64,000 nt of DNA from Clostridia bacterium (GTDB lineage: Bacteria > Bacillota > Peptococcia > DRI-13 > SM3-B62), in contig JAHDSQ010000007.1 of assembly GCA_018432615.1 (NCBI GenBank), positions 1-64,000 of the forward strand. The letters are read 5' to 3'. The stretch's first letter is position 1. Every line of letters starts with the position of its first letter. Positions 1 to 64,000 of this stretch are shown here, in pieces. The translations under genes were made by a program, and so were the position numbers. The notes below the pieces were generated by a model. The model did not search any database. It had not been told where the DNA came from and was given only the letters and a program-made list of their open reading frames with translations.

Positions 1-84
1 AGGTGAGTAATATGCATTGTACAGCTAAGTATAAACTTAAGTATTCACTAGATGAGATTTTGAGAGAATCCATTCCTTGATTTT

Positions 85-99
85 CCACTTAATAAGTGG
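85..99. repeat. Perfect 7-bp inverted repeat across the first GTG start
   Basis: CCACTTA-A-TAAGTGG reads the same on both strands and includes the GTG at 96 used as the start of the next gene. No Shine-Dalgarno sequence precedes that GTG. The palindrome may mark a rearrangement joint or an operator; the sequence does not decide which. Confidence 0.45.
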
Positions 100-2690
100 T
101 TAAAAGGACCGCTTTACTGCTTTCTGCAGTGGAATCATATAATCAAATATACTCTTTCATGCATATACCTGGTCATATTAATGAAATCAACCATAAAGTC
201 ATTGAAAATGGTATTCTTGATATATCTGATGAAAAGCTTAGGGATAAGTTTTTTGTCGGTGTTTTAAACTCACACAATGATGAGATATACAGCTTTAGCT
301 ATGGTACTGCGAATGGTGAGTATTACGGGGCCCGCAGAAACGAAGATGGTACTACTGAAATAATGAGAAATAACGCCACTACGGGAGGTAACTCCTGGTA
401 TTATTCGGTAAACGAGGATTTAACAGCCGGGGAACTTGCCGTTCATGCAGGTGAATTTGATCCTAGGACACGTGCATGGTATCAAGCTGCACAAGCGGCA
501 GGAGGACCTGTCCTCTCCCCGGTTTATAAGCATTTTGTAATGGATGACCTGACAATTTCTGCTGCGTGGCCGGTGTATGATAATGACGGTGGATTACAGG
601 GGGTTATGGGAACACACATGCTTCTTTCGGGTATTGGGAATTTCCTTGAGGATACTGTGCGAGAATATAACGGTTATGCCATAATTATCGAGAAAAATGC
701 GGGTTATTTAATTGCCAATTCAATGGGACTAGATAATTTTACCGTTCTTCAGGACGGCACATTAAAACGTTACAATATCGGAGAAATCGGAAATGCTAAT
801 ATACAAAAAGCGTACGAACATTATAATATGGAACATGATTCGCACTTCGTTTATAAAGGCGAAAATGAGAAGCTCTATGTCAATACCCGGGAAATCCAGA
901 TGGAAGGTTTTGATTGGGTTGTAATATCTGCAATTCCCGCAGGACTTTATATGACAAGTGTTATCGAAAGTATTTATTTGACTGCTATCCTTGTTGTACT
1001 TGCCTTAGTATTATCACTCATCGTTTATAGCATTGTTACCAGAAGACTTCTGAGGCCTATGAATCAATTGCTGCATGTTTCGGCGGCATTATCCTCCGGG
1101 GATTTCTCAAAGAGAGCTGAAGTGGTTAGAAATGATGAAATCGGAAGCATATCAGAAAGTCTGAACAAAGTTGCCGATGAAATGCAGTTTCTTATAAATA
1201 ACCTTGAAGCTAATGTCAAAGAAAGAACAGAAGAATTGCATAGGGTGAACACGGCATTAGCAGAAAACAAAAATCAATTGCAGCTTATCCTGGATTCTAC
1301 TGCTGAGGCAATATACGGAATCGATTTGCAGGGAAAATGCACATTCTGTAATAATAGTAGCATTAAACTACTGGGATATAACGGCCCTGAGGAACTACTT
1401 GGGGAAAATATGCATCGCCAGATTCACCACAGTCGACGCGGTGGAACACCCTTTCCTGTTCATGAGTGCAAAATCTATCAGTCAATTAAACAGGGTAAGG
1501 GTTTCGAAGCTAACGATGAGGTATTCTGGAGGGCTGACGGGACTTGCTTTGACGTAGAATACCATTCATATCCTCAGATAATTAACGATAAAGTTGTTGG
1601 TGGGGTTATAAACTTTACAGACATCACCGAGCGCAAAAAAAGGGAAGAAGAAATACGATATCTGAGTTGCCATGATACATTAACAGGTCTGCACAATAGA
1701 AAGTGCTTCGAGGAAAACCTTATTGAAATTGACACCCCGGATAATCTGCCGATGTCGGTCATTTTTGCGGATATTAACGGGCTGAAAATGACTAATGATA
1801 TATTCGGGCATGCGGCCGGAGATGCCTTAATTAAAAAGTCTTCCGAAATATTGGTACAGTCCTGCAGGGAAAATGATATGATTGCACGTGTTGGCGGCGA
1901 TGAGTTTATAATTCTATTGCCAAAGACAAATGAGGAAGATACGAAGAAGATTCTTTCACGAATCAATTCCGGTTTTTTAAATGCGCGTGTGGCTGCAATA
2001 AAGTGCAGTATTTCCCTCGGTAGCGATACGAAAGTAAGTGCAGAGCAGTCTTTAGAAGAAATAATGACCGATGCGGAAAATGCCATGTACAAGGATAAGA
2101 CCATGAACCGCAAATCGGTAAATATGGAGATTATCAATACTATAGTAGAAACACTGCATGCAAAGAGTATCAGGGAAAAGCAGCATTCAATCGCTGTTAG
2201 AGAACTATGCGGCGAAATCGGCTCTGCTTTACAGCTTGCGGACCCGGAAATAAACAAATTAAAGCGAGCCGGCTACTTGCACGATATCGGCAAAATCGTA
2301 CTAGATGAAAGCATCTTATCCAGAGAAACTTTGACAGAGGAAGAACAAGAAAAAATGCGACAGCATCCTGTTGTTGGATATCGCATCTCGAACCTTTTTG
2401 ATGATACGCTGGATCTGGCAGAATATATCTATAACCACCATGAAAGGTGGGACGGCAAAGGATATCCCAGGGGGCTTAAAGGTGAACAAATTCCTCTGAT
2501 ATCCAGAGTGATATCAATTGCAGAGACCTACGATCGTGTGTTGAACAAAGGAGAACTTTCAAAGGTAGAAAGCAAAACAGTTGCAATTAAAGTTATCAAA
2601 GAGGGAGCCGGGAAGCAATTTGATCCCGAAATTGCCGAATTGTTTATTCGGATGATGGAGAAGGAGAAAGGGAACATTTCATATGAATAA
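96..2690 (+). CDS. dCache-HAMP-PAS-GGDEF-HD-GYP cyclic-di-GMP signalling protein, N-terminus apparently truncated
   Basis: Domains in order: an extracytoplasmic dCache-like sensor (about residues 10-285), one membrane helix (about 292-313), HAMP and coiled coil (to about 385), PAS (about 394-512), GGDEF (about 525-680) and HD-GYP (about 685-850). The GGDEF motif is intact at 600-604, with an RxxD inhibitory site (REND) five residues before it. The HD pair at 729-730 and a GKGYP motif near 790 are present, so both c-di-GMP synthesis and hydrolysis are possible. Proteins of this type normally begin with a membrane helix before the sensor. Here the sensor starts almost at once, from a GTG without ribosome site, so the 5' end looks lost. 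The last 8 bases overlap ktrB, which suggests co-transcription with K+ uptake. Activity and topology are uncertain. Confidence 0.82.
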   Translation: MVKRTALLLSAVESYNQIYSFMHIPGHINEINHKVIENGILDISDEKLRDKFFVGVLNSHNDEIYSFSYGTANGEYYGARRNEDGTTEIMRNNATTGGNSWYYSVNEDLTAGELAVHAGEFDPRTRAWYQAAQAAGGPVLSPVYKHFVMDDLTISAAWPVYDNDGGLQGVMGTHMLLSGIGNFLEDTVREYNGYAIIIEKNAGYLIANSMGLDNFTVLQDGTLKRYNIGEIGNANIQKAYEHYNMEHDSHFVYKGENEKLYVNTREIQMEGFDWVVISAIPAGLYMTSVIESIYLTAILVVLALVLSLIVYSIVTRRLLRPMNQLLHVSAALSSGDFSKRAEVVRNDEIGSISESLNKVADEMQFLINNLEANVKERTEELHRVNTALAENKNQLQLILDSTAEAIYGIDLQGKCTFCNNSSIKLLGYNGPEELLGENMHRQIHHSRRGGTPFPVHECKIYQSIKQGKGFEANDEVFWRADGTCFDVEYHSYPQIINDKVVGGVINFTDITERKKREEEIRYLSCHDTLTGLHNRKCFEENLIEIDTPDNLPMSVIFADINGLKMTNDIFGHAAGDALIKKSSEILVQSCRENDMIARVGGDEFIILLPKTNEEDTKKILSRINSGFLNARVAAIKCSISLGSDTKVSAEQSLEEIMTDAENAMYKDKTMNRKSVNMEIINTIVETLHAKSIREKQHSIAVRELCGEIGSALQLADPEINKLKRAGYLHDIGKIVLDESILSRETLTEEEQEKMRQHPVVGYRISNLFDDTLDLAEYIYNHHERWDGKGYPRGLKGEQIPLISRVISIAETYDRVLNKGELSKVESKTVAIKVIKEGAGKQFDPEIAELFIRMMEKEKGNISYE

Positions 2691-4068
2691 TACTCCGATG
2701 TTGCTTCCGAAAATCTCAAAGTTAAAGTTGTTCAAACTGACGCCCGCGAGAATCATTCTGCTTGGTTTTTCTCTTGTGATTCTGATTGGTGCTGTTATGC
2801 TTTACCTTCCCTTCAGTTCGCAGGAAGGCTTGAGTGTCAGTTTTACCGACGCTCTTTTCACCTCGGTTTCCTCCGTTTGTGTTACCGGACTTGTAGTGGC
2901 AGATACTAATACACAATGGTCCGCCTTTGGTAAAGTCATTATTCTGCTGTTGATACAAATTGGGGCCTTAGGCATTATGTCGGTAGTAACACTGTTTTCC
3001 GTGTTTACCGGTAAAAAATTGGGTTTGCGGGACAGACTAACAATACAGGAATCCATTAATAATTTTAGTCTCGGAGGGATAGTCAGAACATTTCAAGGCA
3101 TTTTAATCGTTACGATAGGTGTTGAGGTATTAGGAACATTGGTGTTCTTAACGGAGTTCGTCCCGCTTTTTGGGTTGAAGGAAGGGCTGGCCAAGAGTGT
3201 TTTTCATGCCGTTTCTTCTTTCTGCAATGCCGGATTTGATATCTTTGGTAGCGGAACTAATCCTTTCACAAGCCTGGTTGAGTTCAACAACAGACCACTG
3301 GTAATCCTCACAACCAGTCTGCTTATTATCATTGGCGGATTAGGCTTTATTGTTTGGAATGACCTGGCAGTCAAACGCAAGTTTTCGAAGCTTACCCTCC
3401 ACTCCAAGCTCGTGATCGTCACATCATGTTTTCTTTTGCTCCTGGGAACACTGGGTTTTCTTCTGTTTGAATATAATAATTTCGCAACAATCGGAAACAT
3501 GCCGTTTGGGACCAAACTTTTGAATTCCTTTTTCCAATCGGTGACGACTAGGACAGCTGGATTTAACACTATTCCTACCGGAGAAATGAATGAGACCACG
3601 AATTTTCTGGCGATGATTTTAATGTTTATCGGAGGAGCTCCCGGCTCGACAGCCGGAGGGATAAAGGTAACGACCTTCAGCATAATTATTCTAACGGTGC
3701 TAGGATTTTCCAAGGGAAGAGAAGAAGTATACGCTTTTGGAAGGAAAGTACCGGAAGGAATAATAATAAAATCCCTGGTTGTTATCGTATTGGGTTTGTT
3801 TACGGTAGCTACTGTTACCACCCTTTTGCTCTACCTCAATGACGTTACATTTTTGCAGTCTCTCTATGAAGTGGTTTCGGCCTTGGCCAACGTAGGGTTG
3901 TCCACCGGGATTACCTCCGGATTGTCCACGTTGAGTAAGTATCTACTAATGATAACGATGCTTATAGGGAGAATCGGTCCATTTACAGCGATTATAGCCT
4001 TTACTGCAAAGCAGGATAATCAAAAGGCAACATATCAGTACCCGGAAGGCAAGATAACAGTGGGATAG
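2683..4068 (+). CDS. ktrB: Trk/Ktr-type K+ uptake channel subunit
   Basis: Membrane pore subunit of a Ktr K+ transporter. The four selectivity-filter glycines expected of the KtrB/TrkH family are visible in VCVTGL (Gly69), CNAGFD (near 184), RTAGFN (near 293) and ANVGLS (near 404), spread over four M1-P-M2 repeats. At 461 residues it matches KtrB rather than the longer TrkH. It starts inside the preceding signalling gene with GGAG-rich sequence upstream, and ktrA follows 11 bases after its stop. Known Ktr systems are often Na+-dependent and gated by nucleotide binding to KtrA. Confidence 0.93.
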   Translation: MNNTPMLLPKISKLKLFKLTPARIILLGFSLVILIGAVMLYLPFSSQEGLSVSFTDALFTSVSSVCVTGLVVADTNTQWSAFGKVIILLLIQIGALGIMSVVTLFSVFTGKKLGLRDRLTIQESINNFSLGGIVRTFQGILIVTIGVEVLGTLVFLTEFVPLFGLKEGLAKSVFHAVSSFCNAGFDIFGSGTNPFTSLVEFNNRPLVILTTSLLIIIGGLGFIVWNDLAVKRKFSKLTLHSKLVIVTSCFLLLLGTLGFLLFEYNNFATIGNMPFGTKLLNSFFQSVTTRTAGFNTIPTGEMNETTNFLAMILMFIGGAPGSTAGGIKVTTFSIIILTVLGFSKGREEVYAFGRKVPEGIIIKSLVVIVLGLFTVATVTTLLLYLNDVTFLQSLYEVVSALANVGLSTGITSGLSTLSKYLLMITMLIGRIGPFTAIIAFTAKQDNQKATYQYPEGKITVG

Positions 4069-4079
4069 GAGTTGTTTTT

Positions 4080-4733
4080 ATGAAGTCATTTATCATCTTA
4101 GGACTGGGGAGGTTCGGTATCAGCTTGGCCAGGACCCTGATAGAATTAGGGCATGAGGTTTTGGGTGCCGATATTGACGGCACGTTGGTCAAAAGATATG
4201 CGGATGAACTGACCCATATCGTCGAAGCGGACATTACCAGTGAGGAATTTTTAAGCTCTTTGGATGTGGCAAAGTTCGATGGGGTGGTTGTTGCCGTTTC
4301 GTCAAACCTGCAGGTCAGTATCATGACAACACTGATGCTGAAGGATATGGAGACTGAATACATACTGGCCAAAGCCCAGAATGATTTCCATACGAGATTA
4401 TTGTATAGAATAGGGGTTAATGCGGTGATTCTCCCGGAAAAAGATATGGGCGTAAAGGTAGCCCACAATCTTGTAGCAGATAAGTTCCTGGATATGATCG
4501 AAATTTCCCAAGACCACAGTATTGTGAACATGCACTCTCCGGAAAATTGGATCGGTAAATCCCTGGGGGATTTGGCTATAATAAAAAGGAAGGGGCTTAA
4601 TGTTTTAGCGGTAAGAAATACCGAAGATGAAACGGTGGTGCTTCCTGACGAGAAAACGGTGATTTCCGAAGGAGATATCGTTACTGTGATGGGAGAAAAC
4701 GGGGACTTAAAGAAATTGGAGAGCAAAGGGTAA
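4080..4733 (+). CDS. ktrA: KtrA/TrkA regulatory subunit with two RCK domains
   Basis: Cytoplasmic gating ring subunit partnering KtrB. RCK_N Rossmann fold at residues 1-125 with the dinucleotide-binding motif GLGRFG near residues 8-13 and an acidic residue ending strand 2 (ADID). RCK_C (TrkA_C) occupies about 135-215. The length of 217 residues is normal for KtrA. The family binds ATP/ADP or NAD(H) in RCK_N, and in Firmicutes RCK_C commonly binds c-di-AMP; that ligand is inferred, not seen. The gene lies directly after ktrB. Confidence 0.92.
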   Translation: MKSFIILGLGRFGISLARTLIELGHEVLGADIDGTLVKRYADELTHIVEADITSEEFLSSLDVAKFDGVVVAVSSNLQVSIMTTLMLKDMETEYILAKAQNDFHTRLLYRIGVNAVILPEKDMGVKVAHNLVADKFLDMIEISQDHSIVNMHSPENWIGKSLGDLAIIKRKGLNVLAVRNTEDETVVLPDEKTVISEGDIVTVMGENGDLKKLESKG

Positions 4734-4781
4734 ACCGCAAGCAGGAATGATTTGAACAATTATAAACAGAGGAGCATATTG

Positions 4782-5732
4782 ATGGAAAAAGAAATTTATT
4801 TGGCCGGAGGATGCTTTTGGGGTATTGAAAAATATTTGTCGCTCATAAAAGGCGTTATAGGCACAGAGGTGGGTTATGCCAATGGTAACAAAGAAAATCC
4901 GACTTATGAAGAAGTGTGTACCCAGAATACCCATCATGCGGAAACGGTCAAAGTGTTGTACGACCCAAAAGAGGCTAGTCTTGATTTCATTTTGAGGCTT
5001 TTTTATGATGTGATCGATCCTGTAGCCAAAAACCGTCAGGGCAATGATATTGGTACTCAGTATCGTACAGGTGTTTACTACACAGACGAAAGGGATAGGG
5101 AAATAATCACGGATTCCTTGCAAGAACTTCAACGCAGGTATGATAGGCCGCTGGCAATCGAAGTGATGCCCCTTGCAAATTATTACCCTGCCGAAGAGTA
5201 CCACCAAAAGTATTTAGATAAAAAACCTTTTGGTTATTGCCATATTAGCAAAGAACAATTCAAGAAAGCAAAAGAAGCAGAAGATCATACAGCGAGATAC
5301 AAAGTAAAGCCTAAAACGGTTTTAAAAGAAAACCTTACGGATATGCAGTATGATGTCACGCAAAACAATGCCACGGAACCGCCTTTTAGAAATGAATTCC
5401 ATGATAATTATCGGGAAGGTATCTATGTGGATGTAACTACAGGAGAGCCACTTTTTTCCTCGCAGGATAAATTTAAATCAGGTAGCGGATGGCCGAGTTT
5501 TTCTAAGCCGATAAGCCCTGAATCCTTAAAGGAAGTGGCAGATGAGAGTTATGGTATGGGAAGGATAGAAGTACGGAGCAGCATAGGTGATGCGCATCTG
5601 GGGCATGTTTTTACCGACGGTCCAAGTGAATTTGGGGGATTGCGGTATTGTATCAACAGCGCAGCGCTTGTTTTTATCCCTAAAGAGAAGATGGAAGAGA
5701 AAGGCTATGGATATTTGCTCGATAGGTTGTGA
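4782..5732 (+). CDS. msrAB: Bifunctional peptide methionine sulfoxide reductase MsrA-MsrB
   Basis: Repairs both epimers of oxidised methionine. The N-terminal MsrA domain has the catalytic GCFWG motif (Cys11) and the C-terminal MsrB domain carries GLRYCIN (Cys290). MsrB lacks the two CxxC pairs that bind zinc in many homologues, so it is the zinc-free form. ATG 4782 is chosen because AGAGGAG lies 7 bases upstream; the TTG at 4752 has no such site. It follows ktrA by 48 bases and may share its transcript. A strong terminator follows. Confidence 0.93.
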
Positions 5733-5762
5733 AATATTTCTAGAGTAAAAATAATACAAAGG

Positions 5763-5795
5763 GGTCCTCCTCCAAAAAGGAGGGCCTTTTGTTTT
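5763..5795 (+). terminator. Rho-independent terminator after msrAB
   Basis: GGTCCTCC (5763-5770) pairs with GGAGGGCC (5779-5786), with one G-U pair, and is followed by TTTTGTTTT. It closes the signalling/ktr/msr group. Confidence 0.85.
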
Positions 5796-5844
5796 GCCGA
5801 ACCGATCAGCCGAACTGATAAATTGTATCACATGAAATATTACA

Positions 5845-5873
5845 TTGACACACATAGTAATATGCCATATAAT
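5845..5873 (+). promoter_or_regulatory. Consensus sigma-A promoter with palindrome at the -10, upstream of padR
   Basis: TTGACA (5845-5850), 17-base spacer, TATAAT (5868-5873): an exact match to the housekeeping consensus. The palindrome ATATG-C-CATAT (5860-5870) overlaps the -10. A PadR dimer bound there would block initiation, so autorepression is a reasonable inference. Confidence 0.8.
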
Positions 5874-5893
5874 GCAATAGAGGAGGGATTATG

Positions 5894-6226
5894 ATGGCCA
5901 ATGACAGTATCAGCAGCGATTTAATACGAGGGCATATAGATACCATCATTTTAAAGGTTTTGCTTGATGGCGACAGTTACGGCTACGAGATAATAAAGTC
6001 GATATCCCAAAAAAGCAATAAAGAATATGAACTAAAAGAGCCATCACTTTATACAAGCTTAAAACGGCTTGAAAAAGGAAATTTGATTCAAAGTTACTGG
6101 GGTGAAGAGTCTCAAGGAGCCAGGCGGAAATACTATCACATTACAGAAGCAGGTAAAACAGAGTTAAATAAATATATTGAGCAATGGCTTGCGGCTCAAA
6201 GAATTATTAATGCGATCTTATTGTAA
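5894..6226 (+). CDS. PadR-family transcriptional regulator
   Basis: Small winged-helix repressor of about 110 residues. The family's conserved features are visible: the N-terminal LKVLLDGDSYGYEI segment, the EPSLYTSLKRLEK recognition helix, and the wing ending GARRKYYHIT. The second of two tandem ATG codons (5894) is preferred because AGGAGGG lies 6 bases upstream; ATG 5891 would be only 3 bases away. It is followed 14 bases later by a HAAS-type membrane protein, the usual partner of this PadR class. The ligand is unknown. Confidence 0.9.
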   Translation: MANDSISSDLIRGHIDTIILKVLLDGDSYGYEIIKSISQKSNKEYELKEPSLYTSLKRLEKGNLIQSYWGEESQGARRKYYHITEAGKTELNKYIEQWLAAQRIINAILL

Positions 6227-6240
6227 AGAGGGGATTATAA

Positions 6241-6897
6241 ATGGATGAATTAAAAAAATATACAGAGGCATTGTTTGCCCATCAGCCACAAACCTCAAAG
6301 GTTCAGGATTTAAAGGACGAAATCTACGGTAATCTATTGGCAAAAAAGCAAGATCTTATCAGTCAGGGCTATGCGGAGTCCGAGGCCATCGTTAAGACAA
6401 AAGACAGCATTTTGTCTGTTGACAATATTATTGAAGGTAATCAATTGACTTATATAAATCGCTTTAAAACAGAGTGTTGGCAGACACTTTTACTGTATGG
6501 AAGTGTACTCTGGATACTGTCGATTCCAACGATCATCATGGCAAGGATACCTTTTTCAATCATCACATTTTTTACTGTGATTTTCTTTGGGATATCTTAT
6601 TTGAACAGTAAAAAGAATAATCAGGATGAGGTGGCTTTTGTTAACGGAAATCGGTATAAGAAAATGAGCAGAACGGTTTGGATTATTTGGTTTATATTTT
6701 TTGTTGTATCTACGGTAACAGTTACTGCCGTAATGTTTGGCAGTAATATTTGGTTTGCACGGCCCATTCGGATTACCGGTCCTTATGCGTTTGCTTCCGT
6801 AGCAGTCAGATATTATATTCCGGCCGTTACTGTTCTTCTGCCTATTGCTATAGGTAGTTTTCCTAAAATGTTGGCAAACAATGAAAGGAAAGATTAA
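6241..6897 (+). CDS. HAAS/permease-prefix-domain membrane protein
   Basis: The N-terminal cytoplasmic part (about residues 1-75) resembles the HAAS or permease-prefix domain that accompanies PadR regulators (VQDLKDEIYGNLLAKK and a repeated acidic helix). Four hydrophobic segments follow to residue 218. The family is thought to link a PadR repressor to an envelope or drug-stress signal, but the mechanism is poorly known. It starts at ATG 6241 after GAGGGG, just behind padR. Called by pattern recognition, not by alignment. Confidence 0.7.
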   Translation: MDELKKYTEALFAHQPQTSKVQDLKDEIYGNLLAKKQDLISQGYAESEAIVKTKDSILSVDNIIEGNQLTYINRFKTECWQTLLLYGSVLWILSIPTIIMARIPFSIITFFTVIFFGISYLNSKKNNQDEVAFVNGNRYKKMSRTVWIIWFIFFVVSTVTVTAVMFGSNIWFARPIRITGPYAFASVAVRYYIPAVTVLLPIAIGSFPKMLANNERKD

Positions 6898-6898
6898 A

Positions 6899-7441
6899 AT
6901 GGATAAAAGAAATAAGCTCATAATAGTCTTGCTCATAATCGGGGTTTTGGCATTTTGCACCGTACAATTTATCATCATCCCTCATAACAAGGCAAAGCAA
7001 GATGAGTACAACGCCAGGCAAAACGATTCGCTTACCCACGATATTGAAAATATCCTGTCTTATAAAAGCGCTTATATCGGCGATGCCAGCAATAATGCAA
7101 ATCTTTTTACCCGTCTGCCGTTAAACAGTGTCCCCAGGAAATTCAAGATTGATCCCGATGACTGTTTTCTTACTATCTATTATCTTGATACGCTCAGGAA
7201 TATCGGGGAAACCAAAGTGCACAGAGATTTGGTATACAATTCGGTGTCCGCTATGGCGTTAATCGATAACCTTAAGCAGATTACCTACGGGTTTTCCGGC
7301 GCTACATTTATCTTTACAAGGGAAGAGATAGAAAACTCCTTTGACCATGATTTATCTTCGCTTTTAAACAAAGAAACCTGGAATGAAAAAGTCCAAAGCA
7401 AGCTGCATGATTCGGATTTTGTCAGCAGATTTTATGAGTAA
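6899..7441 (+). CDS. Membrane-anchored DUF4825-like protein
   Basis: An N-terminal membrane helix (about residues 5-25) precedes an extracytoplasmic domain with the YIGDASNNANLFTRLPL pattern of DUF4825 and a later TIYY strand. The function of that family is unknown. ATG 6899 is preferred over 6881 because AAAGGA sits just upstream and the extra residues look like linker. It overlaps the end of the HAAS gene closely, so padR, HAAS and DUF4825 form one transcription unit. Confidence 0.65.
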   Translation: MDKRNKLIIVLLIIGVLAFCTVQFIIIPHNKAKQDEYNARQNDSLTHDIENILSYKSAYIGDASNNANLFTRLPLNSVPRKFKIDPDDCFLTIYYLDTLRNIGETKVHRDLVYNSVSAMALIDNLKQITYGFSGATFIFTREEIENSFDHDLSSLLNKETWNEKVQSKLHDSDFVSRFYE

Positions 7442-7472
7442 TAATTAGCGGCAGTAGTGACAGGAGGGTTGA

Positions 7473-7913
7473 GTGGAATTGAGAATCGTCATTGAAGAGC
7501 CGCAGGACGGTGAAGAAGAACAAATAGTAATCAAATGCCGTGAGATGACCGTCGAGCTTCTTCGCATCATAGGCATGCTGAAAGCACAGGATGCTCTTGT
7601 GGCCTACGATGGGAATAAGATCCATCGCATCAGGCCAAATGGTGTTTACTATATCGAGGTCGTTGATAACAAAACATTCCTTTATTGTAAAAATGAGGTG
7701 TACGAGTCAAAGCAGAAGCTTTATGAGTTGGAGGAGGCTTTGGTGAATACCGACTTTTTAAGGATTTCCAAGTCTGTGATACTAAACTTGAGCAAGGTTA
7801 AATCACTCAGTCCCGCGTTGAACGGAAGATTTGAAGCGCTGTTGGACAACGGCGAAAGGATTATTGTTTCACGGCAGTATATGAGTGATTTGAAAAAAAG
7901 ACTCGGTATTTAG
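7473..7913 (+). CDS. LytTR-domain DNA-binding regulator
   Basis: A 146-residue protein with a C-terminal LytTR domain (about residues 45-146); the FLRISKSVILNLSKVKSL stretch and the VSRQYMSDLKKRL ending are typical. The N-terminal 45 residues are too short for a response-regulator receiver, so it belongs to the stand-alone LytTR group encoded beside DUF3021 membrane proteins. GTG 7473 follows AGGAGGG. The next gene starts 12 bases after its stop. Confidence 0.88.
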   Translation: MELRIVIEEPQDGEEEQIVIKCREMTVELLRIIGMLKAQDALVAYDGNKIHRIRPNGVYYIEVVDNKTFLYCKNEVYESKQKLYELEEALVNTDFLRISKSVILNLSKVKSLSPALNGRFEALLDNGERIIVSRQYMSDLKKRLGI

Positions 7914-7924
7914 GAGGGTAGAGA

Positions 7925-8356
7925 ATGCGTATAGAAGAATTGTTAAAAACGATGTTACGGTCCTTTTTTATCATTACAACGGGTATTACCGTTTCGACGT
8001 ATGTGTTTTGTCTGCTGTTTTACCCTGATGCCGTTTTTACGCTGAATGATATTGCAAGAATACTGCTGATGGCTTTGGCCAGCGATATGGCACATGTCAT
8101 ATTCCTGTCACGCAGGGAACTTAGTAAAAAGCAAATGTTGCTCCGCAAGATCATTCATTTGCTGGTCTTGTCGGCGATGCTCTTGTATTTTGCGTTTCTA
8201 TGGGATTGGGTCAAGCTTAACAAGGCCGGAGAGGTTGTTGTGTTCCTCTTTTTTGTCTGGACAGTGTATGTAGTTGTTTATTTAATGACCAGTTACCGGG
8301 ATAAAAAACTGACTGAAAGAATCAACAGCAGATTGAAGGAACGGTACCGTTCCTAA
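7925..8356 (+). CDS. DUF3021 membrane protein
   Basis: Four predicted membrane helices in 143 residues, with a basic C-terminal tail (ERINSRLKERYRS). DUF3021 proteins are typically encoded next to a LytTR regulator and often restrain it; that role is inferred from gene order. It is the second gene of the LytTR pair and is followed by a strong terminator. Confidence 0.82.
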   Translation: MRIEELLKTMLRSFFIITTGITVSTYVFCLLFYPDAVFTLNDIARILLMALASDMAHVIFLSRRELSKKQMLLRKIIHLLVLSAMLLYFAFLWDWVKLNKAGEVVVFLFFVWTVYVVVYLMTSYRDKKLTERINSRLKERYRS

Positions 8357-8392
8357 ATATATTGTTTCTAAATAAACTATTGCGATCCAATG

Positions 8393-8429
8393 GGGTGGTT
8401 GGCTGATTACAGCTTACCACCCTTTTTTT
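8393..8429 (+). terminator. Rho-independent terminator after LytTR/DUF3021
   Basis: Left arm 8393-8405 and right arm 8410-8422 pair over 13 positions, with two G-U pairs in the middle, and are followed by seven T residues. Confidence 0.9.
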
Positions 8430-8473
8430 GCATCTTGCCTTGTTATGCTTACATCTTACCGTTTCACGTATTG

Positions 8474-8491
8474 AAAGGCCAAAAGGCCTTT
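8474..8491. repeat. AAAGGCC inverted repeat before the ABC exporter genes
   Basis: AAAGGCC (8474-8480) and GGCCTTT (8485-8491) form a perfect 7-bp inverted repeat with a four-A loop, 32 bases upstream of the ABC ATPase start. It could be an operator or a small hairpin in the leader. No T-run follows. Confidence 0.4.
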
Positions 8492-8522
8492 GTTATAGTT
8501 GCTTCGGAAAGGGGATATTACG

Positions 8523-9437
8523 ATGAATAAGATAATTGAAGTAACCGGTTTAAGAAAAAACTACGGCAGCTTGACTGCCGTAAAGGATATCAGTTTTTAT
8601 ATTGAGCAGGGGAAACTTTTTTCTTTTCTCGGTCCTAATGGAGCCGGCAAGTCGACAACGATCGACATTTTGTGCACTTTAAGCAAATTTGAAGGTGGTA
8701 AGGTTGTCATCGACGGGCTTGACCTTCAAAAGAGCAGCCATGACATACGACAAATTATCGGAGTAGTGTTTCAGGACAATGTGTTGGACGATTTGCTTTC
8801 AGTGCGAGAAAATTTGGAATTCAGGGCCGGATTGTACACAAAAGACCGGGAAACGACCAAAAGTGCCGTATACGAAGCGATCCAAGCTACGGAGTTGAGT
8901 GAGATTATGGACCGGCCTTACGGCAAGCTCTCAGGCGGACAAAGGCGCAGGACGGATATTGCCCGGGCGCTGATCAATACGCCTAAAATACTGTTTCTTG
9001 ATGAACCTACTACCGGCCTTGATCCTCAAACCAGGCGAAGTATCTGGAATACAATAAAGCAACTGCAATTAAAATCAGGCATGACTGTTTTTCTGACAAC
9101 ACACTATATGGAGGAGGTTGCCAAATCAGATTATGTGATAGTCATCGACCATGGTGAAGTTGTGGCAAGAGGTACCCCCGCAGAATTAAAAACACGGTAC
9201 GCGTCTGATATGCTGCGAATGACCGCTGTAAATAAAGCGGCTCTGCAGCAGGTTATGAGGGATTCGCACCTTAGTTATACCGTTGCGGCGGGTGAATTTA
9301 TAGTAAAATTGCCTGATACAATGGCCGGCATACCCATCTTGGAGCAATGCAGGGCGTATATCAGTAGCTTTCAGGTATTGCAAGGCACGATGGATGACGC
9401 TTTTCTAGGCATTACGGGAAAGGAATTGAGACAATGA
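8523..9437 (+). CDS. ABC-2 type exporter ATPase (DrrA-like)
   Basis: A 304-residue ATPase with Walker A GPNGAGKST, signature LSGGQRRR, Walker B ILFLDEPTTGLD and H-loop TTHYMEE. The final 80 residues form the small C-terminal domain common in DrrA-like drug or peptide exporters. ATG 8523 follows GGAAAGGGG; the TTG at 8499 lacks a ribosome site. The gene overlaps the permease gene by four bases. Because it follows a LytTR/DUF3021 pair, it is a plausible target of that regulator. Confidence 0.9.
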   Translation: MNKIIEVTGLRKNYGSLTAVKDISFYIEQGKLFSFLGPNGAGKSTTIDILCTLSKFEGGKVVIDGLDLQKSSHDIRQIIGVVFQDNVLDDLLSVRENLEFRAGLYTKDRETTKSAVYEAIQATELSEIMDRPYGKLSGGQRRRTDIARALINTPKILFLDEPTTGLDPQTRRSIWNTIKQLQLKSGMTVFLTTHYMEEVAKSDYVIVIDHGEVVARGTPAELKTRYASDMLRMTAVNKAALQQVMRDSHLSYTVAAGEFIVKLPDTMAGIPILEQCRAYISSFQVLQGTMDDAFLGITGKELRQ

Positions 9438-10291
9438 GTAATTTTTTGAGACGAAATTTAAAATTGTTTTTTCGGGACAGAAGCGCCGTATTCTTTTCAC
9501 TGTTGGCGGTGTTCATTATTATTGCGCTGTATGCGGTGTTTTTAGGGAATGTCTGGCTGAACGATTCCATGAAAGAGATCCGAAACCCCGAGTTTCTGAT
9601 GAACAGTTGGCTTTTGGCCGGGCTTCTTGCAGTGACTTCGGTAACAACGACGATGAGTGCCTTCGGTGTCATGATCGATGATAAGGTCAAAAAAATAGAC
9701 AAAGACTTTTACGCAGCACCGATCAAAAGGAACAGTCTTACAGGAGGATACATTGGCAGTGCGTTTTTGATCGGTGTCATTATGTCTCTTGTCACAACCG
9801 TGGCCGGGGAGGTTTACATCGTCGCAAAGGGCGGGGAGTGGCTCGCGCCTACAGGCTTCCTCAAGGTGGTTTTGTTGATTTTTTTTGCAACGATGACCAA
9901 TACTTCGGTGGTTGGTTTTATCACGTCTTTTTTCAAGGGTCACAATGCATTCAGTACAGCAAGCACCATTATCGGTACATTGATTGGTTTTCTGACCGGT
10001 ATTTATCTTCCCATCGGGGCTTTGCCTTCATCAGTGCAAACAGTAATCAAGTTGTTTCCCATCTCCCACGCGGCGTCCCTCTTTCGACAAGTAATAATGG
10101 AAGTGCCTATACAGAAGGCCTTTGAAGGGGCATCGGTCAGATATTTAAATGAATTTAATGAATACATGGGGGTTACATATCACTGGGGAAGCTATGAGAT
10201 CGCGCCCTTGGTCAGTATTTTGATTTTAGTGGGCACGGCGGTTGTTTTTTATAGCTTGACTCTCTTGAATTTATCAAGAAAAAGCCGGTGA
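9434..10291 (+). CDS. ABC-2 type exporter permease
   Basis: A 285-residue membrane protein with about six helices in the ABC-2 permease pattern, including the re-entrant FPISHAASLFRQVIME segment before the last two helices. It forms the exporter with the preceding ATPase, whose stop overlaps this start (ATGA). The substrate cannot be read from sequence; drug, lipid or peptide export are the usual options. Confidence 0.88.
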   Translation: MSNFLRRNLKLFFRDRSAVFFSLLAVFIIIALYAVFLGNVWLNDSMKEIRNPEFLMNSWLLAGLLAVTSVTTTMSAFGVMIDDKVKKIDKDFYAAPIKRNSLTGGYIGSAFLIGVIMSLVTTVAGEVYIVAKGGEWLAPTGFLKVVLLIFFATMTNTSVVGFITSFFKGHNAFSTASTIIGTLIGFLTGIYLPIGALPSSVQTVIKLFPISHAASLFRQVIMEVPIQKAFEGASVRYLNEFNEYMGVTYHWGSYEIAPLVSILILVGTAVVFYSLTLLNLSRKSR

Positions 10292-10329
10292 TATGAAGCA
10301 AAAAGACAATTAATGCAAAAATATAGTGA

Positions 10330-10977
10330 TTACAGTAATTCTATTGATTTTGTATCGTATCTTATCAGTCCCTCTTTTTTCATCTTGGCTAATTCTCTTG
10401 ACAGGGATGTGCGTTGAACGCCGATTTTTTCAGCCAAAGCCTTTTTGGTTATATTTAATATGACACGATTTGAATTCTGCCTTTTTTGCTCATATTCAAG
10501 AAAACTCATGATGCTTTCCCGTATCGTTTTGTTGACATAGTGTTTTATTCTGTCCCCGAGGATTGAGGCGTGGTCTGAGACGAATTGAAGATAGCTTCTT
10601 AGGAACTCATGATTATCTGAGAATAATTGAAAGGAACGTTCTTTGTTTATCCCCAGGATTACGGTGGGTTGTTTCACGGTAATGGTCATTGGGTAATAGG
10701 GATTTCTGGAGAACATTAGATTGCCGCCCAAGATTTCGTCACTGAAAAATTCCGCGATAGTCATAAGATTTCCCGCTTCGTCAATGCGTTCGACAACCAC
10801 CTTGCCGGAGAGGATGATTTCAAGCTTGGAGCATACTTCGCCGGAAAAATGGACGATGTTGTTTTTATGATAGGTACGTATTACGAAGCTTCCGTCCTGC
10901 AGGTAAGAATTTATTTCTTCAGCAGATAATGAGCTTAAAAGACTGTTTTTCTTCATGAGGTCCATATATTTATTCAT
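10330..10977 (-). CDS. Crp/Fnr-family regulator, HcpR-like by context
   Basis: A 215-residue protein with an N-terminal cyclic-nucleotide-binding-like fold (about 10-125), a long dimer helix, and a C-terminal Crp-type HTH (KKALAEKIGVQRTSLSRELAKM). It has no cysteine cluster like that of FNR, so O2 sensing by an Fe-S cluster is unlikely. It is divergent from genes for a permease, a ferredoxin domain and a flavo-diiron protein, which suggests a nitrosative/oxidative stress role as in HcpR. That role is inference. A strong site (GGAAAGGAGG) precedes its ATG at 10977. Confidence 0.88.
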   Translation of the reverse strand: MNKYMDLMKKNSLLSSLSAEEINSYLQDGSFVIRTYHKNNIVHFSGEVCSKLEIILSGKVVVERIDEAGNLMTIAEFFSDEILGGNLMFSRNPYYPMTITVKQPTVILGINKERSFQLFSDNHEFLRSYLQFVSDHASILGDRIKHYVNKTIRESIMSFLEYEQKRQNSNRVILNITKKALAEKIGVQRTSLSRELAKMKKEGLIRYDTKSIELL

Positions 10978-11001
10978 AGAGAATTCCTCCTTTCCTCACA
11001 A

Positions 11002-11023
11002 GGGTGTTACATCGGTAACACCC
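11002..11023. promoter_or_regulatory. Perfect 9-4-9 inverted repeat, candidate Crp/Fnr operator
   Basis: GGGTGTTAC-ATCG-GTAACACCC. The inner GTTAC-N4-GTAAC has the 5-4-5 spacing of Crp/Fnr operators. It lies between the divergent regulator and permease genes. Its centre is 41.5 bases before the start point expected for the rightward promoter (-10 TATGAT, 11042-11047) and just downstream of the start point expected for the leftward promoter. A T-run follows on the plus strand, so terminator activity cannot be excluded. Confidence 0.75.
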
Positions 11024-11031
11024 TTTTTACC

Positions 11032-11060
11032 ATTATATCTTTATGATGTAAGTACGGCAA
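11032..11060 (-). promoter_or_regulatory. Promoter of the Crp/Fnr regulator
   Basis: On the minus strand, TTGCCG (11060-11055), a 17-base spacer and TATAAT (11037-11032). The start point would fall near 11025, so the inverted repeat would be transcribed as the first bases of the message, a position typical of autorepression. Confidence 0.6.
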
Positions 11061-11089
11061 GATGAGGAAAGCGAATAAGGAGGGAACTT

Positions 11090-11572
11090 ATGGATATATT
11101 TACTGTAATGTTTTGGATTATTGCGATTGTACTAACTGCTATTTCACTGAGAAAAAGTAAAACAAAAACCTTTGCTGCTATGAAGAAATCAAAAGGTATG
11201 ATGGGTAGTATGCTGAGTGATATCATTGCTATCATATTTTTGATTGGCTTGGTTCTAACCTTTATTCCACCGGAGACGATTAAGAATGTTTTAGGCTCAG
11301 CCAACACATTTGTGTCGACAGTCGCTGCGGCAGTTGTCGGCAGTATTACCCTGATTCCTGCCTTTGTTGCCTTTCCTTTGGTTGGTTCTCTAGTAGACGT
11401 AGGGGCCAGTATTGTTCCCGGAGTTGCGTTTTTGACGACGCTCACGATGGTTGGTTTTGTGACATTTCCCCTTGAGAAAAAGGAATTCGGAACAAAATTT
11501 GCGTTGACCAGAAATGTGTTGAGTTTCGGTTTTGCTCTGGTCATTGCCTTAACTATGGGGGTGGTTCTATGA
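11090..11572 (+). CDS. Permease half, ArsP_1/DUF318-like
   Basis: A 160-residue membrane protein with about four or five helices. The glycine/proline-rich central stretch VGSITLIPAFVAFPLVGSL resembles the conserved core of the ArsP_1 (DUF318) permease superfamily, normally a single protein of over 300 residues. The other half appears to be the next gene, whose ATG overlaps this stop by four bases, so the pair probably makes one transporter. The substrate is unknown. AAGGAGGG precedes the ATG. Confidence 0.7.
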   Translation: MDIFTVMFWIIAIVLTAISLRKSKTKTFAAMKKSKGMMGSMLSDIIAIIFLIGLVLTFIPPETIKNVLGSANTFVSTVAAAVVGSITLIPAFVAFPLVGSLVDVGASIVPGVAFLTTLTMVGFVTFPLEKKEFGTKFALTRNVLSFGFALVIALTMGVVL

Positions 11573-12306
11573 AGGTTGGTGCGCTAATCAAAAGAAACAA
11601 ACTGCTTATCCTGGTGGCACTTGCATACCTTGCGATATTCATTATGTCGCCCAATAAAGCCATTATGTCAGTAGAAAACAGTGTTTACTACCTGATTGAG
11701 ATGTTTCAAGTGCTTCCGGTTATTTTCCTTTTGACCGTTGTCATAGAAGCATTGGTCCCGAAGGATCTCATTATACGGGGCTTCGGTGAAGAATCAGGCC
11801 TCAAGGGGAATTTCTTTGCTTTGCTGTTCGGCAGTTTATCGGCGGGCCCAATTTATGCCGCGTTTCCCATTAGTAAAACCTTATTGGGTAAAGGTGCCAG
11901 TGTATCAAATATAGTAATCATTCTGAGTGCTTGGGCGGTTATTAAGGTTCCGATGCTTGCTAATGAGGCAAAGTTTCTTGGCGCAAATTTTATGGCTGTG
12001 AGATGGGTGCTTACTGTGATAGCCATATTTATAATGGCCTATCTTACCGGGTTATTTGTGAAAAAGGAAGATATGCGTTCCGCAGAAAGTGGCCAGGAGA
12101 CACGGGAACTCGAGATAAATGAGGGGTATTGTATCGGTTGCGGGCTTTGTGTAAAACTTCTTCCTGAATATTATGAGATGAAGGAGCAGAAGGCAGTCGT
12201 GAAAAAAATGCCGGAAGGGAAAAAGGCGAAACAGGCAGTCAGGGAGTCTGCAGAAAGGTGTCCCGCTAAGGCTATTATTTTTGATATGGAGGAAAAAGCA
12301 TCCTGA
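11569..12306 (+). CDS. Permease half with C-terminal ferredoxin domain
   Basis: The N-terminal 165 residues hold several membrane helices with a second permease core (FGSLSAGPIYAAFPISKTLL). After a charged linker comes a ferredoxin-like domain with CIGCGLC (near residues 188-194) and CPAKAI (near 231-236), the four-cysteine pattern of a single-cluster ferredoxin. A redox cluster on a transporter half is unusual and suggests redox gating or electron transfer at the membrane. It is translationally coupled to the first half and followed by fprA. Confidence 0.75.
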   Translation: MKVGALIKRNKLLILVALAYLAIFIMSPNKAIMSVENSVYYLIEMFQVLPVIFLLTVVIEALVPKDLIIRGFGEESGLKGNFFALLFGSLSAGPIYAAFPISKTLLGKGASVSNIVIILSAWAVIKVPMLANEAKFLGANFMAVRWVLTVIAIFIMAYLTGLFVKKEDMRSAESGQETRELEINEGYCIGCGLCVKLLPEYYEMKEQKAVVKKMPEGKKAKQAVRESAERCPAKAIIFDMEEKAS

Positions 12307-12401
12307 GGTAAATAATTCGAAAAACAGTGGTTGTCAGAGACTGGCTATTAAGTGATAATAAAACCAAACCCAAATAAAAACAAGAAAGGGAGTGACCATA
12401 C

Positions 12402-13589
12402 TTGAAAAAACCAATAAAAAATAATGTATCTTGGGTAGGCAAAGTCGACTGGGAGCTGCAAAAATTTCATGGTAATGAATACTCGACCCATAAAGGCTCT
12501 ACGTATAATTCATATTTAATAGAAGAGGAAAAAACTGTTTTGATTGATACGGTGTGGGCCCCGTTTGCAGAGGAATTTGTTGATAATCTGGCTAAGGAAA
12601 TAGATCTTAACAAGATTGATTATGTTGTGGCAAATCATGGAGAAGTCGATCATAGCGGGGCACTTCCCGCCTTGATGAAGCGTATTCCTGACAGACCGAT
12701 TTATTGTACAACCAATGCGGTTAAATCTTTAAAAGGGCAATATCATCAAGACTGGAATTTCCGTGTGGTCAAAACAGGGGACAAGTTAGATGTCGGAAAC
12801 GGTAAAGAATTGGTGTTCGTGGAAATGCCGATGCTGCATTGGCCTGATAGCATGGCAACATATCTTACCAAGGATAATATTCTGTTCAGCAATGATGCCT
12901 TCGGGCAGCATTACGCAACCGAAAAACTGTTTAATGATTTGGTGGATCAGTGCGATCTTTTCAATGAAGCGATAAAATATTACGCTAATATCTTAACTCC
13001 ATTCAGTCATGTTTTAAGAAAAAAATTGGCGGAAATCGTGTCCTTTAACTTGCAAATTGAGATGATAGCTACAAGCCACGGTGTCATTTGGAGAGAAAAT
13101 CCAATGCAGATTGTTGAAAAGTATTCCCAATGGGCTAATGATTATCAGGAGAATCAGATTACCGTTATTTATGATACGATGTGGAACGGTACAAAAATGT
13201 TGGCCGAAAAAATAGCGGAAGGTATCGGTTTAGCAGACTCGGATGTGGTTGTGAAGGTTTTTAATTTGGCCAAGGGTGATGAAAATGATTTGATTACAGA
13301 AGTGTTTAAATCAAAAACCGTCGTGTTCGGTTCCCCTACTATAGCCAATAGTATCCTTCATTCGGTCGCAGGTTTTATCCATTTGATGAAAGAATTAAAA
13401 TTCAAAAATAAAAAGGCGGCGGCTTTTGGCTGCTACGGCTGGAGTGGAGAAGCCGTCAAGGTCATAAATGGGTTGATGGGTGATGCAGGGTTTGAGGTCA
13501 TGGACGAAGGATTCAGAACTCAATGGAACCCTGATGTTGAAACACAAAATGTCGCATTGGAATATGGCAAAGGGATAGCAAGGGCGTGA
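12402..13589 (+). CDS. fprA: Flavo-diiron protein (A-type flavoprotein)
   Basis: Reduces O2 to water and/or NO to N2O in anaerobes. The N-terminal metallo-beta-lactamase domain has diiron ligands His79, Glu81, Asp83 and His84 in NHGEVDH, with further ligands in LHWPD, SNDAFG and TSHG. The flavodoxin domain starts near residue 255 (VIYDTMWNGTKMLA). At 395 residues it has no extra C-terminal module and so needs a rubredoxin partner, which may be the one at 46 kb. TTG 12402 follows AAAGGGAG. Together with the upstream permease/ferredoxin genes it likely belongs to the unit controlled by the Crp/Fnr regulator. Confidence 0.93.
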   Translation: MKKPIKNNVSWVGKVDWELQKFHGNEYSTHKGSTYNSYLIEEEKTVLIDTVWAPFAEEFVDNLAKEIDLNKIDYVVANHGEVDHSGALPALMKRIPDRPIYCTTNAVKSLKGQYHQDWNFRVVKTGDKLDVGNGKELVFVEMPMLHWPDSMATYLTKDNILFSNDAFGQHYATEKLFNDLVDQCDLFNEAIKYYANILTPFSHVLRKKLAEIVSFNLQIEMIATSHGVIWRENPMQIVEKYSQWANDYQENQITVIYDTMWNGTKMLAEKIAEGIGLADSDVVVKVFNLAKGDENDLITEVFKSKTVVFGSPTIANSILHSVAGFIHLMKELKFKNKKAAAFGCYGWSGEAVKVINGLMGDAGFEVMDEGFRTQWNPDVETQNVALEYGKGIARA

Positions 13590-13627
13590 TACGCCATAGG
13601 TATTAATAATAATCGACGGAGAAGGAT

Positions 13628-14329
13628 ATGAGATACGACAATATAATAAAAGGAATATTTATAAATCGGCCCAACCGTTTTATCGCTCATGTCGAAATTG
13701 AAGGTAGAATCGAAATCTGTCATGTGAAAAACACGGGACGCTGCAAAGAACTTCTTATTCCGGGGGTTGGGGTTTTGGTTCAAGAAAGTAGTAATCCCGG
13801 CAGGAAAACAAAATATGATTTGATTTCGGTCTGGAAAGGGAATCAGCTTATTAATATTGACAGCCAGGCTCCAAACGTGGTTTTCAGGGAATGGCTGAAC
13901 ACGGGAACGTTTTTCCCCGAGCTTAAGACAATCAAGACAGAGCAGAAATATGGCAACTCGCGTTTTGATTATTATCTGGAAACAAGAAACAGAAAGATTT
14001 TTGTTGAGATCAAGGGTGTTACCCTGGAAGAAGAGGGTGTGGCGCTTTTCCCGGATGCACCGACAGAACGCGGCGTGAAGCACCTAAAAGAATTAGCCGC
14101 ATGTATTGAAGAAGGATATGCGGCCATGGTAGTTTTCATTATTCAAATGAAGGGCGTGCGTTACGTAACGCCCAATGACAAGATGCATCCTGAATTTGGA
14201 GTTGCTCTAAGGGAACTTTCCGCAAAAGGTGCAAAGGTTTTGGCGATTGATTGCCTGGTTACTGAAGAGACGATTGTTTCCGGAGATCTGGTGGAAGTCA
14301 GGTTAAATCCGGGAAAAGGAAACGACTGA
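13628..14329 (+). CDS. sfsA: SfsA homologue
   Basis: A 233-residue protein close to the usual SfsA length. Family hallmarks include HVKNTGRCKELL near the N-terminus and VEIKGVTLEEEG and FPDAPTERG in the centre, where the PD-(D/E)XK-like acidic residues lie. First named for sugar fermentation stimulation in E. coli, it is proposed to bind or cleave nucleic acid, but its cellular role is unclear. GGAGAAGG precedes its ATG. Its stop codon sits inside a terminator hairpin. Confidence 0.92.
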   Translation: MRYDNIIKGIFINRPNRFIAHVEIEGRIEICHVKNTGRCKELLIPGVGVLVQESSNPGRKTKYDLISVWKGNQLINIDSQAPNVVFREWLNTGTFFPELKTIKTEQKYGNSRFDYYLETRNRKIFVEIKGVTLEEEGVALFPDAPTERGVKHLKELAACIEEGYAAMVVFIIQMKGVRYVTPNDKMHPEFGVALRELSAKGAKVLAIDCLVTEETIVSGDLVEVRLNPGKGND

Positions 14330-14359
14330 CTCGGTTAATGCAAGTCAGTCGTTTCTTTT
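14319..14359. terminator. Terminator between convergent sfsA and the PPIase lipoprotein gene
   Basis: GAAACGACTGACT (14319-14331) pairs perfectly with 14343-14355, followed by CTTTT on the plus strand. The left arm includes the sfsA stop codon. The T-content on the other strand is modest, so it may also serve the convergent gene. Confidence 0.8.
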
Positions 14360-14371
14360 GCTATGCGGTTT

Positions 14372-15460
14372 CTACTCTAAAACGACGTTGTCTATAATAT
14401 AATCCAGAACCGACTGATGGAGTGCCGTTAGCTTTAGGTATGGCATACCATAGGTTTCTTCATATTCCGAATGATCCTCTGTTCCAAAGTACTTTGAGAA
14501 ATAAGCTGTCAAGTCCTCGTCGGTTACTGAAATATCGGTATCCTCGGCAATCGCTTGGAGGATAAGATGATATTCGGCATTTTTCTTGTTATCATCGTGG
14601 TTTGTTTCCAGCAGTTCTTCAGTCGTTGAGACTCCCATGTAGGTGTTTAAAAATTCCTCAAACTCCACGCCGTAATTTTCGGCGTTACTTTTATAGTATT
14701 TAATCATCAAGTTTTCTTGATATTCAACAAGAGTATCGGGGAGGGAATTAATTGTCGTATTCTCATAAATGTAATCCTGTACATAATGTGCAATAGCTTC
14801 GTGTTGCAAGTTATCCTTAACGTATTCTTTCATCCCTGCGACGGTTTTAAAATCGAAACGGGATGAAAAGTTGGTAACAACAAAATCATCGGTCAATTCG
14901 GGTGTAACATTCTCAACAATGTGATTCAACGTTACTGCGAATACAGCATCCTTGCCGTTGAGTTCTTCCTTACCGTAGTCTTCGGGGAATGTTACTTCAA
15001 TATCAAATGATTCTCCGGGGCTATGACCGATAAGCTGTTCTAAAAAGTCATCTATATAGGTCGTGACGCCGATGGTAACGTTTGTACCTTGGCCTTCGGT
15101 GCTGCCTCCTTCAAAATTTACACCGTCTATACTGCCGACATAGTCGATATTGACTGTATCGCCGTCAGCGACAGCGCGGTCTTTTATTTGGTTTTCATAT
15201 GAAAAATTGGCTATAATGCTGTCAACCTCTGCTTGAACAGCTTCATCCGAAATCTCGTGAATGTCTTTAGGAATGGTTATTCCATTATATTCACACAATT
15301 TGACTTGATCATAAGCTGTAATGTCCTTCCAAAAGCCGTTTTTGTCAATACCGTCGCTGTAAGTGAATTCCTTAGGCTCGGTTTCGGAACAACCGACAAA
15401 AGTGAATAATGCAAAGGAAATGACGAGAATGAGCGACAGGACCGTTTTATAGTTTTTCAT
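14372..15460 (-). CDS. Lipoprotein with trigger-factor-like FKBP prolyl isomerase domain
   Basis: A signal peptide with lipobox FVGC (Cys24) places it on the outside of the membrane. An FKBP-type domain (about 95-185: GDTVNIDYVGSIDG, GHSPGESFDIEVTFPEDY) is followed by a helical region like the trigger factor C-terminal chaperone arms. The ribosome-binding domain of cytoplasmic trigger factor is absent. It probably assists folding of exported proteins, in a role comparable to PrsA; that is inference. It ends against the sfsA terminator. Confidence 0.85.
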   Translation of the reverse strand: MKNYKTVLSLILVISFALFTFVGCSETEPKEFTYSDGIDKNGFWKDITAYDQVKLCEYNGITIPKDIHEISDEAVQAEVDSIIANFSYENQIKDRAVADGDTVNIDYVGSIDGVNFEGGSTEGQGTNVTIGVTTYIDDFLEQLIGHSPGESFDIEVTFPEDYGKEELNGKDAVFAVTLNHIVENVTPELTDDFVVTNFSSRFDFKTVAGMKEYVKDNLQHEAIAHYVQDYIYENTTINSLPDTLVEYQENLMIKYYKSNAENYGVEFEEFLNTYMGVSTTEELLETNHDDNKKNAEYHLILQAIAEDTDISVTDEDLTAYFSKYFGTEDHSEYEETYGMPYLKLTALHQSVLDYIIDNVVLE

Positions 15461-15669
15461 TTTGCAACCTCCATAGATTTAATTATTTATTTCAGCAAGC
15501 TGAGATATATTTGCTCAACCTAGAAATTACTTTTCTCATTATACACGATAAATGTGTCAATAACATGAACATCTTATAAATTGTTCAAAAAAAATAATGG
15601 GAATAACAGAAGATTATCACAGAAAATCATTATTGTTGTTTGTTCGTGTCTTCTATGATACCATTAGAA

Positions 15670-15832
15670 TCGTCAAGATAAGCTCGTTAAGATAAGGGGC
15701 AAGGGAACCGGGTTAGAATCCCGGACGGTCGCGCCACTGTAACCGGTGAGATTTCCATAAATACCACTGAAGCTGTTGTTTTGGGAAGGTATGGAGAATC
15801 GTCTGAGCCGGAAGTCAGGATACCTGCCTGTA
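15670..15832 (+). promoter_or_regulatory. Cobalamin riboswitch upstream of btuFCD
   Basis: The conserved core is recognisable in order: AAGGGAACCGG, AATCCCGGACGG, CGCCACTGTAA and, near the 3' end, the B12 box GAAGTCAGGATACCTGCC. The 5' boundary is approximate. The class binds adenosyl- or other cobalamins and turns genes off when B12 is plentiful, which fits a corrinoid importer downstream. Confidence 0.95.
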
Positions 15833-15845
15833 GATATTATTCAAA

Positions 15846-15878
15846 CATCCTTCGCGTCAGAGGATGGGTTGTTTTTGT
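15846..15878 (+). terminator. Riboswitch expression-platform terminator
   Basis: CATCCT (15846-15851) pairs with AGGATG (15861-15866), followed by GGTTGTTTTTGTTT. Its place between the B12 box and the btuF ribosome site suggests transcriptional attenuation when ligand is bound. Confidence 0.75.
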
Positions 15879-15905
15879 TTCTACATAAAAGGAGGCATAC
15901 AAAGT

Positions 15906-16835
15906 ATGAAAAGAATATTTTATACATTGCTTTTTATTATAGCATTAGGAGCAGTGTTAATGTCTGCTGTCGGTTGTGGAGATGCCAATACAATGAATAA
16001 TGAAAGCTTTGCGATGGTTATCGACCAGTTGGGAAGAGAGGTTATTATTCCATCTGTTCCGGAAAGGGTCATCTCTCTTTCTCCCAGTAATACGGAGATT
16101 GCTTATGCGATTGGATTAGGAGACAGTATTGTAGGGGTTACCGATTACTGCAACTATCCGGAGGAAGCTCTAGCAAAAGATAAGATAGGAGGCTTTTCCA
16201 GCCCTAATATAGAAAAAATAGTAATTTTAGAGCCGGATCTAGTTTTGGCAGGTAATAAGCATGAAGAACTGATAGTTAAATTTGAAGAGATGGGGATTCC
16301 TGTGATAATGCTGGTTCCTGAGTCAATTGAAGATGCTTTTGCAGCCATGGAACTGGTGGCTGAGGCTACAGGGAAAAGCAAAGAAGCGGAAGATGTAATA
16401 TCCGGTATAAAGAATAGATTAGATACAGTACGGGACAAGGTTGCTTCTGTTTCTGATAAGGATAGGGTCAGAGTATATTATGAAGTGTATTCGGATCCTT
16501 TAATGACTGCCGGTGGGGCATCACTTATTAATGAAGTTATTTCAGCAGCCGGAGGAAAAAACATTTTTGCCGATGTCAATGAAAGTTATCCTAAAATCAG
16601 CAGTGAAGTATTGATTGAAAGGGATCCCCAGGTTATCATTTTTCCTGATACTCACGGATCTGAAGCCTTTGGGACTGACTTATTGAAGGACAGGCCTTTA
16701 TGGAGCGAAATAACCGCTGTAAAGGAAAATGCACTTTTCAAAATTTCCTCCGATTCTATATCACGTCCCGGACCTCGTCTGATAGACGCGGTTGAAGATT
16801 TAGCCTCCATTTTTTATCCGGAATTGTTTCAATAA
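15906..16835 (+). CDS. btuF: Corrinoid ABC importer substrate-binding lipoprotein
   Basis: Class III binding protein of 309 residues. The signal peptide ends in a lipobox (VGC, Cys24). The start of the mature fold (QLGREVIIPSVPERVISLSPSNTE) and the GVTDYCNYP segment are typical of the BtuF/FecB family. ATG 15906 follows AAAGGAGG; an upstream in-frame ATG at 15864 lies within the riboswitch terminator and is rejected. The riboswitch makes cobalamin or another corrinoid the likely ligand rather than a siderophore. Confidence 0.93.
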   Translation: MKRIFYTLLFIIALGAVLMSAVGCGDANTMNNESFAMVIDQLGREVIIPSVPERVISLSPSNTEIAYAIGLGDSIVGVTDYCNYPEEALAKDKIGGFSSPNIEKIVILEPDLVLAGNKHEELIVKFEEMGIPVIMLVPESIEDAFAAMELVAEATGKSKEAEDVISGIKNRLDTVRDKVASVSDKDRVRVYYEVYSDPLMTAGGASLINEVISAAGGKNIFADVNESYPKISSEVLIERDPQVIIFPDTHGSEAFGTDLLKDRPLWSEITAVKENALFKISSDSISRPGPRLIDAVEDLASIFYPELFQ

Positions 16836-16883
16836 GTAATAAAAGCACATGAGGTGAGATTGCGCAAGGGAGTTGGAGCAAGC

Positions 16884-17975
16884 ATGCCGCTCAAGGGACA
16901 GGATGATTATGAAAAATCCGCAAGGTTAAAAAAGGGCGCTTTAATTATATCCCTGGTATTACTTCTGTTTATATCAATAATAGCGGCAGTTGTGCTAGGG
17001 GCTGCTTCGATTTCTATTAAGTCTGTCCTGGATGCGTTGCTCTCCCCCATCCCATTTTTCGATAATCTGTTCAAGGGTATCGATACTCCGGATATCCAGC
17101 GCGGTATCATAATTAGTCTGCGCCTTCCCAGAGTTGTGCAAGCTGCTATTGTAGGTGCCTCGTTGGCTGTGGCCGGAGCAGTCTTTCAAGGGCTGTTTCG
17201 CAATCCCATGGCTGATCCTTATGTCCTGGGGGTTTCTTCAGGGGCTGCCTTGGGAGCTGTATTGGCAATGTTGACAGGAGGATCGCTTTTTTTCGCCGGT
17301 TTCACGGCAGTGCCTCTCTTCGCCTTCGCCGGAGGGATTTTAACGATTACCTTGGTTTACTATATATCCCGGGTAGGAAAAGCCGTACCCGTTATGACCT
17401 TACTTTTGGCAGGGATTGCCGTCAGCGCTTTTCTTTCAGCCCTGGTCTCCCTGCTTACGTATTTTTCCGGAGAGAAACTGCACCAGGTGGTATTTTGGAT
17501 GATGGGGGGAGTCGGAGGTGCCGTATGGTCGAGGATAATGACCATGCTTCCTTATGTTTTAGTAGGATTTGCCTGTATTTATTATTATGCCGGGGAGTTG
17601 AACGTCTTGCTGTTGGGAGAAGAGACGGCCCGTCATTTGGGAGTGGATACGGAAAGGGTCAAAAAAATACTGTTGGCGGCAGCCTCCCTTCTTGTGGCGG
17701 CAGCCGTGTCCACCAGCGGTATTATTGGGTTTGTCGGTTTGGTGGTGCCCCACTTTATACGGTTGGCAGCGGGGCCTGACCACCGCATTTTATTACCTGC
17801 CTCGGCCCTTTTGGGAGCGAGCCTACTTATCATCGCCGATACTGTGGCACGTATTATTATAGCTCCGGCAGAGCTTCCGGTGGGGATCATCACAGCAATG
17901 GTTGGAGCTCCTATGTTCATTTATCTTCTCAAGAAAAGAAAAAAATTGCGCTATTTTAACAGCAACAGCAACTAG
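16884..17975 (+). CDS. btuC: Corrinoid ABC importer permease (FecCD family)
   Basis: About ten membrane helices in roughly 363 residues, with FecCD hallmarks RLPRVVQAAIVGASLAVAG, NPMADPYVLGVSSGAALGA and the coupling region GFVGLVVPHFIRL. The start is uncertain. ATG 16884 has GGAG 5 bases upstream, and TTG 16860 behind GAGGTG is an alternative. It lies between the binding protein and the ATPase genes, with short gaps. Confidence 0.92.
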   Translation: MPLKGQDDYEKSARLKKGALIISLVLLLFISIIAAVVLGAASISIKSVLDALLSPIPFFDNLFKGIDTPDIQRGIIISLRLPRVVQAAIVGASLAVAGAVFQGLFRNPMADPYVLGVSSGAALGAVLAMLTGGSLFFAGFTAVPLFAFAGGILTITLVYYISRVGKAVPVMTLLLAGIAVSAFLSALVSLLTYFSGEKLHQVVFWMMGGVGGAVWSRIMTMLPYVLVGFACIYYYAGELNVLLLGEETARHLGVDTERVKKILLAAASLLVAAAVSTSGIIGFVGLVVPHFIRLAAGPDHRILLPASALLGASLLIIADTVARIIIAPAELPVGIITAMVGAPMFIYLLKKRKKLRYFNSNSN

Positions 17976-17994
17976 AGATAACTAGGAGGCATAA

Positions 17995-19290
17995 ATGAGT
18001 TTAAACTTAAAGGTTCTTGGACTGACTTTGGAATATGATGCGGTTCCTATCCTGGACGGAATAGATTTTGAACTGCAAAAAGGAGAAATGGTAGCCCTTT
18101 TGGGCCCTAACGGAGCTGGAAAATCAAGCCTCTTGCGTTGTATCAGTGGGATCATAGAGCCGAAGGGAGGCTCTGTCTTTCTTAACGGGCGGGAAGCAGG
18201 CAGTCTGACTTCCGGGGAGATTGCCCGTCAGATGGCGGTAGTTCCCCAGGATACCGGTGTGGATTTTGATTTTACCGTAGAAGAAATTGTCCAAATGGGT
18301 AGGTTCCCATACCGCAAAGGTTTGCGTAAGAATGAAAAAAGTGACGAAGAAATTGTCCGTAACGCCCTGGAAACGACGGGAATTTTACCTCTGAGACATC
18401 GTTCGGCAGCAACCTTAAGCGGCGGGGAAAGGCAGCGGATGGTTTTTGCCAGGGCTTTATGCCAGGAACCTGAACTGCTCCTTTTGGATGAGCCTACTGC
18501 AAATTTGGACATCGGGTATCAGTGGGAATTATTAGAGGTGGTTTTAAGGCTTAATCGGGAAAAAGGTGTAACCATCATAGCGGCAATCCATGATTTAAAT
18601 CTGGCCGCCCTGTTTTTTCAACGATTCATATTATTATCCCAAGGTAAAATCCTTGCCGTCGGCAGGGGTGAAGAAGTTCTGACAAAAAGCAACATCTTAA
18701 CTTCTTATGGAGTGCCGGCTCAAGTTTTTCGTCATCCTCTTCACGGACGCCTGCAGGTAAGTGTGAGTAAAGAGAAAATGAGTACGGAGAATGCGGGCAA
18801 AGAGGGTAAGAACGAAAGAGTCCACATCATAGGTGGCGGAAGTGAGGCTTTACCTGTTTTAGAAGCCCTGTGGGAAAAAGGTTATTCCTTATCCCTGGGG
18901 CCTGTCAGTAATGAGGATAGCGGTAGTCATTTCGCCCGCTTTCTAGGCTTTCCCGTGATTGAAAACCCGCCATTTTCGGGAATCAATGCTGAAGTTTACG
19001 AAGAACATTTAAAAGTCATGAAGGAAGTAAAATGCGTTGTTTTACCTCCTATTCCTTTCGGAGAAGGGAATATTCGCAACCTTGAGGCCATGGTGGAAGC
19101 CGTTGCCCAGGGTGTGCCGGGGATAGTGCTGGGGGACCACGGGGAGGATAAAGATTTTACCGGTGGTAAGGCAGCAGCACTATTGGAACAAATGAAAGAA
19201 AAGGGAGCTCTTTTCGTTAATGACATTGAAGACGTTCTTTTATATATGAAAGGCTGTGGAAACGAATACTTTATGAAAAGGAATAAGTGA
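17995..19290 (+). CDS. btuD: Corrinoid ABC importer ATPase with unusual C-terminal extension
   Basis: The ATPase part (about residues 1-255) has Walker A GPNGAGKSS, signature LSGGERQR, Walker B LLLLDEPTANLD and a switch histidine (AAIHDLN). BtuD/FecE-type ATPases usually end there. This protein continues to 431 residues with a second domain (about 275-425: VHIIGGGSEALPVLEAL, VVLPPIPFGEGNIRNLEA, GIVLGDHGED). That domain has a Rossmann-like look and no function I can name. A corrinoid or nucleotide sensing role would be speculation. It ends five bases from the convergent exporter gene. Confidence 0.9.
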   Translation: MSLNLKVLGLTLEYDAVPILDGIDFELQKGEMVALLGPNGAGKSSLLRCISGIIEPKGGSVFLNGREAGSLTSGEIARQMAVVPQDTGVDFDFTVEEIVQMGRFPYRKGLRKNEKSDEEIVRNALETTGILPLRHRSAATLSGGERQRMVFARALCQEPELLLLDEPTANLDIGYQWELLEVVLRLNREKGVTIIAAIHDLNLAALFFQRFILLSQGKILAVGRGEEVLTKSNILTSYGVPAQVFRHPLHGRLQVSVSKEKMSTENAGKEGKNERVHIIGGGSEALPVLEALWEKGYSLSLGPVSNEDSGSHFARFLGFPVIENPPFSGINAEVYEEHLKVMKEVKCVVLPPIPFGEGNIRNLEAMVEAVAQGVPGIVLGDHGEDKDFTGGKAAALLEQMKEKGALFVNDIEDVLLYMKGCGNEYFMKRNK

Positions 19291-19309
19291 ATATTTCAAG
19301 CCTGACCCC
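19282..19309 (-). repeat. Dispersed 28-bp repeat, copy 1 (overlaps the exporter stop codon)
   Basis: On the minus strand GGGGTCAGGCTTGAA followed by ATATTCACTTATT. It matches 46740-46767 with two differences over 28 bases. The core GGCTTGAAATATTC also forms the arms of the hairpin at 50497-50534. In this copy it supplies the last codons (GQA, stop) of the ABC exporter gene. Confidence 0.6.
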
Positions 19310-21203
19310 CTGTTCCGGTATAGAGTTGATAATATTTACCCTTTTCATTAAGCAACTTTTCATGGCTGCCTCGTTCGATGATACGGCCTTGCTCCAACAC
19401 CATAATGACATCGGAGTTCTGTATGGTGGACAACCGGTGGGCGATAACGAATACCGTCCTGTCCTGCATCAGAGAATCCATACCGCGCTGCACGATAGCC
19501 TCGGTGCGGGTGTCGATGGAGGAGGTGGCTTCGTCTAAAATCATGACGGGCGGGTCGGCTACTGCGGCACGGGCGATGGAGAGAAGCTGTCTTTGACCTT
19601 GTGATAATCCGCTGCCATCACCTGACAGAACGGTGGCATAGCCCCGAGGAAGCATACGGATAAAGCTGTCCGCGTTGGCAAGTTTTGCTGCCGCGATACA
19701 CTCATCATCGGAGGCTGCGAGGTTGCCGTAGCGGATGTTATCCAGCACGGTTCCCGTAAACAGGTTGACATCCTGTAAGACCATACCAAGAGAGCGGCGC
19801 AAATCCGCTTTTTTGATTTTGTTGATATTGATGCCGTCATAACGGATTTTGCCGTCTGCAATGTCATAAAAGCGATTAATAAGATTAGTTATGGTCGTTT
19901 TGCCGGCGCCGGTCGCCCCGACAAAGGCAATCTTTTGTCCGAATTCGGCGTAAAGGGTAATGTCGTGCAAAACCGGCTTGTTTTCCTCGTAGCTGAAATC
20001 CACATTGTAAAAGCGTACTTCGCCTTTCAACTTGGTGTAGGTAACTATACCGTCAGCCTGTGGATGTTTCCAGGCCCAAAGCCCCGTACTTTCATTGGTT
20101 TCGGTCATAATGCCGTTTTCATATTTGGCTTTGACAAGGGTTACATGGCCGTCGTCGGTCTCGCTTTTTTCATCCATCAGCTTGAAGATACGCTCAGCAC
20201 CCGCAAGTGCCATGACAATCGAATTTATCTGCTGCGATACCTGAGCAATAGGGTGAATAAAGATGCGGGAAAGCTGTAAGAAAGAAGCGATCATACCCAG
20301 CGAGACAAAATTTTTGCCCGTAAGCCCGATATTAGTCACACCGGCAATTGCCATCGCCCCTCCCGCAACTGCAAGTAGTACGTAGAGGATGTAGCCCAGG
20401 TTGTTCATGATCGGCATCAGGATATTTGCATATTTGTTGGCTTTGGTGGCGTTATCGCAAAGGTTATCGTTTTTCAGATCAAAGGTTTCTTTTGCTTTTT
20501 TTTCGTGGCAGAAAACCTTGATGACCTTTTGGCCGTTTACCATCTCTTCAATGTATCCATTCAGATCACCAATGGATGCTTGCTGTTTTATGAAATATTG
20601 GCGGCTCTTGTTCGCGATCTTGCTGATGACTTTCGTCATGATAAAGATAGTTATAACGACCAAAAGTGTCAGCCAAACGCTCAAATACAGCATAGCAAAG
20701 AATACGGCGATAATTGTAACAAGAGAAGAAAAGACTTGGGGAATACTGATAGTGAGCATTTGACGCAGCGTATCGGCATCGTTTGTATAATGACTCATTA
20801 AGTCACCGTGGGTGTGAGTGTCATAATACTCAATGGGTAAGGTTTGCATGTGTGAGAACATTTGGTCACGTATCTTTTTGAGAATGCCCTGGGCGATATC
20901 AACCATAACACGATTGTAAAATAGTGTTGCCAAAACGCCGACGAGATAAATAAATCCCATCAAGATGATGATATGCAGAAGTCCGGAAAAATCGGGAACC
21001 GCTTCAATCAAAAGTGGGGTAATGTAATCGTCGATAAGTGTTTGTAAAAACAAAGAGGATACAACGCTTACGGCGGCGCTTATAACAATACAGACAAGTA
21101 CGAAAATGAATCGCACTTTGTATGCCCTTAAATACGAAAGCAGTCGTTTTATTGTTGTCGTATTCATTTTCCTTTTTGGTATATTCGGGCTTTGTTCACT
21201 CAT
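19296..21203 (-). CDS. Heterodimeric ABC exporter, subunit with the canonical ATP site
   Basis: A 635-residue half-transporter: six membrane helices (about 25-330) and a nucleotide-binding domain with Walker A GATGAGKTT, signature LSQGQRQ, Walker B VMILDEATSSID (catalytic Glu present) and switch His in IAHRL. About 35 extra residues lie between the membrane and ATPase domains (KSETDDGHVTLVKAKYENG), as in several Firmicutes YfiC-type subunits. ATG 21203 overlaps the stop of the partner gene by 8 bases. Probable multidrug or lipid exporter. Confidence 0.88.
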   Translation of the reverse strand: MSEQSPNIPKRKMNTTTIKRLLSYLRAYKVRFIFVLVCIVISAAVSVVSSLFLQTLIDDYITPLLIEAVPDFSGLLHIIILMGFIYLVGVLATLFYNRVMVDIAQGILKKIRDQMFSHMQTLPIEYYDTHTHGDLMSHYTNDADTLRQMLTISIPQVFSSLVTIIAVFFAMLYLSVWLTLLVVITIFIMTKVISKIANKSRQYFIKQQASIGDLNGYIEEMVNGQKVIKVFCHEKKAKETFDLKNDNLCDNATKANKYANILMPIMNNLGYILYVLLAVAGGAMAIAGVTNIGLTGKNFVSLGMIASFLQLSRIFIHPIAQVSQQINSIVMALAGAERIFKLMDEKSETDDGHVTLVKAKYENGIMTETNESTGLWAWKHPQADGIVTYTKLKGEVRFYNVDFSYEENKPVLHDITLYAEFGQKIAFVGATGAGKTTITNLINRFYDIADGKIRYDGININKIKKADLRRSLGMVLQDVNLFTGTVLDNIRYGNLAASDDECIAAAKLANADSFIRMLPRGYATVLSGDGSGLSQGQRQLLSIARAAVADPPVMILDEATSSIDTRTEAIVQRGMDSLMQDRTVFVIAHRLSTIQNSDVIMVLEQGRIIERGSHEKLLNEKGKYYQLYTGTGGQA

Positions 21204-22950
21204 TGATGACGCCTCCCTTGGCTTGCGACTCGTAGACCTCACGGTAAATCGAGCTTCTTTGCATCAGTTCATCGTGGGTTCCTATAGCGCTGATTTTACC
21301 GTCATCCATAACGACAATTCTATCGGCATCTATGACGGAAGAGACACGTTGGGCGATGACGATTTTTGTTGTGCCGGGGATATTCTCCTTTAACCCATAA
21401 CGAATCAGGGCCTCTGTTCTGATGTCAACTGCGCTTGTTGAATCGTCTAAAATGAGGATTTTGGGTTTCTTTAGAAGTGCACGGGCAATACAAAGCCGTT
21501 GTTTTTGGCCCCCCGATACATTTGTACCGCCTTGTTCGAGATGGGTTTCGTAGCCGTTGGGAAAGCTTTGGATAAAATCATGCGCCCGGGCAAGCCTGCA
21601 AGCCTGGATAAGTTCTTCGTCGGAAACGTTTTCGTTACCCCAACGTAGGTTTTCTTTGATGGTACCGGAAAACAGTACGTTTTTTTGCAGCACCATAGCA
21701 ACCTCGTTACGCAGTGTCTCGAGATCGTACTCACGTACATCGATGCCGCCAACGGTAACCCGTCCGGACACTACATCATAAAGACGGGGGATGAGCTGCA
21801 CTAGGCTTGTTTTGGCCGAACCTGTACTCCCAAGGATGCCGATGGTTTCACCTGATTTTATTGAAAGATTGATGTTATCAAGGCAAAGCTTGTCGGCGTT
21901 TTTAGCGTAACTAAAATTAACGCCCTCAAAACATATGTCACCGTTTTGAACCGACGTAACGGGATTTGCGCAGTTTTTGAGGTCGCTTTCTTCGTTTGTC
22001 AACTCGACTATTCTTGCTGCTGAGGCACGGGAGATGGTGATCATTACGAGCACCATTGAAATCATCATGAGGCTTGTTAAAATCTGTATGGCATAAGTAA
22101 TGAGACTCAAAAGCTGTCCTGTGCTGAGACCTGCATCGGGATTACCGCCGCCGGCCACAATTATTCTTGCTCCGAACCAGGAAACCAACAGCATACAAGC
22201 GTACATGCAAAACTGCATCAGCGGCATATTAAAGGCGATCAGCTTTTCCGCCTTTGAAAAATCAGCGTATATTTCACCTGAAATGGCCTCGAATTTCTTT
22301 TTCTCGAAATCCTCACGGGTGAAGGACTTGACCACTCGAATCCCTCGTAGGTTCTCGCTGACCGCGCTATTGAGCTTGTCGTAGGTCTTGAAGACTCGTA
22401 TGAAAATCGGGTACGCGTTCTTGATTATCAAATACAGCCCGGCACCCAGAAGCGGGACGGAAGCCAGAAAAATAAGGGAGAGTCTTGCGTTTATCCCGAA
22501 GGAGACTGCAAGGGCAAATATCATCATAATAGGTGCACGGACCGCCAGACGAATAACCATCTGATAGGCCAGTTGTACATTAGTGACGTCTGTTGTCAGC
22601 CGTGTGACAATACTTGCCGTTGAGAGCTTATCGATATTGGAAAACGAAAAATTCTGCACATTATAGTACATATCACGGCGCAGATTCCGTGCAAAGCCTG
22701 CCGACGCGGTAGCGGCGCTTTTTCCCGCAAAAGCGCCGAAAACCAGTGAAAGAAGGGCTGAGAGTAAAAGAGCTGTGCCCATTTTGAGGATATAAGTCAT
22801 GTTTCCCTGATCAATGCCGAAATCGATCAGATTGGCCATCAAAAGGGGAATGATAATTTCCAATACCACTTCCAGCACCACATAAACAGCGGTGAGGAGG
22901 GAGTCTTTTTTATATTGTCGTATACAGCTCATGAGCTTTTTTATTATCAT
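21196..22950 (-). CDS. Heterodimeric ABC exporter, subunit with degenerate ATP site
   Basis: A 584-residue half-transporter with six helices and an ATPase domain that departs from consensus. Walker A is GSTGSAKT (Ala for the usual Gly before Lys), Walker B is ILILDDSTSAVD (Asp for catalytic Glu), and the switch histidine is replaced by Gln in IAQRV. This is the pattern of the non-catalytic half in BmrCD-, TmrAB- or TM287/288-like exporters. ATG 22950 follows TGGAGG at 9 bases. It is translated just before its partner. Confidence 0.88.
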   Translation of the reverse strand: MIIKKLMSCIRQYKKDSLLTAVYVVLEVVLEIIIPLLMANLIDFGIDQGNMTYILKMGTALLLSALLSLVFGAFAGKSAATASAGFARNLRRDMYYNVQNFSFSNIDKLSTASIVTRLTTDVTNVQLAYQMVIRLAVRAPIMMIFALAVSFGINARLSLIFLASVPLLGAGLYLIIKNAYPIFIRVFKTYDKLNSAVSENLRGIRVVKSFTREDFEKKKFEAISGEIYADFSKAEKLIAFNMPLMQFCMYACMLLVSWFGARIIVAGGGNPDAGLSTGQLLSLITYAIQILTSLMMISMVLVMITISRASAARIVELTNEESDLKNCANPVTSVQNGDICFEGVNFSYAKNADKLCLDNINLSIKSGETIGILGSTGSAKTSLVQLIPRLYDVVSGRVTVGGIDVREYDLETLRNEVAMVLQKNVLFSGTIKENLRWGNENVSDEELIQACRLARAHDFIQSFPNGYETHLEQGGTNVSGGQKQRLCIARALLKKPKILILDDSTSAVDIRTEALIRYGLKENIPGTTKIVIAQRVSSVIDADRIVVMDDGKISAIGTHDELMQRSSIYREVYESQAKGGVINE

Positions 22951-23032
22951 GTAATGTTTGCCTCCATTTGGATCATAGCACGCCGGAATCATTAGCTTTC
23001 TATGATGTTCTGATAAATCGTTTCAACAAAAT

Positions 23033-23061
23033 AATTTCTGCTGATAAGACAAGCAGAAATT
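23033..23061 (-). terminator. AT-rich hairpin downstream of the DUF368 gene
   Basis: AATTTCTGCT (23033-23042) pairs perfectly with AGCAGAAATT (23052-23061). Read on the minus strand it follows the DUF368 stop and is followed by ATTTTGTT, so it may terminate that gene. It also lies about 80-110 bases before the exporter start, where an operator is the alternative. Confidence 0.5.
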
Positions 23062-23097
23062 GTAAGGAGAACTGATTTTAAGATGCAAACGTATATC

Positions 23098-23874
23098 TCA
23101 GTTCTGATGTTGATTCTTAGCATCCCACTTCCAGACAAGCAGGAAGCCAAGAACAGTCGGAATGACAAAGGACAGGGGATTGTCCAGAGTGTTTGGCAGA
23201 AAAACTCTGCTTGACCCGATGATCAATCCCACAAAGAGCCAGCTGAGAAAAGATCTGTGGCGGGAATAGACCTTATCCAAAGCATTGGAAAGGGTCACTA
23301 TGCCAATAACAGACCCCAGACCAAAAATGCCTAAAGTCAGCCAGTTAAATTCCGCTAAGGCCAACATGATATCTTCGTAGATACCCATCAGTATCAAAAC
23401 GGCGGAACCCGGAATTCCCGGCAGGATCATGGCAGCGCTGGCCACCGCTCCTCCCGCAAAAAAAAGAAACTTATTGGGAGCTACTGGTGATATTGTTCCC
23501 AAATCGCCAATATTGGCAGTTGAAAAGGCAATGATAAAACCGATAAAAAAGGCCGTCAGGTGTTTGAGATTCGGGCGGTAATTTTCTCCCAGCACAGTCT
23601 TGACCGAAGCAAGTATGCAACCGAACAAAAAGGCTAAGATCACATCGGAATTATACCTGAACAACCAGGCAAAAATCCAGCCGCTAAGGAGAATACCTCC
23701 TCCCATTCCGATTAAAAAGGGCAACCACGGTATCAATATCAAGCGAGAAAGGTCTCTGACCAGCTTTTCATATAATCCCAGAACCAAAAGCACAGTACCG
23801 CCGCTTATTCCAGGCAATATAACTATTAATCCTATTAACGCGCCTTTAAAAAATTTTTTAATTGGTATTGTCAT
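23098..23874 (-). CDS. DUF368 polyprenyl-phosphate transporter family protein
   Basis: A 258-residue polytopic membrane protein with the family's repeated motifs: GLIVILPGISGGTVLLVLG at the N-terminus and AAMILPGIPGSAVLILMG in the middle. DUF368 (PopT) proteins have been linked to recycling undecaprenyl phosphate across the membrane for cell-wall and polysaccharide synthesis. Assignment rests on these two signatures. It is transcribed alone, away from the liv operon. Confidence 0.88.
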   Translation of the reverse strand: MTIPIKKFFKGALIGLIVILPGISGGTVLLVLGLYEKLVRDLSRLILIPWLPFLIGMGGGILLSGWIFAWLFRYNSDVILAFLFGCILASVKTVLGENYRPNLKHLTAFFIGFIIAFSTANIGDLGTISPVAPNKFLFFAGGAVASAAMILPGIPGSAVLILMGIYEDIMLALAEFNWLTLGIFGLGSVIGIVTLSNALDKVYSRHRSFLSWLFVGLIIGSSRVFLPNTLDNPLSFVIPTVLGFLLVWKWDAKNQHQN

Positions 23875-24038
23875 GATTCTTTACTCCTGTCGTTGTACCA
23901 ACATAATCTTAACAACGACATTGTAGCATTTTATTCTGAAAGTGCAAAGCAAATACTAAGTGAATAGTAACCTTGATTCACGGTTGTTGAACAAACGTAT
24001 GAACGCGTGAGTTGCACACAATGTGGTGCCATAGTTAC

Positions 24039-24067
24039 TTGACATAAAGGGCCTCGAGGACTACAAT
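24039..24067 (+). promoter_or_regulatory. Promoter of the liv operon
   Basis: TTGACA (24039-24044), a 17-base spacer and TACAAT (24062-24067). The leader from the predicted start point to livJ is about 140 bases. The rest of the gap back to 23875 shows nothing I can assign. Confidence 0.75.
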
Positions 24068-24083
24068 ATAATACGATATTATT

Positions 24084-24141
24084 TATTATTTGAGTGCCTG
24101 ATTGCTGTCTGCTGTGTACGCGCATCTCGCCTCAAATAATA
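24084..24141 (+). repeat. 11-bp inverted repeat in the liv leader
   Basis: TATTATTTGAG (24084-24094) and CTCAAATAATA (24131-24141) are perfect complements about 36 bases apart, inside the untranslated leader. The stem could enclose a regulatory structure. No T-run follows, so it is not a standard terminator. No known riboswitch core was recognised. Confidence 0.55.
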
Positions 24142-24214
24142 GGTGTCGTTCTTATAGACGATATCTTCACAGACCGGAAATACACATATAAATCTATTAT
24201 AAGGAGAATGCAAA

Positions 24215-25402
24215 ATGAAAAAAATATTCTGTGTCTTTATATCTTTTGTCCTGATTATTGGACTTCTGTCAGGTTGCGGCGGCTCAGATAGCGCTTCTTC
24301 CGGGGATGACAATTCAACCGGCAAAAATGAAGAACCGGTTGCAGTCGCCTTTAAGCTTGGTGGAACCGGTCCTTTGACCGGCGGTGCAGCCATATACGGT
24401 AATGCAGCTAAGAATGGCGCACAGATTGCTGTTGAGGAGATTAATGCCCAAGGTGGCATTAAGTTCGAACTCAAATATGAAGACGATGAGCATGATGCTG
24501 AGAAGGCCGTTAATGCCTATAATAAACTGAAGGACTGGGGTATCCAGATTTCTCTCGGTTCCGTAACAAGTACGCCCGGTGTGGCCACCAGCGCCGAGAC
24601 TTTTTCTGACCGTATCTTCGCACTTACTCCCTCAGCTTCAGCTACCGCTGTCATTGAGGGCAAGGACAACGTGTATCAGATGTGCTTTGCCGACCCCAAC
24701 CAGGGCTCAGCTTCCGCTCAGTATATTGTTGATAAAAAGCTCGGTACAAAAATTGCGGTTATATACAAGAACGACGATGTATATTCCAAGGGAATCTACA
24801 ACACTTTCGCAAGTAAGGCCAAAGAATTGAACCTGGAGATTGTCTCTACAACCACCTTTACCGAGGATAGCCAGACCGATTTTTCCGTTCAACTGGCCGA
24901 TGCCAAGAAAAATGGCGCTGACCTGATTTTCCTGCCCATGTATTATACCCCGGCTTCACTGATACTACAGCAGGCCAAGTCCATAGGCTATGATCCCAAG
25001 TACTTCGGTGTGGACGGTATGGACGGCATCTTGACTCTGGAGAACTTTGACACCTCCCTGGCCGAGGGTGTTATGCTGTTGACACCCTTTAATGCCGACT
25101 CTACCGATGAGCGCACGGTCAGCTTCGTTAAAAAATACAAGGAGCTCTTTAACGAGACTCCCAATCAGTTCGCAGCCGATGGTTACGACTGCGTGTACGC
25201 CTACAAGGAAGCCCTGGAGACTGCAGGCTGCACCCCTGACATGAGCGCCGCTGATATCTGCGAGAAAATGGTCGAAGCATTTCCTAACATTACCTTCGAC
25301 GGGCTTACCGGAGAGGGCGTAACTTGGGCTGATACCGGAGAAGTTTCAAAGAGTCCTAAGGGTATGGTCATAGAAAATGGTGCTTACGTCGGTATGGACT
25401 GA
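24215..25402 (+). CDS. livJ: Branched-chain amino-acid type ABC substrate-binding lipoprotein
   Basis: A 395-residue Leu/Ile/Val-binding family protein with lipobox LLSGC (Cys21), followed by a Ser/Gly/Asp-rich linker and the two-lobed periplasmic-binding fold (GPLTGGAAIYGNAAKNGAQ, NAYNKLKDWG, YYTPASLILQQAK). It captures the substrate for LivHMGF. Ligand specificity within the family (branched amino acids, other amino acids, amides or urea) cannot be read here. AAGGAG precedes the ATG. Codon use is visibly richer in GAG, CTG and GCC than in flanking genes. Confidence 0.92.
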   Translation: MKKIFCVFISFVLIIGLLSGCGGSDSASSGDDNSTGKNEEPVAVAFKLGGTGPLTGGAAIYGNAAKNGAQIAVEEINAQGGIKFELKYEDDEHDAEKAVNAYNKLKDWGIQISLGSVTSTPGVATSAETFSDRIFALTPSASATAVIEGKDNVYQMCFADPNQGSASAQYIVDKKLGTKIAVIYKNDDVYSKGIYNTFASKAKELNLEIVSTTTFTEDSQTDFSVQLADAKKNGADLIFLPMYYTPASLILQQAKSIGYDPKYFGVDGMDGILTLENFDTSLAEGVMLLTPFNADSTDERTVSFVKKYKELFNETPNQFAADGYDCVYAYKEALETAGCTPDMSAADICEKMVEAFPNITFDGLTGEGVTWADTGEVSKSPKGMVIENGAYVGMD

Positions 25403-25432
25403 TTATCTATCGCCCTTTCAAATGGTTTATTG

Positions 25433-25464
25433 AGAGGGCTGTCGAGCAAACTCGGCAGCCCTCT
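25433..25464 (+). terminator. Strong hairpin between livJ and livH
   Basis: 14-bp arms (25433-25446 and 25451-25464) with one G-U pair and a CAAA loop. The tail (ATTCATTG) is not a proper T-run, so it may act as a partial terminator or protect the livJ message, giving more binding protein than permease. Confidence 0.65.
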
Positions 25465-25544
25465 ATTCATTGCTAAAGTAGAGATAATATCATTCTGTCA
25501 GCTCTTATTTGGGCATGTCCAAACGAAATAAAGGTGTGTGTGTT

Positions 25545-26426
25545 ATGACATTTCTCTCCTTTCTAATAAGTGGGCTCAGTCTTGGCAGCGTTTATGCTAT
25601 TATTGCTTTGGGCTATACGATGGTCTATGGCATTGCAAAAATGCTTAACTTTGCTCATGGCGATGTTATTATGGTCGGCGCCTATGTCTGCTTCTTTGCC
25701 ACCACCCGGTGGGACCTTCCCCCGACTGTCGGTGTACTTTTGGCTATGGTGGTGTGTACGGCCCTTGGGGTGTTGATAGAACGGCTGGCGTACAAGCCGT
25801 TGAGGTCCGCTCCTTCATTGGCTGTAATCATCACGGCTATAGGTGTCAGCTATTTTCTTCAGAATGCCGCTCAGCTGCTCTGGACTTCCAACCCCAAGGT
25901 GTTCACCTCCGTAGTAGGTAATTCCTCAATAAAGCTCTTTGACGGCGGGTTGACTATCTCCGTCATCGCTATCATTACCATAATTGCTTGTATTATTATT
26001 ATGGCCGCGCTGACTTGGTTTACCGGAAAGACTAAAATGGGTAAAGCTATGCGTGCCTGCTCAGAGGACAAGGGTGCGGCTCAATTGATGGGCATTGACG
26101 TTAACTTCACCATCTCCGTCACCTTTGCTATCGGTTCTGCCCTAGCGGCAATTGCCGGCGTTTTACTCTGCTCTGCCTATCCCACTTTAATGCCTACCAC
26201 GGGTGCCATGCCCGGCATCAAGGCATTCACCGCTGCCGTGTTCGGCGGCATCGGCTCCATACCGGGAGCGATGATCGGCGGCTTGCTTTTAGGCATCATA
26301 GAGATATTCGGCAAGGGCTATATCTCTACACAGCTTTCCGACGCCATCGTGTTCGCCGTTCTCATTATTACATTGCTGGTCAAGCCTGCCGGTCTTCTGG
26401 GCAAGCAGACCACCGAGAAAGTATGA
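25545..26426 (+). CDS. livH: Branched-chain amino-acid ABC permease
   Basis: About eight membrane helices in 293 residues. LivH signatures are clear: GLSLGSVYAIIALGYTMVYG at the start, NFAHGDVIMVGAY, and GGIGSIPGAMIGGLLLG near the end. ATG 25545 has AAAGGTG 8 bases upstream; two earlier in-frame starts lack a ribosome site. It pairs with LivM. Confidence 0.92.
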   Translation: MTFLSFLISGLSLGSVYAIIALGYTMVYGIAKMLNFAHGDVIMVGAYVCFFATTRWDLPPTVGVLLAMVVCTALGVLIERLAYKPLRSAPSLAVIITAIGVSYFLQNAAQLLWTSNPKVFTSVVGNSSIKLFDGGLTISVIAIITIIACIIIMAALTWFTGKTKMGKAMRACSEDKGAAQLMGIDVNFTISVTFAIGSALAAIAGVLLCSAYPTLMPTTGAMPGIKAFTAAVFGGIGSIPGAMIGGLLLGIIEIFGKGYISTQLSDAIVFAVLIITLLVKPAGLLGKQTTEKV

Positions 26427-26436
26427 GGTGGGCGCT

Positions 26437-27513
26437 ATGAAAATAATGAGAAAAGCCTCTCGCAGCAAAGTTATTACTTACGGTCTTGTTGCAATTGCCT
26501 TTATTATTGTCCAATTGCTGATAAGCAGTGGCAATATCAGTTCCTCTCTTCAGGGACAGCTAGTTCCGATCTGTGCCTATGTGGTTATGGCGGTTTCACT
26601 GAATTTGACCGTAGGCGTACTTGGTGAGCTGTCTTTAGGACATGCGGGTTTCATGAGTGTTGGTGCTTTTACCGGTGTTGTGGCTTGTATCAGTCTGGAG
26701 AGTATTATACCTTTCACAATCCTACGTTTGACCGTGTCCATCATTATCGGCGCATTTTCTGCCGGAGTGGCCGGTACCCTCATCGGGATACCTGTCCTAC
26801 GCCTTGAAGGTGACTATTTAGCCATTGTTACTCTGGCTTTTGGAGAAATTATAAAAAATATAACAAACTGCCTTTATGTGGGAGTAGATAAAGCGGGATT
26901 GCACGTCAATTTCCTTACCGACGCCACTTCTCTAAACCTTAGTGAAGGCGGTCGGGTGATTATCGACGGTCCTATGGGAATCTCCGGCATAACCAAGCTT
27001 TCAACCTTTGCTATGGGTTTTGCCCTTATTATGGTTACCTTGTTTATCGTGCTCAATCTAATTGACAGCCGCTCGGGACGGGCAATCATGGCGCTGCGTG
27101 ACAACCGCATTGCAGCTGAGAGTGTGGGCATTCACGTTACTAAATATAAGCTCATGGCCTTTGCTACCTCCGCTGCCCTAGCTGGTGCGGCAGGTGCATT
27201 GTATGCTATGAATTATTCCACCATTATTGCCTCTAAGTTCGGTTTCAATACCTCTATACTTATTCTGGTCTTTGTTGTGCTGGGAGGTTTGGGTAATATC
27301 CGGGGCTCAATCATTGCCGCCACTGTACTTACCATACTACCTGAGATGCTGCGCCAATTTAACAACTACCGAATGGTTATATATGCAATCGTACTCGTCC
27401 TCATTATGCTGGCCACCAACGACGATAATCTCAAAGGCTTTTTAAGCAACTTAAGGAATAGGCTGCTTCCTTCAAATCTTAGGAAAGGAAAGAAGGGAGC
27501 GGAAAATGGATAA
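26437..27513 (+). CDS. livM: Branched-chain amino-acid ABC permease
   Basis: A 358-residue permease with LivM hallmarks: NLTVGVLGELSLGHAGFMSVG, RLEGDYLAIVTLAFGEI, ALRDNRIAAESVGI and GGLGNIRGSI. ATG 26437 follows GAGGTGGG. It starts ten bases after livH and overlaps livG by eight, so the permease and ATPase genes are translationally coupled. Confidence 0.92.
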   Translation: MKIMRKASRSKVITYGLVAIAFIIVQLLISSGNISSSLQGQLVPICAYVVMAVSLNLTVGVLGELSLGHAGFMSVGAFTGVVACISLESIIPFTILRLTVSIIIGAFSAGVAGTLIGIPVLRLEGDYLAIVTLAFGEIIKNITNCLYVGVDKAGLHVNFLTDATSLNLSEGGRVIIDGPMGISGITKLSTFAMGFALIMVTLFIVLNLIDSRSGRAIMALRDNRIAAESVGIHVTKYKLMAFATSAALAGAAGALYAMNYSTIIASKFGFNTSILILVFVVLGGLGNIRGSIIAATVLTILPEMLRQFNNYRMVIYAIVLVLIMLATNDDNLKGFLSNLRNRLLPSNLRKGKKGAENG

Positions 27514-28357
27514 AGCAAAAAGACCTGAGACAAAGATGGTTCCCGTGCCTTCCACCAACCTTGTTCCTGAGCGTGATGTGGATAAGCTGCCGGTGCTGGA
27601 AGCCCGTAACCTGGGGATTGAGTTTGGAGGACTTACGGCTCTTGCCGGTTTCAACATGGCTATTGGTCGTACGGAGATAGCTGGGCTTATTGGTCCCAAC
27701 GGTGCTGGAAAAACTACGGTGTTCAACCTGCTCACTAAGGTTTATCAGCCTACCCACGGCACCATCCTGCTGGATGGACGTGACACAAATAACATGACCA
27801 CTGTACAGATTAACAAAGCCGGTATCGCTCGAACCTTTCAAAACATACGACTTTTCTCAAACCTATCGGTTGAGGACAATGTAAAGCTTGGTTTGCATAA
27901 CAATATCAATTACGGCATGTGGAACGGCATTCTTCGCCTTCCTGCTTACTGGAAAGGCGAAAGGCGGGCGCATGAGCAGGCCATGGAGCTTTTATCCATC
28001 TTCGATATGCAGGACTTGGCGGGAAACCGGGCGGGGTCTTTACCCTACGGTGCTCAACGCCGGCTAGAGATAGTCCGTGCCTTAGCCACAAAGCCCTTGC
28101 TACTGCTTTTGGATGAGCCTGCTGCCGGAATGAACCCTTCCGAGACAGCCGAATTAATGGAGAATATCGTAAAAATCCGCGATACCTTACAGATTGCAAT
28201 TATACTCATAGAGCATGACATGAATCTGGTTATGGGGATCTGTGAGGGGATCTGTGTGCTTAATTTTGGCAAAATAATCGCCAAAGGCACCCCCCGCGAG
28301 ATTCGGAACAACCCTCAGGTTATCGAAGCTTATTTGGGCAAGAAGAAGGAGGGCTGA
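27506..28357 (+). CDS. livG: Branched-chain amino-acid ABC ATPase LivG
   Basis: A 283-residue ATPase with Walker A GPNGAGKTT, Walker B LLLLDEPAAGMNPSE and a switch histidine in IEHDM. The usual signature is replaced by LPYGAQRRLEIVRAL, the normal LivG variant. The first 30 residues (KRPETKMVPVPSTN) form an unusual charged lead before the ATPase fold. AAGGAAAGAAGGGAG precedes the ATG inside livM. Confidence 0.92.
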   Translation: MDKAKRPETKMVPVPSTNLVPERDVDKLPVLEARNLGIEFGGLTALAGFNMAIGRTEIAGLIGPNGAGKTTVFNLLTKVYQPTHGTILLDGRDTNNMTTVQINKAGIARTFQNIRLFSNLSVEDNVKLGLHNNINYGMWNGILRLPAYWKGERRAHEQAMELLSIFDMQDLAGNRAGSLPYGAQRRLEIVRALATKPLLLLLDEPAAGMNPSETAELMENIVKIRDTLQIAIILIEHDMNLVMGICEGICVLNFGKIIAKGTPREIRNNPQVIEAYLGKKKEG

Positions 28358-28362
28358 CCGCT

Positions 28363-29064
28363 ATGTTGAAAGTTAATGATATCAACGTCTTTTACGGTGC
28401 CATACATGCCATTAAAGGTATCTCATTTCAGGTCAATCAAGGCGAAATAGTGACACTGATAGGGGCTAACGGCGCCGGAAAAAGTACCGTTTTGAAAACT
28501 ATTTCCGGCTTGCTGCGCACCAAGACCGGGGAGATAAATTTCTTAGGAGAGAACATCACTTCCACGGCTCCCCACAAGATAGTGGAACGCGGTTTGGCTC
28601 ATGTCCCGGAGGGGCGGCGCATTTTTCTGCAGATGACCGTCCAGGAAAATCTGGAAATGGGCGCGTACACTTGTCCCTCCAGCGGCATTGAGGCTCAATT
28701 AGAAAAGGTCTATGCTCAGTTTCCACGGCTTATGGAACGCCGTAGGCAGGTTGCGGGCACACTCTCCGGTGGAGAGCAGCAGATGCTGGCTATAGGCCGG
28801 TCACTCATGAGTCACCCTAAACTTCTAATGCTGGATGAGCCGTCCATGGGACTTGCACCTATCCTGGTGGAACAAATTTTCTCCATTATCCGGGAGATGA
28901 ACAAGGCCGGAACCACCATACTTCTCGTAGAACAGAATGCCCAAATGGCCCTCTCCATTGCCGACAGAGCCTATGTGCTGGAGACGGGGGCTATCTCAAT
29001 TTCCGGTACCGGGAAGGAGCTGTCCGAGAGTGATGAGATCCGCAAGGCCTATCTCGGTGGCTGA
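28363..29064 (+). CDS. livF: Branched-chain amino-acid ABC ATPase LivF
   Basis: A 233-residue ATPase, typical LivF length, with Walker A GANGAGKST, signature LSGGEQQMLAIGR, Walker B LLMLDEPSMGLAP and switch segment VEQNAQ, where LivF proteins commonly carry Gln for His. It starts five bases after livG and ends the operon. Confidence 0.93.
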   Translation: MLKVNDINVFYGAIHAIKGISFQVNQGEIVTLIGANGAGKSTVLKTISGLLRTKTGEINFLGENITSTAPHKIVERGLAHVPEGRRIFLQMTVQENLEMGAYTCPSSGIEAQLEKVYAQFPRLMERRRQVAGTLSGGEQQMLAIGRSLMSHPKLLMLDEPSMGLAPILVEQIFSIIREMNKAGTTILLVEQNAQMALSIADRAYVLETGAISISGTGKELSESDEIRKAYLGG

Positions 29065-29106
29065 AAAAATCCTGTTTTTGCAAGCATGATATAGTATCTT
29101 TGTAAC

Positions 29107-29149
29107 ACAAACAATAAGGCCTACTTTTTTGGCAGACCTTGTTGTTTGT
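29107..29149 (+). terminator. Hairpin after livF
   Basis: ACAAACAATAAGG (29107-29119) pairs with CCTTGTTGTTTGT (29137-29149) apart from one A-C mismatch. The loop holds a T-run but the 3' side does not, so it is a weak-tailed terminator candidate closing the liv operon. Confidence 0.6.
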
Positions 29150-29688
29150 ATGTCCGGCAGGGTGACAGAGACGTAACCGGAAGAACCTTCCCCTTGGTTT
29201 CCACCTGGTTTCCCTTAGTGTCGATGTAATAACTTGCTCAGGATGTGCAAAATCATGCACATTATTACAGTCACCAAAAAATCATGTCTTGGCTGGCTTG
29301 GGGTTTTTTGTGTTTTAACTGCTTGGTATGTTTCTTGCATTGTTCTTATATCCATGGCCTGTGCCCTTGAAGACAAGGAGGGCTTAGTTGAATAAAAACT
29401 TGCGTTGAAAAGACACCTAATGCTATAATAATCTCGTTGTACAAAGGGGGGTGAGAGTTTTTTAGGGCTTTTCAAAGCTTAGCTACGGCAAACATTTATT
29501 CATTGTCATTATTCTTTATCATTAAAACGTAGGTTTTTAATAAAAATTTCCTTGGTTTTCGTGTATATGCCGGAGGTAAGTGGCGATGGGACCGGAAAAA
29601 ACTCCAACTGAAGTAAGATTACTTTCCCTATTATAATATATAGGAAACCCCTCAAGTGATAATTCCATGAGTGGAGGCAGGTGAAGAA
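29150..29688 (+). other. Long non-coding leader before the V-ATPase operon
   Basis: About 540 bases without a credible gene. A promoter-like pair, TTGCGT (29400-29405) and TATAAT (29424-29429) 18 bases apart, would give a leader of some 250 bases. Within it are a CCGG...CCGG segment around 29570-29595, a GGAG/CTCC pairing option, an AAGTAA/TTACTT hairpin and a TTTCC/GGAAA hairpin near 29620-29646. Such structure suggests a regulatory RNA, possibly ion-responsive. Confidence 0.45.
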
Positions 29689-30002
29689 ATGTCCTTAGAA
29701 GTTATCAAAAAGATCGCAGACGTTGAGGCCGAGGCTGAAAAGCAGCGCGCAGATGCCTTGAATGAGGCAAAAAGGATCGTGACAAATGCAGAGGCCGCAG
29801 GCCGTGAGGTATTGCAAAAAATGCGGATCGAAGCTGAGGCTGAAGTTAGTAAACGTCATGAAGAGGCGCAAGTTCAGGGCAAAGCAGTTGCTGCAGAGAT
29901 TTCCGAAAAAGTGCGAGCAGATTGTGCCGCACTGGAAAAAACGGCATCAACCAAGATGGATGCTGCGGTCTCAATCATTGTTGAAAGGGTAGTGAATGGC
30001 TG

Positions 30003-30003
<1 letters not shown>
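29689..30003 (+). CDS. ntpF: V-type ATPase peripheral stalk subunit G/H
   Basis: A 104-residue, highly charged, alanine-rich helical protein (ADVEAEAEKQRADALNEAKR), a near-continuous coiled coil as expected for the stalk subunit that pairs with subunit E. ATG 29689 has GGAGGCAGGTG upstream; GTG 29671 lies within that site. Its stop overlaps the next start in TGATG. Confidence 0.88.
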
Positions 30004-32446
<2,443 letters not shown>

Positions 32447-32478
32447 CTGGATTAATCAAATCAAGGGGGAAACTGATT

Positions 32479-33078
32479 ATGAACGGGATAGAAAAAATTA
32501 CTGCCAAGATCGCCGACGATGCCCAACAGGAAATTCGTAATATCCTCGATAAAGCCAAATCTGAAGCAGCGGAAGTCAAAGCCAAGTACGCTGCCCAAGC
32601 TGAGGCTGAAAAGGCAAAAATATTGGTCACTGGCGAAGAACAAGCTAAAGAAATCGTGCGCCGGGCCAAATCGGTGGCTGAATTAGAGGCCAGACAGCAG
32701 ATTCTGGCCACGAAGCAAAAGATGATCAGCCAAGCCTTTGATAAGGCACTGGAACGCATGTTGGCATTACCCAAGGACGATTATGTGGCCTTGCTCAGCC
32801 GTTTGACGGCCCAAGCCGCCAGTACCGGTAGAGAGGAAGTTGTGCTTTCCCTGCAGGATAGAAAAGACCACGGCCAAAAAATCGTGGATGGCGCTAACAA
32901 GATACTTAAAGACCAATCCCGGCAAGCTGAGCTTAAGCTTTCCGAAGAGACACGGCCGTTGATCGGCGGTGTGCAATTGAAGGCCGGGGATGTGGAAGTA
33001 AACAGTACTCTTGATTCCATTGTTCATTTCTCTAAGGATAGCCTGGCTTTGGATGTTGCGGCTGCATTGTTTGGCTAA
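32479..33078 (+). CDS. ntpE: V-type ATPase peripheral stalk subunit E
   Basis: A 199-residue protein: an N-terminal coiled coil (DDAQQEIRNILDKAKSEAAE) and a compact C-terminal domain ending ETRPLIGGVQLKAGDVEVNSTLDSI, the usual E-subunit signature. ATG 32479 has AAGGGGG upstream; upstream in-frame starts overlap ntpK and lack a site. Confidence 0.92.
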   Translation: MNGIEKITAKIADDAQQEIRNILDKAKSEAAEVKAKYAAQAEAEKAKILVTGEEQAKEIVRRAKSVAELEARQQILATKQKMISQAFDKALERMLALPKDDYVALLSRLTAQAASTGREEVVLSLQDRKDHGQKIVDGANKILKDQSRQAELKLSEETRPLIGGVQLKAGDVEVNSTLDSIVHFSKDSLALDVAAALFG

Positions 33079-33099
33079 ACAGGAAAGGATGTGCGTAAC

Positions 33100-34104
33100 T
33101 TGGCGAAAAACAGCATTAAAGATACCGATTATCTTTATGCCAGTGCACGCATTAAAGCCCTGGAAAAAAACCTTCTCTCCCGGGAACGGTTGGAGCGTAT
33201 GGCAGATGCCCGCTCTATGGAGGAGGCTATTAAGGTTCTTGCCGAGCTAGGCTGGCCGGAGATTTCGGTGCCAAACATGGCAACGATTGAAAAGGTTTTA
33301 GCCCAGCGTCGGCATGAGGCTTTCGCTTTGGTTCGCTCGCTGGCTCCCGATAAAAGACTTCCGGATGTATTCCTTGTGAAGTATGATTACCACAACATCA
33401 AAACCATTCTTAAGAGTGAGGCCACCGGGGAAGACCCCGAGACATTGTTAATCGATGCCGGCAGGATTCCCGCTAAACAGCTGCTATTAATGCTGCGTGA
33501 AGGTGTCCAAAGCGGAATGACTGAGATAATGACCCGGGCCATTGAAGAAGCTCGGGATACGTTGGCCAGAACCCAAGATCCCCAGGTGCTGGATTTCATG
33601 CTGGATCAAGCCATGTTTGCCGATATGCTGGCTATGGCAAAGGATTTTGATTCCCCTTATCTGCTCGCTTACGTAGAACTGATGATTGACAGCGTTAATC
33701 TGCGCGCGGTGGTACGACTGAATAAAATGGGGAAAGGCTTTGATGCCCTGCGGTATGTTTTGGTTCCCGGTGGAAATATTTCCACCTCTCGCATGCTTCA
33801 GGAAATCACTCCGGATATGGTGGAAAATATCTTTGGTAATTCTCCCCTGTCTGCCGCGGCGGCAGCAGGTGCAGCGGCCTTGAAAGGAGAGGGCAGTTTG
33901 GCGGCCATGGATCATTTGGCGGAAGATGCCCTGATGAAGCATCTGAAGGGGGCTAAATATATTGCCTTTGGTGCCGAGCCTTTGATTGGCTATCTTGCTG
34001 CTCAGGAGATGGAAATTACGGCAGTGCGAACAATCATTGCCGGTCGTCTGGCAGATATGAGTTCCGAAATGATTATAGAAAGGCTGAGGGAAGCTTATGT
34101 TTAA
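33100..34104 (+). CDS. ntpC: V-type ATPase subunit C (d-subunit)
   Basis: About 334 residues, mostly helical, of the subunit that sockets the rotor onto the c-ring (SARIKALEKNLLSRERLERM near the N-terminus, LPDVFLVKYDYHNIKTILKS). The start is TTG 33100 behind AGGAAAGGA; GTG 33091 is too close to that site. It overlaps the next gene by eight bases. Confidence 0.9.
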   Translation: MAKNSIKDTDYLYASARIKALEKNLLSRERLERMADARSMEEAIKVLAELGWPEISVPNMATIEKVLAQRRHEAFALVRSLAPDKRLPDVFLVKYDYHNIKTILKSEATGEDPETLLIDAGRIPAKQLLLMLREGVQSGMTEIMTRAIEEARDTLARTQDPQVLDFMLDQAMFADMLAMAKDFDSPYLLAYVELMIDSVNLRAVVRLNKMGKGFDALRYVLVPGGNISTSRMLQEITPDMVENIFGNSPLSAAAAAGAAALKGEGSLAAMDHLAEDALMKHLKGAKYIAFGAEPLIGYLAAQEMEITAVRTIIAGRLADMSSEMIIERLREAYV

Positions 34105-34414
34105 AATTGCAGTTATCGGCGATCGCGAAAGCGTCCTCGGCTTTAAAGCACTTGGCCTGGAAACGATTTTTGCCGATGAAGTGCCTGCGGCGCAGGAAGC
34201 CCTGCACCGTTTGGCTAATGAAAAATGTGCCGTTATCTATCTTACCGAGCAGTTAGCGGCTGAGATGAAGGATGATTTGGATAGGTATACCGATGCGTTG
34301 CGTCCGGCTGTGATCCTGATTCCCGGAAAAAGCGGTACACTCGGTATTGGAATGGAGAACGTTTACAAATCCGTGGAACGTGCCGTTGGTTCCAACATCC
34401 TAAAGAATAACTAA
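34097..34414 (+). CDS. ntpG: V-type ATPase subunit F
   Basis: A 105-residue rotor subunit with the CheY-like fold seen as IAVIGDRESVLGFKALGLE, CAVIYLTEQLA and VILIPGKSGTLGIGMENV. It forms the central axle with subunit D. Named after E. hirae ntpG, whose product is the F-type subunit. Confidence 0.9.
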   Translation: MFKIAVIGDRESVLGFKALGLETIFADEVPAAQEALHRLANEKCAVIYLTEQLAAEMKDDLDRYTDALRPAVILIPGKSGTLGIGMENVYKSVERAVGSNILKNN

Positions 34415-34450
34415 AACCTCAAAATCTTATGGAAAGCAGGTTGATGCTAT

Positions 34451-36226
34451 ATGGATACAGGCAGAATCATCAAAGTCGCCGGTCCGTTAATCACTGCTTC
34501 CGGCATGCAGCATGCTGACATGTATGACGTGGTGCGCGTTGGGAAGCAAAAGCTGATTGGCGAAATCCTGGAAATGCGTGGTGATCAGGCCTCCATCCAG
34601 GTCTATGAGGAAACCGCCGGCATTGGACCCGGAGATGTGGTAGAAACAACCGGAGGGCCCCTTTCTGTAGAATTGGGACCTGGGATGATCGAAACCATCT
34701 ATGATGGGATTCAGCGTCCTCTCGAGGCTATTCGTGCCATGGTAGGTCCGTTGATTACCCGGGGTGTCCAAATCCCGGCGCTGGATCGGGAAAAGCTTTG
34801 GAAATTTGAACCCCTGGTGGAAAAAGGGGCGAAGGTCGAAACCGGAGATATTATAGGACATGTCAAAGAGAACATAGTTGTAGATCATAAAATTATGGTT
34901 CCTAACGGTGTCAGCGGTGTGGTGGAAGACATTAAAGCCGGAGAGTTCAATGTCGAGGCCATCATTGCTACCATCAAAAAAGACAACGGGGAAAAGGCTG
35001 ACCTGTCCATGATGCAAAGATGGCCGGTCCGTGTAGGCCGCCCCTACAAAACAAAAACACCGCCTAACGTTCCCATGATGACAGGACAAAGGGTCATTGA
35101 CACCCTCTTCCCCATCGCTAAAGGCGGTACCGCAGCTGTTCCCGGACCTTTCGGTTCCGGCAAAACTGTGGTACAGCACCAGTTGGCAAAATGGGCCGAT
35201 GTGGATATCGTGGTTTACGTTGGCTGCGGCGAACGCGGTAACGAAATGACCGACGTACTGCGGGAGTTTCCGGAATTGATAGATCCCCGGACCGGGGAGA
35301 CCCTAATGAAGAGGACCGTAATGGTGGCTAATACTTCCGATATGCCGGTTGCCGCTCGTGAGGCTTCCGTTTACACCGGAATCACCATTGCCGAATACTT
35401 CCGTGACATGGGCTACTCCGTGGCTGTTATCGCAGACTCAACTTCCCGTTGGGCAGAAGCCTTGCGTGAGATGTCCGGACGTCTGGAAGAAATGCCCGGT
35501 GAAGAAGGCTACCCCGCTTACTTGACCTCTCGTCTGGCACAATTCTACGAGCGTGCCGGTTCTGTAGTCTGCATGGGCAGCGATAATCGTGAAGCTTCCT
35601 TGACCGCTATCGGTGCTGTTTCCCCTCCGGGAGGAGACATCTCGGAGCCGGTATCACAGGCCACGCTGCGTATCGTAAAGGTCTTCTGGGGACTTGATGC
35701 TTCGTTGGCTTATGCCCGTCACTTCCCGGCCATTAACTGGCTCAACAGTTATTCCTTGTACGATGCTCGTTTAGCCGAATGGTTTAACAATAATATTGAT
35801 AAAAACTTCATGAAACAACGAGGAGCTACCTTGGCAGTTCTGCAGAAGGAAAGCGAACTGAATGAAATCGTACGCTTGGTAGGTATTGACTCCTTGTCTC
35901 CCCAAGACCGTTTGACAATGGAAGTGGCCCGGATGATCCGGGAGGACTTCCTACAGCAAAACGCTTTTGTGGATACCGATGCATATACCACTTTCGGCAA
36001 GCAGTACCGCTTGCTGGAAATGATATTCAAGTACAATGAGATGAGCGAAAAAGCGCTCGAGGCCGGTGCATCCATGGAGGAGCTTTTTAAAATCCCAGCT
36101 CGTGATAGGATTGGTCGGGCTAAAGATGTTGACCAGGCCGAGTACGAAAAAGTCTACGAGGAGATTATTAAGGAAATAGAGGCGCAGATTGGCTCATTGA
36201 TTGAAGCAGCAGGAGGTGAGGCTTAA
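34451..36226 (+). CDS. ntpA: V-type ATPase catalytic subunit A
   Basis: A 591-residue catalytic subunit. The P-loop GPFGSGKTV lies near residues 232-240, then the catalytic region [12 protein letters not shown] and the conserved [20 protein letters not shown]. The non-homologous insert of A subunits (about 110-200) is present, distinguishing it from F-type beta. Its stop overlaps the ntpB ATG by one base (TAATG). Confidence 0.96.
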
Positions 36227-37608
36227 TGATTAAGGAATACCGCACCATACAAGAGGTGGCAGGCCCGCTAATGCTGGTTCGTGAAGTGGATAATGTCACC
36301 TACGATGAATTGGGAGAAATAGAATTGCCCGGTGGCGAACGACGCCGTTGTAAGGTTTTGGAAGTTAACGGAAACAACGCTTTGGTTCAGCTCTTTGAAA
36401 GCTCTGCCGGGATAAATCTGCAAGGTTCCAAGGTTCGTTTCCTGGGTCATGGTATCGAATTTGGCGTATCCATCGATATGTTGGGACGGGTCTTTGACGG
36501 CCTAGGCAATCCCATTGACGGCGGTCCGGAAATCCTGGCCGAAAAACGCATGAACATCAACGGAACACCGATGAATCCGGCGGCCCGTGACTATCCTTCC
36601 GAGTTTGTCCAAACCGGGGTCTCGGCCATTGATGGTCTTAATACATTGGTAAGAGGGCAAAAGTTGCCCATCTTCTCTGGTTCCGGTCTGCCCCACGCAG
36701 ACTTGGCGGCTCAAATCGCCCGTCAAGCCAAGGTTTTGGGCACCGAATCTAAATTTGCGGTTGTCTTTGCAGCCGTAGGGATTACCTTTGAAGAAGCCGA
36801 CTTCTTTATCACGGACTTCAAACGCACCGGTGCCATTGACCGTACGGTTTTGTTCATGAACCTGGCTAACGACCCGGCCATTGAGCGTATCGCAACGCCT
36901 CGTATGGCACTGACTGCGGCTGAATACCTGGCCTTTGAAAAAGGCATGCAGGTTTTGGTTATTATCACCGATATCACCAACTATGCGGAGGCCTTGCGTG
37001 AAGTATCGGCTGCCCGTAAAGAGGTTCCCGGGCGTCGTGGTTATCCCGGATACCTCTATACAGACTTGGCTACCATGTATGAACGTGCCGGTCGCCGCTT
37101 GGAAAACGATGGTTCCATTACAATGATTCCCATCCTCTCTATGCCTGAGGATGACAAGACCCATCCGATTCCCGACTTGACGGGATATATTACAGAAGGA
37201 CAGATTATCCTCTCCCGGGAGCTTTACCGTAAAGGTATCAAGCCGCCTATCGATGTTCTGCCCTCACTGTCTCGTTTGAAGGATAAAGGAACCGGGGAAG
37301 GTAAGACCCGTGAGGACCATTCCGGTACCATGAACCAGCTCTTTGCTGCCTATGCTCGTGGTAAAGATGCTAAAGAGCTGATGACCATCTTGGGAGAAGC
37401 TGCTCTGACGGATATCGATAAGCTTTATGCCAAATTTGCGGATGAATTTGAGTTGAAATATGTCTCCCAAGGCTATGATACCAACCGGACTATCGCAGAA
37501 ACCTTGGATTTGGGTTGGGAATTGCTTTCGATCCTGCCGAAAAACGAACTTAAGCGTATTAAACCGGAGATGATCGAGAAGTACTGGCCTCTCAAGGAAT
37601 CAAAGTAA
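36226..37608 (+). CDS. ntpB: V-type ATPase regulatory subunit B
   Basis: A 460-residue non-catalytic nucleotide-binding subunit. The P-loop position reads [13 protein letters not shown] and so lacks the Lys of a working Walker A, as expected for B subunits. Other signatures: [13 protein letters not shown]-like [37 protein letters not shown] and [21 protein letters not shown]. It alternates with A in the hexamer. Confidence 0.96.
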
Positions 37609-37647
37609 AAGTATGAGCGAGATTAACCAAAGTCAGGAGGGGTTCTA

Positions 37648-38337
37648 TTGGCCCGTCTAAATGTAAACCCCACACGGATGGAGTTAACGCGTCTGAAAAA
37701 GAGTCTGGTTACCGCCCGCCGGGGTCATAAACTGCTCAAGGATAAGCGCGATGAACTGATGAAACAGTTTTTGGAGATCGTCAAAGAAAACCGTGACCTG
37801 CGCCGCAATGTTGAAGAGGCTTTAAGCCGGGCTCATAAGAGTTTTACAATTGCTTCGGCGGTCATGTCTCCGGAAATGCTGGAAGAAGCTTTGATGTATC
37901 CCAAGCAGAGCGTATCTTTGGCTCTAAGCAAGAGAAACATCATGTCGGTCAACGTACCGGTCTATGATTTCAAGACGAAAAACGACGATCCTGCGGAGAT
38001 ATTTCCCTACGGTTTTGCTACCACTTCCGGAGAACTTGACGAAGCGGTTCAGGCCTTGTCCGATATTTTGCAAGATATGCTGAAACTGGCCCAGTTGGAA
38101 AAGGCAGCTCAGATGATGGCTCAGGAAATAGAAAAAACCCGTCGCCGGGTCAATGCTCTGGAATACGTCATGATTCCTCAGTATGAGGAAACCATCAAAT
38201 ACATCCGGATGAAGCTGGATGAGAATGAACGCGGCAACTTAAGCCGACTCATGAAGGTTAAGGACATGATGCTGGAAGAGCAGCGCCAGGCTAACCTCAG
38301 ACACGATGAAGCAGCAGCTGCAAGTTATAAAGGCTGA
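37648..38337 (+). CDS. ntpD: V-type ATPase subunit D (central rotor shaft)
   Basis: A 229-residue long coiled-coil protein beginning LNVNPTRMELTRLKKSLVTA, the family's conserved N-terminus, with a second helix ending RTRRVNALE-like RRRVNALEYVMIPQYEETI. TTG 37648 follows GGAGGGG. It is the last gene of the ntpFIKECGABD set; no ntpJ-like K+ transporter follows. Confidence 0.93.
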   Translation: MARLNVNPTRMELTRLKKSLVTARRGHKLLKDKRDELMKQFLEIVKENRDLRRNVEEALSRAHKSFTIASAVMSPEMLEEALMYPKQSVSLALSKRNIMSVNVPVYDFKTKNDDPAEIFPYGFATTSGELDEAVQALSDILQDMLKLAQLEKAAQMMAQEIEKTRRRVNALEYVMIPQYEETIKYIRMKLDENERGNLSRLMKVKDMMLEEQRQANLRHDEAAAASYKG

Positions 38338-38391
38338 GAAAAACACTCAACAGCAATCATTGTAAGTGAGTGGATGAAAATATTAAGAAAC

Positions 38392-38438
38392 AAAGGGGCA
38401 GTAACGAACTTACATCAAAGTTTCGTTGCTGCCCTTTT
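38392..38438 (+). terminator. Rho-independent terminator after the V-ATPase operon
   Basis: AAAGGGGCAGTAACGAA (38392-38408) pairs with 38422-38438, with one G-U, leading into a run of T residues. Read from the other side it has an A-rich/T-rich flank too and may serve the convergent regulator gene. Confidence 0.85.
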
Positions 38439-38447
38439 TGAAACTCA

Positions 38448-39755
38448 TTATTTTCTCTTCGTTGTGGAATATCTTATCGATTTTCCCTTGCCTATTCGCC
38501 TGATTAAATTGTTATCAAGGAGTTTTTTTAGTGTACGGATTGTGACACTCTGTGAAAGACCGAGGGCGGTTTCTAAATCAATCCTTGCAACTGTTTTATG
38601 TGCGGACAGATAATTTAGTATCCTTTTTTCCGCGGTGGTGAGGGCATCTTTTTTGTAGGATACATCCTGCTGATAATTTGTATTAGGCAGTGTGATTTTA
38701 AACGCATTGTCGGAAAGCTCGATATTTGGTTGGTCCTCATGTTCACGGTAGCATTCCATAATTTTTGGCATGCCTGTACCGAAAGCCTCTATGAGATGCA
38801 AACGATAAAATACGTCTGCGAGATGACTGTTGCGAAGGACGGAGACCCCGAGCATCATATCGCTGAAAGAGATTCCCTTCGGCAATCCACCGAGAGAAAC
38901 AAACTCTACGCGGTTGTCAAAAACACTGATGAAGGTACTGTCACTATATGAGTAGTCCCGATGAACGAGGGCATTAAGCAGAGCCTCGCGTACGGCTTCC
39001 GGGGGATAGTCGCGGAGGTCGATTCGTTTCAAACCGGAAAACTCTGCGCGGGTACGATTAAACCGGTTAATGTATTCATAGATGTCCTCAAGCTGCTTCA
39101 ATAGTGAACCGGAAAACTCTACACGGTCTTTAAACACCAATTTACTATTGCCTTCAAAAACGGCTAACTTAGTGGTATGCATACATTGATCGGAAAGTAG
39201 CAGGGCGAGATTTGTAAAAGCGCCGTCTTCGCCGATGAGGCAAAGAGTTCTTTTTTGCTCATTTCCGAATTTGATTTTTTCTTCGGCAAAGAATTTGCCT
39301 GCACTATGGAAAGTTAGTTCCTGCTTGAGCGAACGTGTGGTTTCAAAACTGTCACCGCCGGTTTCTTTTATCATTTTTAGAATCGCGCTCTCAGTTGCCG
39401 GAACGGTGGATGCACCCTGCCGCACAAATACACCCTCAGGACGGATGCCCTTACCTGGGAGATAGTATGGAGGCGCGGTGCCTTTTTGCACGTTTATGGC
39501 GATAATGCTCTTCCCTTTTATCGTTCTTGCCTCGCAAAGCGTGAACAGTGTGACATCGGGTCTAATGGAGTCCCGGATCGTGTTTGTCACCTTAAGCATC
39601 GTCGTATCGGTATTATCGACACCGGTAATACTCCCGTTGTCATCTATGCCAATTAGTAACTCTCCGCCGTTGGTGTTAGCGAAAGCTATAACGGTCTTTA
39701 CGATGTCATCTGTGTATTCCCTTTTGAATTCGGTTACTAAACTTTCTTTATTCAT
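38448..39755 (-). CDS. AlbA_2 (Schlafen-like) domain transcriptional regulator
   Basis: A 435-residue protein: AlbA_2 domain (about residues 1-125: SLVTEFKREYTDDIVKTVIAFANTNGG, IGIDDNGSITG), a central HATPase-like region (REALLNALVHRDYSYS, IEAFGTGMPKI) and a C-terminal winged helix (about 375-430: LETALGLSQSVTIRTLKKLLDN). Such proteins act as regulators or sit beside defence genes; the target is not known. An array of GGTTAGA repeats covers its promoter, so it likely represses itself. Confidence 0.87.
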   Translation of the reverse strand: MNKESLVTEFKREYTDDIVKTVIAFANTNGGELLIGIDDNGSITGVDNTDTTMLKVTNTIRDSIRPDVTLFTLCEARTIKGKSIIAINVQKGTAPPYYLPGKGIRPEGVFVRQGASTVPATESAILKMIKETGGDSFETTRSLKQELTFHSAGKFFAEEKIKFGNEQKRTLCLIGEDGAFTNLALLLSDQCMHTTKLAVFEGNSKLVFKDRVEFSGSLLKQLEDIYEYINRFNRTRAEFSGLKRIDLRDYPPEAVREALLNALVHRDYSYSDSTFISVFDNRVEFVSLGGLPKGISFSDMMLGVSVLRNSHLADVFYRLHLIEAFGTGMPKIMECYREHEDQPNIELSDNAFKITLPNTNYQQDVSYKKDALTTAEKRILNYLSAHKTVARIDLETALGLSQSVTIRTLKKLLDNNLIRRIGKGKSIRYSTTKRK

Positions 39756-39785
39756 ATTTCTTCACCCCGTTGATATGATATCCTT

Positions 39786-39857
39786 ATTATACTCTTTCTA
39801 ACCACATTTGCAAAGCAAAAGTGGTTAGAATCGGTTAGATTGGTTAGAATGGTCAGC
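39786..39857. promoter_or_regulatory. Promoter and GGTTAGA operator array of the AlbA_2 regulator
   Basis: The minus-strand promoter is TTTGCA (39814-39809), 17 bases, TATAAT (39791-39786). TCTAACCAC (39797-39805) and GTGGTTAGA (39821-39829) form an inverted repeat around the -35. Direct copies of GGTTAGA begin at 39823, 39833 and 39842, with a variant GGTCAGC at 39851, so the spacing is 9-10 bp. Confidence 0.75.
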
Positions 39858-39982
39858 AATTGTCTCCCGGTTTACGCTAATGTTTGCCATAAGGCCCATC
39901 TTTAAATATAATAAAGCTTGGATACAGTATACAATGTTAAAATCGGAAGTATCTCAATAATACTTCTTCACAGGGGGTTAAG

Positions 39983-41428
39983 ATGAGTAATTACGAAGCG
40001 GTTATCGGTTTAGAGGTTCATGTAGAGTTAAAGACAAAAACAAAACTGTTCTGTGGATGCTCTACCGAGTTCGGGAAAGAACCTAATACCCAGGTTTGTG
40101 CCGTCTGCCTCGGTCTGCCGGGCAGTCCTTCGGGTGTTTTAAATAAAAAGGTTGTGGAGCTGGCCGTAAAAGCCGGCTTAGCCCTCAACTGTGAAATAGG
40201 GACTCATACCTGGTTTGACAGGAAAAACTATTACTATCCCGATTTGCCTAAAGGCTTTCAAATCTCTCAAGTCTTTCGGCCCATTGCCTCTAAAGGTTAT
40301 CTGGATATAGAGGTAAACGGGCAGAGTAAACGAATCAACATCACCAGGGCTCATATTGAAGAAGATCCCGGGAAACTGGCCCACGCGGGTGGAAGTATTA
40401 CCGCTGCCCACTATTCCTGTGTAGACTACAACCGTTCCGGCATGCCGCTGATAGAGATAGTATCGGAACCGGAACTGCGTTCGGGGGAAGAAGCCAAAGC
40501 CTATCTGGAGAAGCTCAAGGCAATTCTAGAATACACCGGTGTTTCCGATGTAAAGATGGAGCAGGGTTCCTTGCGTTGCGATGCCAACGTCTCGATACGG
40601 CCGGTAGGAACTACTGCTTTAGGAACAAGGACAGAAATCAAGAACATGAATTCTTTTCGTGCCGTGCAGCGGGCCATTGAGTATGAGATACAAAGGCAGA
40701 TGGATGCGGTGGAGGACGGGGAAAGAATTATCCAGGAGACTCGCGGCTGGGATGAAAACAAGGGTATCACCGTCTCCATGCGTAATAAGGAGAATCCGGA
40801 TTATCGTTGCTTCATTGAGCATGAGGCCACCGCAATTGAATTGACCCAAGAATGGATCCAAGAGGTAGGGGCCACCATCCCGGAATTACCGGATGACCGG
40901 CAAAAGCGTCTTGTCCTGGAGCATGGACTGCCGGAGTATGATGCCGGAGTTATCACCAGTTCTCTGGCTTTGGCGGAATTGTTTGATGAAACGTTGGCAA
41001 GACACCCGGATGCCAAAACAATCAGCAATTGGATTATGGGTGAATTGTTACGTTTGTTGAATGCCCGTAATATGGATATCAGTGAGTCTAAAATAACCGC
41101 AGCAGGGCTGGCTTCTTTGCTTAAGTTAATTGAAAAGGGATCTATCAGTAATAAAATGGGCAAAGAGGTCTTTGAAGTCATGTTTGAAAAAGGGCAAACA
41201 CCCGAGCAAATCGTGAAAGAAAAGGGTCTTTCCCAGATATCTGATGAGGGACAGTTAGCGCAAATCATCGACGAAGTAATCACTAATAATCCCAAATCGG
41301 TGGAAGATTATCAAGCCGGTAAAAAACAGGCCATCGGCTTTTTGGTAGGGCAAGTAATGAAGGCTACCAAGGGGCAGGCTAATCCCGGCGTGGTCAATAC
41401 GCTGCTACGGGAAAAGATGAGCAAATAA
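39983..41428 (+). CDS. gatB: Aspartyl/glutamyl-tRNA(Asn/Gln) amidotransferase subunit B
   Basis: A 481-residue subunit that positions misacylated tRNA and activates the aminoacyl group in the GatCAB complex. Family signatures are plain: [23 protein letters not shown] at the start, [26 protein letters not shown] and [13 protein letters not shown] at the end. A strong site (AGGGGG) precedes ATG 39983. Unlike common gatCAB operons no gatC or gatA lies upstream or downstream here; those must be elsewhere in the genome. Confidence 0.96.
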
Positions 41429-41440
41429 GGTGAAAATTTC

Positions 41441-42328
41441 ATGGCAAATTACAAAGAAATAACTTGTTCTGTAGCCTGCAACAAGTTAAAAAGAAAAATC
41501 CCCTTCGGCTGGGACTTAAACATCTACCGGGGCTGTGAGCACGGCTGTAAATATTGCTATGCCTTGTATTCTCATCAATACCTTGGTTCCGAAAAGTATT
41601 ACGAAGAGATTTTTGTGAAAACCAATATTGTCGAGCGCTTGGAAAAACAACTCAGCAGTCCTTCATGGCCAAGAGAAGTCGTCAACATAGGAGGAGTTAC
41701 CGACAGCTATCAGCCCGTAGAGGCACAGTACAAGCTGATGCCCGAGGTTTTGCGGCTCATGATCAAATACCGTACCCCCTGCATTATTTCCACCAAGTCG
41801 GATTTGATTTTACGGGATTATGACCTGATTGCCGAGCTGGCAGAGATAACCTATGTGAATGTCGCGGCTACGGTTACCTGCATGGATGAAGACATGCGAA
41901 GCTTGATAGAACCTCACGGAGCGGAATCAAAAAAGAGGTTGGCAATGCTCAAAGAGTTTGCCAAGACAAAGGCTGGTACAGGCCTGCATTTCATGCCGAT
42001 CATTCCCTTTCTCACCGACAGATTGGAGAATATCGAAGCCCTTTATTCCGCAGCCGCAGATTGCCATGTTGACTATGTATTACCGGGAGTCCTTTATTTG
42101 CGGGGGAAAACCAGGAATGAGTTTTTCGACTTTGTCAAAGGGGAATTGCCGGATCTTTATGAACCATTGCGCCAACTTTACAAAAAGGGTGGGGCGAGTA
42201 AGGAGTACAAGGACAAGCTGTATGCGACAGTGAACAGAATCAAGGCCAAGTATGGGCTTTCAAGCAGCTACAGCAAACCAATGAAGGAGAAATTGAAAGG
42301 TCTTCATACGTTATTTCCAGGTTTGTAG
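41441..42328 (+). CDS. Radical SAM protein of the SPL-like / Rv2578c type
   Basis: A 295-residue radical SAM enzyme with the cluster motif CEHGCKYC (Cys32, Cys36, Cys39), the preceding WDLNIYRGC, and a central GVTDSYQPVEAQYKL segment typical of this photolyase-like group. These proteins lack an assigned substrate in most bacteria. It starts 12 bases after gatB and may share its transcript. Confidence 0.88.
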   Translation: MANYKEITCSVACNKLKRKIPFGWDLNIYRGCEHGCKYCYALYSHQYLGSEKYYEEIFVKTNIVERLEKQLSSPSWPREVVNIGGVTDSYQPVEAQYKLMPEVLRLMIKYRTPCIISTKSDLILRDYDLIAELAEITYVNVAATVTCMDEDMRSLIEPHGAESKKRLAMLKEFAKTKAGTGLHFMPIIPFLTDRLENIEALYSAAADCHVDYVLPGVLYLRGKTRNEFFDFVKGELPDLYEPLRQLYKKGGASKEYKDKLYATVNRIKAKYGLSSSYSKPMKEKLKGLHTLFPGL

Positions 42329-42368
42329 TGCAAATAGCTTCGTTAGAAAGAAAAAGACCCTTTTGAGG

Positions 42369-42593
42369 TCAAAGTTTATTCCAGAATTCAGGTTCAGTAG
42401 TTTTGAGCTGTTTTTCAAGTATCCTTTTCCATAAATTTTTGGGAATTTCTTTTGCTACAGCATGACTGATTTTGGTTTTAAGTACGGTCCCATCAGCCAA
42501 AACTTTTTCGTAATACCAATGATCCGTGTTTCTGATTTTTACCCAACCGTTTTTATCACAATATCTTTTTAGATCCCCAAATTTAGGAGGCAT
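42369..42593 (-). CDS. HicA-like small toxin candidate
   Basis: A 74-residue basic protein. The order KFGDLKRYCDKNGWVKIR, then TDHWYYEKVL, then ISHAVAKEIPKNLWKRIL resembles the small dsRBD-like HicA mRNA-interferase fold, with a histidine (TDH) at about the catalytic position. The similarity is by eye and moderate. It overlaps the larger upstream gene by 11 bases, as toxins overlap antitoxins. Confidence 0.6.
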   Translation of the reverse strand: MPPKFGDLKRYCDKNGWVKIRNTDHWYYEKVLADGTVLKTKISHAVAKEIPKNLWKRILEKQLKTTEPEFWNKL

Positions 42594-43014
42594 TACTCAA
42601 TTCCAACAAATCACGAATATCTTTGTCTGAATCACAAAGCAAGACACGTAAGATATATGGAAAATGGGATTTGCGGTTGGGGGCATTTAAAAACAGTTGC
42701 GAGCGTTGAAGATAATCTGAAGCATATATCTTTAAGTCCTCAACTAATTCATTGATAGCATCCTCCAGAGACGAACCGCTTGAATATATCTCAAGGTTAT
42801 CTAAGGCAAGGGTGATTGAACCATCATTTTCTTCGATAATTTCAGGTTTTAAGCTGTAGTTTGCTAAAAGCATCTTCTGCTGGTCAACACGAAGAACCAA
42901 AACTTCTTCGGTTTTTTTTCGTTTAATAATAGTTGGTTTAAAAGAGTTAAAGACCTGATCATATAAGGATGAGAATTCTTTTCTCGCTTCGGTAAGGTTT
43001 AATTCCGATAACAT
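42583..43014 (-). CDS. Phd/YefM-like antitoxin candidate with extra C-terminal domain
   Basis: About 143 residues. The first 45 (LSELNLTEARKEFSSLYDQV, then a basic strand and VLVLRVD) match the Phd/YefM DNA-binding fold. The rest (ENDGSITLALDNLEIYSSG, DAINELVEDLKIYASDY, APNRKSHFPYILRVLL) is a separate domain, part of it recalling the HicB strand-helix pattern. ATG 43014 is preferred; ATG 43020 is two codons earlier. The gene lies upstream of and overlapping the HicA-like toxin, with operator repeats before it. Confidence 0.65.
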   Translation of the reverse strand: MLSELNLTEARKEFSSLYDQVFNSFKPTIIKRKKTEEVLVLRVDQQKMLLANYSLKPEIIEENDGSITLALDNLEIYSSGSSLEDAINELVEDLKIYASDYLQRSQLFLNAPNRKSHFPYILRVLLCDSDKDIRDLLELSNAS

Positions 43015-43063
43015 TGTCATATACCTCTACACCTCCACATCTCTTCGTATACTAACATGATAT

Positions 43064-43090
43064 GTACATAATGTACAGATAGTACATAAA
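43064..43090. promoter_or_regulatory. Three 9-bp repeats upstream of the toxin-antitoxin pair
   Basis: GTACATAAT, GTACAGATA and GTACATAAA follow one another without a gap, starting at 43064, 43073 and 43082. The first two also make the palindrome GTACAT-A-ATGTAC. They lie 45-75 bases upstream of the antitoxin start, suited to autoregulation by the antitoxin. The remaining bases up to 43307 show no gene. Confidence 0.7.
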
Positions 43091-43307
43091 TAGTTTAGAC
43101 AGTATTTATGATTACTATTAGTTTTAGTTAAATGTATAGCACTTAATATCCTTAATAATGGGTGATCTTATTAAAGAACAAATCCACAAACAGGTAAATC
43201 CATACAAATACATTGCAGGCGATGTAATGCTTGTTGCCCAAAATGTTTTCTGATATTATGGTAAGAGTATTGCAAGCTAAGCAAGCCTGTCTAAGGGGGT
43301 AACAAAT

Positions 43308-43700
43308 CTGGATAAGGACATGATTAAACTCGTGGCAAACGACAGGTTTGCCGAATACATCGGTATTAAGATTCTTAAGGTCGATATAGGGTACGCCTTG
43401 ACACAAATGGAAATCGAGGAAAAACACCTCAATGGGGTAAACATCGTCCAAGGCGGAGCTATTTTTTCGTTAGCGGACTACGCGTTCGCTGTGGCTTCAA
43501 ACTCAACCGGAATTGTTACTTTAGGCGTCAATGCCAATATCACATATTTTAAATCTCCCCAAGCGGGTACACTTACGGCAGAAGCTAAGGAAGTATCTGC
43601 AGGCAGAAAAATCTGCAGTTATAACGTGGATGTTTTTGACGATAATAAGGATCTGATCGCCAGGTTCTGTGCTACCGGATACATAAAGAATAGTAACTAA
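43308..43700 (+). CDS. PaaI-type hotdog thioesterase
   Basis: About 130 residues of a single hotdog fold. The HLNGVNIVQGGAIFSLADYAFA segment is the PaaI/4HBT signature, where the family carries HGG with an acidic residue in the helix; here it reads QGG with Asp in LADYA. It hydrolyses acyl-CoA thioesters of unknown identity. The only strong ribosome site (AAGGGGG, 43293-43299) is 8 bases before an in-frame CTG at 43308 and 20 bases before ATG 43320, so a CTG start is proposed; otherwise the protein begins at 43320. Confidence 0.82.
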   Translation: MDKDMIKLVANDRFAEYIGIKILKVDIGYALTQMEIEEKHLNGVNIVQGGAIFSLADYAFAVASNSTGIVTLGVNANITYFKSPQAGTLTAEAKEVSAGRKICSYNVDVFDDNKDLIARFCATGYIKNSN

Positions 43701-43747
43701 AGGTTAGATAGAACAGCATACAAAGAAGAGAATGAGGATATGAACAC

Positions 43748-44689
43748 ATGAACGGATATATGACAGTTGTAGTAAATCAAATCATAATTTTTGCTTTTAT
43801 CATGGCAGTAGGATATATTGCGGCTTTGACAAAAGTAATCACGAAAGACAGCCTTAACACCTTGTCTAACCTCATCGTCAAAATTATTCTCCCGGCCTTA
43901 ATTTTTAGCGTTGTGGCCGGAAGCGGTGTGGGGATAGAGGACTTCTTAATCAGCGGAAGATTTGCCGGTGGGGTAGTGTTAACCTACATTCTTCTTACCA
44001 TTGCAGGGGTTCTTGGGAGCAGGCTGTGTAAGCTTGAGGGAAAAATTTCCAACATATTTATCTCCTTAACAGTATTCGGAAATATGGGCTTTATGGGGAT
44101 ACCTTTGATTCAGGCAGTATTTAAAGATCCTGTTGCACAGGTATGTATTTCCGTGTATACCATCATTGATATGGCTTTCTTATGGACCTTTGGGATATAT
44201 CTCTGCAGTAGGCATCAAAAGGAAGCAAACTTTTTGTATGCTGTAAAAAATATCATCAACCCAACTACGGTTGCTTTAGTTATCGCTTTTATCATTATGG
44301 CTTTTGATATTCCGGTGCCAAGATTGCTGATGGATACAATTACCGGCATAGGAGGTATCAGCAAGTATCTGACTCTGATGTATTTGGGTGGGGCTCTTGC
44401 TTTTGTCCCAATCATTAAGGTATTTAAAAAATCAAGCATTTTTATGCTGACGGCAGTTAAAATGCTGATAATGCCCTTGGTTATATACATCATATTCGGT
44501 TCGTTTTTGTCGGAGATCCCTCGCACAATTTTGACCTTGATCGTTGCACTTCCGCCTATGACCACAATTGTCATGGTAGCAAAAGCTTACGGCTCAGACG
44601 ATGAATTTGCGACAGAAGTAATTTTCGTTACAACTCTCTTCAGTCTGCTTACGATTCCTATCGTCAGCGCCGTGATCAGTGTGCTGTAA
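43748..44689 (+). CDS. AEC-family (auxin efflux carrier-like) transporter
   Basis: A 313-residue membrane protein with about ten helices in two inverted halves. The family's features include NQIIIFAFIMAVGYIAALTKVI, NLIVKIILPALIFS and the second-half segment ALPPMTTIVMVAKAYG. Bacterial members move organic acids such as malate or malonate; no specificity can be set here. It starts 47 bases after the thioesterase and ends at a strong terminator. Confidence 0.9.
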   Translation: MNGYMTVVVNQIIIFAFIMAVGYIAALTKVITKDSLNTLSNLIVKIILPALIFSVVAGSGVGIEDFLISGRFAGGVVLTYILLTIAGVLGSRLCKLEGKISNIFISLTVFGNMGFMGIPLIQAVFKDPVAQVCISVYTIIDMAFLWTFGIYLCSRHQKEANFLYAVKNIINPTTVALVIAFIIMAFDIPVPRLLMDTITGIGGISKYLTLMYLGGALAFVPIIKVFKKSSIFMLTAVKMLIMPLVIYIIFGSFLSEIPRTILTLIVALPPMTTIVMVAKAYGSDDEFATEVIFVTTLFSLLTIPIVSAVISVL

Positions 44690-44726
44690 TATAAAGTAAA
44701 AGTGTGCAGTAGTGAAAAAGACAGAT

Positions 44727-44775
44727 AAAAAGACCCGTGTGCCTGCATGTTCACAGAGCATCCACGGGTCTTTTT
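44727..44775. terminator. Bidirectional terminator between AEC transporter and fprA
   Basis: AAAAAGACCCGTG (44727-44739) pairs perfectly with 44763-44775, with T-runs reading out on both strands (TTTTTTTT on plus). It serves both convergent genes. Confidence 0.9.
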
Positions 44776-44796
44776 TTTGACTCAAATATTATTGAT

Positions 44797-45960
44797 CTAC
44801 TCAAGCACTTCTTGAATCTTTTTCACAACCTCGGTTAACTGCTCCTGGCTCGGAATGTATTGCAGTCTCACTTGTTCCATTAATTCAAAGCCTGCCCCTT
44901 TGAGGACTTCCTCTACCTGACCAACGCTTTGTCCTCCCCAACCATAAGAGCCGAAGGCCAAACCAATCCTGTTCTTTGGCGCCAGCCCTTTCATGTAGGT
45001 CAGAAAAGCGGAGACTTTAGGCAGCATATTGTTATTTAGAGTAGAGGAACCCACACAGACATATTTTGCCGTGAGTACCTCGGGCATCACATCGGAAATG
45101 TCGCTGACCTGCAGATTCATAATCCTTGTGCTGACGCCCTTGGCCTCAAAGGCACTCCCAATCGTCCGGGCGATTTTTTCTGTGGAACCCCACATGGTAT
45201 CATAGACTACTACAACCTTATTCTCTGTTTCATTGGCGGACCATTTAACATATTCCTGAAGGATAGCCGGGATGTTTGAACGCCAAATAATTCCATGGCT
45301 GGGTGCAATTATTTCAATATCCAAGGTGGAGACGGTTTCTAAGGCTTTTTGCACTTGACTGCCATAAGGGAAAACGATATTAGCGTAGTATTTGCCTGCT
45401 TCCTCCAGCAGAACACCCAGAGAGATCTGGTCATCAAAACGCTCCGGTGAAGCGATGTGCTGGCCAAAGGCATCGTTGGAAAAGAGGATTTTTTCTTCTG
45501 CTAGATATGTGACCATATTATCCGGCCAATGGACCATAGGGGTTTGCACGAAAGACAAACTCCGGCTGCCTAAGTTTAGCGTATCCCCGGATTTGACCAC
45601 GGTGTAATCCCAATCTCCTTGATAGTGAGCTTTTAGGCCTTTTTCTCCGTTGGGAGAAGTGATGATTTTTGCCTGGGGGGCTACTTCCATAATTCGTGGG
45701 AGGGAACCGGAATGGTCCATTTCCACATGGTTAGATACTACATAATCAATGCGGGAAGGGTCGATTACATCCGCTATGCGTGACAGCATCTCGTCATATA
45801 AATAATGTTTAACCGTATCTACTAAGGTAATCTTATCATCAATGATCAGATAAGCATTATAGGTCGTACCTCTGGGAGTTAAGTAACCGTGAAAACTGCG
45901 AATATCCCAGTCGATGCCGCCGACCCAGTAAATGTTTTCCTTTAGCTTAACTGCCTTCAT
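44797..45960 (-). CDS. fprA: Second flavo-diiron protein
   Basis: A 387-residue paralogue of the protein at 12.4 kb. Diiron ligands lie in NHVEMDH (His78, Glu80, Asp82, His83), VHWPD, SNDAFG and PSHG; the flavodoxin domain begins near VVVYDTMWGSTEKIA. It differs clearly from the first copy in sequence. It is downstream of a rubredoxin-flavin reductase gene by 16 bases, giving a complete NAD(P)H-to-O2/NO chain as described in Moorella. Confidence 0.94.
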   Translation of the reverse strand: MKAVKLKENIYWVGGIDWDIRSFHGYLTPRGTTYNAYLIIDDKITLVDTVKHYLYDEMLSRIADVIDPSRIDYVVSNHVEMDHSGSLPRIMEVAPQAKIITSPNGEKGLKAHYQGDWDYTVVKSGDTLNLGSRSLSFVQTPMVHWPDNMVTYLAEEKILFSNDAFGQHIASPERFDDQISLGVLLEEAGKYYANIVFPYGSQVQKALETVSTLDIEIIAPSHGIIWRSNIPAILQEYVKWSANETENKVVVVYDTMWGSTEKIARTIGSAFEAKGVSTRIMNLQVSDISDVMPEVLTAKYVCVGSSTLNNNMLPKVSAFLTYMKGLAPKNRIGLAFGSYGWGGQSVGQVEEVLKGAGFELMEQVRLQYIPSQEQLTEVVKKIQEVLE

Positions 45961-45976
45961 CCAATCACCCCGATTT

Positions 45977-46693
45977 CTATTCCTCTACCTCGAACATGTC
46001 TTTGCCTACTCCGCAAACAGGACATACCCAATCCTCCGGGATATCTTCAAAAGCAGTACCCGGGGCTACACCGGAATCGGGATCGCCTTGGGCCGGATCA
46101 TAAACATAACCACAGGCTGTGCAAACATACTTTTTCATATTACTCAGCTCCTTTTTCTCTTTTTCTTCAGTTTTATTCTTCGGCGCGGGTGGAGGCGCCG
46201 AGCCCCTCTTTAACTGGTGGTAATAAGCGTAAGTCATAGGTTCATCTTGTCCTAAAACTTCCGCTTCAATCACTTTACCGATAAAAATAGTATGTGTCTC
46301 TACCTCTAGAATATCGACTACTTCTGCCTCTAAATACCCCAAGGTGTTTTCCAACAGCACGGGAGCACCGGTAACCCCTTTCTTGTATGAAACGGATTGG
46401 TACTTATCCATATCCCTTCCTGATTTAAAACCAAAATGACCGATAAAACTTAAGGGTACGGTGTTAGGCAAGACAGATACGGAAAAAACCTTACTGGCTT
46501 TAATAAATTCATTTGTTAAATTACCTTTATTAATACTTATGGCTACCGTAGCCGGGTCAGATGAAATTTGGAAAAAGGTATTGGCAATCTGCCCATTGTA
46601 TTTTCCGTCTTTAGTTGAACCGATTACATATAATCCATAACTAATCTTGCGAAATATTTTTGTATCTATGCCCCTCATCTCCTTTTTCTTCAT
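45977..46693 (-). CDS. hrb: High-molecular-weight rubredoxin: flavin reductase-rubredoxin fusion
   Basis: Residues 1-165 are an FMN-binding flavin-reductase-like domain ([38 protein letters not shown]). A charged Pro/Lys linker follows, then a rubredoxin with iron ligands Cys191, Cys194, Cys224 and Cys227 (CTACGY, CPVCG). It passes electrons from NAD(P)H to the flavo-diiron protein encoded directly after it. Confidence 0.93.
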
Positions 46694-46739
46694 TATAACC
46701 GGAATAATCCGACTTCAGCAAGTACAAACATGCAAACAT

Positions 46740-46767
46740 GGGGTCAGGCTTGAATTATTCCCTTATT
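46740..46767 (+). repeat. Dispersed 28-bp repeat, copy 2 (intergenic)
   Basis: GGGGTCAGGCTTGAA followed by TTATTCCCTTATT, matching the minus strand of 19282-19309 with two differences over 28 bases. It lies between hrb and rsgA in otherwise non-coding sequence. Confidence 0.6.
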
Positions 46768-46886
46768 ATGAATGCTATATCCCCGTCCCAAAGGGATTGC
46801 AAAATGGTGCCGTGAGGGAGTATTATTGGAGATAGGGGACATGAATGATTGTTGACATTAAAGATCGTTGAAGAGGTGTTGATATT

Positions 46887-47969
46887 TTGGAAAATAAATT
46901 GCTGAATTTAGGTTTTACCGAAAGATACGTTAAAGAAGCAGCTTGCCATGAAGGTCTGTTTTTAGGAAGAGTGGTTTCCCAATACAAAGATTTGTACAAG
47001 GTTATCACCGAGAATCATGAAGTGCTGGCAGAAATATCAGGGAAGTTCCGCTATTCGTCCGAAAAGTTGTCGGATTATCCCGCAGTGGGCGATTTTGTTA
47101 TGGTCGACAGGGAGGACGATTCCTCAGGGAACGCAATCATACATCATGTCTTAACAAGAAACAGTATATTTGCCCGGAAGGCTGCAGGAACAAGCAACGA
47201 CATTCAAGTGGTAGCAGCCAATATTGATACCGTTTTCATTTGCATGTCTCTTAATAATGATTTCAATCTGCGCAGGCTTGAGCGTTATTTATCAATTGCC
47301 TGGGATAGCGGAGCCGTGCCGGTGATTGTACTGACAAAAGCGGATTTGTGCGATGATGTCTCCGGGAAGCTTTTTGAAATCAAACACGCAGCAATAGGTG
47401 TTGATCTTGTTGTCACCTCTAGCATGACCCAGGACGGATACAAAACAATACTTGGATATATTAAGGCAGGACGCACGGTGGCTTTTATCGGTTCCTCCGG
47501 GGTCGGGAAGTCGACTTTGATCAATCGTCTTCTGGGAGAGGATGTTATTGAAACCAGAGAAACGAGAAGAGATGACAAAGGGAGACATACCACCACAAGA
47601 CGGGAATTGATCGTAATACCTTCAGGCGGCGCAGTCATAGACACTCCGGGAATGCGTGAGCTGGGGGTTGAAAGCGTGGATTTGGTAAAAACTTTTGCAG
47701 AAATCGATGAGATTGCCAGAGAATGCAGGTTTAATGATTGTCAGCATGAAAACGAACCGGGTTGTGCCGTGAAAAAAGCTATTGAAGAAGGTCTGATTAC
47801 CGAAGAAAGGCTCATCAGTTACAAAAAGCTGAAGAAAGAAGCCAAGTATGAAAGGTTAAACTCCAAGCAAATCGAAAAGGAAAAGATAAACGAAATGTTT
47901 TCCGGTTTTGGTGGAATGAAAAACGCGCGGGAATATATAAAAACAAAGAGTAAAAACAAAAATAGGTAA
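46887..47969 (+). CDS. rsgA: Ribosome small-subunit maturation GTPase
   Basis: A 360-residue circularly permuted GTPase. The N-terminal OB domain (about 20-95) is followed by G4 (LTKADLC), then G1 (GSSGVGKSTLIN), then G3 (DTPGMRELG). The C-terminal zinc finger has ligands in CRFNDCQHENEPGC. It helps the final steps of 30S assembly. TTG 46887 follows GAGGTG. It is transcribed alone as far as can be seen. Confidence 0.95.
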   Translation: MENKLLNLGFTERYVKEAACHEGLFLGRVVSQYKDLYKVITENHEVLAEISGKFRYSSEKLSDYPAVGDFVMVDREDDSSGNAIIHHVLTRNSIFARKAAGTSNDIQVVAANIDTVFICMSLNNDFNLRRLERYLSIAWDSGAVPVIVLTKADLCDDVSGKLFEIKHAAIGVDLVVTSSMTQDGYKTILGYIKAGRTVAFIGSSGVGKSTLINRLLGEDVIETRETRRDDKGRHTTTRRELIVIPSGGAVIDTPGMRELGVESVDLVKTFAEIDEIARECRFNDCQHENEPGCAVKKAIEEGLITEERLISYKKLKKEAKYERLNSKQIEKEKINEMFSGFGGMKNAREYIKTKSKNKNR

Positions 47970-48028
47970 TAGCCCCCTTGAGGGGCTCAGGCAGCAAGGT
48001 ATGTTGATTAATCAGGGGGAATGTATTC

Positions 48029-49279
48029 ATGGGTAAAGCAAAGTTCTTAAAAACACTGACAGTGGGGATATGCTTAACAGCATTATTGACTGGCACGGCT
48101 TTAGCTAATGGCGGGGAAGAGCAAGATATTAAAATACAAATAAACGGGTCTTGGCTGCAGTGTGATACTGCGCCGTTCATTGAAAATAGTCGCACATTAT
48201 TACCCTTGCGGGCAGTTATGGAGGGTTTAGGAGCCAAAGTTGAATGGTATTCGGAAAGAGAAACCGTTAAAGTTTATGCTGATGATGTGAACATTGAATT
48301 AATTATCGGCGAAGAAAAGGCAAAAGTTGTAAGAAGTATCGAGGGAACAGAAAAAGAAGAAGAGTTGAACTTAGAAGTTGCGGCAAGGATTGTAGGGGGT
48401 CGGACTTTTATTCCGGGGTGTTTTGTCAGTGAGGCCCTTTCTGCTGAAGTGCAGTGGGATGCTTCATTAAGGGCAATGATTATTGAAACCGGAAATATGA
48501 GTGACATTTCTGAAATAGAAAAAGTGATTGCGGAATTTGGAGAAAAAATAAAACTGGTTTCTTTGTTTACTCCCCAGGACGTCTTGAATGAATGTTTGCA
48601 AGAAACGTACGGCGAGTTGGTATCACCCGTGCTTCTTGAAAAGTGGCAGAGGGATAAGACAAACATCCCGGGAAGATTAACTTCCAGTCCTTGGCCGGAG
48701 CGAATAGAGATTCTGACCATTGAAAAGATTTCGGTAGGCGAGTATGTGGTCAAAGGAGAGATTATAGAGGTAACCAGTACGGAACAAAAGAGGGGAGGAG
48801 TTGCCGGCAGGCGACCAATCACTTTTTTTGTAAAAAAAGAAAACAATCACTGGTGTATTAACGATGCTGACCTTGGTGTTTATGAAGAGGTCAAATCGGT
48901 TGTTTATCAAAACACGCAATACGGTTTCAATTTTTACTTGCCGGAGAGTTGGGAAGGTTATAAAGTTATCGACGGTGACAAATGGGAGGGCGCTAAGGAA
49001 ACAGGTCCCATTATCTATATTCGGCATCCTCTCTGGACAACAGAAAACCAGCGGCAGGATATACCCGTAATGATATTTACTGCCATTCAATGGAGTTCGC
49101 TTCAACAGGGAGAGTTTAATGTGGGCGCAGCACCTATACCGCCGAAGGAACTTGACCGTAATGATAAATATGTTTTTGCCCTTCCGGCCCGTTATAACTA
49201 CGCATTTCCAACAGGGTATGAAGAGGTTGAAGAGATTTTAGAAGGTGGGCCGTTGCAGGCAAATGATGATTCGTTCTGA
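48029..49279 (+). CDS. Secreted protein with copper-amine-oxidase N-type stalk domain
   Basis: A signal peptide of about 27 residues ends ALA. One CuAO_N1-like domain follows (about 35-150: DTAPFIENSRTLLPLRAVMEGLGAKVEW and GGRTFIPGCFVSEALSAEVQWD, its two repeated motifs). The C-terminal 260 residues have two regions without a named match, including YGFNFYLPESWEGYKV near the end. No oxidase active site is present; these domains are wall-associated structural units. A decayed duplicate of this gene lies at 50575. Confidence 0.82.
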   Translation: MGKAKFLKTLTVGICLTALLTGTALANGGEEQDIKIQINGSWLQCDTAPFIENSRTLLPLRAVMEGLGAKVEWYSERETVKVYADDVNIELIIGEEKAKVVRSIEGTEKEEELNLEVAARIVGGRTFIPGCFVSEALSAEVQWDASLRAMIIETGNMSDISEIEKVIAEFGEKIKLVSLFTPQDVLNECLQETYGELVSPVLLEKWQRDKTNIPGRLTSSPWPERIEILTIEKISVGEYVVKGEIIEVTSTEQKRGGVAGRRPITFFVKKENNHWCINDADLGVYEEVKSVVYQNTQYGFNFYLPESWEGYKVIDGDKWEGAKETGPIIYIRHPLWTTENQRQDIPVMIFTAIQWSSLQQGEFNVGAAPIPPKELDRNDKYVFALPARYNYAFPTGYEEVEEILEGGPLQANDDSF

Positions 49280-49305
49280 CAATTGTAATTAGGAGCTTGC
49301 AAAAA

Positions 49306-49336
49306 GAGAGTCCAATATGTTTTGTATTGGGCTCTC
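49306..49336 (+). terminator. Hairpin after the stalk protein gene
   Basis: GAGAGTCCAATA (49306-49317) pairs with TATTGGGCTCTC (49325-49336) with one G-U; GGAGGTTTTAT follows. The T-run is short, so termination may be partial. The remaining 190 bases to the next gene are AT-rich without assignable features. Confidence 0.65.
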
Positions 49337-49532
49337 GGAGGTTTTATAAAAAGAAACCGGGAAGAGAAGGAATATGCAAGTTTATGTAGAATTCAGATTA
49401 TATAAAATTATAAATAAAAAACATTAAGATATTGAAAATAAAAACGGGATATGGTAAAACCTAACTTAGTATTTCATTTTTTTTTAAGTGATATAAGAAA
49501 GCTTTCTCAAAAATAACAACGAAAGGGATGAT

Positions 49533-50468
49533 ATGTATTTGAATGCAAGGGAAATTTATTTAAAAACCATTAAGTTTGCCTGGATGAAACTGTTGCTCGG
49601 CATCATAACTATTTTTATTTCAGTAATACTTCTTGCCGTGTTTTTAGGGTTAGGTCTTTTATTCGGAGAGGGTATTGCCTTATTCACGTTAATTATGTGG
49701 TTGGTGGCTACCGGAGTTGTTCGATTAATCATTATGCACTATTTTGGTTATTTAGTAAAAGCAGGTCATATTGCTGTGATTACTACAGCTATTGCTACAG
49801 GGCAAGTGCCTGAAAATCAATTTGAAGTGGGCAAAGAGATGGTAAAGGAACGGTTTGTCACTTCCAATGTTTATTTTGCTGTTGATAAAATGGTTGCCGG
49901 GGCGGTGAAGCAGCTCCAAAACGTTCTGGATAAGGCCGGAGACTTTTTAGGAGCAGTCCCGGGTATCAATGTTATTATGAGCATAGGGAAGCTATTCCTT
50001 TCCGTTTCCTTAGGCTACATAGACGAATGCTGCTTGGGGTATACCTTTTATAAAAAGGAACAGAATGTTTTTCAAAGTGCTGCTGATGGCGTGGTAATAT
50101 ATGCTCAAAATTGGAAGCAAATCATGAAAGACGCTGCTGTTACCACGGCTGTAGTTATTGCGTTGCTTATCGGAATAACCCTGGCGGTGTTCTTGATGTT
50201 TGGCGCGGCCTTTAAAATTATTGGATGGAATGGATATGTCGCTTTTATTTTGTCGGTCTTTGTAACACTTGTTGTAAAGTCCGCCTTTATCGATAGCTGG
50301 GTAATGGTAAAGATGATGTGCTTGTACATGGGGATTGCACCTAATACTGAAATCACCTTTGATCTTTACCAAAAACTATGTGGTTTATCATCCAAATTTA
50401 AGAAGCTCTTTGAAAGAGGAAAGTCCGAAATACCTGAAATAAGAGGAGAAGGAGTGCCGATGCTTTAA
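49533..50468 (+). CDS. Membrane protein of unknown function
   Basis: A 311-residue protein with two hydrophobic blocks: about residues 18-75 (two or three helices, WMKLLLGIITIFISVILLAV) and about 200-265 (VVIALLIGITLAVFLMFGAAF and the next helix), separated by a soluble middle part with a Cys pair (DECCLGY). I do not recognise the family with confidence; a distant resemblance to choline-transporter-like proteins is weak. GAAAGGG precedes the ATG and a strong terminator follows. Confidence 0.72.
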   Translation: MYLNAREIYLKTIKFAWMKLLLGIITIFISVILLAVFLGLGLLFGEGIALFTLIMWLVATGVVRLIIMHYFGYLVKAGHIAVITTAIATGQVPENQFEVGKEMVKERFVTSNVYFAVDKMVAGAVKQLQNVLDKAGDFLGAVPGINVIMSIGKLFLSVSLGYIDECCLGYTFYKKEQNVFQSAADGVVIYAQNWKQIMKDAAVTTAVVIALLIGITLAVFLMFGAAFKIIGWNGYVAFILSVFVTLVVKSAFIDSWVMVKMMCLYMGIAPNTEITFDLYQKLCGLSSKFKKLFERGKSEIPEIRGEGVPML

Positions 50469-50496
50469 AACAACATGTGAAAACAATATAGGATCT

Positions 50497-50541
50497 GGCT
50501 TGAAATATTCCATTGTTTTTGAATATTTCAAGCCTTTTTTT
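50497..50541 (+). terminator. Rho-independent terminator built from the dispersed repeat core
   Basis: GGCTTGAAATATTC (50497-50510) pairs perfectly with 50521-50534 and is followed by seven T residues. The arm sequence is the core shared with the repeats at 19.3 and 46.7 kb. Confidence 0.9.
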
Positions 50542-50574
50542 ATTCCACTTCAATCAATTCGTATTTACTGGTGC

Positions 50575-50709
50575 CTTACGGGCAGTTATGGAAGGTTTAG
50601 GGGCCAAAGTTGAATGGCATTCGGACCGGCCCGTTATTACTATGCATTTCCAACAGGGTATGAAGAGGTTGAAGAGATTTTAGAAAGTGAGCCGCTGCAG
50701 GCACAATAA
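50575..50709 (+). pseudogene. Chimeric remnant of a duplicated stalk-protein gene
   Basis: Bases 50575-50625 match 48204-48254 of the stalk gene (CGGGCAGTTATGGA and the following AAAGTTGAATGG), and 50626-50709 match its last codons from 49184 onward (CCGGCCCGTTAT, CAACAGGGTATGAAGAGG). The roughly 930 bases in between are missing and the two blocks are joined out of frame at a short TCGG/TCCGG similarity. It has no start or ribosome site. Confidence 0.85.
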
Positions 50710-50722
50710 GCTGCAAAACAGA

Positions 50723-50751
50723 TTGACATATTTAGATATGAATAGTATCCT
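50723..50751 (+). promoter_or_regulatory. Promoter of the ArsR-DUF2703 gene
   Basis: TTGACA (50723-50728), 17 bases, TATCCT (50746-50751). AT-rich repeats of TAGATAT lie on either side (near 50733 and 50775) and could be operator half-sites, but no clean palindrome is seen. Confidence 0.6.
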
Positions 50752-50796
50752 AGAATTGATACATCGATAACTATAGATATGGGGTGACGTGATAGT

Positions 50797-51621
50797 ATGG
50801 ATAGAATTCATATTGAAGATGCCAAGTTATTCAAAGCCTTTTGTGATGAAAACCGCCTGCAGATATTGGAGACGTTGCGGGGTGGAGAGAAGTGTGCCTG
50901 TATCCTTTTGGAAAATTTAAACATCGGGCAATCCACATTGTCGTATCATATGAAGATTCTTTGTGATGCGGGCATCGTCGAAGGTCGCAGTGAGGGGAAA
51001 TGGACCCATTATTCCATCAGCGAAGAGGGGAGCAGGAAGGCAAAGGAGCGTTTAGAAGTACTGACTGCCGCAGAGGTATCAAAAGAGGATTGCTGTTGCT
51101 GTTTAAAAGCAGATAAAAAAGAGGTAATAGTGGATTTTCTCTATCTCGATTTAAATACTTGCGAACGTTGCATGACGACTGATTCAACCTTGAATGAAGC
51201 TCTTGCTGAATTATCAAACGTGCTGGATTCCCTTGGCTATGATATTGTTGTGAACCGAGTTAACATCACGTCCCGTGAAATTGCCCAAAAGCATCGTTTT
51301 TTGAGCTCGCCGACAATCCGTATAAATGGCCAAGATATTTGTGCGGATATCACAGAGAATAACTGCAAAGATTGCGGTGACCTGTGCGGCAGCGAGGTGG
51401 AATGCCGGGTTTTTGTTTATAACGGAGAGGAATATGACCAGCCGCCAAAGGCCATGATTATAGACGGTATCTTGAAAGTGCTGTATTCTGGGCAAGAGCC
51501 TATGAAAGAAACCTGCGAGGAAAAACCCTACACACTGCCGAAGAATTTAGAAAAATTCTTTGCTAGCAAAAACTCCTCCTGTTGTGAAAGGCAACCCTGT
51601 TGTGAGGAGGGTTGCCAGTAA
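50797..51621 (+). CDS. ArsR-family regulator fused to a DUF2703 cysteine-rich domain
   Basis: Residues 1-90 form an ArsR/SmtB winged helix; the metal-site helix has CAC (Cys33, Cys35), like the CxC of arsenic or cadmium sensors, then QSTLSYHMKILCDAGIV. A linker with four adjacent cysteines (Cys99-102) leads to a DUF2703-like domain (about 108-240: LYLDLNTCERCMTTDSTL, LSSPTIRINGQDI, CKDCGDLCG). The tail is again cysteine-rich (CCERQPCCEEGC). DUF2703 is usually a separate small protein, so this fusion probably couples sensing and binding of a soft metal or thiol-reactive agent. The ligand is unknown. Confidence 0.85.
   Translation: MDRIHIEDAKLFKAFCDENRLQILETLRGGEKCACILLENLNIGQSTLSYHMKILCDAGIVEGRSEGKWTHYSISEEGSRKAKERLEVLTAAEVSKEDCCCCLKADKKEVIVDFLYLDLNTCERCMTTDSTLNEALAELSNVLDSLGYDIVVNRVNITSREIAQKHRFLSSPTIRINGQDICADITENNCKDCGDLCGSEVECRVFVYNGEEYDQPPKAMIIDGILKVLYSGQEPMKETCEEKPYTLPKNLEKFFASKNSSCCERQPCCEEGCQ
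51590..51616. repeat. Perfect 9-bp hairpin between convergent genes
   Basis: GGCAACCCT (51590-51598) and AGGGTTGCC (51608-51616), within the final codons of the ArsR fusion gene. No T-run follows on either strand, so termination is uncertain, but no other terminator separates the two convergent genes. Confidence 0.5.
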
Positions 51622-51622
51622 G

Positions 51623-52732
51623 TTACTCTACTTCAATTAACTCATATTCTTTTGTACCTATCCCGAGTTTCACGGCATGCTCAATGCAGACTTGCCAATT
51701 TGTATCGGGGTGGGTATTTTTAAAGTGATCTTCATGTCCCGCCTTGACTTCATCAAGTACACTGCCTGGGATGATAGGCTGCTTATTCACTGCATCTGCG
51801 CAGGCCACATCTAATGCCACCGGGTCAAAGGAAGCGAACATTCCCACGTCAGGGGTGATTGGCAGGTCGTTTTCATTGTGGCAGTCACAATTGGGTGAGA
51901 CATCTATCACCAGACTGATATGGAAGTTTGGCTTATCCTTTATTACCGCCCAAGTGTATTCGGCAATTTTACAGTTCAGCATATCACAGGAAGCATCAAA
52001 GGGTACCTTTATAGCGTCCATCGGGCACATTCCGATACACCGGCCACAACCTACACATCTATCATAATCAATAATACATTTCCCATTATCTATCTTAAGG
52101 GCATTATGAGCACAGGCTTTCAAACACATGCCACAGCCGATGCATTTTTTGATCACGATCTTTGGTTTTCCGTCAGAGTGCATTTCCATTTTTCCTGCGC
52201 GGGAACCGCAGCCCATACCGATGTTTTTCATTGTTCCGCCGAAACCGGTGGTTTCATGTCCCTTAAAATGGGTTAACGATATAAGAACATCAGCCTCCAT
52301 AATGGCAGTGCCGATTTTTGCGTCTGTCACATATTCGCCGTTGATAGGAACGAGAGTCTCATCCCTACCTTTCAAACCGTCGCCGATAATGATGTGGCAG
52401 CCTGTGCTGAATGGGGAAAAGCCATTTTCATAAGCAGCCTCAATATGGTCTAAGGCGTCTTTGCGGCGGCCGACATAAAGGGTGTTGCAATCAGTGAGAA
52501 AAGGTTTACCGCCTAAAGACTTTATGACATCGGCAACCGTCTTCGCATAGTTAGGACGGAGATAAGCCAAATTGCCGGGTTCACCGAAGTGGATTTTTAT
52601 AGCGGCAAATTTCTTAAAAAAATCGATTTTCTCTATACCTGCTGTTCTAATGAGTTTTTCCAGTTTCATCTGTAAACTTACCTTAAAGGCTACCGTGCGC
52701 AGATTGGTGAAATATACTTTTGCTTTTGTCAT
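51623..52732 (-). CDS. DUF362 protein with two [4Fe-4S] ferredoxin clusters
   Basis: A 369-residue protein. The DUF362 halves (about 40-185: KIHFGEPGNLAYLRP, LISLTHFKGHETTGFGGTMKN; and about 270-360) flank a double ferredoxin insert with CIGCGMCLKAC and CVGCGRCIGMC. It is common in anaerobes, probably in electron transfer, but its reaction is not established. ATG 52732 is chosen at MTKAKVYF; two earlier start codons add only three residues. A promoter lies upstream. Confidence 0.88.
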   Translation of the reverse strand: MTKAKVYFTNLRTVAFKVSLQMKLEKLIRTAGIEKIDFFKKFAAIKIHFGEPGNLAYLRPNYAKTVADVIKSLGGKPFLTDCNTLYVGRRKDALDHIEAAYENGFSPFSTGCHIIIGDGLKGRDETLVPINGEYVTDAKIGTAIMEADVLISLTHFKGHETTGFGGTMKNIGMGCGSRAGKMEMHSDGKPKIVIKKCIGCGMCLKACAHNALKIDNGKCIIDYDRCVGCGRCIGMCPMDAIKVPFDASCDMLNCKIAEYTWAVIKDKPNFHISLVIDVSPNCDCHNENDLPITPDVGMFASFDPVALDVACADAVNKQPIIPGSVLDEVKAGHEDHFKNTHPDTNWQVCIEHAVKLGIGTKEYELIEVE

Positions 52733-52758
52733 GACTATCAACCCCTTTCCTTGCGGTT

Positions 52759-52788
52759 ATTATATTACACGTTTATGTGTGCGGTAAA
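52759..52788 (-). promoter_or_regulatory. Promoter of the DUF362 gene
   Basis: On the minus strand TTTACC (52788-52783), an 18-base spacer and TATAAT (52764-52759). The start point is close to the ribosome site, giving a short leader. Confidence 0.5.
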
Positions 52789-52937
52789 GAAAAACATGGG
52801 AAAGAATACGGACCTTCGGCTCCTCGCTATAAATATTCAAAAAATTTGGGTATGATACTAAAATTTACCTGGACAAGATGAAATCATATTGTTAGAATTG
52901 ACTGTATAAGCATTATATTTAGGAGGAGGGAAATAAA

Positions 52938-54092
52938 TTGCACAATCCATTACATACAGTATCGGCAGGGAAAAGCAGGCCTAAGCGGATGGTTCTTCTG
53001 ACTGCATTGATATGTATCCTGATGATGGTTTTTGCTATGCCGGTTTTAGCCGGACCTTATGACAGCGGTGGGGGAGGCACAGTAGATACGCCCCAAGTGA
53101 TTGAACCGGTCGGGGATACTGTCATAAGTGGCGAGGCGACAACAGACGATGACGTTGAGTTGGAAAACAATCTCAGCACTACCGGAACAGCTACCGTAAC
53201 CTTAGCAGACAAAGACGTACCGGAGGCGGAAATCAGCACCGGGATTGTCAATGGCTTGGCGGAGAATGATATTCCTCTCGTCATAGAGAATGAAGGAGTA
53301 TCGCTGGAATTTACCGGGCAAGCCCTTTTGACATCGAAGGTCACCCAGGCCGTGGCTACCGAAAAGGCTACGGTGAAAATAGGGGCGAAGGTTGTTACGA
53401 CCGCTGAAAAAGAGGCTATCATGTCGAAGGCTGGTTTAGGAGAAAGTACCGGAATTTTCGAAGTGGGCGGCAAGGTCGTTGATCTGACCGCCAGCCTGAA
53501 TGATGGCTCAACCAGCGAATCAATATCAAGCTTCAACGAACCGGTAGCCGTCACAATTGATCTGTCTGATCTGAATTTGACAGCTGCACAAATCCAGCAG
53601 TTAACTGCCACCAGGATGGAAAAAGATGCTGACGGAAACTATGTTCCCGTGGTCTTGGGTGGGACCTATAATGCCACGACGAAAAAGTTTACCTTCTACA
53701 CAGAAAAGTTCAGTATTTATACAGTCGTTAGGAAAGAAGGACTTGTTAACATCTCCATGGTGATTGACAGCGCCAACACCGTTTTAAACGGTACCGGCAA
53801 GGCGATAGATGCCCCGCCGACAATCGTTGAAAATCGGACAATGGTGCCCTTACGCTATGTTGCCGAGGCTCTGGGTGTTGAGGTGGAATGGGTAGAAAGT
53901 ACTCAGACCGTTGTCATGAATCAGGGCGGGAAACAGCTTTCCTTCGCCATAGGCAAGATAACACCGGGAATGGATGTGCCGGCCATGATTGTCAATAGCC
54001 GCACATTAGTGCCAATAAGGTATATAAGCGAATCCTTCGGAGCTAAAGTAAACTGGATTCCTTCAACCCGGACTGTACAAGTATTTAAGTAG
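52938..54092 (+). CDS. Secreted protein with C-terminal copper-amine-oxidase N-type domain
   Basis: A signal peptide (about residues 18-38, ending VLAG) is followed by a Gly-rich spacer, about 220 residues of Thr/Val/Ala-rich strands without a named match, and a C-terminal CuAO_N1-like domain (about 275-384). The domain's two motifs are VENRTMVPLRYVAEALGVEVEW and VNSRTLVPIRYISESFGAKVNW, in nearly repeated form. TTG 52938 follows GGAGGAGGG. It is probably a wall-bound surface protein; it directly precedes the polysaccharide locus. Confidence 0.82.
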   Translation: MHNPLHTVSAGKSRPKRMVLLTALICILMMVFAMPVLAGPYDSGGGGTVDTPQVIEPVGDTVISGEATTDDDVELENNLSTTGTATVTLADKDVPEAEISTGIVNGLAENDIPLVIENEGVSLEFTGQALLTSKVTQAVATEKATVKIGAKVVTTAEKEAIMSKAGLGESTGIFEVGGKVVDLTASLNDGSTSESISSFNEPVAVTIDLSDLNLTAAQIQQLTATRMEKDADGNYVPVVLGGTYNATTKKFTFYTEKFSIYTVVRKEGLVNISMVIDSANTVLNGTGKAIDAPPTIVENRTMVPLRYVAEALGVEVEWVESTQTVVMNQGGKQLSFAIGKITPGMDVPAMIVNSRTLVPIRYISESFGAKVNWIPSTRTVQVFK

Positions 54093-54128
54093 AGAACAGC
54101 AAGACTAACAAGGACAGAGCATATACGG

Positions 54129-54157
54129 GAGGAGTATCCAGCCGGATACTCCTCTTT
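54129..54157 (+). terminator. Terminator after the surface protein gene
   Basis: GAGGAGTATCC (54129-54139) pairs perfectly with GGATACTCCTC (54144-54154), followed by TTTG. The T-run is short but the stem is strong. Confidence 0.7.
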
Positions 54158-54195
54158 GTACAAACATAGCTTGCCATCTTGCAAGCTGTTACGGG

Positions 54196-56532
54196 GTGAT
54201 TAGGATAAATCCTCTACCAATACCACAGGAAGAAAAGAAAGAACAGCCTATCCTACAAGCCCTGTTGTTTTGGGGTTTGGGGGTTTTATTGATAGTGGCT
54301 CCGCTTTTGCGGGGACTCTACTATTACCTGGAGTTCACCCAGGCGCAGATGTACCTGGGGGCCATATTTATTTTTTACGGTTGCCGGTGTTTCTTGCGGC
54401 GGGAGAAGCAACTTAGTATAGGTTGGTTGGAAATCTTACTCTTTATCTATATAGTCTTTAACATTCTCAGTCTCTTGACGGCCGTGCACATCAAGGATGC
54501 TGTTTTCGGCACTTTCAAGGCTTTGAACTATGTGATTATCTTTTTCCTTGTCCGGGATCTGACCCGGGAATTATCCTGGCGCAACCGGTTGGTGGTGCTT
54601 CTGTTCATCAGTAGCGTGGTTGCTTCGGTAGCGGCATTTTTAGTAGAATTGGAACTGATATCTTTAGCTACACTTACTGTTGATGCCAATTGGGCTTTCT
54701 CTACACTGGAATATGTGAACGCTTACGCCGCTTTTGCCGCCGTGGGAGTACTACTCGGCCTGGGGTTGGCCGGATATTTCCGTTCCATATTGGCCAAAGC
54801 CCTGCTCGGAATGGGTATTTACCTTAATACCTTCGGCGTTATCATCAGTATGTCACGCGGTACCTGGATTTTGCTCGGTTTGCTCCTTGTGACTTATCTT
54901 TTACTTAAGGGGAGCAAGGGTTTTTGGAAGTCCTTCTATTTTTCTGCACTCATAATATTTACTGTCGTTTTCACCAGTAAGGAATATTTGGAGGCACTCT
55001 CAGCCGGCGAATTGCAAACAGCGCAAAATTGGCTGCTAATTGGTCTTGTTTTGACCGGATTGGGGACAGCTTTTGTCTTTTGGGTGCCCCGGCTTCTTAC
55101 ACAGATCCGTCTCAAGCGACACTATAGCCTTGTGCTACCCTGGGTTTTTGCCTTGGGAGTCGCAATCGTAGGCCTAGCCTACTTCAGCTATGTGGCTGAT
55201 GTTTATCCCACCGGAGGCGGCCGCATCGTATCCGGCAACGTAATCACAACCCTTGAAAGCATAGGCGGGCAAGACAACAGCTATCAAGCCCGCTTAGAGA
55301 TGAGCAAGCTTGCCGGGCAGATGGTTATGGACAGGCCTTTGACCGGTGCAGGCGGCGGAGGTTGGAACGCCCTTTATCATCAATACCAGGATAAATTTTA
55401 CTGGTCCAGCGAGGTGCATAACCATTACCTCCAAATAGGGATAGAAAACGGCATACTGGGCATGTTAGCCTATCTGGCCTTCTGGCTGGGCTTAATAGCC
55501 ATCACCGCACGGTACTTCTACAAACGCCGGGGACAGACCTCCTGGCCCTTGGGCTTAAGCGTAGGCTTGGCGTCGTTGCTGTTGCTTTTGCACAGTGCAA
55601 TGGATTTTGAACTCTCACTGCCGGCTGTTGCCTTAACCCTCTGGGTTCTTGGTGCCATGCTGAGCAACCAGGTGATAAAAAAAAGGAAAGTCATCAAAAA
55701 CATCAAAATACCAACATTATCCGTCATAATCCTTCTTGCCCTCTGTGGTTTGACCTCCTTGGGGTTGGGGTATCGTGAACATCAAGCTCAAGCTCTTGTA
55801 CAAGAGGGTGCTCGAGAGCTAGTTGCCGGGAACTACCCACAAGCCTTGGAACATTATGAAAAGGCCTTTGCCTTATCCCCTTACACGGGAGAAACGGCGG
55901 CGAACCTTGCACAATTGCACGGCTATACATATTACAAAACGAAGAACGAAGAAAACAAAACAAAAGCTGTCGAATACGCTCAAAGTTCCGTCAAATTGAC
56001 TCCAAGCTATATCCCCGGCAGCCAAAAGGTTGCTCAAACCTATTGGTTCATTGGAGATAAGGAAGGACGACTCCTGGAACAGGAGCGGCTTACGAAAGTT
56101 GCTCCTAAAATGGTTGAGGCCTGGTCGGCGCTGTCCCAGAGTTACCTGGATAATGGTCTTGCCTTCCTCAGACAACAAGATGTCACCAAAGCCAGGGAGA
56201 AACTGGAGAAGGTTCTCAATGCCATGGACACCGTGCAGGAAAACTATGTTATAGCAAAAGAATACTACATAATGAGGCCTACACCGCAGCTCTACTTGTC
56301 GGCCGGACAGGCTGCTTTGCTACTCGGTCACAAAGAAACAGCGCAAGAATACCTTGAACAAGCCTTCAGGTATAAAGAGACGAAAGAGACAGCCGGCCTT
56401 TGGCTGAGCGTGGCTTTTGAAAACAGTGATGAGAAGAAAAGCGCTAACTACTTTAAACAGTATGTTAATGAAAATGCGGCGAATCTGGTTGCATACGAAA
56501 AAATAAAAGAATGGTATCTTACCCTTAACTAA
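54196..56532 (+). CDS. O-antigen ligase/Wzy-family membrane protein with C-terminal TPR region
   Basis: The first 510 residues hold about 12 helices. The Wzy_C-type loop lies near 355-410 (ARLEMSKLAGQMVMDRPLTGAGGGGW, then VHNHYLQIGIENGILG), with the conserved histidine expected in ligases and polymerases. The C-terminal 270 residues are TPR-like helical repeats (ELVAGNYPQALEHYEKAFAL). It likely polymerises or transfers polysaccharide outside the membrane, with the TPR part for partner binding. GTG 54196 follows ACGGG, a weak site. First gene of the exopolysaccharide group. Confidence 0.85.
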   Translation: MIRINPLPIPQEEKKEQPILQALLFWGLGVLLIVAPLLRGLYYYLEFTQAQMYLGAIFIFYGCRCFLRREKQLSIGWLEILLFIYIVFNILSLLTAVHIKDAVFGTFKALNYVIIFFLVRDLTRELSWRNRLVVLLFISSVVASVAAFLVELELISLATLTVDANWAFSTLEYVNAYAAFAAVGVLLGLGLAGYFRSILAKALLGMGIYLNTFGVIISMSRGTWILLGLLLVTYLLLKGSKGFWKSFYFSALIIFTVVFTSKEYLEALSAGELQTAQNWLLIGLVLTGLGTAFVFWVPRLLTQIRLKRHYSLVLPWVFALGVAIVGLAYFSYVADVYPTGGGRIVSGNVITTLESIGGQDNSYQARLEMSKLAGQMVMDRPLTGAGGGGWNALYHQYQDKFYWSSEVHNHYLQIGIENGILGMLAYLAFWLGLIAITARYFYKRRGQTSWPLGLSVGLASLLLLLHSAMDFELSLPAVALTLWVLGAMLSNQVIKKRKVIKNIKIPTLSVIILLALCGLTSLGLGYREHQAQALVQEGARELVAGNYPQALEHYEKAFALSPYTGETAANLAQLHGYTYYKTKNEENKTKAVEYAQSSVKLTPSYIPGSQKVAQTYWFIGDKEGRLLEQERLTKVAPKMVEAWSALSQSYLDNGLAFLRQQDVTKAREKLEKVLNAMDTVQENYVIAKEYYIMRPTPQLYLSAGQAALLLGHKETAQEYLEQAFRYKETKETAGLWLSVAFENSDEKKSANYFKQYVNENAANLVAYEKIKEWYLTLN

Positions 56533-56546
56533 CGAGGAGGTTGTCC

Positions 56547-58547
56547 ATGGAACGGGAATTGGAAACACGACAGGAGACAGTGGAGCTTGACCTGCAGGAT
56601 ATTTTGGGAGTACTTAACAAGTGGAAGGTAATGATAGTAATCATCACCTTGGTTGCAATTTTAGTGGCAGGGATTCTATCCTTCTTTATACTTCCACCGA
56701 TTTACGAGGCCCAGACAACGCTCCTAGTGGTGCAGGGTGAAGATAAAAAAGCCGCCAGCGTAAGTACTGATGATCTGGAATCATTGATTAGCGATATTTC
56801 GCAGCTGCCAGCCATGACTATCAAGACCTATGTGGAACAGGTGAAAAACCCGGTCCTCTTGGGAGAAGTGGTCAAAAAGCTGGAATTAGAGACTCTGAAC
56901 TATACATATTCGACCCTGGAAAAAATGGTCGAAGCTACATCTATCCAGGACACCAACCTGATCAAGGTGACAGTGCAGAACACCGATCCCAGATTGGCCC
57001 TGTCCATTGGTGAAACCTTGACGGAAGAGTTTTTGGACAGTATCTCAAAGAACAACCAGATGCAGATGAGCAAGTCGGTTCAACTCTTAGAGGAGCAAGC
57101 GGCTCTTGTCAGCGCTCAGCTTGAAGAACAAAGAGCCCTCTTGCGGGAATTTGAGTCCCGCCCCAACAGCGTCGCCTACATGCAGCAGCAGCAGGAAGGG
57201 TACATGCAGGAACTTACCACTTACCGCAGCAGCTACAATGAGACTAATATCGCCTGTCGGCAGTTGGAAACCGGGATCCGCGAGCTGGAATCCCAGCTTG
57301 CAGCCACATCCAAGAACCTGGAGGATGGGCAGCCCAATCCCCTCTACCAGAGCTTGACAGAGAAATTATCTGCTAAGAAGCTGGAATTGGCCGAAAGAAG
57401 GACCCAGCTTGCCACCACCTCCGAGTATATTCTCAATCTAGAGAAGAAGCTGGATTCTTTGCAAATCCAACTCACCGATAAAAGAGCGGAAGCCGACCTT
57501 TTGTATGATAAGGTAGAAGAATTAGAAAAGACTAATCAACTCCTGACAGAAAAGATAACCCAGACCCAAATCAGTCAGTCGGTCAGCCTGGGAGATACCA
57601 GTCTTTTGATTATTTCCCCGGCCACAGTCTCTAGCAGTCCTGTGAAGCCAAACAAGAAGCTGAATATTGCTATTGCAGCGGTGCTTGGCTTGATGCTGGC
57701 AGTTGCCTTGTCCTTCGTTTTGGAGATGCTGGATAACAGGATTAATACGAGGAAGGATGTTGAAAAATATCTGCAGTTGTCGGTGCTGGGGGAAATCCCG
57801 ATTTTTTCTGAATCCAACGGACACCTTTCCAGACAAAATAAAAATGGGAAGAAAAAAGGCAAGAAAAAGTTGCTGCGCGTACCGCTGATTACCTACGAGA
57901 ATTCCAAATCTCCGGAAGCCGAGGCTATCAAGGTTTTGCGGACAAACCTGCAGTTTGTGGGTGTAGACAAACCCATGAAAACGATTCTCTTTACCAGCAC
58001 CGGACCGGATGAAGGAAAATCCCTCGTCCTGGCCAATTTAGCCGTCGCCCTCGGGCAGACGGAAAAAAGGGTCCTGGTGATTGATTGCGATTTGCGTTTG
58101 CCTGTACAGCACAAGATTTTCAATACATCGAACATGACCGGTGTTACAAACACCTTTGCGGAAGAAGGATCGTACGGACAGTACATTCAGAAGACCCAAA
58201 CCGAAGGAGTCGACCTCCTGGCAGCCGGGCCTATCCCGCCTAATCCTTCTGAACTTTTAGGATCGGAACGCTTTACCAAGCTTTTAGGTGAATTGAAGGA
58301 AGAATACGACTATATCCTGGTCGATGCGCCTCCAGTGCTGGCAGTGACCGATGCCAGCTTGCTATCTACCAAAGCCGACGGAGTTATCACCGTTGTCCTA
58401 TCCGGACAAACCCAAATCAACCGGGCTAAAGAGGCCAAAGAACAGCTTGTCAGAAGCAAAGCCCATCTTGTAGGGGTAATCCTCAACGGAGTAGAACGCA
58501 GCAAAGGAGAAAATTACTACTATTACTACTATCGGGGTGACGAATAA
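56547..58547 (+). CDS. Wzz-BY-kinase fusion (polysaccharide co-polymerase and tyrosine kinase)
   Basis: A 666-residue protein: Wzz domain with membrane helices near 30-52 and 373-393 and a long coiled coil between (LRTYKS-like EEQAALVSAQLEEQRALLRE), then a cytoplasmic BY-kinase. Kinase motifs are Walker A STGPDEGKS, Walker A' VLVIDCDLRLP and Walker B ILVDAPP. The tail has six consecutive tyrosines (ENYYYYYYRGDE) for autophosphorylation. Many Firmicutes split this into CpsC and CpsD, so the fused form resembles Wzc. ATG 56547 follows GAGGAGG by 7 bases. Confidence 0.92.
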   Translation: MERELETRQETVELDLQDILGVLNKWKVMIVIITLVAILVAGILSFFILPPIYEAQTTLLVVQGEDKKAASVSTDDLESLISDISQLPAMTIKTYVEQVKNPVLLGEVVKKLELETLNYTYSTLEKMVEATSIQDTNLIKVTVQNTDPRLALSIGETLTEEFLDSISKNNQMQMSKSVQLLEEQAALVSAQLEEQRALLREFESRPNSVAYMQQQQEGYMQELTTYRSSYNETNIACRQLETGIRELESQLAATSKNLEDGQPNPLYQSLTEKLSAKKLELAERRTQLATTSEYILNLEKKLDSLQIQLTDKRAEADLLYDKVEELEKTNQLLTEKITQTQISQSVSLGDTSLLIISPATVSSSPVKPNKKLNIAIAAVLGLMLAVALSFVLEMLDNRINTRKDVEKYLQLSVLGEIPIFSESNGHLSRQNKNGKKKGKKKLLRVPLITYENSKSPEAEAIKVLRTNLQFVGVDKPMKTILFTSTGPDEGKSLVLANLAVALGQTEKRVLVIDCDLRLPVQHKIFNTSNMTGVTNTFAEEGSYGQYIQKTQTEGVDLLAAGPIPPNPSELLGSERFTKLLGELKEEYDYILVDAPPVLAVTDASLLSTKADGVITVVLSGQTQINRAKEAKEQLVRSKAHLVGVILNGVERSKGENYYYYYYRGDE

Positions 58548-59181
58548 ATTGTCAAACGTGGATTATCACAGTCACATCTTGCCGCAATTGGACGATGGCT
58601 CAGAAAGCTTGGAAGAATCCCTACAGATGGCCAAAGCGGCAGTCGAGGTTGGATTTGAGACCGTAATTGCAACCCCTCATTACGAGACCTATTACTACAA
58701 AAACGATCGGGAAATCGTCCTGCAGGCAGTCGCTGTCTTTCAAAAGGCGGTAGGCGAAGCGGGTATCCCTCTTACTATTGAACCCGGCTCGGAGGTCATG
58801 CTTGGTCCTGAGATTCCTGATTTGTTGGCCGAGAATAAGTTAATGACTATGCAGGACAAGAAGACACACTTGCTTGTGGAGTTGCCCGTTAGTACCTGTC
58901 CCCTTTGGGTAGACGATGTGATCTATAGATTACAGCTTCAAGGGATAACACTAATCCTGGCTCATCCCGAGCGCTATTTATGGCTCGGAAGAGATTTGGA
59001 ATGGCTGATAGCCAAAAGAGAAAATGGCATGCAGCTGCAAGGAAATATCGGTAGTCTTAAAGGAAAGTACGGACATGGTGTCCAGACCCGGATAGAGCAG
59101 TTATATAGACATGGATTGATTGACCTGTGGGGGAGTGATGCTCACTCCGTGAGGGGTTATCAAATTATTACTGCCCCCTAA
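58537..59181 (+). CDS. CpsB/YwqE-type PHP tyrosine phosphatase, short at the C-terminus
   Basis: A PHP-fold phosphatase that would dephosphorylate the kinase tail. Metal-binding motifs: DYHSHILPQLDDGS near the start, ATPHYET, ILAHPERY, and GSDAHS near the end. Family members run to about 250 residues; this one stops at 214, eight residues after the last metal motif, so the final helices are missing. GTG 58537 overlaps the kinase gene; TTG 58549 behind GGGGTG is an alternative. It may be inactive or unstable. Confidence 0.85.
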   Translation: MTNKLSNVDYHSHILPQLDDGSESLEESLQMAKAAVEVGFETVIATPHYETYYYKNDREIVLQAVAVFQKAVGEAGIPLTIEPGSEVMLGPEIPDLLAENKLMTMQDKKTHLLVELPVSTCPLWVDDVIYRLQLQGITLILAHPERYLWLGRDLEWLIAKRENGMQLQGNIGSLKGKYGHGVQTRIEQLYRHGLIDLWGSDAHSVRGYQIITAP

Positions 59182-59218
59182 AGTTTACTGGCGTACCTAT
59201 TGAAAGAAGGTGAAGAAA

Positions 59219-61057
59219 ATGAAAATAAATAAGCGATTTGTAGCTAAAGCCCTTATCGATCTCCTCCTAGTTAATCTAGCAATTATCTTATCCCTTCTTT
59301 TGCGTTTTGACGGACAAGTCCCAGAACTTTATGTCCTGGCCTATCAAAGATTAGTGCTGATTTTTATGGTAGTACACCTGACTTCAAATTATTACTTTGG
59401 TCTGCACAAAAGGCTCTGGCAATATTCCAGCATTCATGAAATGAAATCAATCATCTATGCTGTCAGCAGCGCCGTTGCTATAAACGTCGTGTTAGCCTTT
59501 TTCTTTGAATTAAGGCTGCCCCGGTCCACCTATATCCTGACCTGGATTCTTTCCGTCGGTCTGATTGGTGGTTCCCGTCTCTTCTTGCGTATGGTGCGCA
59601 GCGGGCAATTTTTCCCAAAAAGAAGTGACGGTCCTGCGACTCTGATTATTGGGGCGGGACAAGCAGGGGTCATCATGGTCAAGGAGCTTGAACATAATTC
59701 GGAAAGCGATTTGAATGTTATTGGCTTTGTCGACGACGATCCGAACAAGCAAAACAGTCAGTTATTAGGGCTACCCATCCTTGGTACGTGCGAGGATATT
59801 CCGGTGCTGGTGGATAAATACGGGATACAGGAAATCATTATTGCGATGCCCTCGGCTCCAGGTTCGGTGATTCGCGAGATTACGAGGGTATGTGCCGATT
59901 TACCGGTACGTATCAGGACGCTGCCCGGCCTTTACGATTTCGTTGAAGGCAGAACGGCAATAAAACAAATCCGCGAGGTCAAAGTGGAAGACCTTTTAAG
60001 GAGAGATCCGATATCGCTGGAATTGAAAGAAATTGCAGAGTACCTGACCGGGCGCTGTGTCCTCGTCACGGGAGCCGGAGGTTCCATCGGTTCGGAACTT
60101 TGCCGGCAAATATCCCGGTTTGCTCCTAAGGAACTTTTGCTGCTCGGACACGACGAAAACCCCATTTTTGAGATTAATAACAAGTTGCGGGCCAAGCATC
60201 CGGAGCTTAATTATGTACCGATAATTGCGGACATCAAAGACCGTAACAAACTTTTAGCCGTTTTTGAAAAATATCATCCGGACGTTGTTTTCCACGCTGC
60301 TGCACACAAACATGTGCCCCTGATGGAAACCCACGTTTCCGAGGCGATTAAAAATAACATATTCGGAGCTCTAAATTTAGCGGATGTTGCCCAAAAGACA
60401 AAGACCGGAATATTTGTCTTGATCTCCACCGACAAGGCCGTAAATCCCTCCTGTGTTATGGGTGCTACCAAAAGGGTAGCTGAAATGATTGTACAAGCAT
60501 ATTCTCGCTTTCAAGAGACACGTTTTGTTGCAGTCAGGTTTGGTAACGTTCTGGGAAGCCGCGGCAGCGTCCTGGAGGTCTTCAAGGAACAGCTTGAACG
60601 AGGTGGACCCCTTACCGTTACTCATCCTGAGATGACCAGGTATTTCATGACGATTCAGGAAGCGTCCAAGCTGGTAATTCAAGCCGGGGCTATAGCCAAC
60701 GGCGGTGAACTCTTCGTCCTCGATATGGGACAACAAATCAAGATAATGGATCTGGCCCAGGATTTCATCGTCTTTTCCGGTTACGACAAAAAGGACATTA
60801 CCATTGAAATCGTTGGTATCAGACCGGGCGAAAAGCTTCATGAAGAACTTGTCACGGAAGAGGAAGATGTTGTCACAACCAGACATCCTCGTATTAATGC
60901 CGTAAGACCAATTGATTTTGATAAGGAGGAATTTGGCGATTGGTTGCAGAAATTAGCACATTATACCTTTGAATCCTACAATCCGAAAAATTTAGCCGAA
61001 CTGCTTGATAAAGGGATAGATATCGGCAAAAATTCTCAAGCCGTAAGGGTAAGTTAG
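59219..61057 (+). CDS. Membrane nucleotide-sugar 4,6-dehydratase (CapD/PglF/WbpM family)
   Basis: A 612-residue protein: four membrane helices (about 10-120), a CoA-binding-like Rossmann domain (about 135-250: LIIGAGQAGVIMVKEL), and a catalytic SDR domain from about 275 (VLVTGAGGSIGSELCRQI). The active site reads STDKAV followed by VMGATK, i.e. the MxxxK form of UDP-GlcNAc 4,6-dehydratases rather than YxxxK. The product would feed the DegT aminotransferase at the end of the window, giving a UDP-4-amino-4,6-dideoxy sugar. ATG 59219 is preferred to GTG 59210. Its 3' end is duplicated at 62336. Confidence 0.92.
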   Translation: MKINKRFVAKALIDLLLVNLAIILSLLLRFDGQVPELYVLAYQRLVLIFMVVHLTSNYYFGLHKRLWQYSSIHEMKSIIYAVSSAVAINVVLAFFFELRLPRSTYILTWILSVGLIGGSRLFLRMVRSGQFFPKRSDGPATLIIGAGQAGVIMVKELEHNSESDLNVIGFVDDDPNKQNSQLLGLPILGTCEDIPVLVDKYGIQEIIIAMPSAPGSVIREITRVCADLPVRIRTLPGLYDFVEGRTAIKQIREVKVEDLLRRDPISLELKEIAEYLTGRCVLVTGAGGSIGSELCRQISRFAPKELLLLGHDENPIFEINNKLRAKHPELNYVPIIADIKDRNKLLAVFEKYHPDVVFHAAAHKHVPLMETHVSEAIKNNIFGALNLADVAQKTKTGIFVLISTDKAVNPSCVMGATKRVAEMIVQAYSRFQETRFVAVRFGNVLGSRGSVLEVFKEQLERGGPLTVTHPEMTRYFMTIQEASKLVIQAGAIANGGELFVLDMGQQIKIMDLAQDFIVFSGYDKKDITIEIVGIRPGEKLHEELVTEEEDVVTTRHPRINAVRPIDFDKEEFGDWLQKLAHYTFESYNPKNLAELLDKGIDIGKNSQAVRVS

Positions 61058-61078
61058 GAAGGAGAATATCAAGGGAGA

Positions 61079-61594
61079 ATGCTTGAATTTCTGAAAGCCT
61101 ATTGCCTGTTTTGCAGAACGGGAGCAGAGAGCCACGTTAAACAAGTGATAAAAGGGACTAACAAAGAAGCAAAAACCATCATTCCTGTCCGTGTTCTTCA
61201 GGAAAAGGTCAAAGGTGCCTGGATACCTCGGGAGAGAAAGCTTTTGCCTGGGTATATGTTTATCTATGCGGAGAGAGAATTGCCCTTTGAAGATATCAAA
61301 AGACAAACAGCCGTTTACAGGATCTTGGGTTATGAAAACGGTGACAGGCAGCTTTTAGGACAGGATTACGAATATGCCATGTGGCTCTATCGCCACAACG
61401 GAAGAATAGGGGCATCCGGCGTGATTATCGAGGGGGCCTCGGTTAAGGTAGTTGATGGCCCGCTGTTGGATGCCAAAGGCAAAATTGTTAGATTTGATCG
61501 CCATAAGCGTAGGGCTATGGTGAGTTTTGATTTTTACGGTAAAACCCGGCAGGTATCTCTCAGTGTCATGGATTTAACGCCTTGTGAAGCCTGA
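61079..61594 (+). CDS. loaP: LoaP-type NusG paralogue (processive antiterminator)
   Basis: A 171-residue protein with an N-terminal NGN fold (AYCLFCRTGAESHVKQVI, ERKLLPGYMFIYAE) and a C-terminal KOW domain (about 118-165: SVKVVDGPLLDAKGKIVRFD). The length and its place inside a polysaccharide locus fit LoaP/RfaH-like specialised NusG proteins, which let RNA polymerase read through terminators of long operons. LoaP is known to need an RNA hairpin in the leader of its target, and a conserved leader-like element follows directly. Confidence 0.9.
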   Translation: MLEFLKAYCLFCRTGAESHVKQVIKGTNKEAKTIIPVRVLQEKVKGAWIPRERKLLPGYMFIYAERELPFEDIKRQTAVYRILGYENGDRQLLGQDYEYAMWLYRHNGRIGASGVIIEGASVKVVDGPLLDAKGKIVRFDRHKRRAMVSFDFYGKTRQVSLSVMDLTPCEA

Positions 61595-61596
61595 TC

Positions 61597-61707
61597 ATCG
61601 ACTCGTGCGTGTCAAGTCTTGCAAAGCTAGATAGCAAAGTTATGGTAGTGTGGGCATATGTTCCCTCATGAAAGGGCGAAGCTGTGCGAAGGAAAATAAC
61701 ATGATAT
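61597..61707 (+). repeat. Conserved leader-like element after loaP, copy 1
   Basis: About 110 bases nearly identical to 63180-63290 except for an 8-9-base variable patch after the first 20 bases. It contains small hairpins: GCTA-GA-TAGC, and TTCCC with GGG around TCATGAAA. It could be the RNA signal recognised by LoaP or the 5' part of another structured RNA. Confidence 0.65.
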
Positions 61708-61881
61708 GGTAAATAATTAGATGTGTGCCGTGAATATTATGTCTAAAGATGAGACAACCTAAAACCCGGCAAAATCAACGGTTTCTACGACTTGCATTTT
61801 CGAGAATGAGCTATAATAAATATAGTACTTGAAATGCCGAAAAGTGCCGAAGAAGAACAAAGTGAAAGAAGGTGAGATGAA
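61708..61881. other. Non-coding stretch between leader copy 1 and a small ORF
   Basis: About 170 bases without a convincing gene or hairpin. A TATAAT at 61813 has no -35 at a normal distance. Nothing further can be assigned. Confidence 0.4.
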
Positions 61882-61977
61882 TTGACAAAAGAAGATTTAG
61901 ATAGAAGCATATATCTCTCTATAAAAGTATATGAGACAATTCTATCTCGCTTTTTCAATTGGTCACACACTGTGTGA
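61882..61977 (+). CDS. Hypothetical 31-residue ORF
   Basis: TTG 61882 follows GAAGGTGAG at a proper distance and opens a 31-codon frame (MTKEDLDRSIYLSIKVYE, ending in NWSHTV). The stop lies inside the perfect inverted repeat at 61956. It could be a real small protein, or the start of a gene broken by the rearrangement here. I recognise no family. Confidence 0.35.
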   Translation: MTKEDLDRSIYLSIKVYETILSRFFNWSHTV

Positions 61978-61984
61978 CCAATTG
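61956..61984. repeat. Perfect 13-bp inverted repeat with 3-base loop
   Basis: CAATTGGTCACAC (61956-61968), ACT, GTGTGACCAATTG (61972-61984). No T-run follows, so it is not a plain terminator. It sits at the joint between the small ORF and a nuclease-gene fragment and could be an operator, a recombination site or a transposon end remnant. Confidence 0.75.
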
Positions 61985-62019
61985 TCTTGGTTGCACTATA
62001 GGCTGTTGTCAGGAATTGA

Positions 62020-62306
62020 AGAAGAGAATATCAGTTGGTAAGCTGAGCCATCAGGATATTGGACAAATGGACTTTTATGTTAGGTATTTTGAGAAGGAAA
62101 TTAAATCAGATTCTGATAACCCGACAATAGGCATTATTTTGTCATCAGAAAGAAATGAAACGGTTGTGAAATACTCGGTTTTAGAAGAAAGTAAGCAGCT
62201 ATTCTGTGCGAAATATCTTCCGTATTTACCGACAGAGGAAGAATTAAAGAAGGAAATAAAGCGGGAAAGAAATTTACTAGAAATGGAAAAATCGTTGCAG
62301 GAGTGA
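62020..62306 (+). pseudogene. 3' fragment of a DUF1016/YhcG-type PDDEXK nuclease gene
   Basis: The last 95 residues read LKKRISVGKLSHQDIGQMDF, then NPTIGIILSSERNETVVKYS and KYLPYLPTEEELKKEI, the standard C-terminal end of DUF1016 (YhcG) nuclease-fold proteins that normally exceed 300 residues. The N-terminal domain and catalytic PD..ExK region start are absent. The frame can be extended upstream only to TTG 61959 inside the inverted repeat. Confidence 0.8.
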
Positions 62307-62335
62307 AAATGTAAACACAATAATTTGATTTAAAT

Positions 62336-62781
62336 GTTACCGTTACTCATCCTGAGATGACCAGGTATTTCATGACGATTCAGGAAGCGGCCAAAATGGT
62401 AATTCAAGTCGGGGTTATAGCCAACGGCGGTGATTTCTTCGTCCTTGATATGGGCCAACAAATCAAGATAATGGATCTGGCCCGGGATTTCATCGTCTTT
62501 TCCGGATACGATAAGAAGGACATTGCCATTGAAATAGTTGGCATCAGACCGGTAGAAAAGCTTCATGAGGAGCTTGTCGTAAAAGAGGAAGGTGTTGCTA
62601 CTACCAGACATTCCCGTATTAATGCCGTAAGGCCAATTGGTTTTGATAAGGAGGAATTTGGCGACTGGTTGCAGAAATTAGCACATTATACCTTTGAATC
62701 CTACAATCCGAAAATTTAGCCGATCTGCTCGATAAAGGTGTAAATATCGGCAAAAATTCTCAAGCCGTAAGGGTAAGTTAA
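62336..62781 (+). pseudogene. Duplicated 3' end of the 4,6-dehydratase gene
   Basis: Matches 60612-61057 closely, starting at TTACCGTTACTCATCC. It is cut at the 5' side and shifted near the end: one A is lost in CCGAAAATTTAG, giving an early stop at 62719. Several replacements (such as GEK to VEK in the GIRPGEKLHEE motif) show it is not maintained. Confidence 0.9.
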
Positions 62782-62802
62782 GAAGGATAATATCAAGGGA
62801 GA

Positions 62803-63176
62803 ATGCTTGAATTTCTGAGAGCCTATTGCATAGTTATATGTTTATCTATGCGGAGAGAGAATTGTCCCTTGAAGACATTAAAAGACAAACAGCCGTTATA
62901 CAGGATCTTGGGTTATGAAAACGGCGACAGGCAGCTTTCAGGGCAGGACTACGAATATGCCATGTGGCTCTATCGCCACAATGGAAGAATAGGGACCCCG
63001 GTGTTATTATCGAGGGAGCCTCGGTTAAGGTAGTTGATGGCCCGCTCTTGGATGCCAAATGCAAAATTGTTAGATTCGATCGCCATAAGCGCAGGGCTAT
63101 GGTGAGTTTTGATTTTTACGGTAAAACCCGGCAGGTGTCCCTTAGGGTGATGAATTTAACGCCTTGTGAAGCTTGA
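62803..63176 (+). pseudogene. Decayed loaP copy
   Basis: Matches 61079-61594 but lacks about 140 bases in the NGN domain (joined at CTATTGC/TATGTTTATC) and has a further frame change near 62998, splitting the remainder into two frames. The KOW-coding part is nearly intact. No full-length product is possible. Confidence 0.9.
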
Positions 63177-63179
63177 TCA

Positions 63180-63290
63180 TCGACTCGTGCGTGTCAAGGA
63201 TACAATGCTAGATAGCAAAGTTATGGTAGTGTGGGCTTATGTTCCCCCATGAAAGGGCGAAGCTATGCGAAGAAAAATGACAGGATATGA
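63180..63290 (+). repeat. Conserved leader-like element, copy 2
   Basis: Second copy of 61597-61707 with about 90 percent identity by eye. The hairpin-forming parts are conserved while the patch after GTGTCAAG differs. It is the copy nearer to the intact downstream aminotransferase gene. Confidence 0.65.
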
Positions 63291-63817
63291 AAATCGTATT
63301 AATCAGTTAGAAAAAGGGATTTAAGCTGAAGATATTGTTATAGGTCCATTTACACCTGATTTCATGGGATTAAGTATAGGCATAATTTTCCTATGTTTAA
63401 TTTAGTTGAGAGCTAAATTTTATATGTTTTGATTGTTGCATAATCTACGACAAGTGGGTGGTGTGACTAGCTGCAAAGACGGAAAGGTAAAGTGTAGTGT
63501 GCATAAAGATATAAGTGATGACGAGGAAGAACTGTCAGAAGATGAAGAGTCTCAGTTATGATGTGTAATTAAGAATTGAAAACTTTTTGATTGGAAGCAT
63601 ATATCGACGTGAGTATGGTGAAAGGATAAATAGGCTCTAGACCAGTAAAATCAATAGGTTCAACAGAAAAACAAAAATGTACATTTCAATTCTTAATATA
63701 TTTAGATAGTAAATACAGCTCAGACGAGCATAACACATAGATTTGAAATCAAGAAGGTGCAAAAACAAGCACCTCTATACAATACATAGACTTTAGATAA
63801 GGAAGGATGACGGTAAT
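63291..63817. other. Intergenic region before the aminotransferase gene
   Basis: About 530 AT-rich bases. One frame, 63433-63561 from TTG, could give 42 residues ending in an acidic stretch (SDDEEELSEDEESQL), but it has no ribosome site and I assign no function. No terminator or known riboswitch is recognised. GGAAGGATGACGG near 63801 is the site for the next gene. Confidence 0.4.
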
Positions 63818-64000
63818 ATGGCTGAGAATACATCTAATAAGAAGATATGGCTCGCTTCACCACATATGAGTGATGAAGGTTATGAAATGCAATACGTACA
63901 AGAGGCATTCGACACAAACTGGGTAGCGCCACTAGGACCTAATGTTAATGAGTTTGAGAAAGAGCTTGCTGCAAAAGTTGGTTCAAAACACGCTGCAGCG
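63818..64000 (+). CDS. DegT/DnrJ/EryC1/StrS sugar aminotransferase, cut by the window end
   Basis: The first 61 residues of a PLP-dependent nucleotide-sugar aminotransferase: KIWLASPHMSDEGYEMQYVQ, then the typical NWVAPLGPNVNEFEKELA and SKHAAA. Family members such as PglE act on UDP-4-keto-6-deoxy sugars, the expected product of the dehydratase upstream. GGAAGG precedes ATG 63818. The rest, including the PLP lysine, lies beyond 64000. Confidence 0.88.
   Translation, partial: MAENTSNKKIWLASPHMSDEGYEMQYVQEAFDTNWVAPLGPNVNEFEKELAAKVGSKHAAA

Follow-up and report, generated by a model that had tools for sequence, protein, structure and literature searches.

The window, by which we mean the whole 64,000-nucleotide stretch of DNA analysed here, carries a gene for a Crp/Fnr-family regulator (crp) that is divergent from two permease genes, permA and permFd, which overlap by 4 bp and are followed by fprA, a gene for a flavo-diiron protein (Table 1). 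The palindrome between the divergent genes has perfect 11-bp arms and contains the core GTTACATCGGTAAC (GTTAC-N4-GTAAC) at 11006-11019. With up to three mismatches allowed, the window has an inverted repeat of this kind at a single place, and none of 100 shuffled sequences has one. The four genes, the overlap and the GTTAC-N4-GTAAC repeat had all been described in the original prediction and are confirmed here, with the repeat proving longer, at 26 bp, than first described. The fprA product contains both the ODP beta-lactamase and the flavodoxin domains. Elsewhere in the window are a second flavo-diiron protein gene (44797-45960, minus strand) and a stretch (14372-15460) encoding a putative lipoprotein which, judged by eye, resembles a trigger-factor/FKBP-type peptidyl-prolyl isomerase.

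Table 1. Genes and regulatory features of the locus, in window positions.
Feature	Position	Strand	Basis
crp, Crp/Fnr-family regulator, HcpR2 paralogue	10330..10977	-	Pfam cNMP_binding and HTH_Crp_2; tree
permA, half-size ArsP_1 permease subunit, 160 aa	11090..11572	+	Pfam; invariant residues
permFd, half-size ArsP_1 subunit with C-terminal single [4Fe-4S] ferredoxin, 245 aa	11569..12306	+	Pfam
fprA, flavo-diiron protein without rubredoxin tail	12402..13589	+	NCBIfam NF008887 above cut-off
26-bp operator palindrome, AAGGGTGTTAC-ATCG-GTAACACCCTT	11000..11025		Core conserved in relatives; covaries with recognition helix
-10 box TATGAT of rightward promoter	11042..11047	+	TA-N3-T at equal offset in relatives
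Candidate leftward crp promoter, TTGCCG-N17-TATAAT	11032..11060	-	Consensus match only

Conservation and gene neighbourhood of the cassette

One genome per species was scanned, and relatives of PermFd were encoded at 130 places; the best 80 of these, taken with the window, make up the 81 loci analysed. The permA-permFd pair is present in 81/81, and a related Crp/Fnr gene adjoins it in 72, being divergent in 63 and downstream of permFd in six; several of the nine loci without an adjacent regulator are cut by contig ends. The conserved unit is the regulator together with permA and permFd, and its holders are anaerobic bacteria, mostly clostridia. Clostridial-type cassettes were also seen in MAGs labelled Alphaproteobacteria and Brocadia (L006, L008), probably owing to binning contamination. 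In the sister genome (G001) nothing matches the ferredoxin-tailed protein at orthologue level, so horizontal gain of the cassette, or its loss from that genome, is possible.

A recurrent neighbour is a small cupin (~104-116 aa), found in 44/80 loci and placed between the operator and permA in 25 of them and just downstream of permFd in 14. An hcp gene lies within 6 kb in 11/80 loci against ~0.45 expected, an expectation that assumes two copies per 3 Mb, and a few of the 11 loci are closely related to one another. In nine of the closest cassettes, the gene directly after permFd encodes a NapH-like 4Fe-4S membrane protein, with frames mostly overlapping or abutting. The cupin, hcp and NapH-like partners had not figured in the original prediction. 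RIC/ScdA genes (L064, L077), hemerythrins (L008, L009, L054, L057) and flavodoxins (L064, L066, L077) also occur nearby. The suspected tie to HcpR and nitrosative stress is thereby upheld through the hcp, cupin and RIC/ScdA neighbours and through paralogy to HcpR2, with the refinement that the regulator is a paralogue with an operator of its own. Arsenic-type genes (Acr3-like or full-length ArsP) are found near 7/80 loci, and in four loci (L020, L085, L007, L012) such genes, an Acr3-like transporter, an ArsR-like regulator or a full-length ArsP, are adjacent to the cassette.

The flavo-diiron protein fared differently. An expectation attached to the original prediction was that the permease-ferredoxin gene co-occurs with fprA or the regulator in other genomes; this holds for the regulator, but fprA is not supported as a regular partner, lying within 6 kb in just 3/80 other loci (L020, L048, L054). 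The expectation is 0.67 under an assumed three copies per 3-Mb genome (P about 0.03), making the link weak at most, and fprA was rejected as a core member on this count. In L048, permFd, a cupin gene and fprA follow one another on one strand, so the operon may extend into fprA there as well. In the window, fprA is an incidental or local addition, possibly also by extension of the operon.

Operator geometry and the matching of regulator to site

The palindrome is centred at 11012.5, which is -41.5 as reckoned from the TATGAT box with its predicted +1 at 11054; judged from sequence, this geometry is a class II activator arrangement. Promoter-like matches near the operator are no commoner than in shuffles (nine found vs 8.8 expected). 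The case for the rightward promoter therefore comes from footprinting across relatives and not from its match to a promoter consensus. When 46 non-redundant cassettes were aligned on the operator centre, the T, A and T of a TA-N3-T box stood at +29.5, +30.5 and +34.5 in 98%, with the box thus 29.5 bp from the centre, and a ribosome-binding-site-like signal appeared beyond it; no -35 element was conserved in this alignment. The class II activation of the permease operon that had been proposed from this single locus is thus strengthened across species. The leftward promoter and the self-repression suggested with it fared less well. The sequence and geometry are present, and a crp message started from this promoter would carry the palindrome as its first 26 nucleotides (+1 to +26), but the position of the promoter is kept in only 22% of cassettes; self-repression is plausible here on geometric grounds, without being a conserved feature.

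Most loci carry GTTAC-N4-GTAAC or its mirror image, GTAAC-N4-GTTAC, between regulator and operon, and the type of site follows the regulator. The recognition helix of crp reads QRTSLSRELAK, and an R[T/S]SL helix goes with GTTAC-N4-GTAAC in 51/51 cases while RPSL goes with the mirror site in 4/4. Position 181 in CRP numbering is specificity-determining, and GTAACnnnnGTTAC is the site of HcpR2, which has proline there (Rodionov et al., 2005, PMC1274295, in the passages concerned). At this position, Thr (46) and Ser (5) accompany GTTAC and Pro (4) accompanies GTAAC, with no exceptions among the 55 rows in which regulator residue and operator type were both scored. Although the match is perfect, phylogenetic support is modest: the operator type switches three times on the best tree, and only one independent pair remains on strongly supported branches. 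The covariation therefore argues strongly in mechanistic terms, and modestly in statistical ones, that regulator and operator belong together. Overall, these sequence comparisons support the view that the divergent Crp/Fnr regulator acts on the permease operon as a class II activator. In ten distant cassettes with an RPSLFREL helix (L073-L076, L078-L080, L082-L084), neither the GTTAC- nor the GTAAC-type palindrome was found; some of them have a TTGA-containing inverted repeat instead.

The genome from which the window derives appears to hold both types of circuit. Its only hcp (C38) comes immediately after a gene of the cassette cupin family (L100, 3147-3482), and upstream of this cupin-hcp pair lies GTAACCGCAGTTAC, the published HcpR2 site, also 29.5 bp from a TATAAT. 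A second Crp/Fnr relative of the genome (L102) has the RPSL helix and is likely HcpR2 and a candidate regulator of hcp. Given this helix and the mirror-image sites, it is probable that of two paralogous regulators one acts on the hcp operon and the other on the permease operon; L058 and L064 each hold the two systems side by side within a single locus, every system having a regulator and a site type of its own. The two share regulator class, Crp/Fnr architecture, an N4-spaced palindrome, the 29.5-bp spacing, a cupin partner and a near-invariant cysteine (Cys49), but HcpR2 (RPSL) has GTAAC-N4-GTTAC where the cassette regulator (RTSL) has GTTAC-N4-GTAAC. The cassette regulators form a branch separate from HcpR2 (support 75), and the regulator described here is not an HcpR in the sense of one that controls hcp via GTAAC-N4-GTTAC, as its site differs and lies at a permease operon. 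Mirror-image operators of two paralogous regulators within one genome would offer a clear natural example of a single recognition-helix residue setting specificity. The 16-mer TGTTACN4GTAACA has a single exact site in the genome, at the cassette, and with up to one mismatch it matches six times against 17 for a reversed-pattern control, so we do not claim further targets.

By sequence, the closest solved relatives of the regulator are 1o5l and 9day. The latter is mentioned in the structure paper on P. gingivalis HcpR, in which Met68 is the likely heme ligand (PMC12750200). Met68 aligns to R64 of the window regulator, and almost every cassette regulator has K, R or S in that column; heme-based NO sensing at this residue is not supported by the alignment. 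As L102 has K in this column, Met68 may mark the Gram-negative HcpR group only. Cys49, found in 65/67 cassette regulators and also in L102, is a candidate sensor residue, and the signal would be NO or a related species.

The permease halves and the ferredoxin tail

Both permease products score above the ArsP_1 gathering cut-off in Pfam (47.6 and 55.1 bits vs 32.3). Since each matches the first half of the model best, PermA and PermFd look like two related half-size subunits and not like an N- and a C-terminal half. Conserved stretches are TLIPAFVAFP and FLTTLTMVG in PermA and GSxSAGPIYAAFP and AWAVIKVPM in PermFd. The C-terminus of PermFd is a Fer4_13 single-cluster ferredoxin whose cysteines (C188, C191, C194, C231) are invariant in 64 sequences; these four are the sole invariant cysteines, with none conserved in the membrane parts. 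In sequence and model the domain resembles the single-cluster ferredoxins of P. furiosus and D. africanus (Fd I), with a like fold and cysteine spacing, but here it is fused to a permease half. A transporter fold could not be assigned by structure: the AlphaFold model of PermFd (pLDDT 78.7) confidently matched ferredoxins only, and that of PermA was poor (68.7). The predicted permeases differ from ArsP and other PF03773 members in comprising two half-size subunits, in the ferredoxin tail, in the absence of conserved membrane cysteines and in their Crp/Fnr control. The permease-ferredoxin fusion is, on sequence evidence, a conserved family and a putative transporter.

Not every split permease requires a ferredoxin tail, as the same genome has a second split ArsP_1 pair without it (C15; L098, 6684-8478), divergent from another Crp/Fnr gene and also present in the sister genome. 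Glutamate-mutase-like and citrate-lyase-like genes, named by eye, adjoin this second pair.

Proposed function and alternative explanations

The reading we favour, and consider more likely than not, is that of an inducible nitrosative-stress cassette in which an HcpR2 paralogue activates genes for a heteromeric ArsP-type permease, redox-coupled by its ferredoxin. The regulator would bind its own 26-bp palindrome and, from -41.5, activate permA-permFd as a class II activator, with possible read-on into fprA at this locus. PermA and PermFd, as different half-size ArsP-type subunits, would jointly form one permease, and the [4Fe-4S] cluster of PermFd would most likely couple it to the redox state of the cell, either through electron input or through a cluster that, when damaged by NO or oxidation, gates transport. 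Sequence shows the gene content, the operator and how it is placed, the way operator and regulator covary, and the linkage to hcp and the cupin; we infer the signal (NO or related species), heteromer formation, the direction of transport, the substrate and the role of the cluster. We suggest only tentatively that the pair is a new kind of transporter whose cluster directly drives or gates the export or import of a compound of nitrogen-oxide stress, such as nitrite, hydroxylamine or a nitrosylated product of iron or a thiol, in concert with Hcp and the cupin. A widespread gene pair of anaerobes is tied to the Hcp nitrosative-stress system by operator geometry, covariation and gene linkage, and the covalent attachment of a ferredoxin to half of a permease would be an uncommon means of coupling redox state to transport.

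The same neighbours could be read in terms of electron transfer, with the permease halves mainly anchoring a ferredoxin that, along with the NapH-like protein of relatives, supplies electrons to Hcp, FprA or the cupin, and transport being secondary. The position of the NapH-like gene directly after permFd, the ferredoxin-like frdX in hcp operons elsewhere and the fprA that follows permFd here would all fit. However, polar and glycine/proline positions are strictly conserved in both membrane halves, which suggests a transport path and not a mere anchor, and we regard the electron-transfer reading as unlikely. Alternatively, the pair might export methylated arsenic or a similar metalloid or organometal in the manner of ArsP, the ferredoxin then serving either to reduce the exported compound or to sense redox state. 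The methylarsenite permease ArsP is itself a member of ArsP_1, and full-length ArsP (near L007, L012, L029, L084, L085) and Acr3-like genes (near L020, L059, L085) occur in the vicinity of some cassettes. Against this, the membrane parts are without conserved cysteines, the regulator is of the Crp/Fnr (HcpR2-like) type and not ArsR, and linkage to hcp and the cupin is stronger, leaving metalloid efflux distinctly unlikely. It is highly improbable that the palindrome acts mainly as an RNA hairpin, a terminator or attenuator, in place of an operator. Its 11-bp arms, 4-nt loop and the T run that follows on the plus strand have the look of one, but a terminator scan found none in the region, the rightward start would lie downstream of the palindrome and the core tracks the recognition helix; the terminator reading was rejected, and the regulator-operator covariation already goes most of the way to refuting it.

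The favoured circuit is a known prediction from 2005 that is strengthened here. Rodionov et al. (2005, PMC1274295) predicted that a divergent paralogue of HcpR2 controls a permease/ferredoxin operon in C. tetani, and this locus, CTC0896-CTC0897-CTC0898 (HcpR2 paralogue, permease, ferredoxin-like protein), by the published description likewise comprises a divergent Crp/Fnr regulator and a permease/ferredoxin-like pair associated with nitrogen-oxide stress. That prediction is a single sentence without a function, and the passages of PMC1274295 around it are silent on the permease half of the ferredoxin protein, the cupin and a mirror-image operator. Literature beyond PMC1274295 yielded nothing on a substrate of ferredoxin-linked COG0701/YraQ/UPF0718 proteins, split ArsP or CTC0897/0898. 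What the present analysis adds to those passages is the linkage to the cupin and the NapH-like protein, the mirror-image form of the operators and the recurrence of the class II geometry in different species. The cassette cupin family also adjoins hcp in other genomes (L110, L111, L112) and may be a new partner of Hcp.
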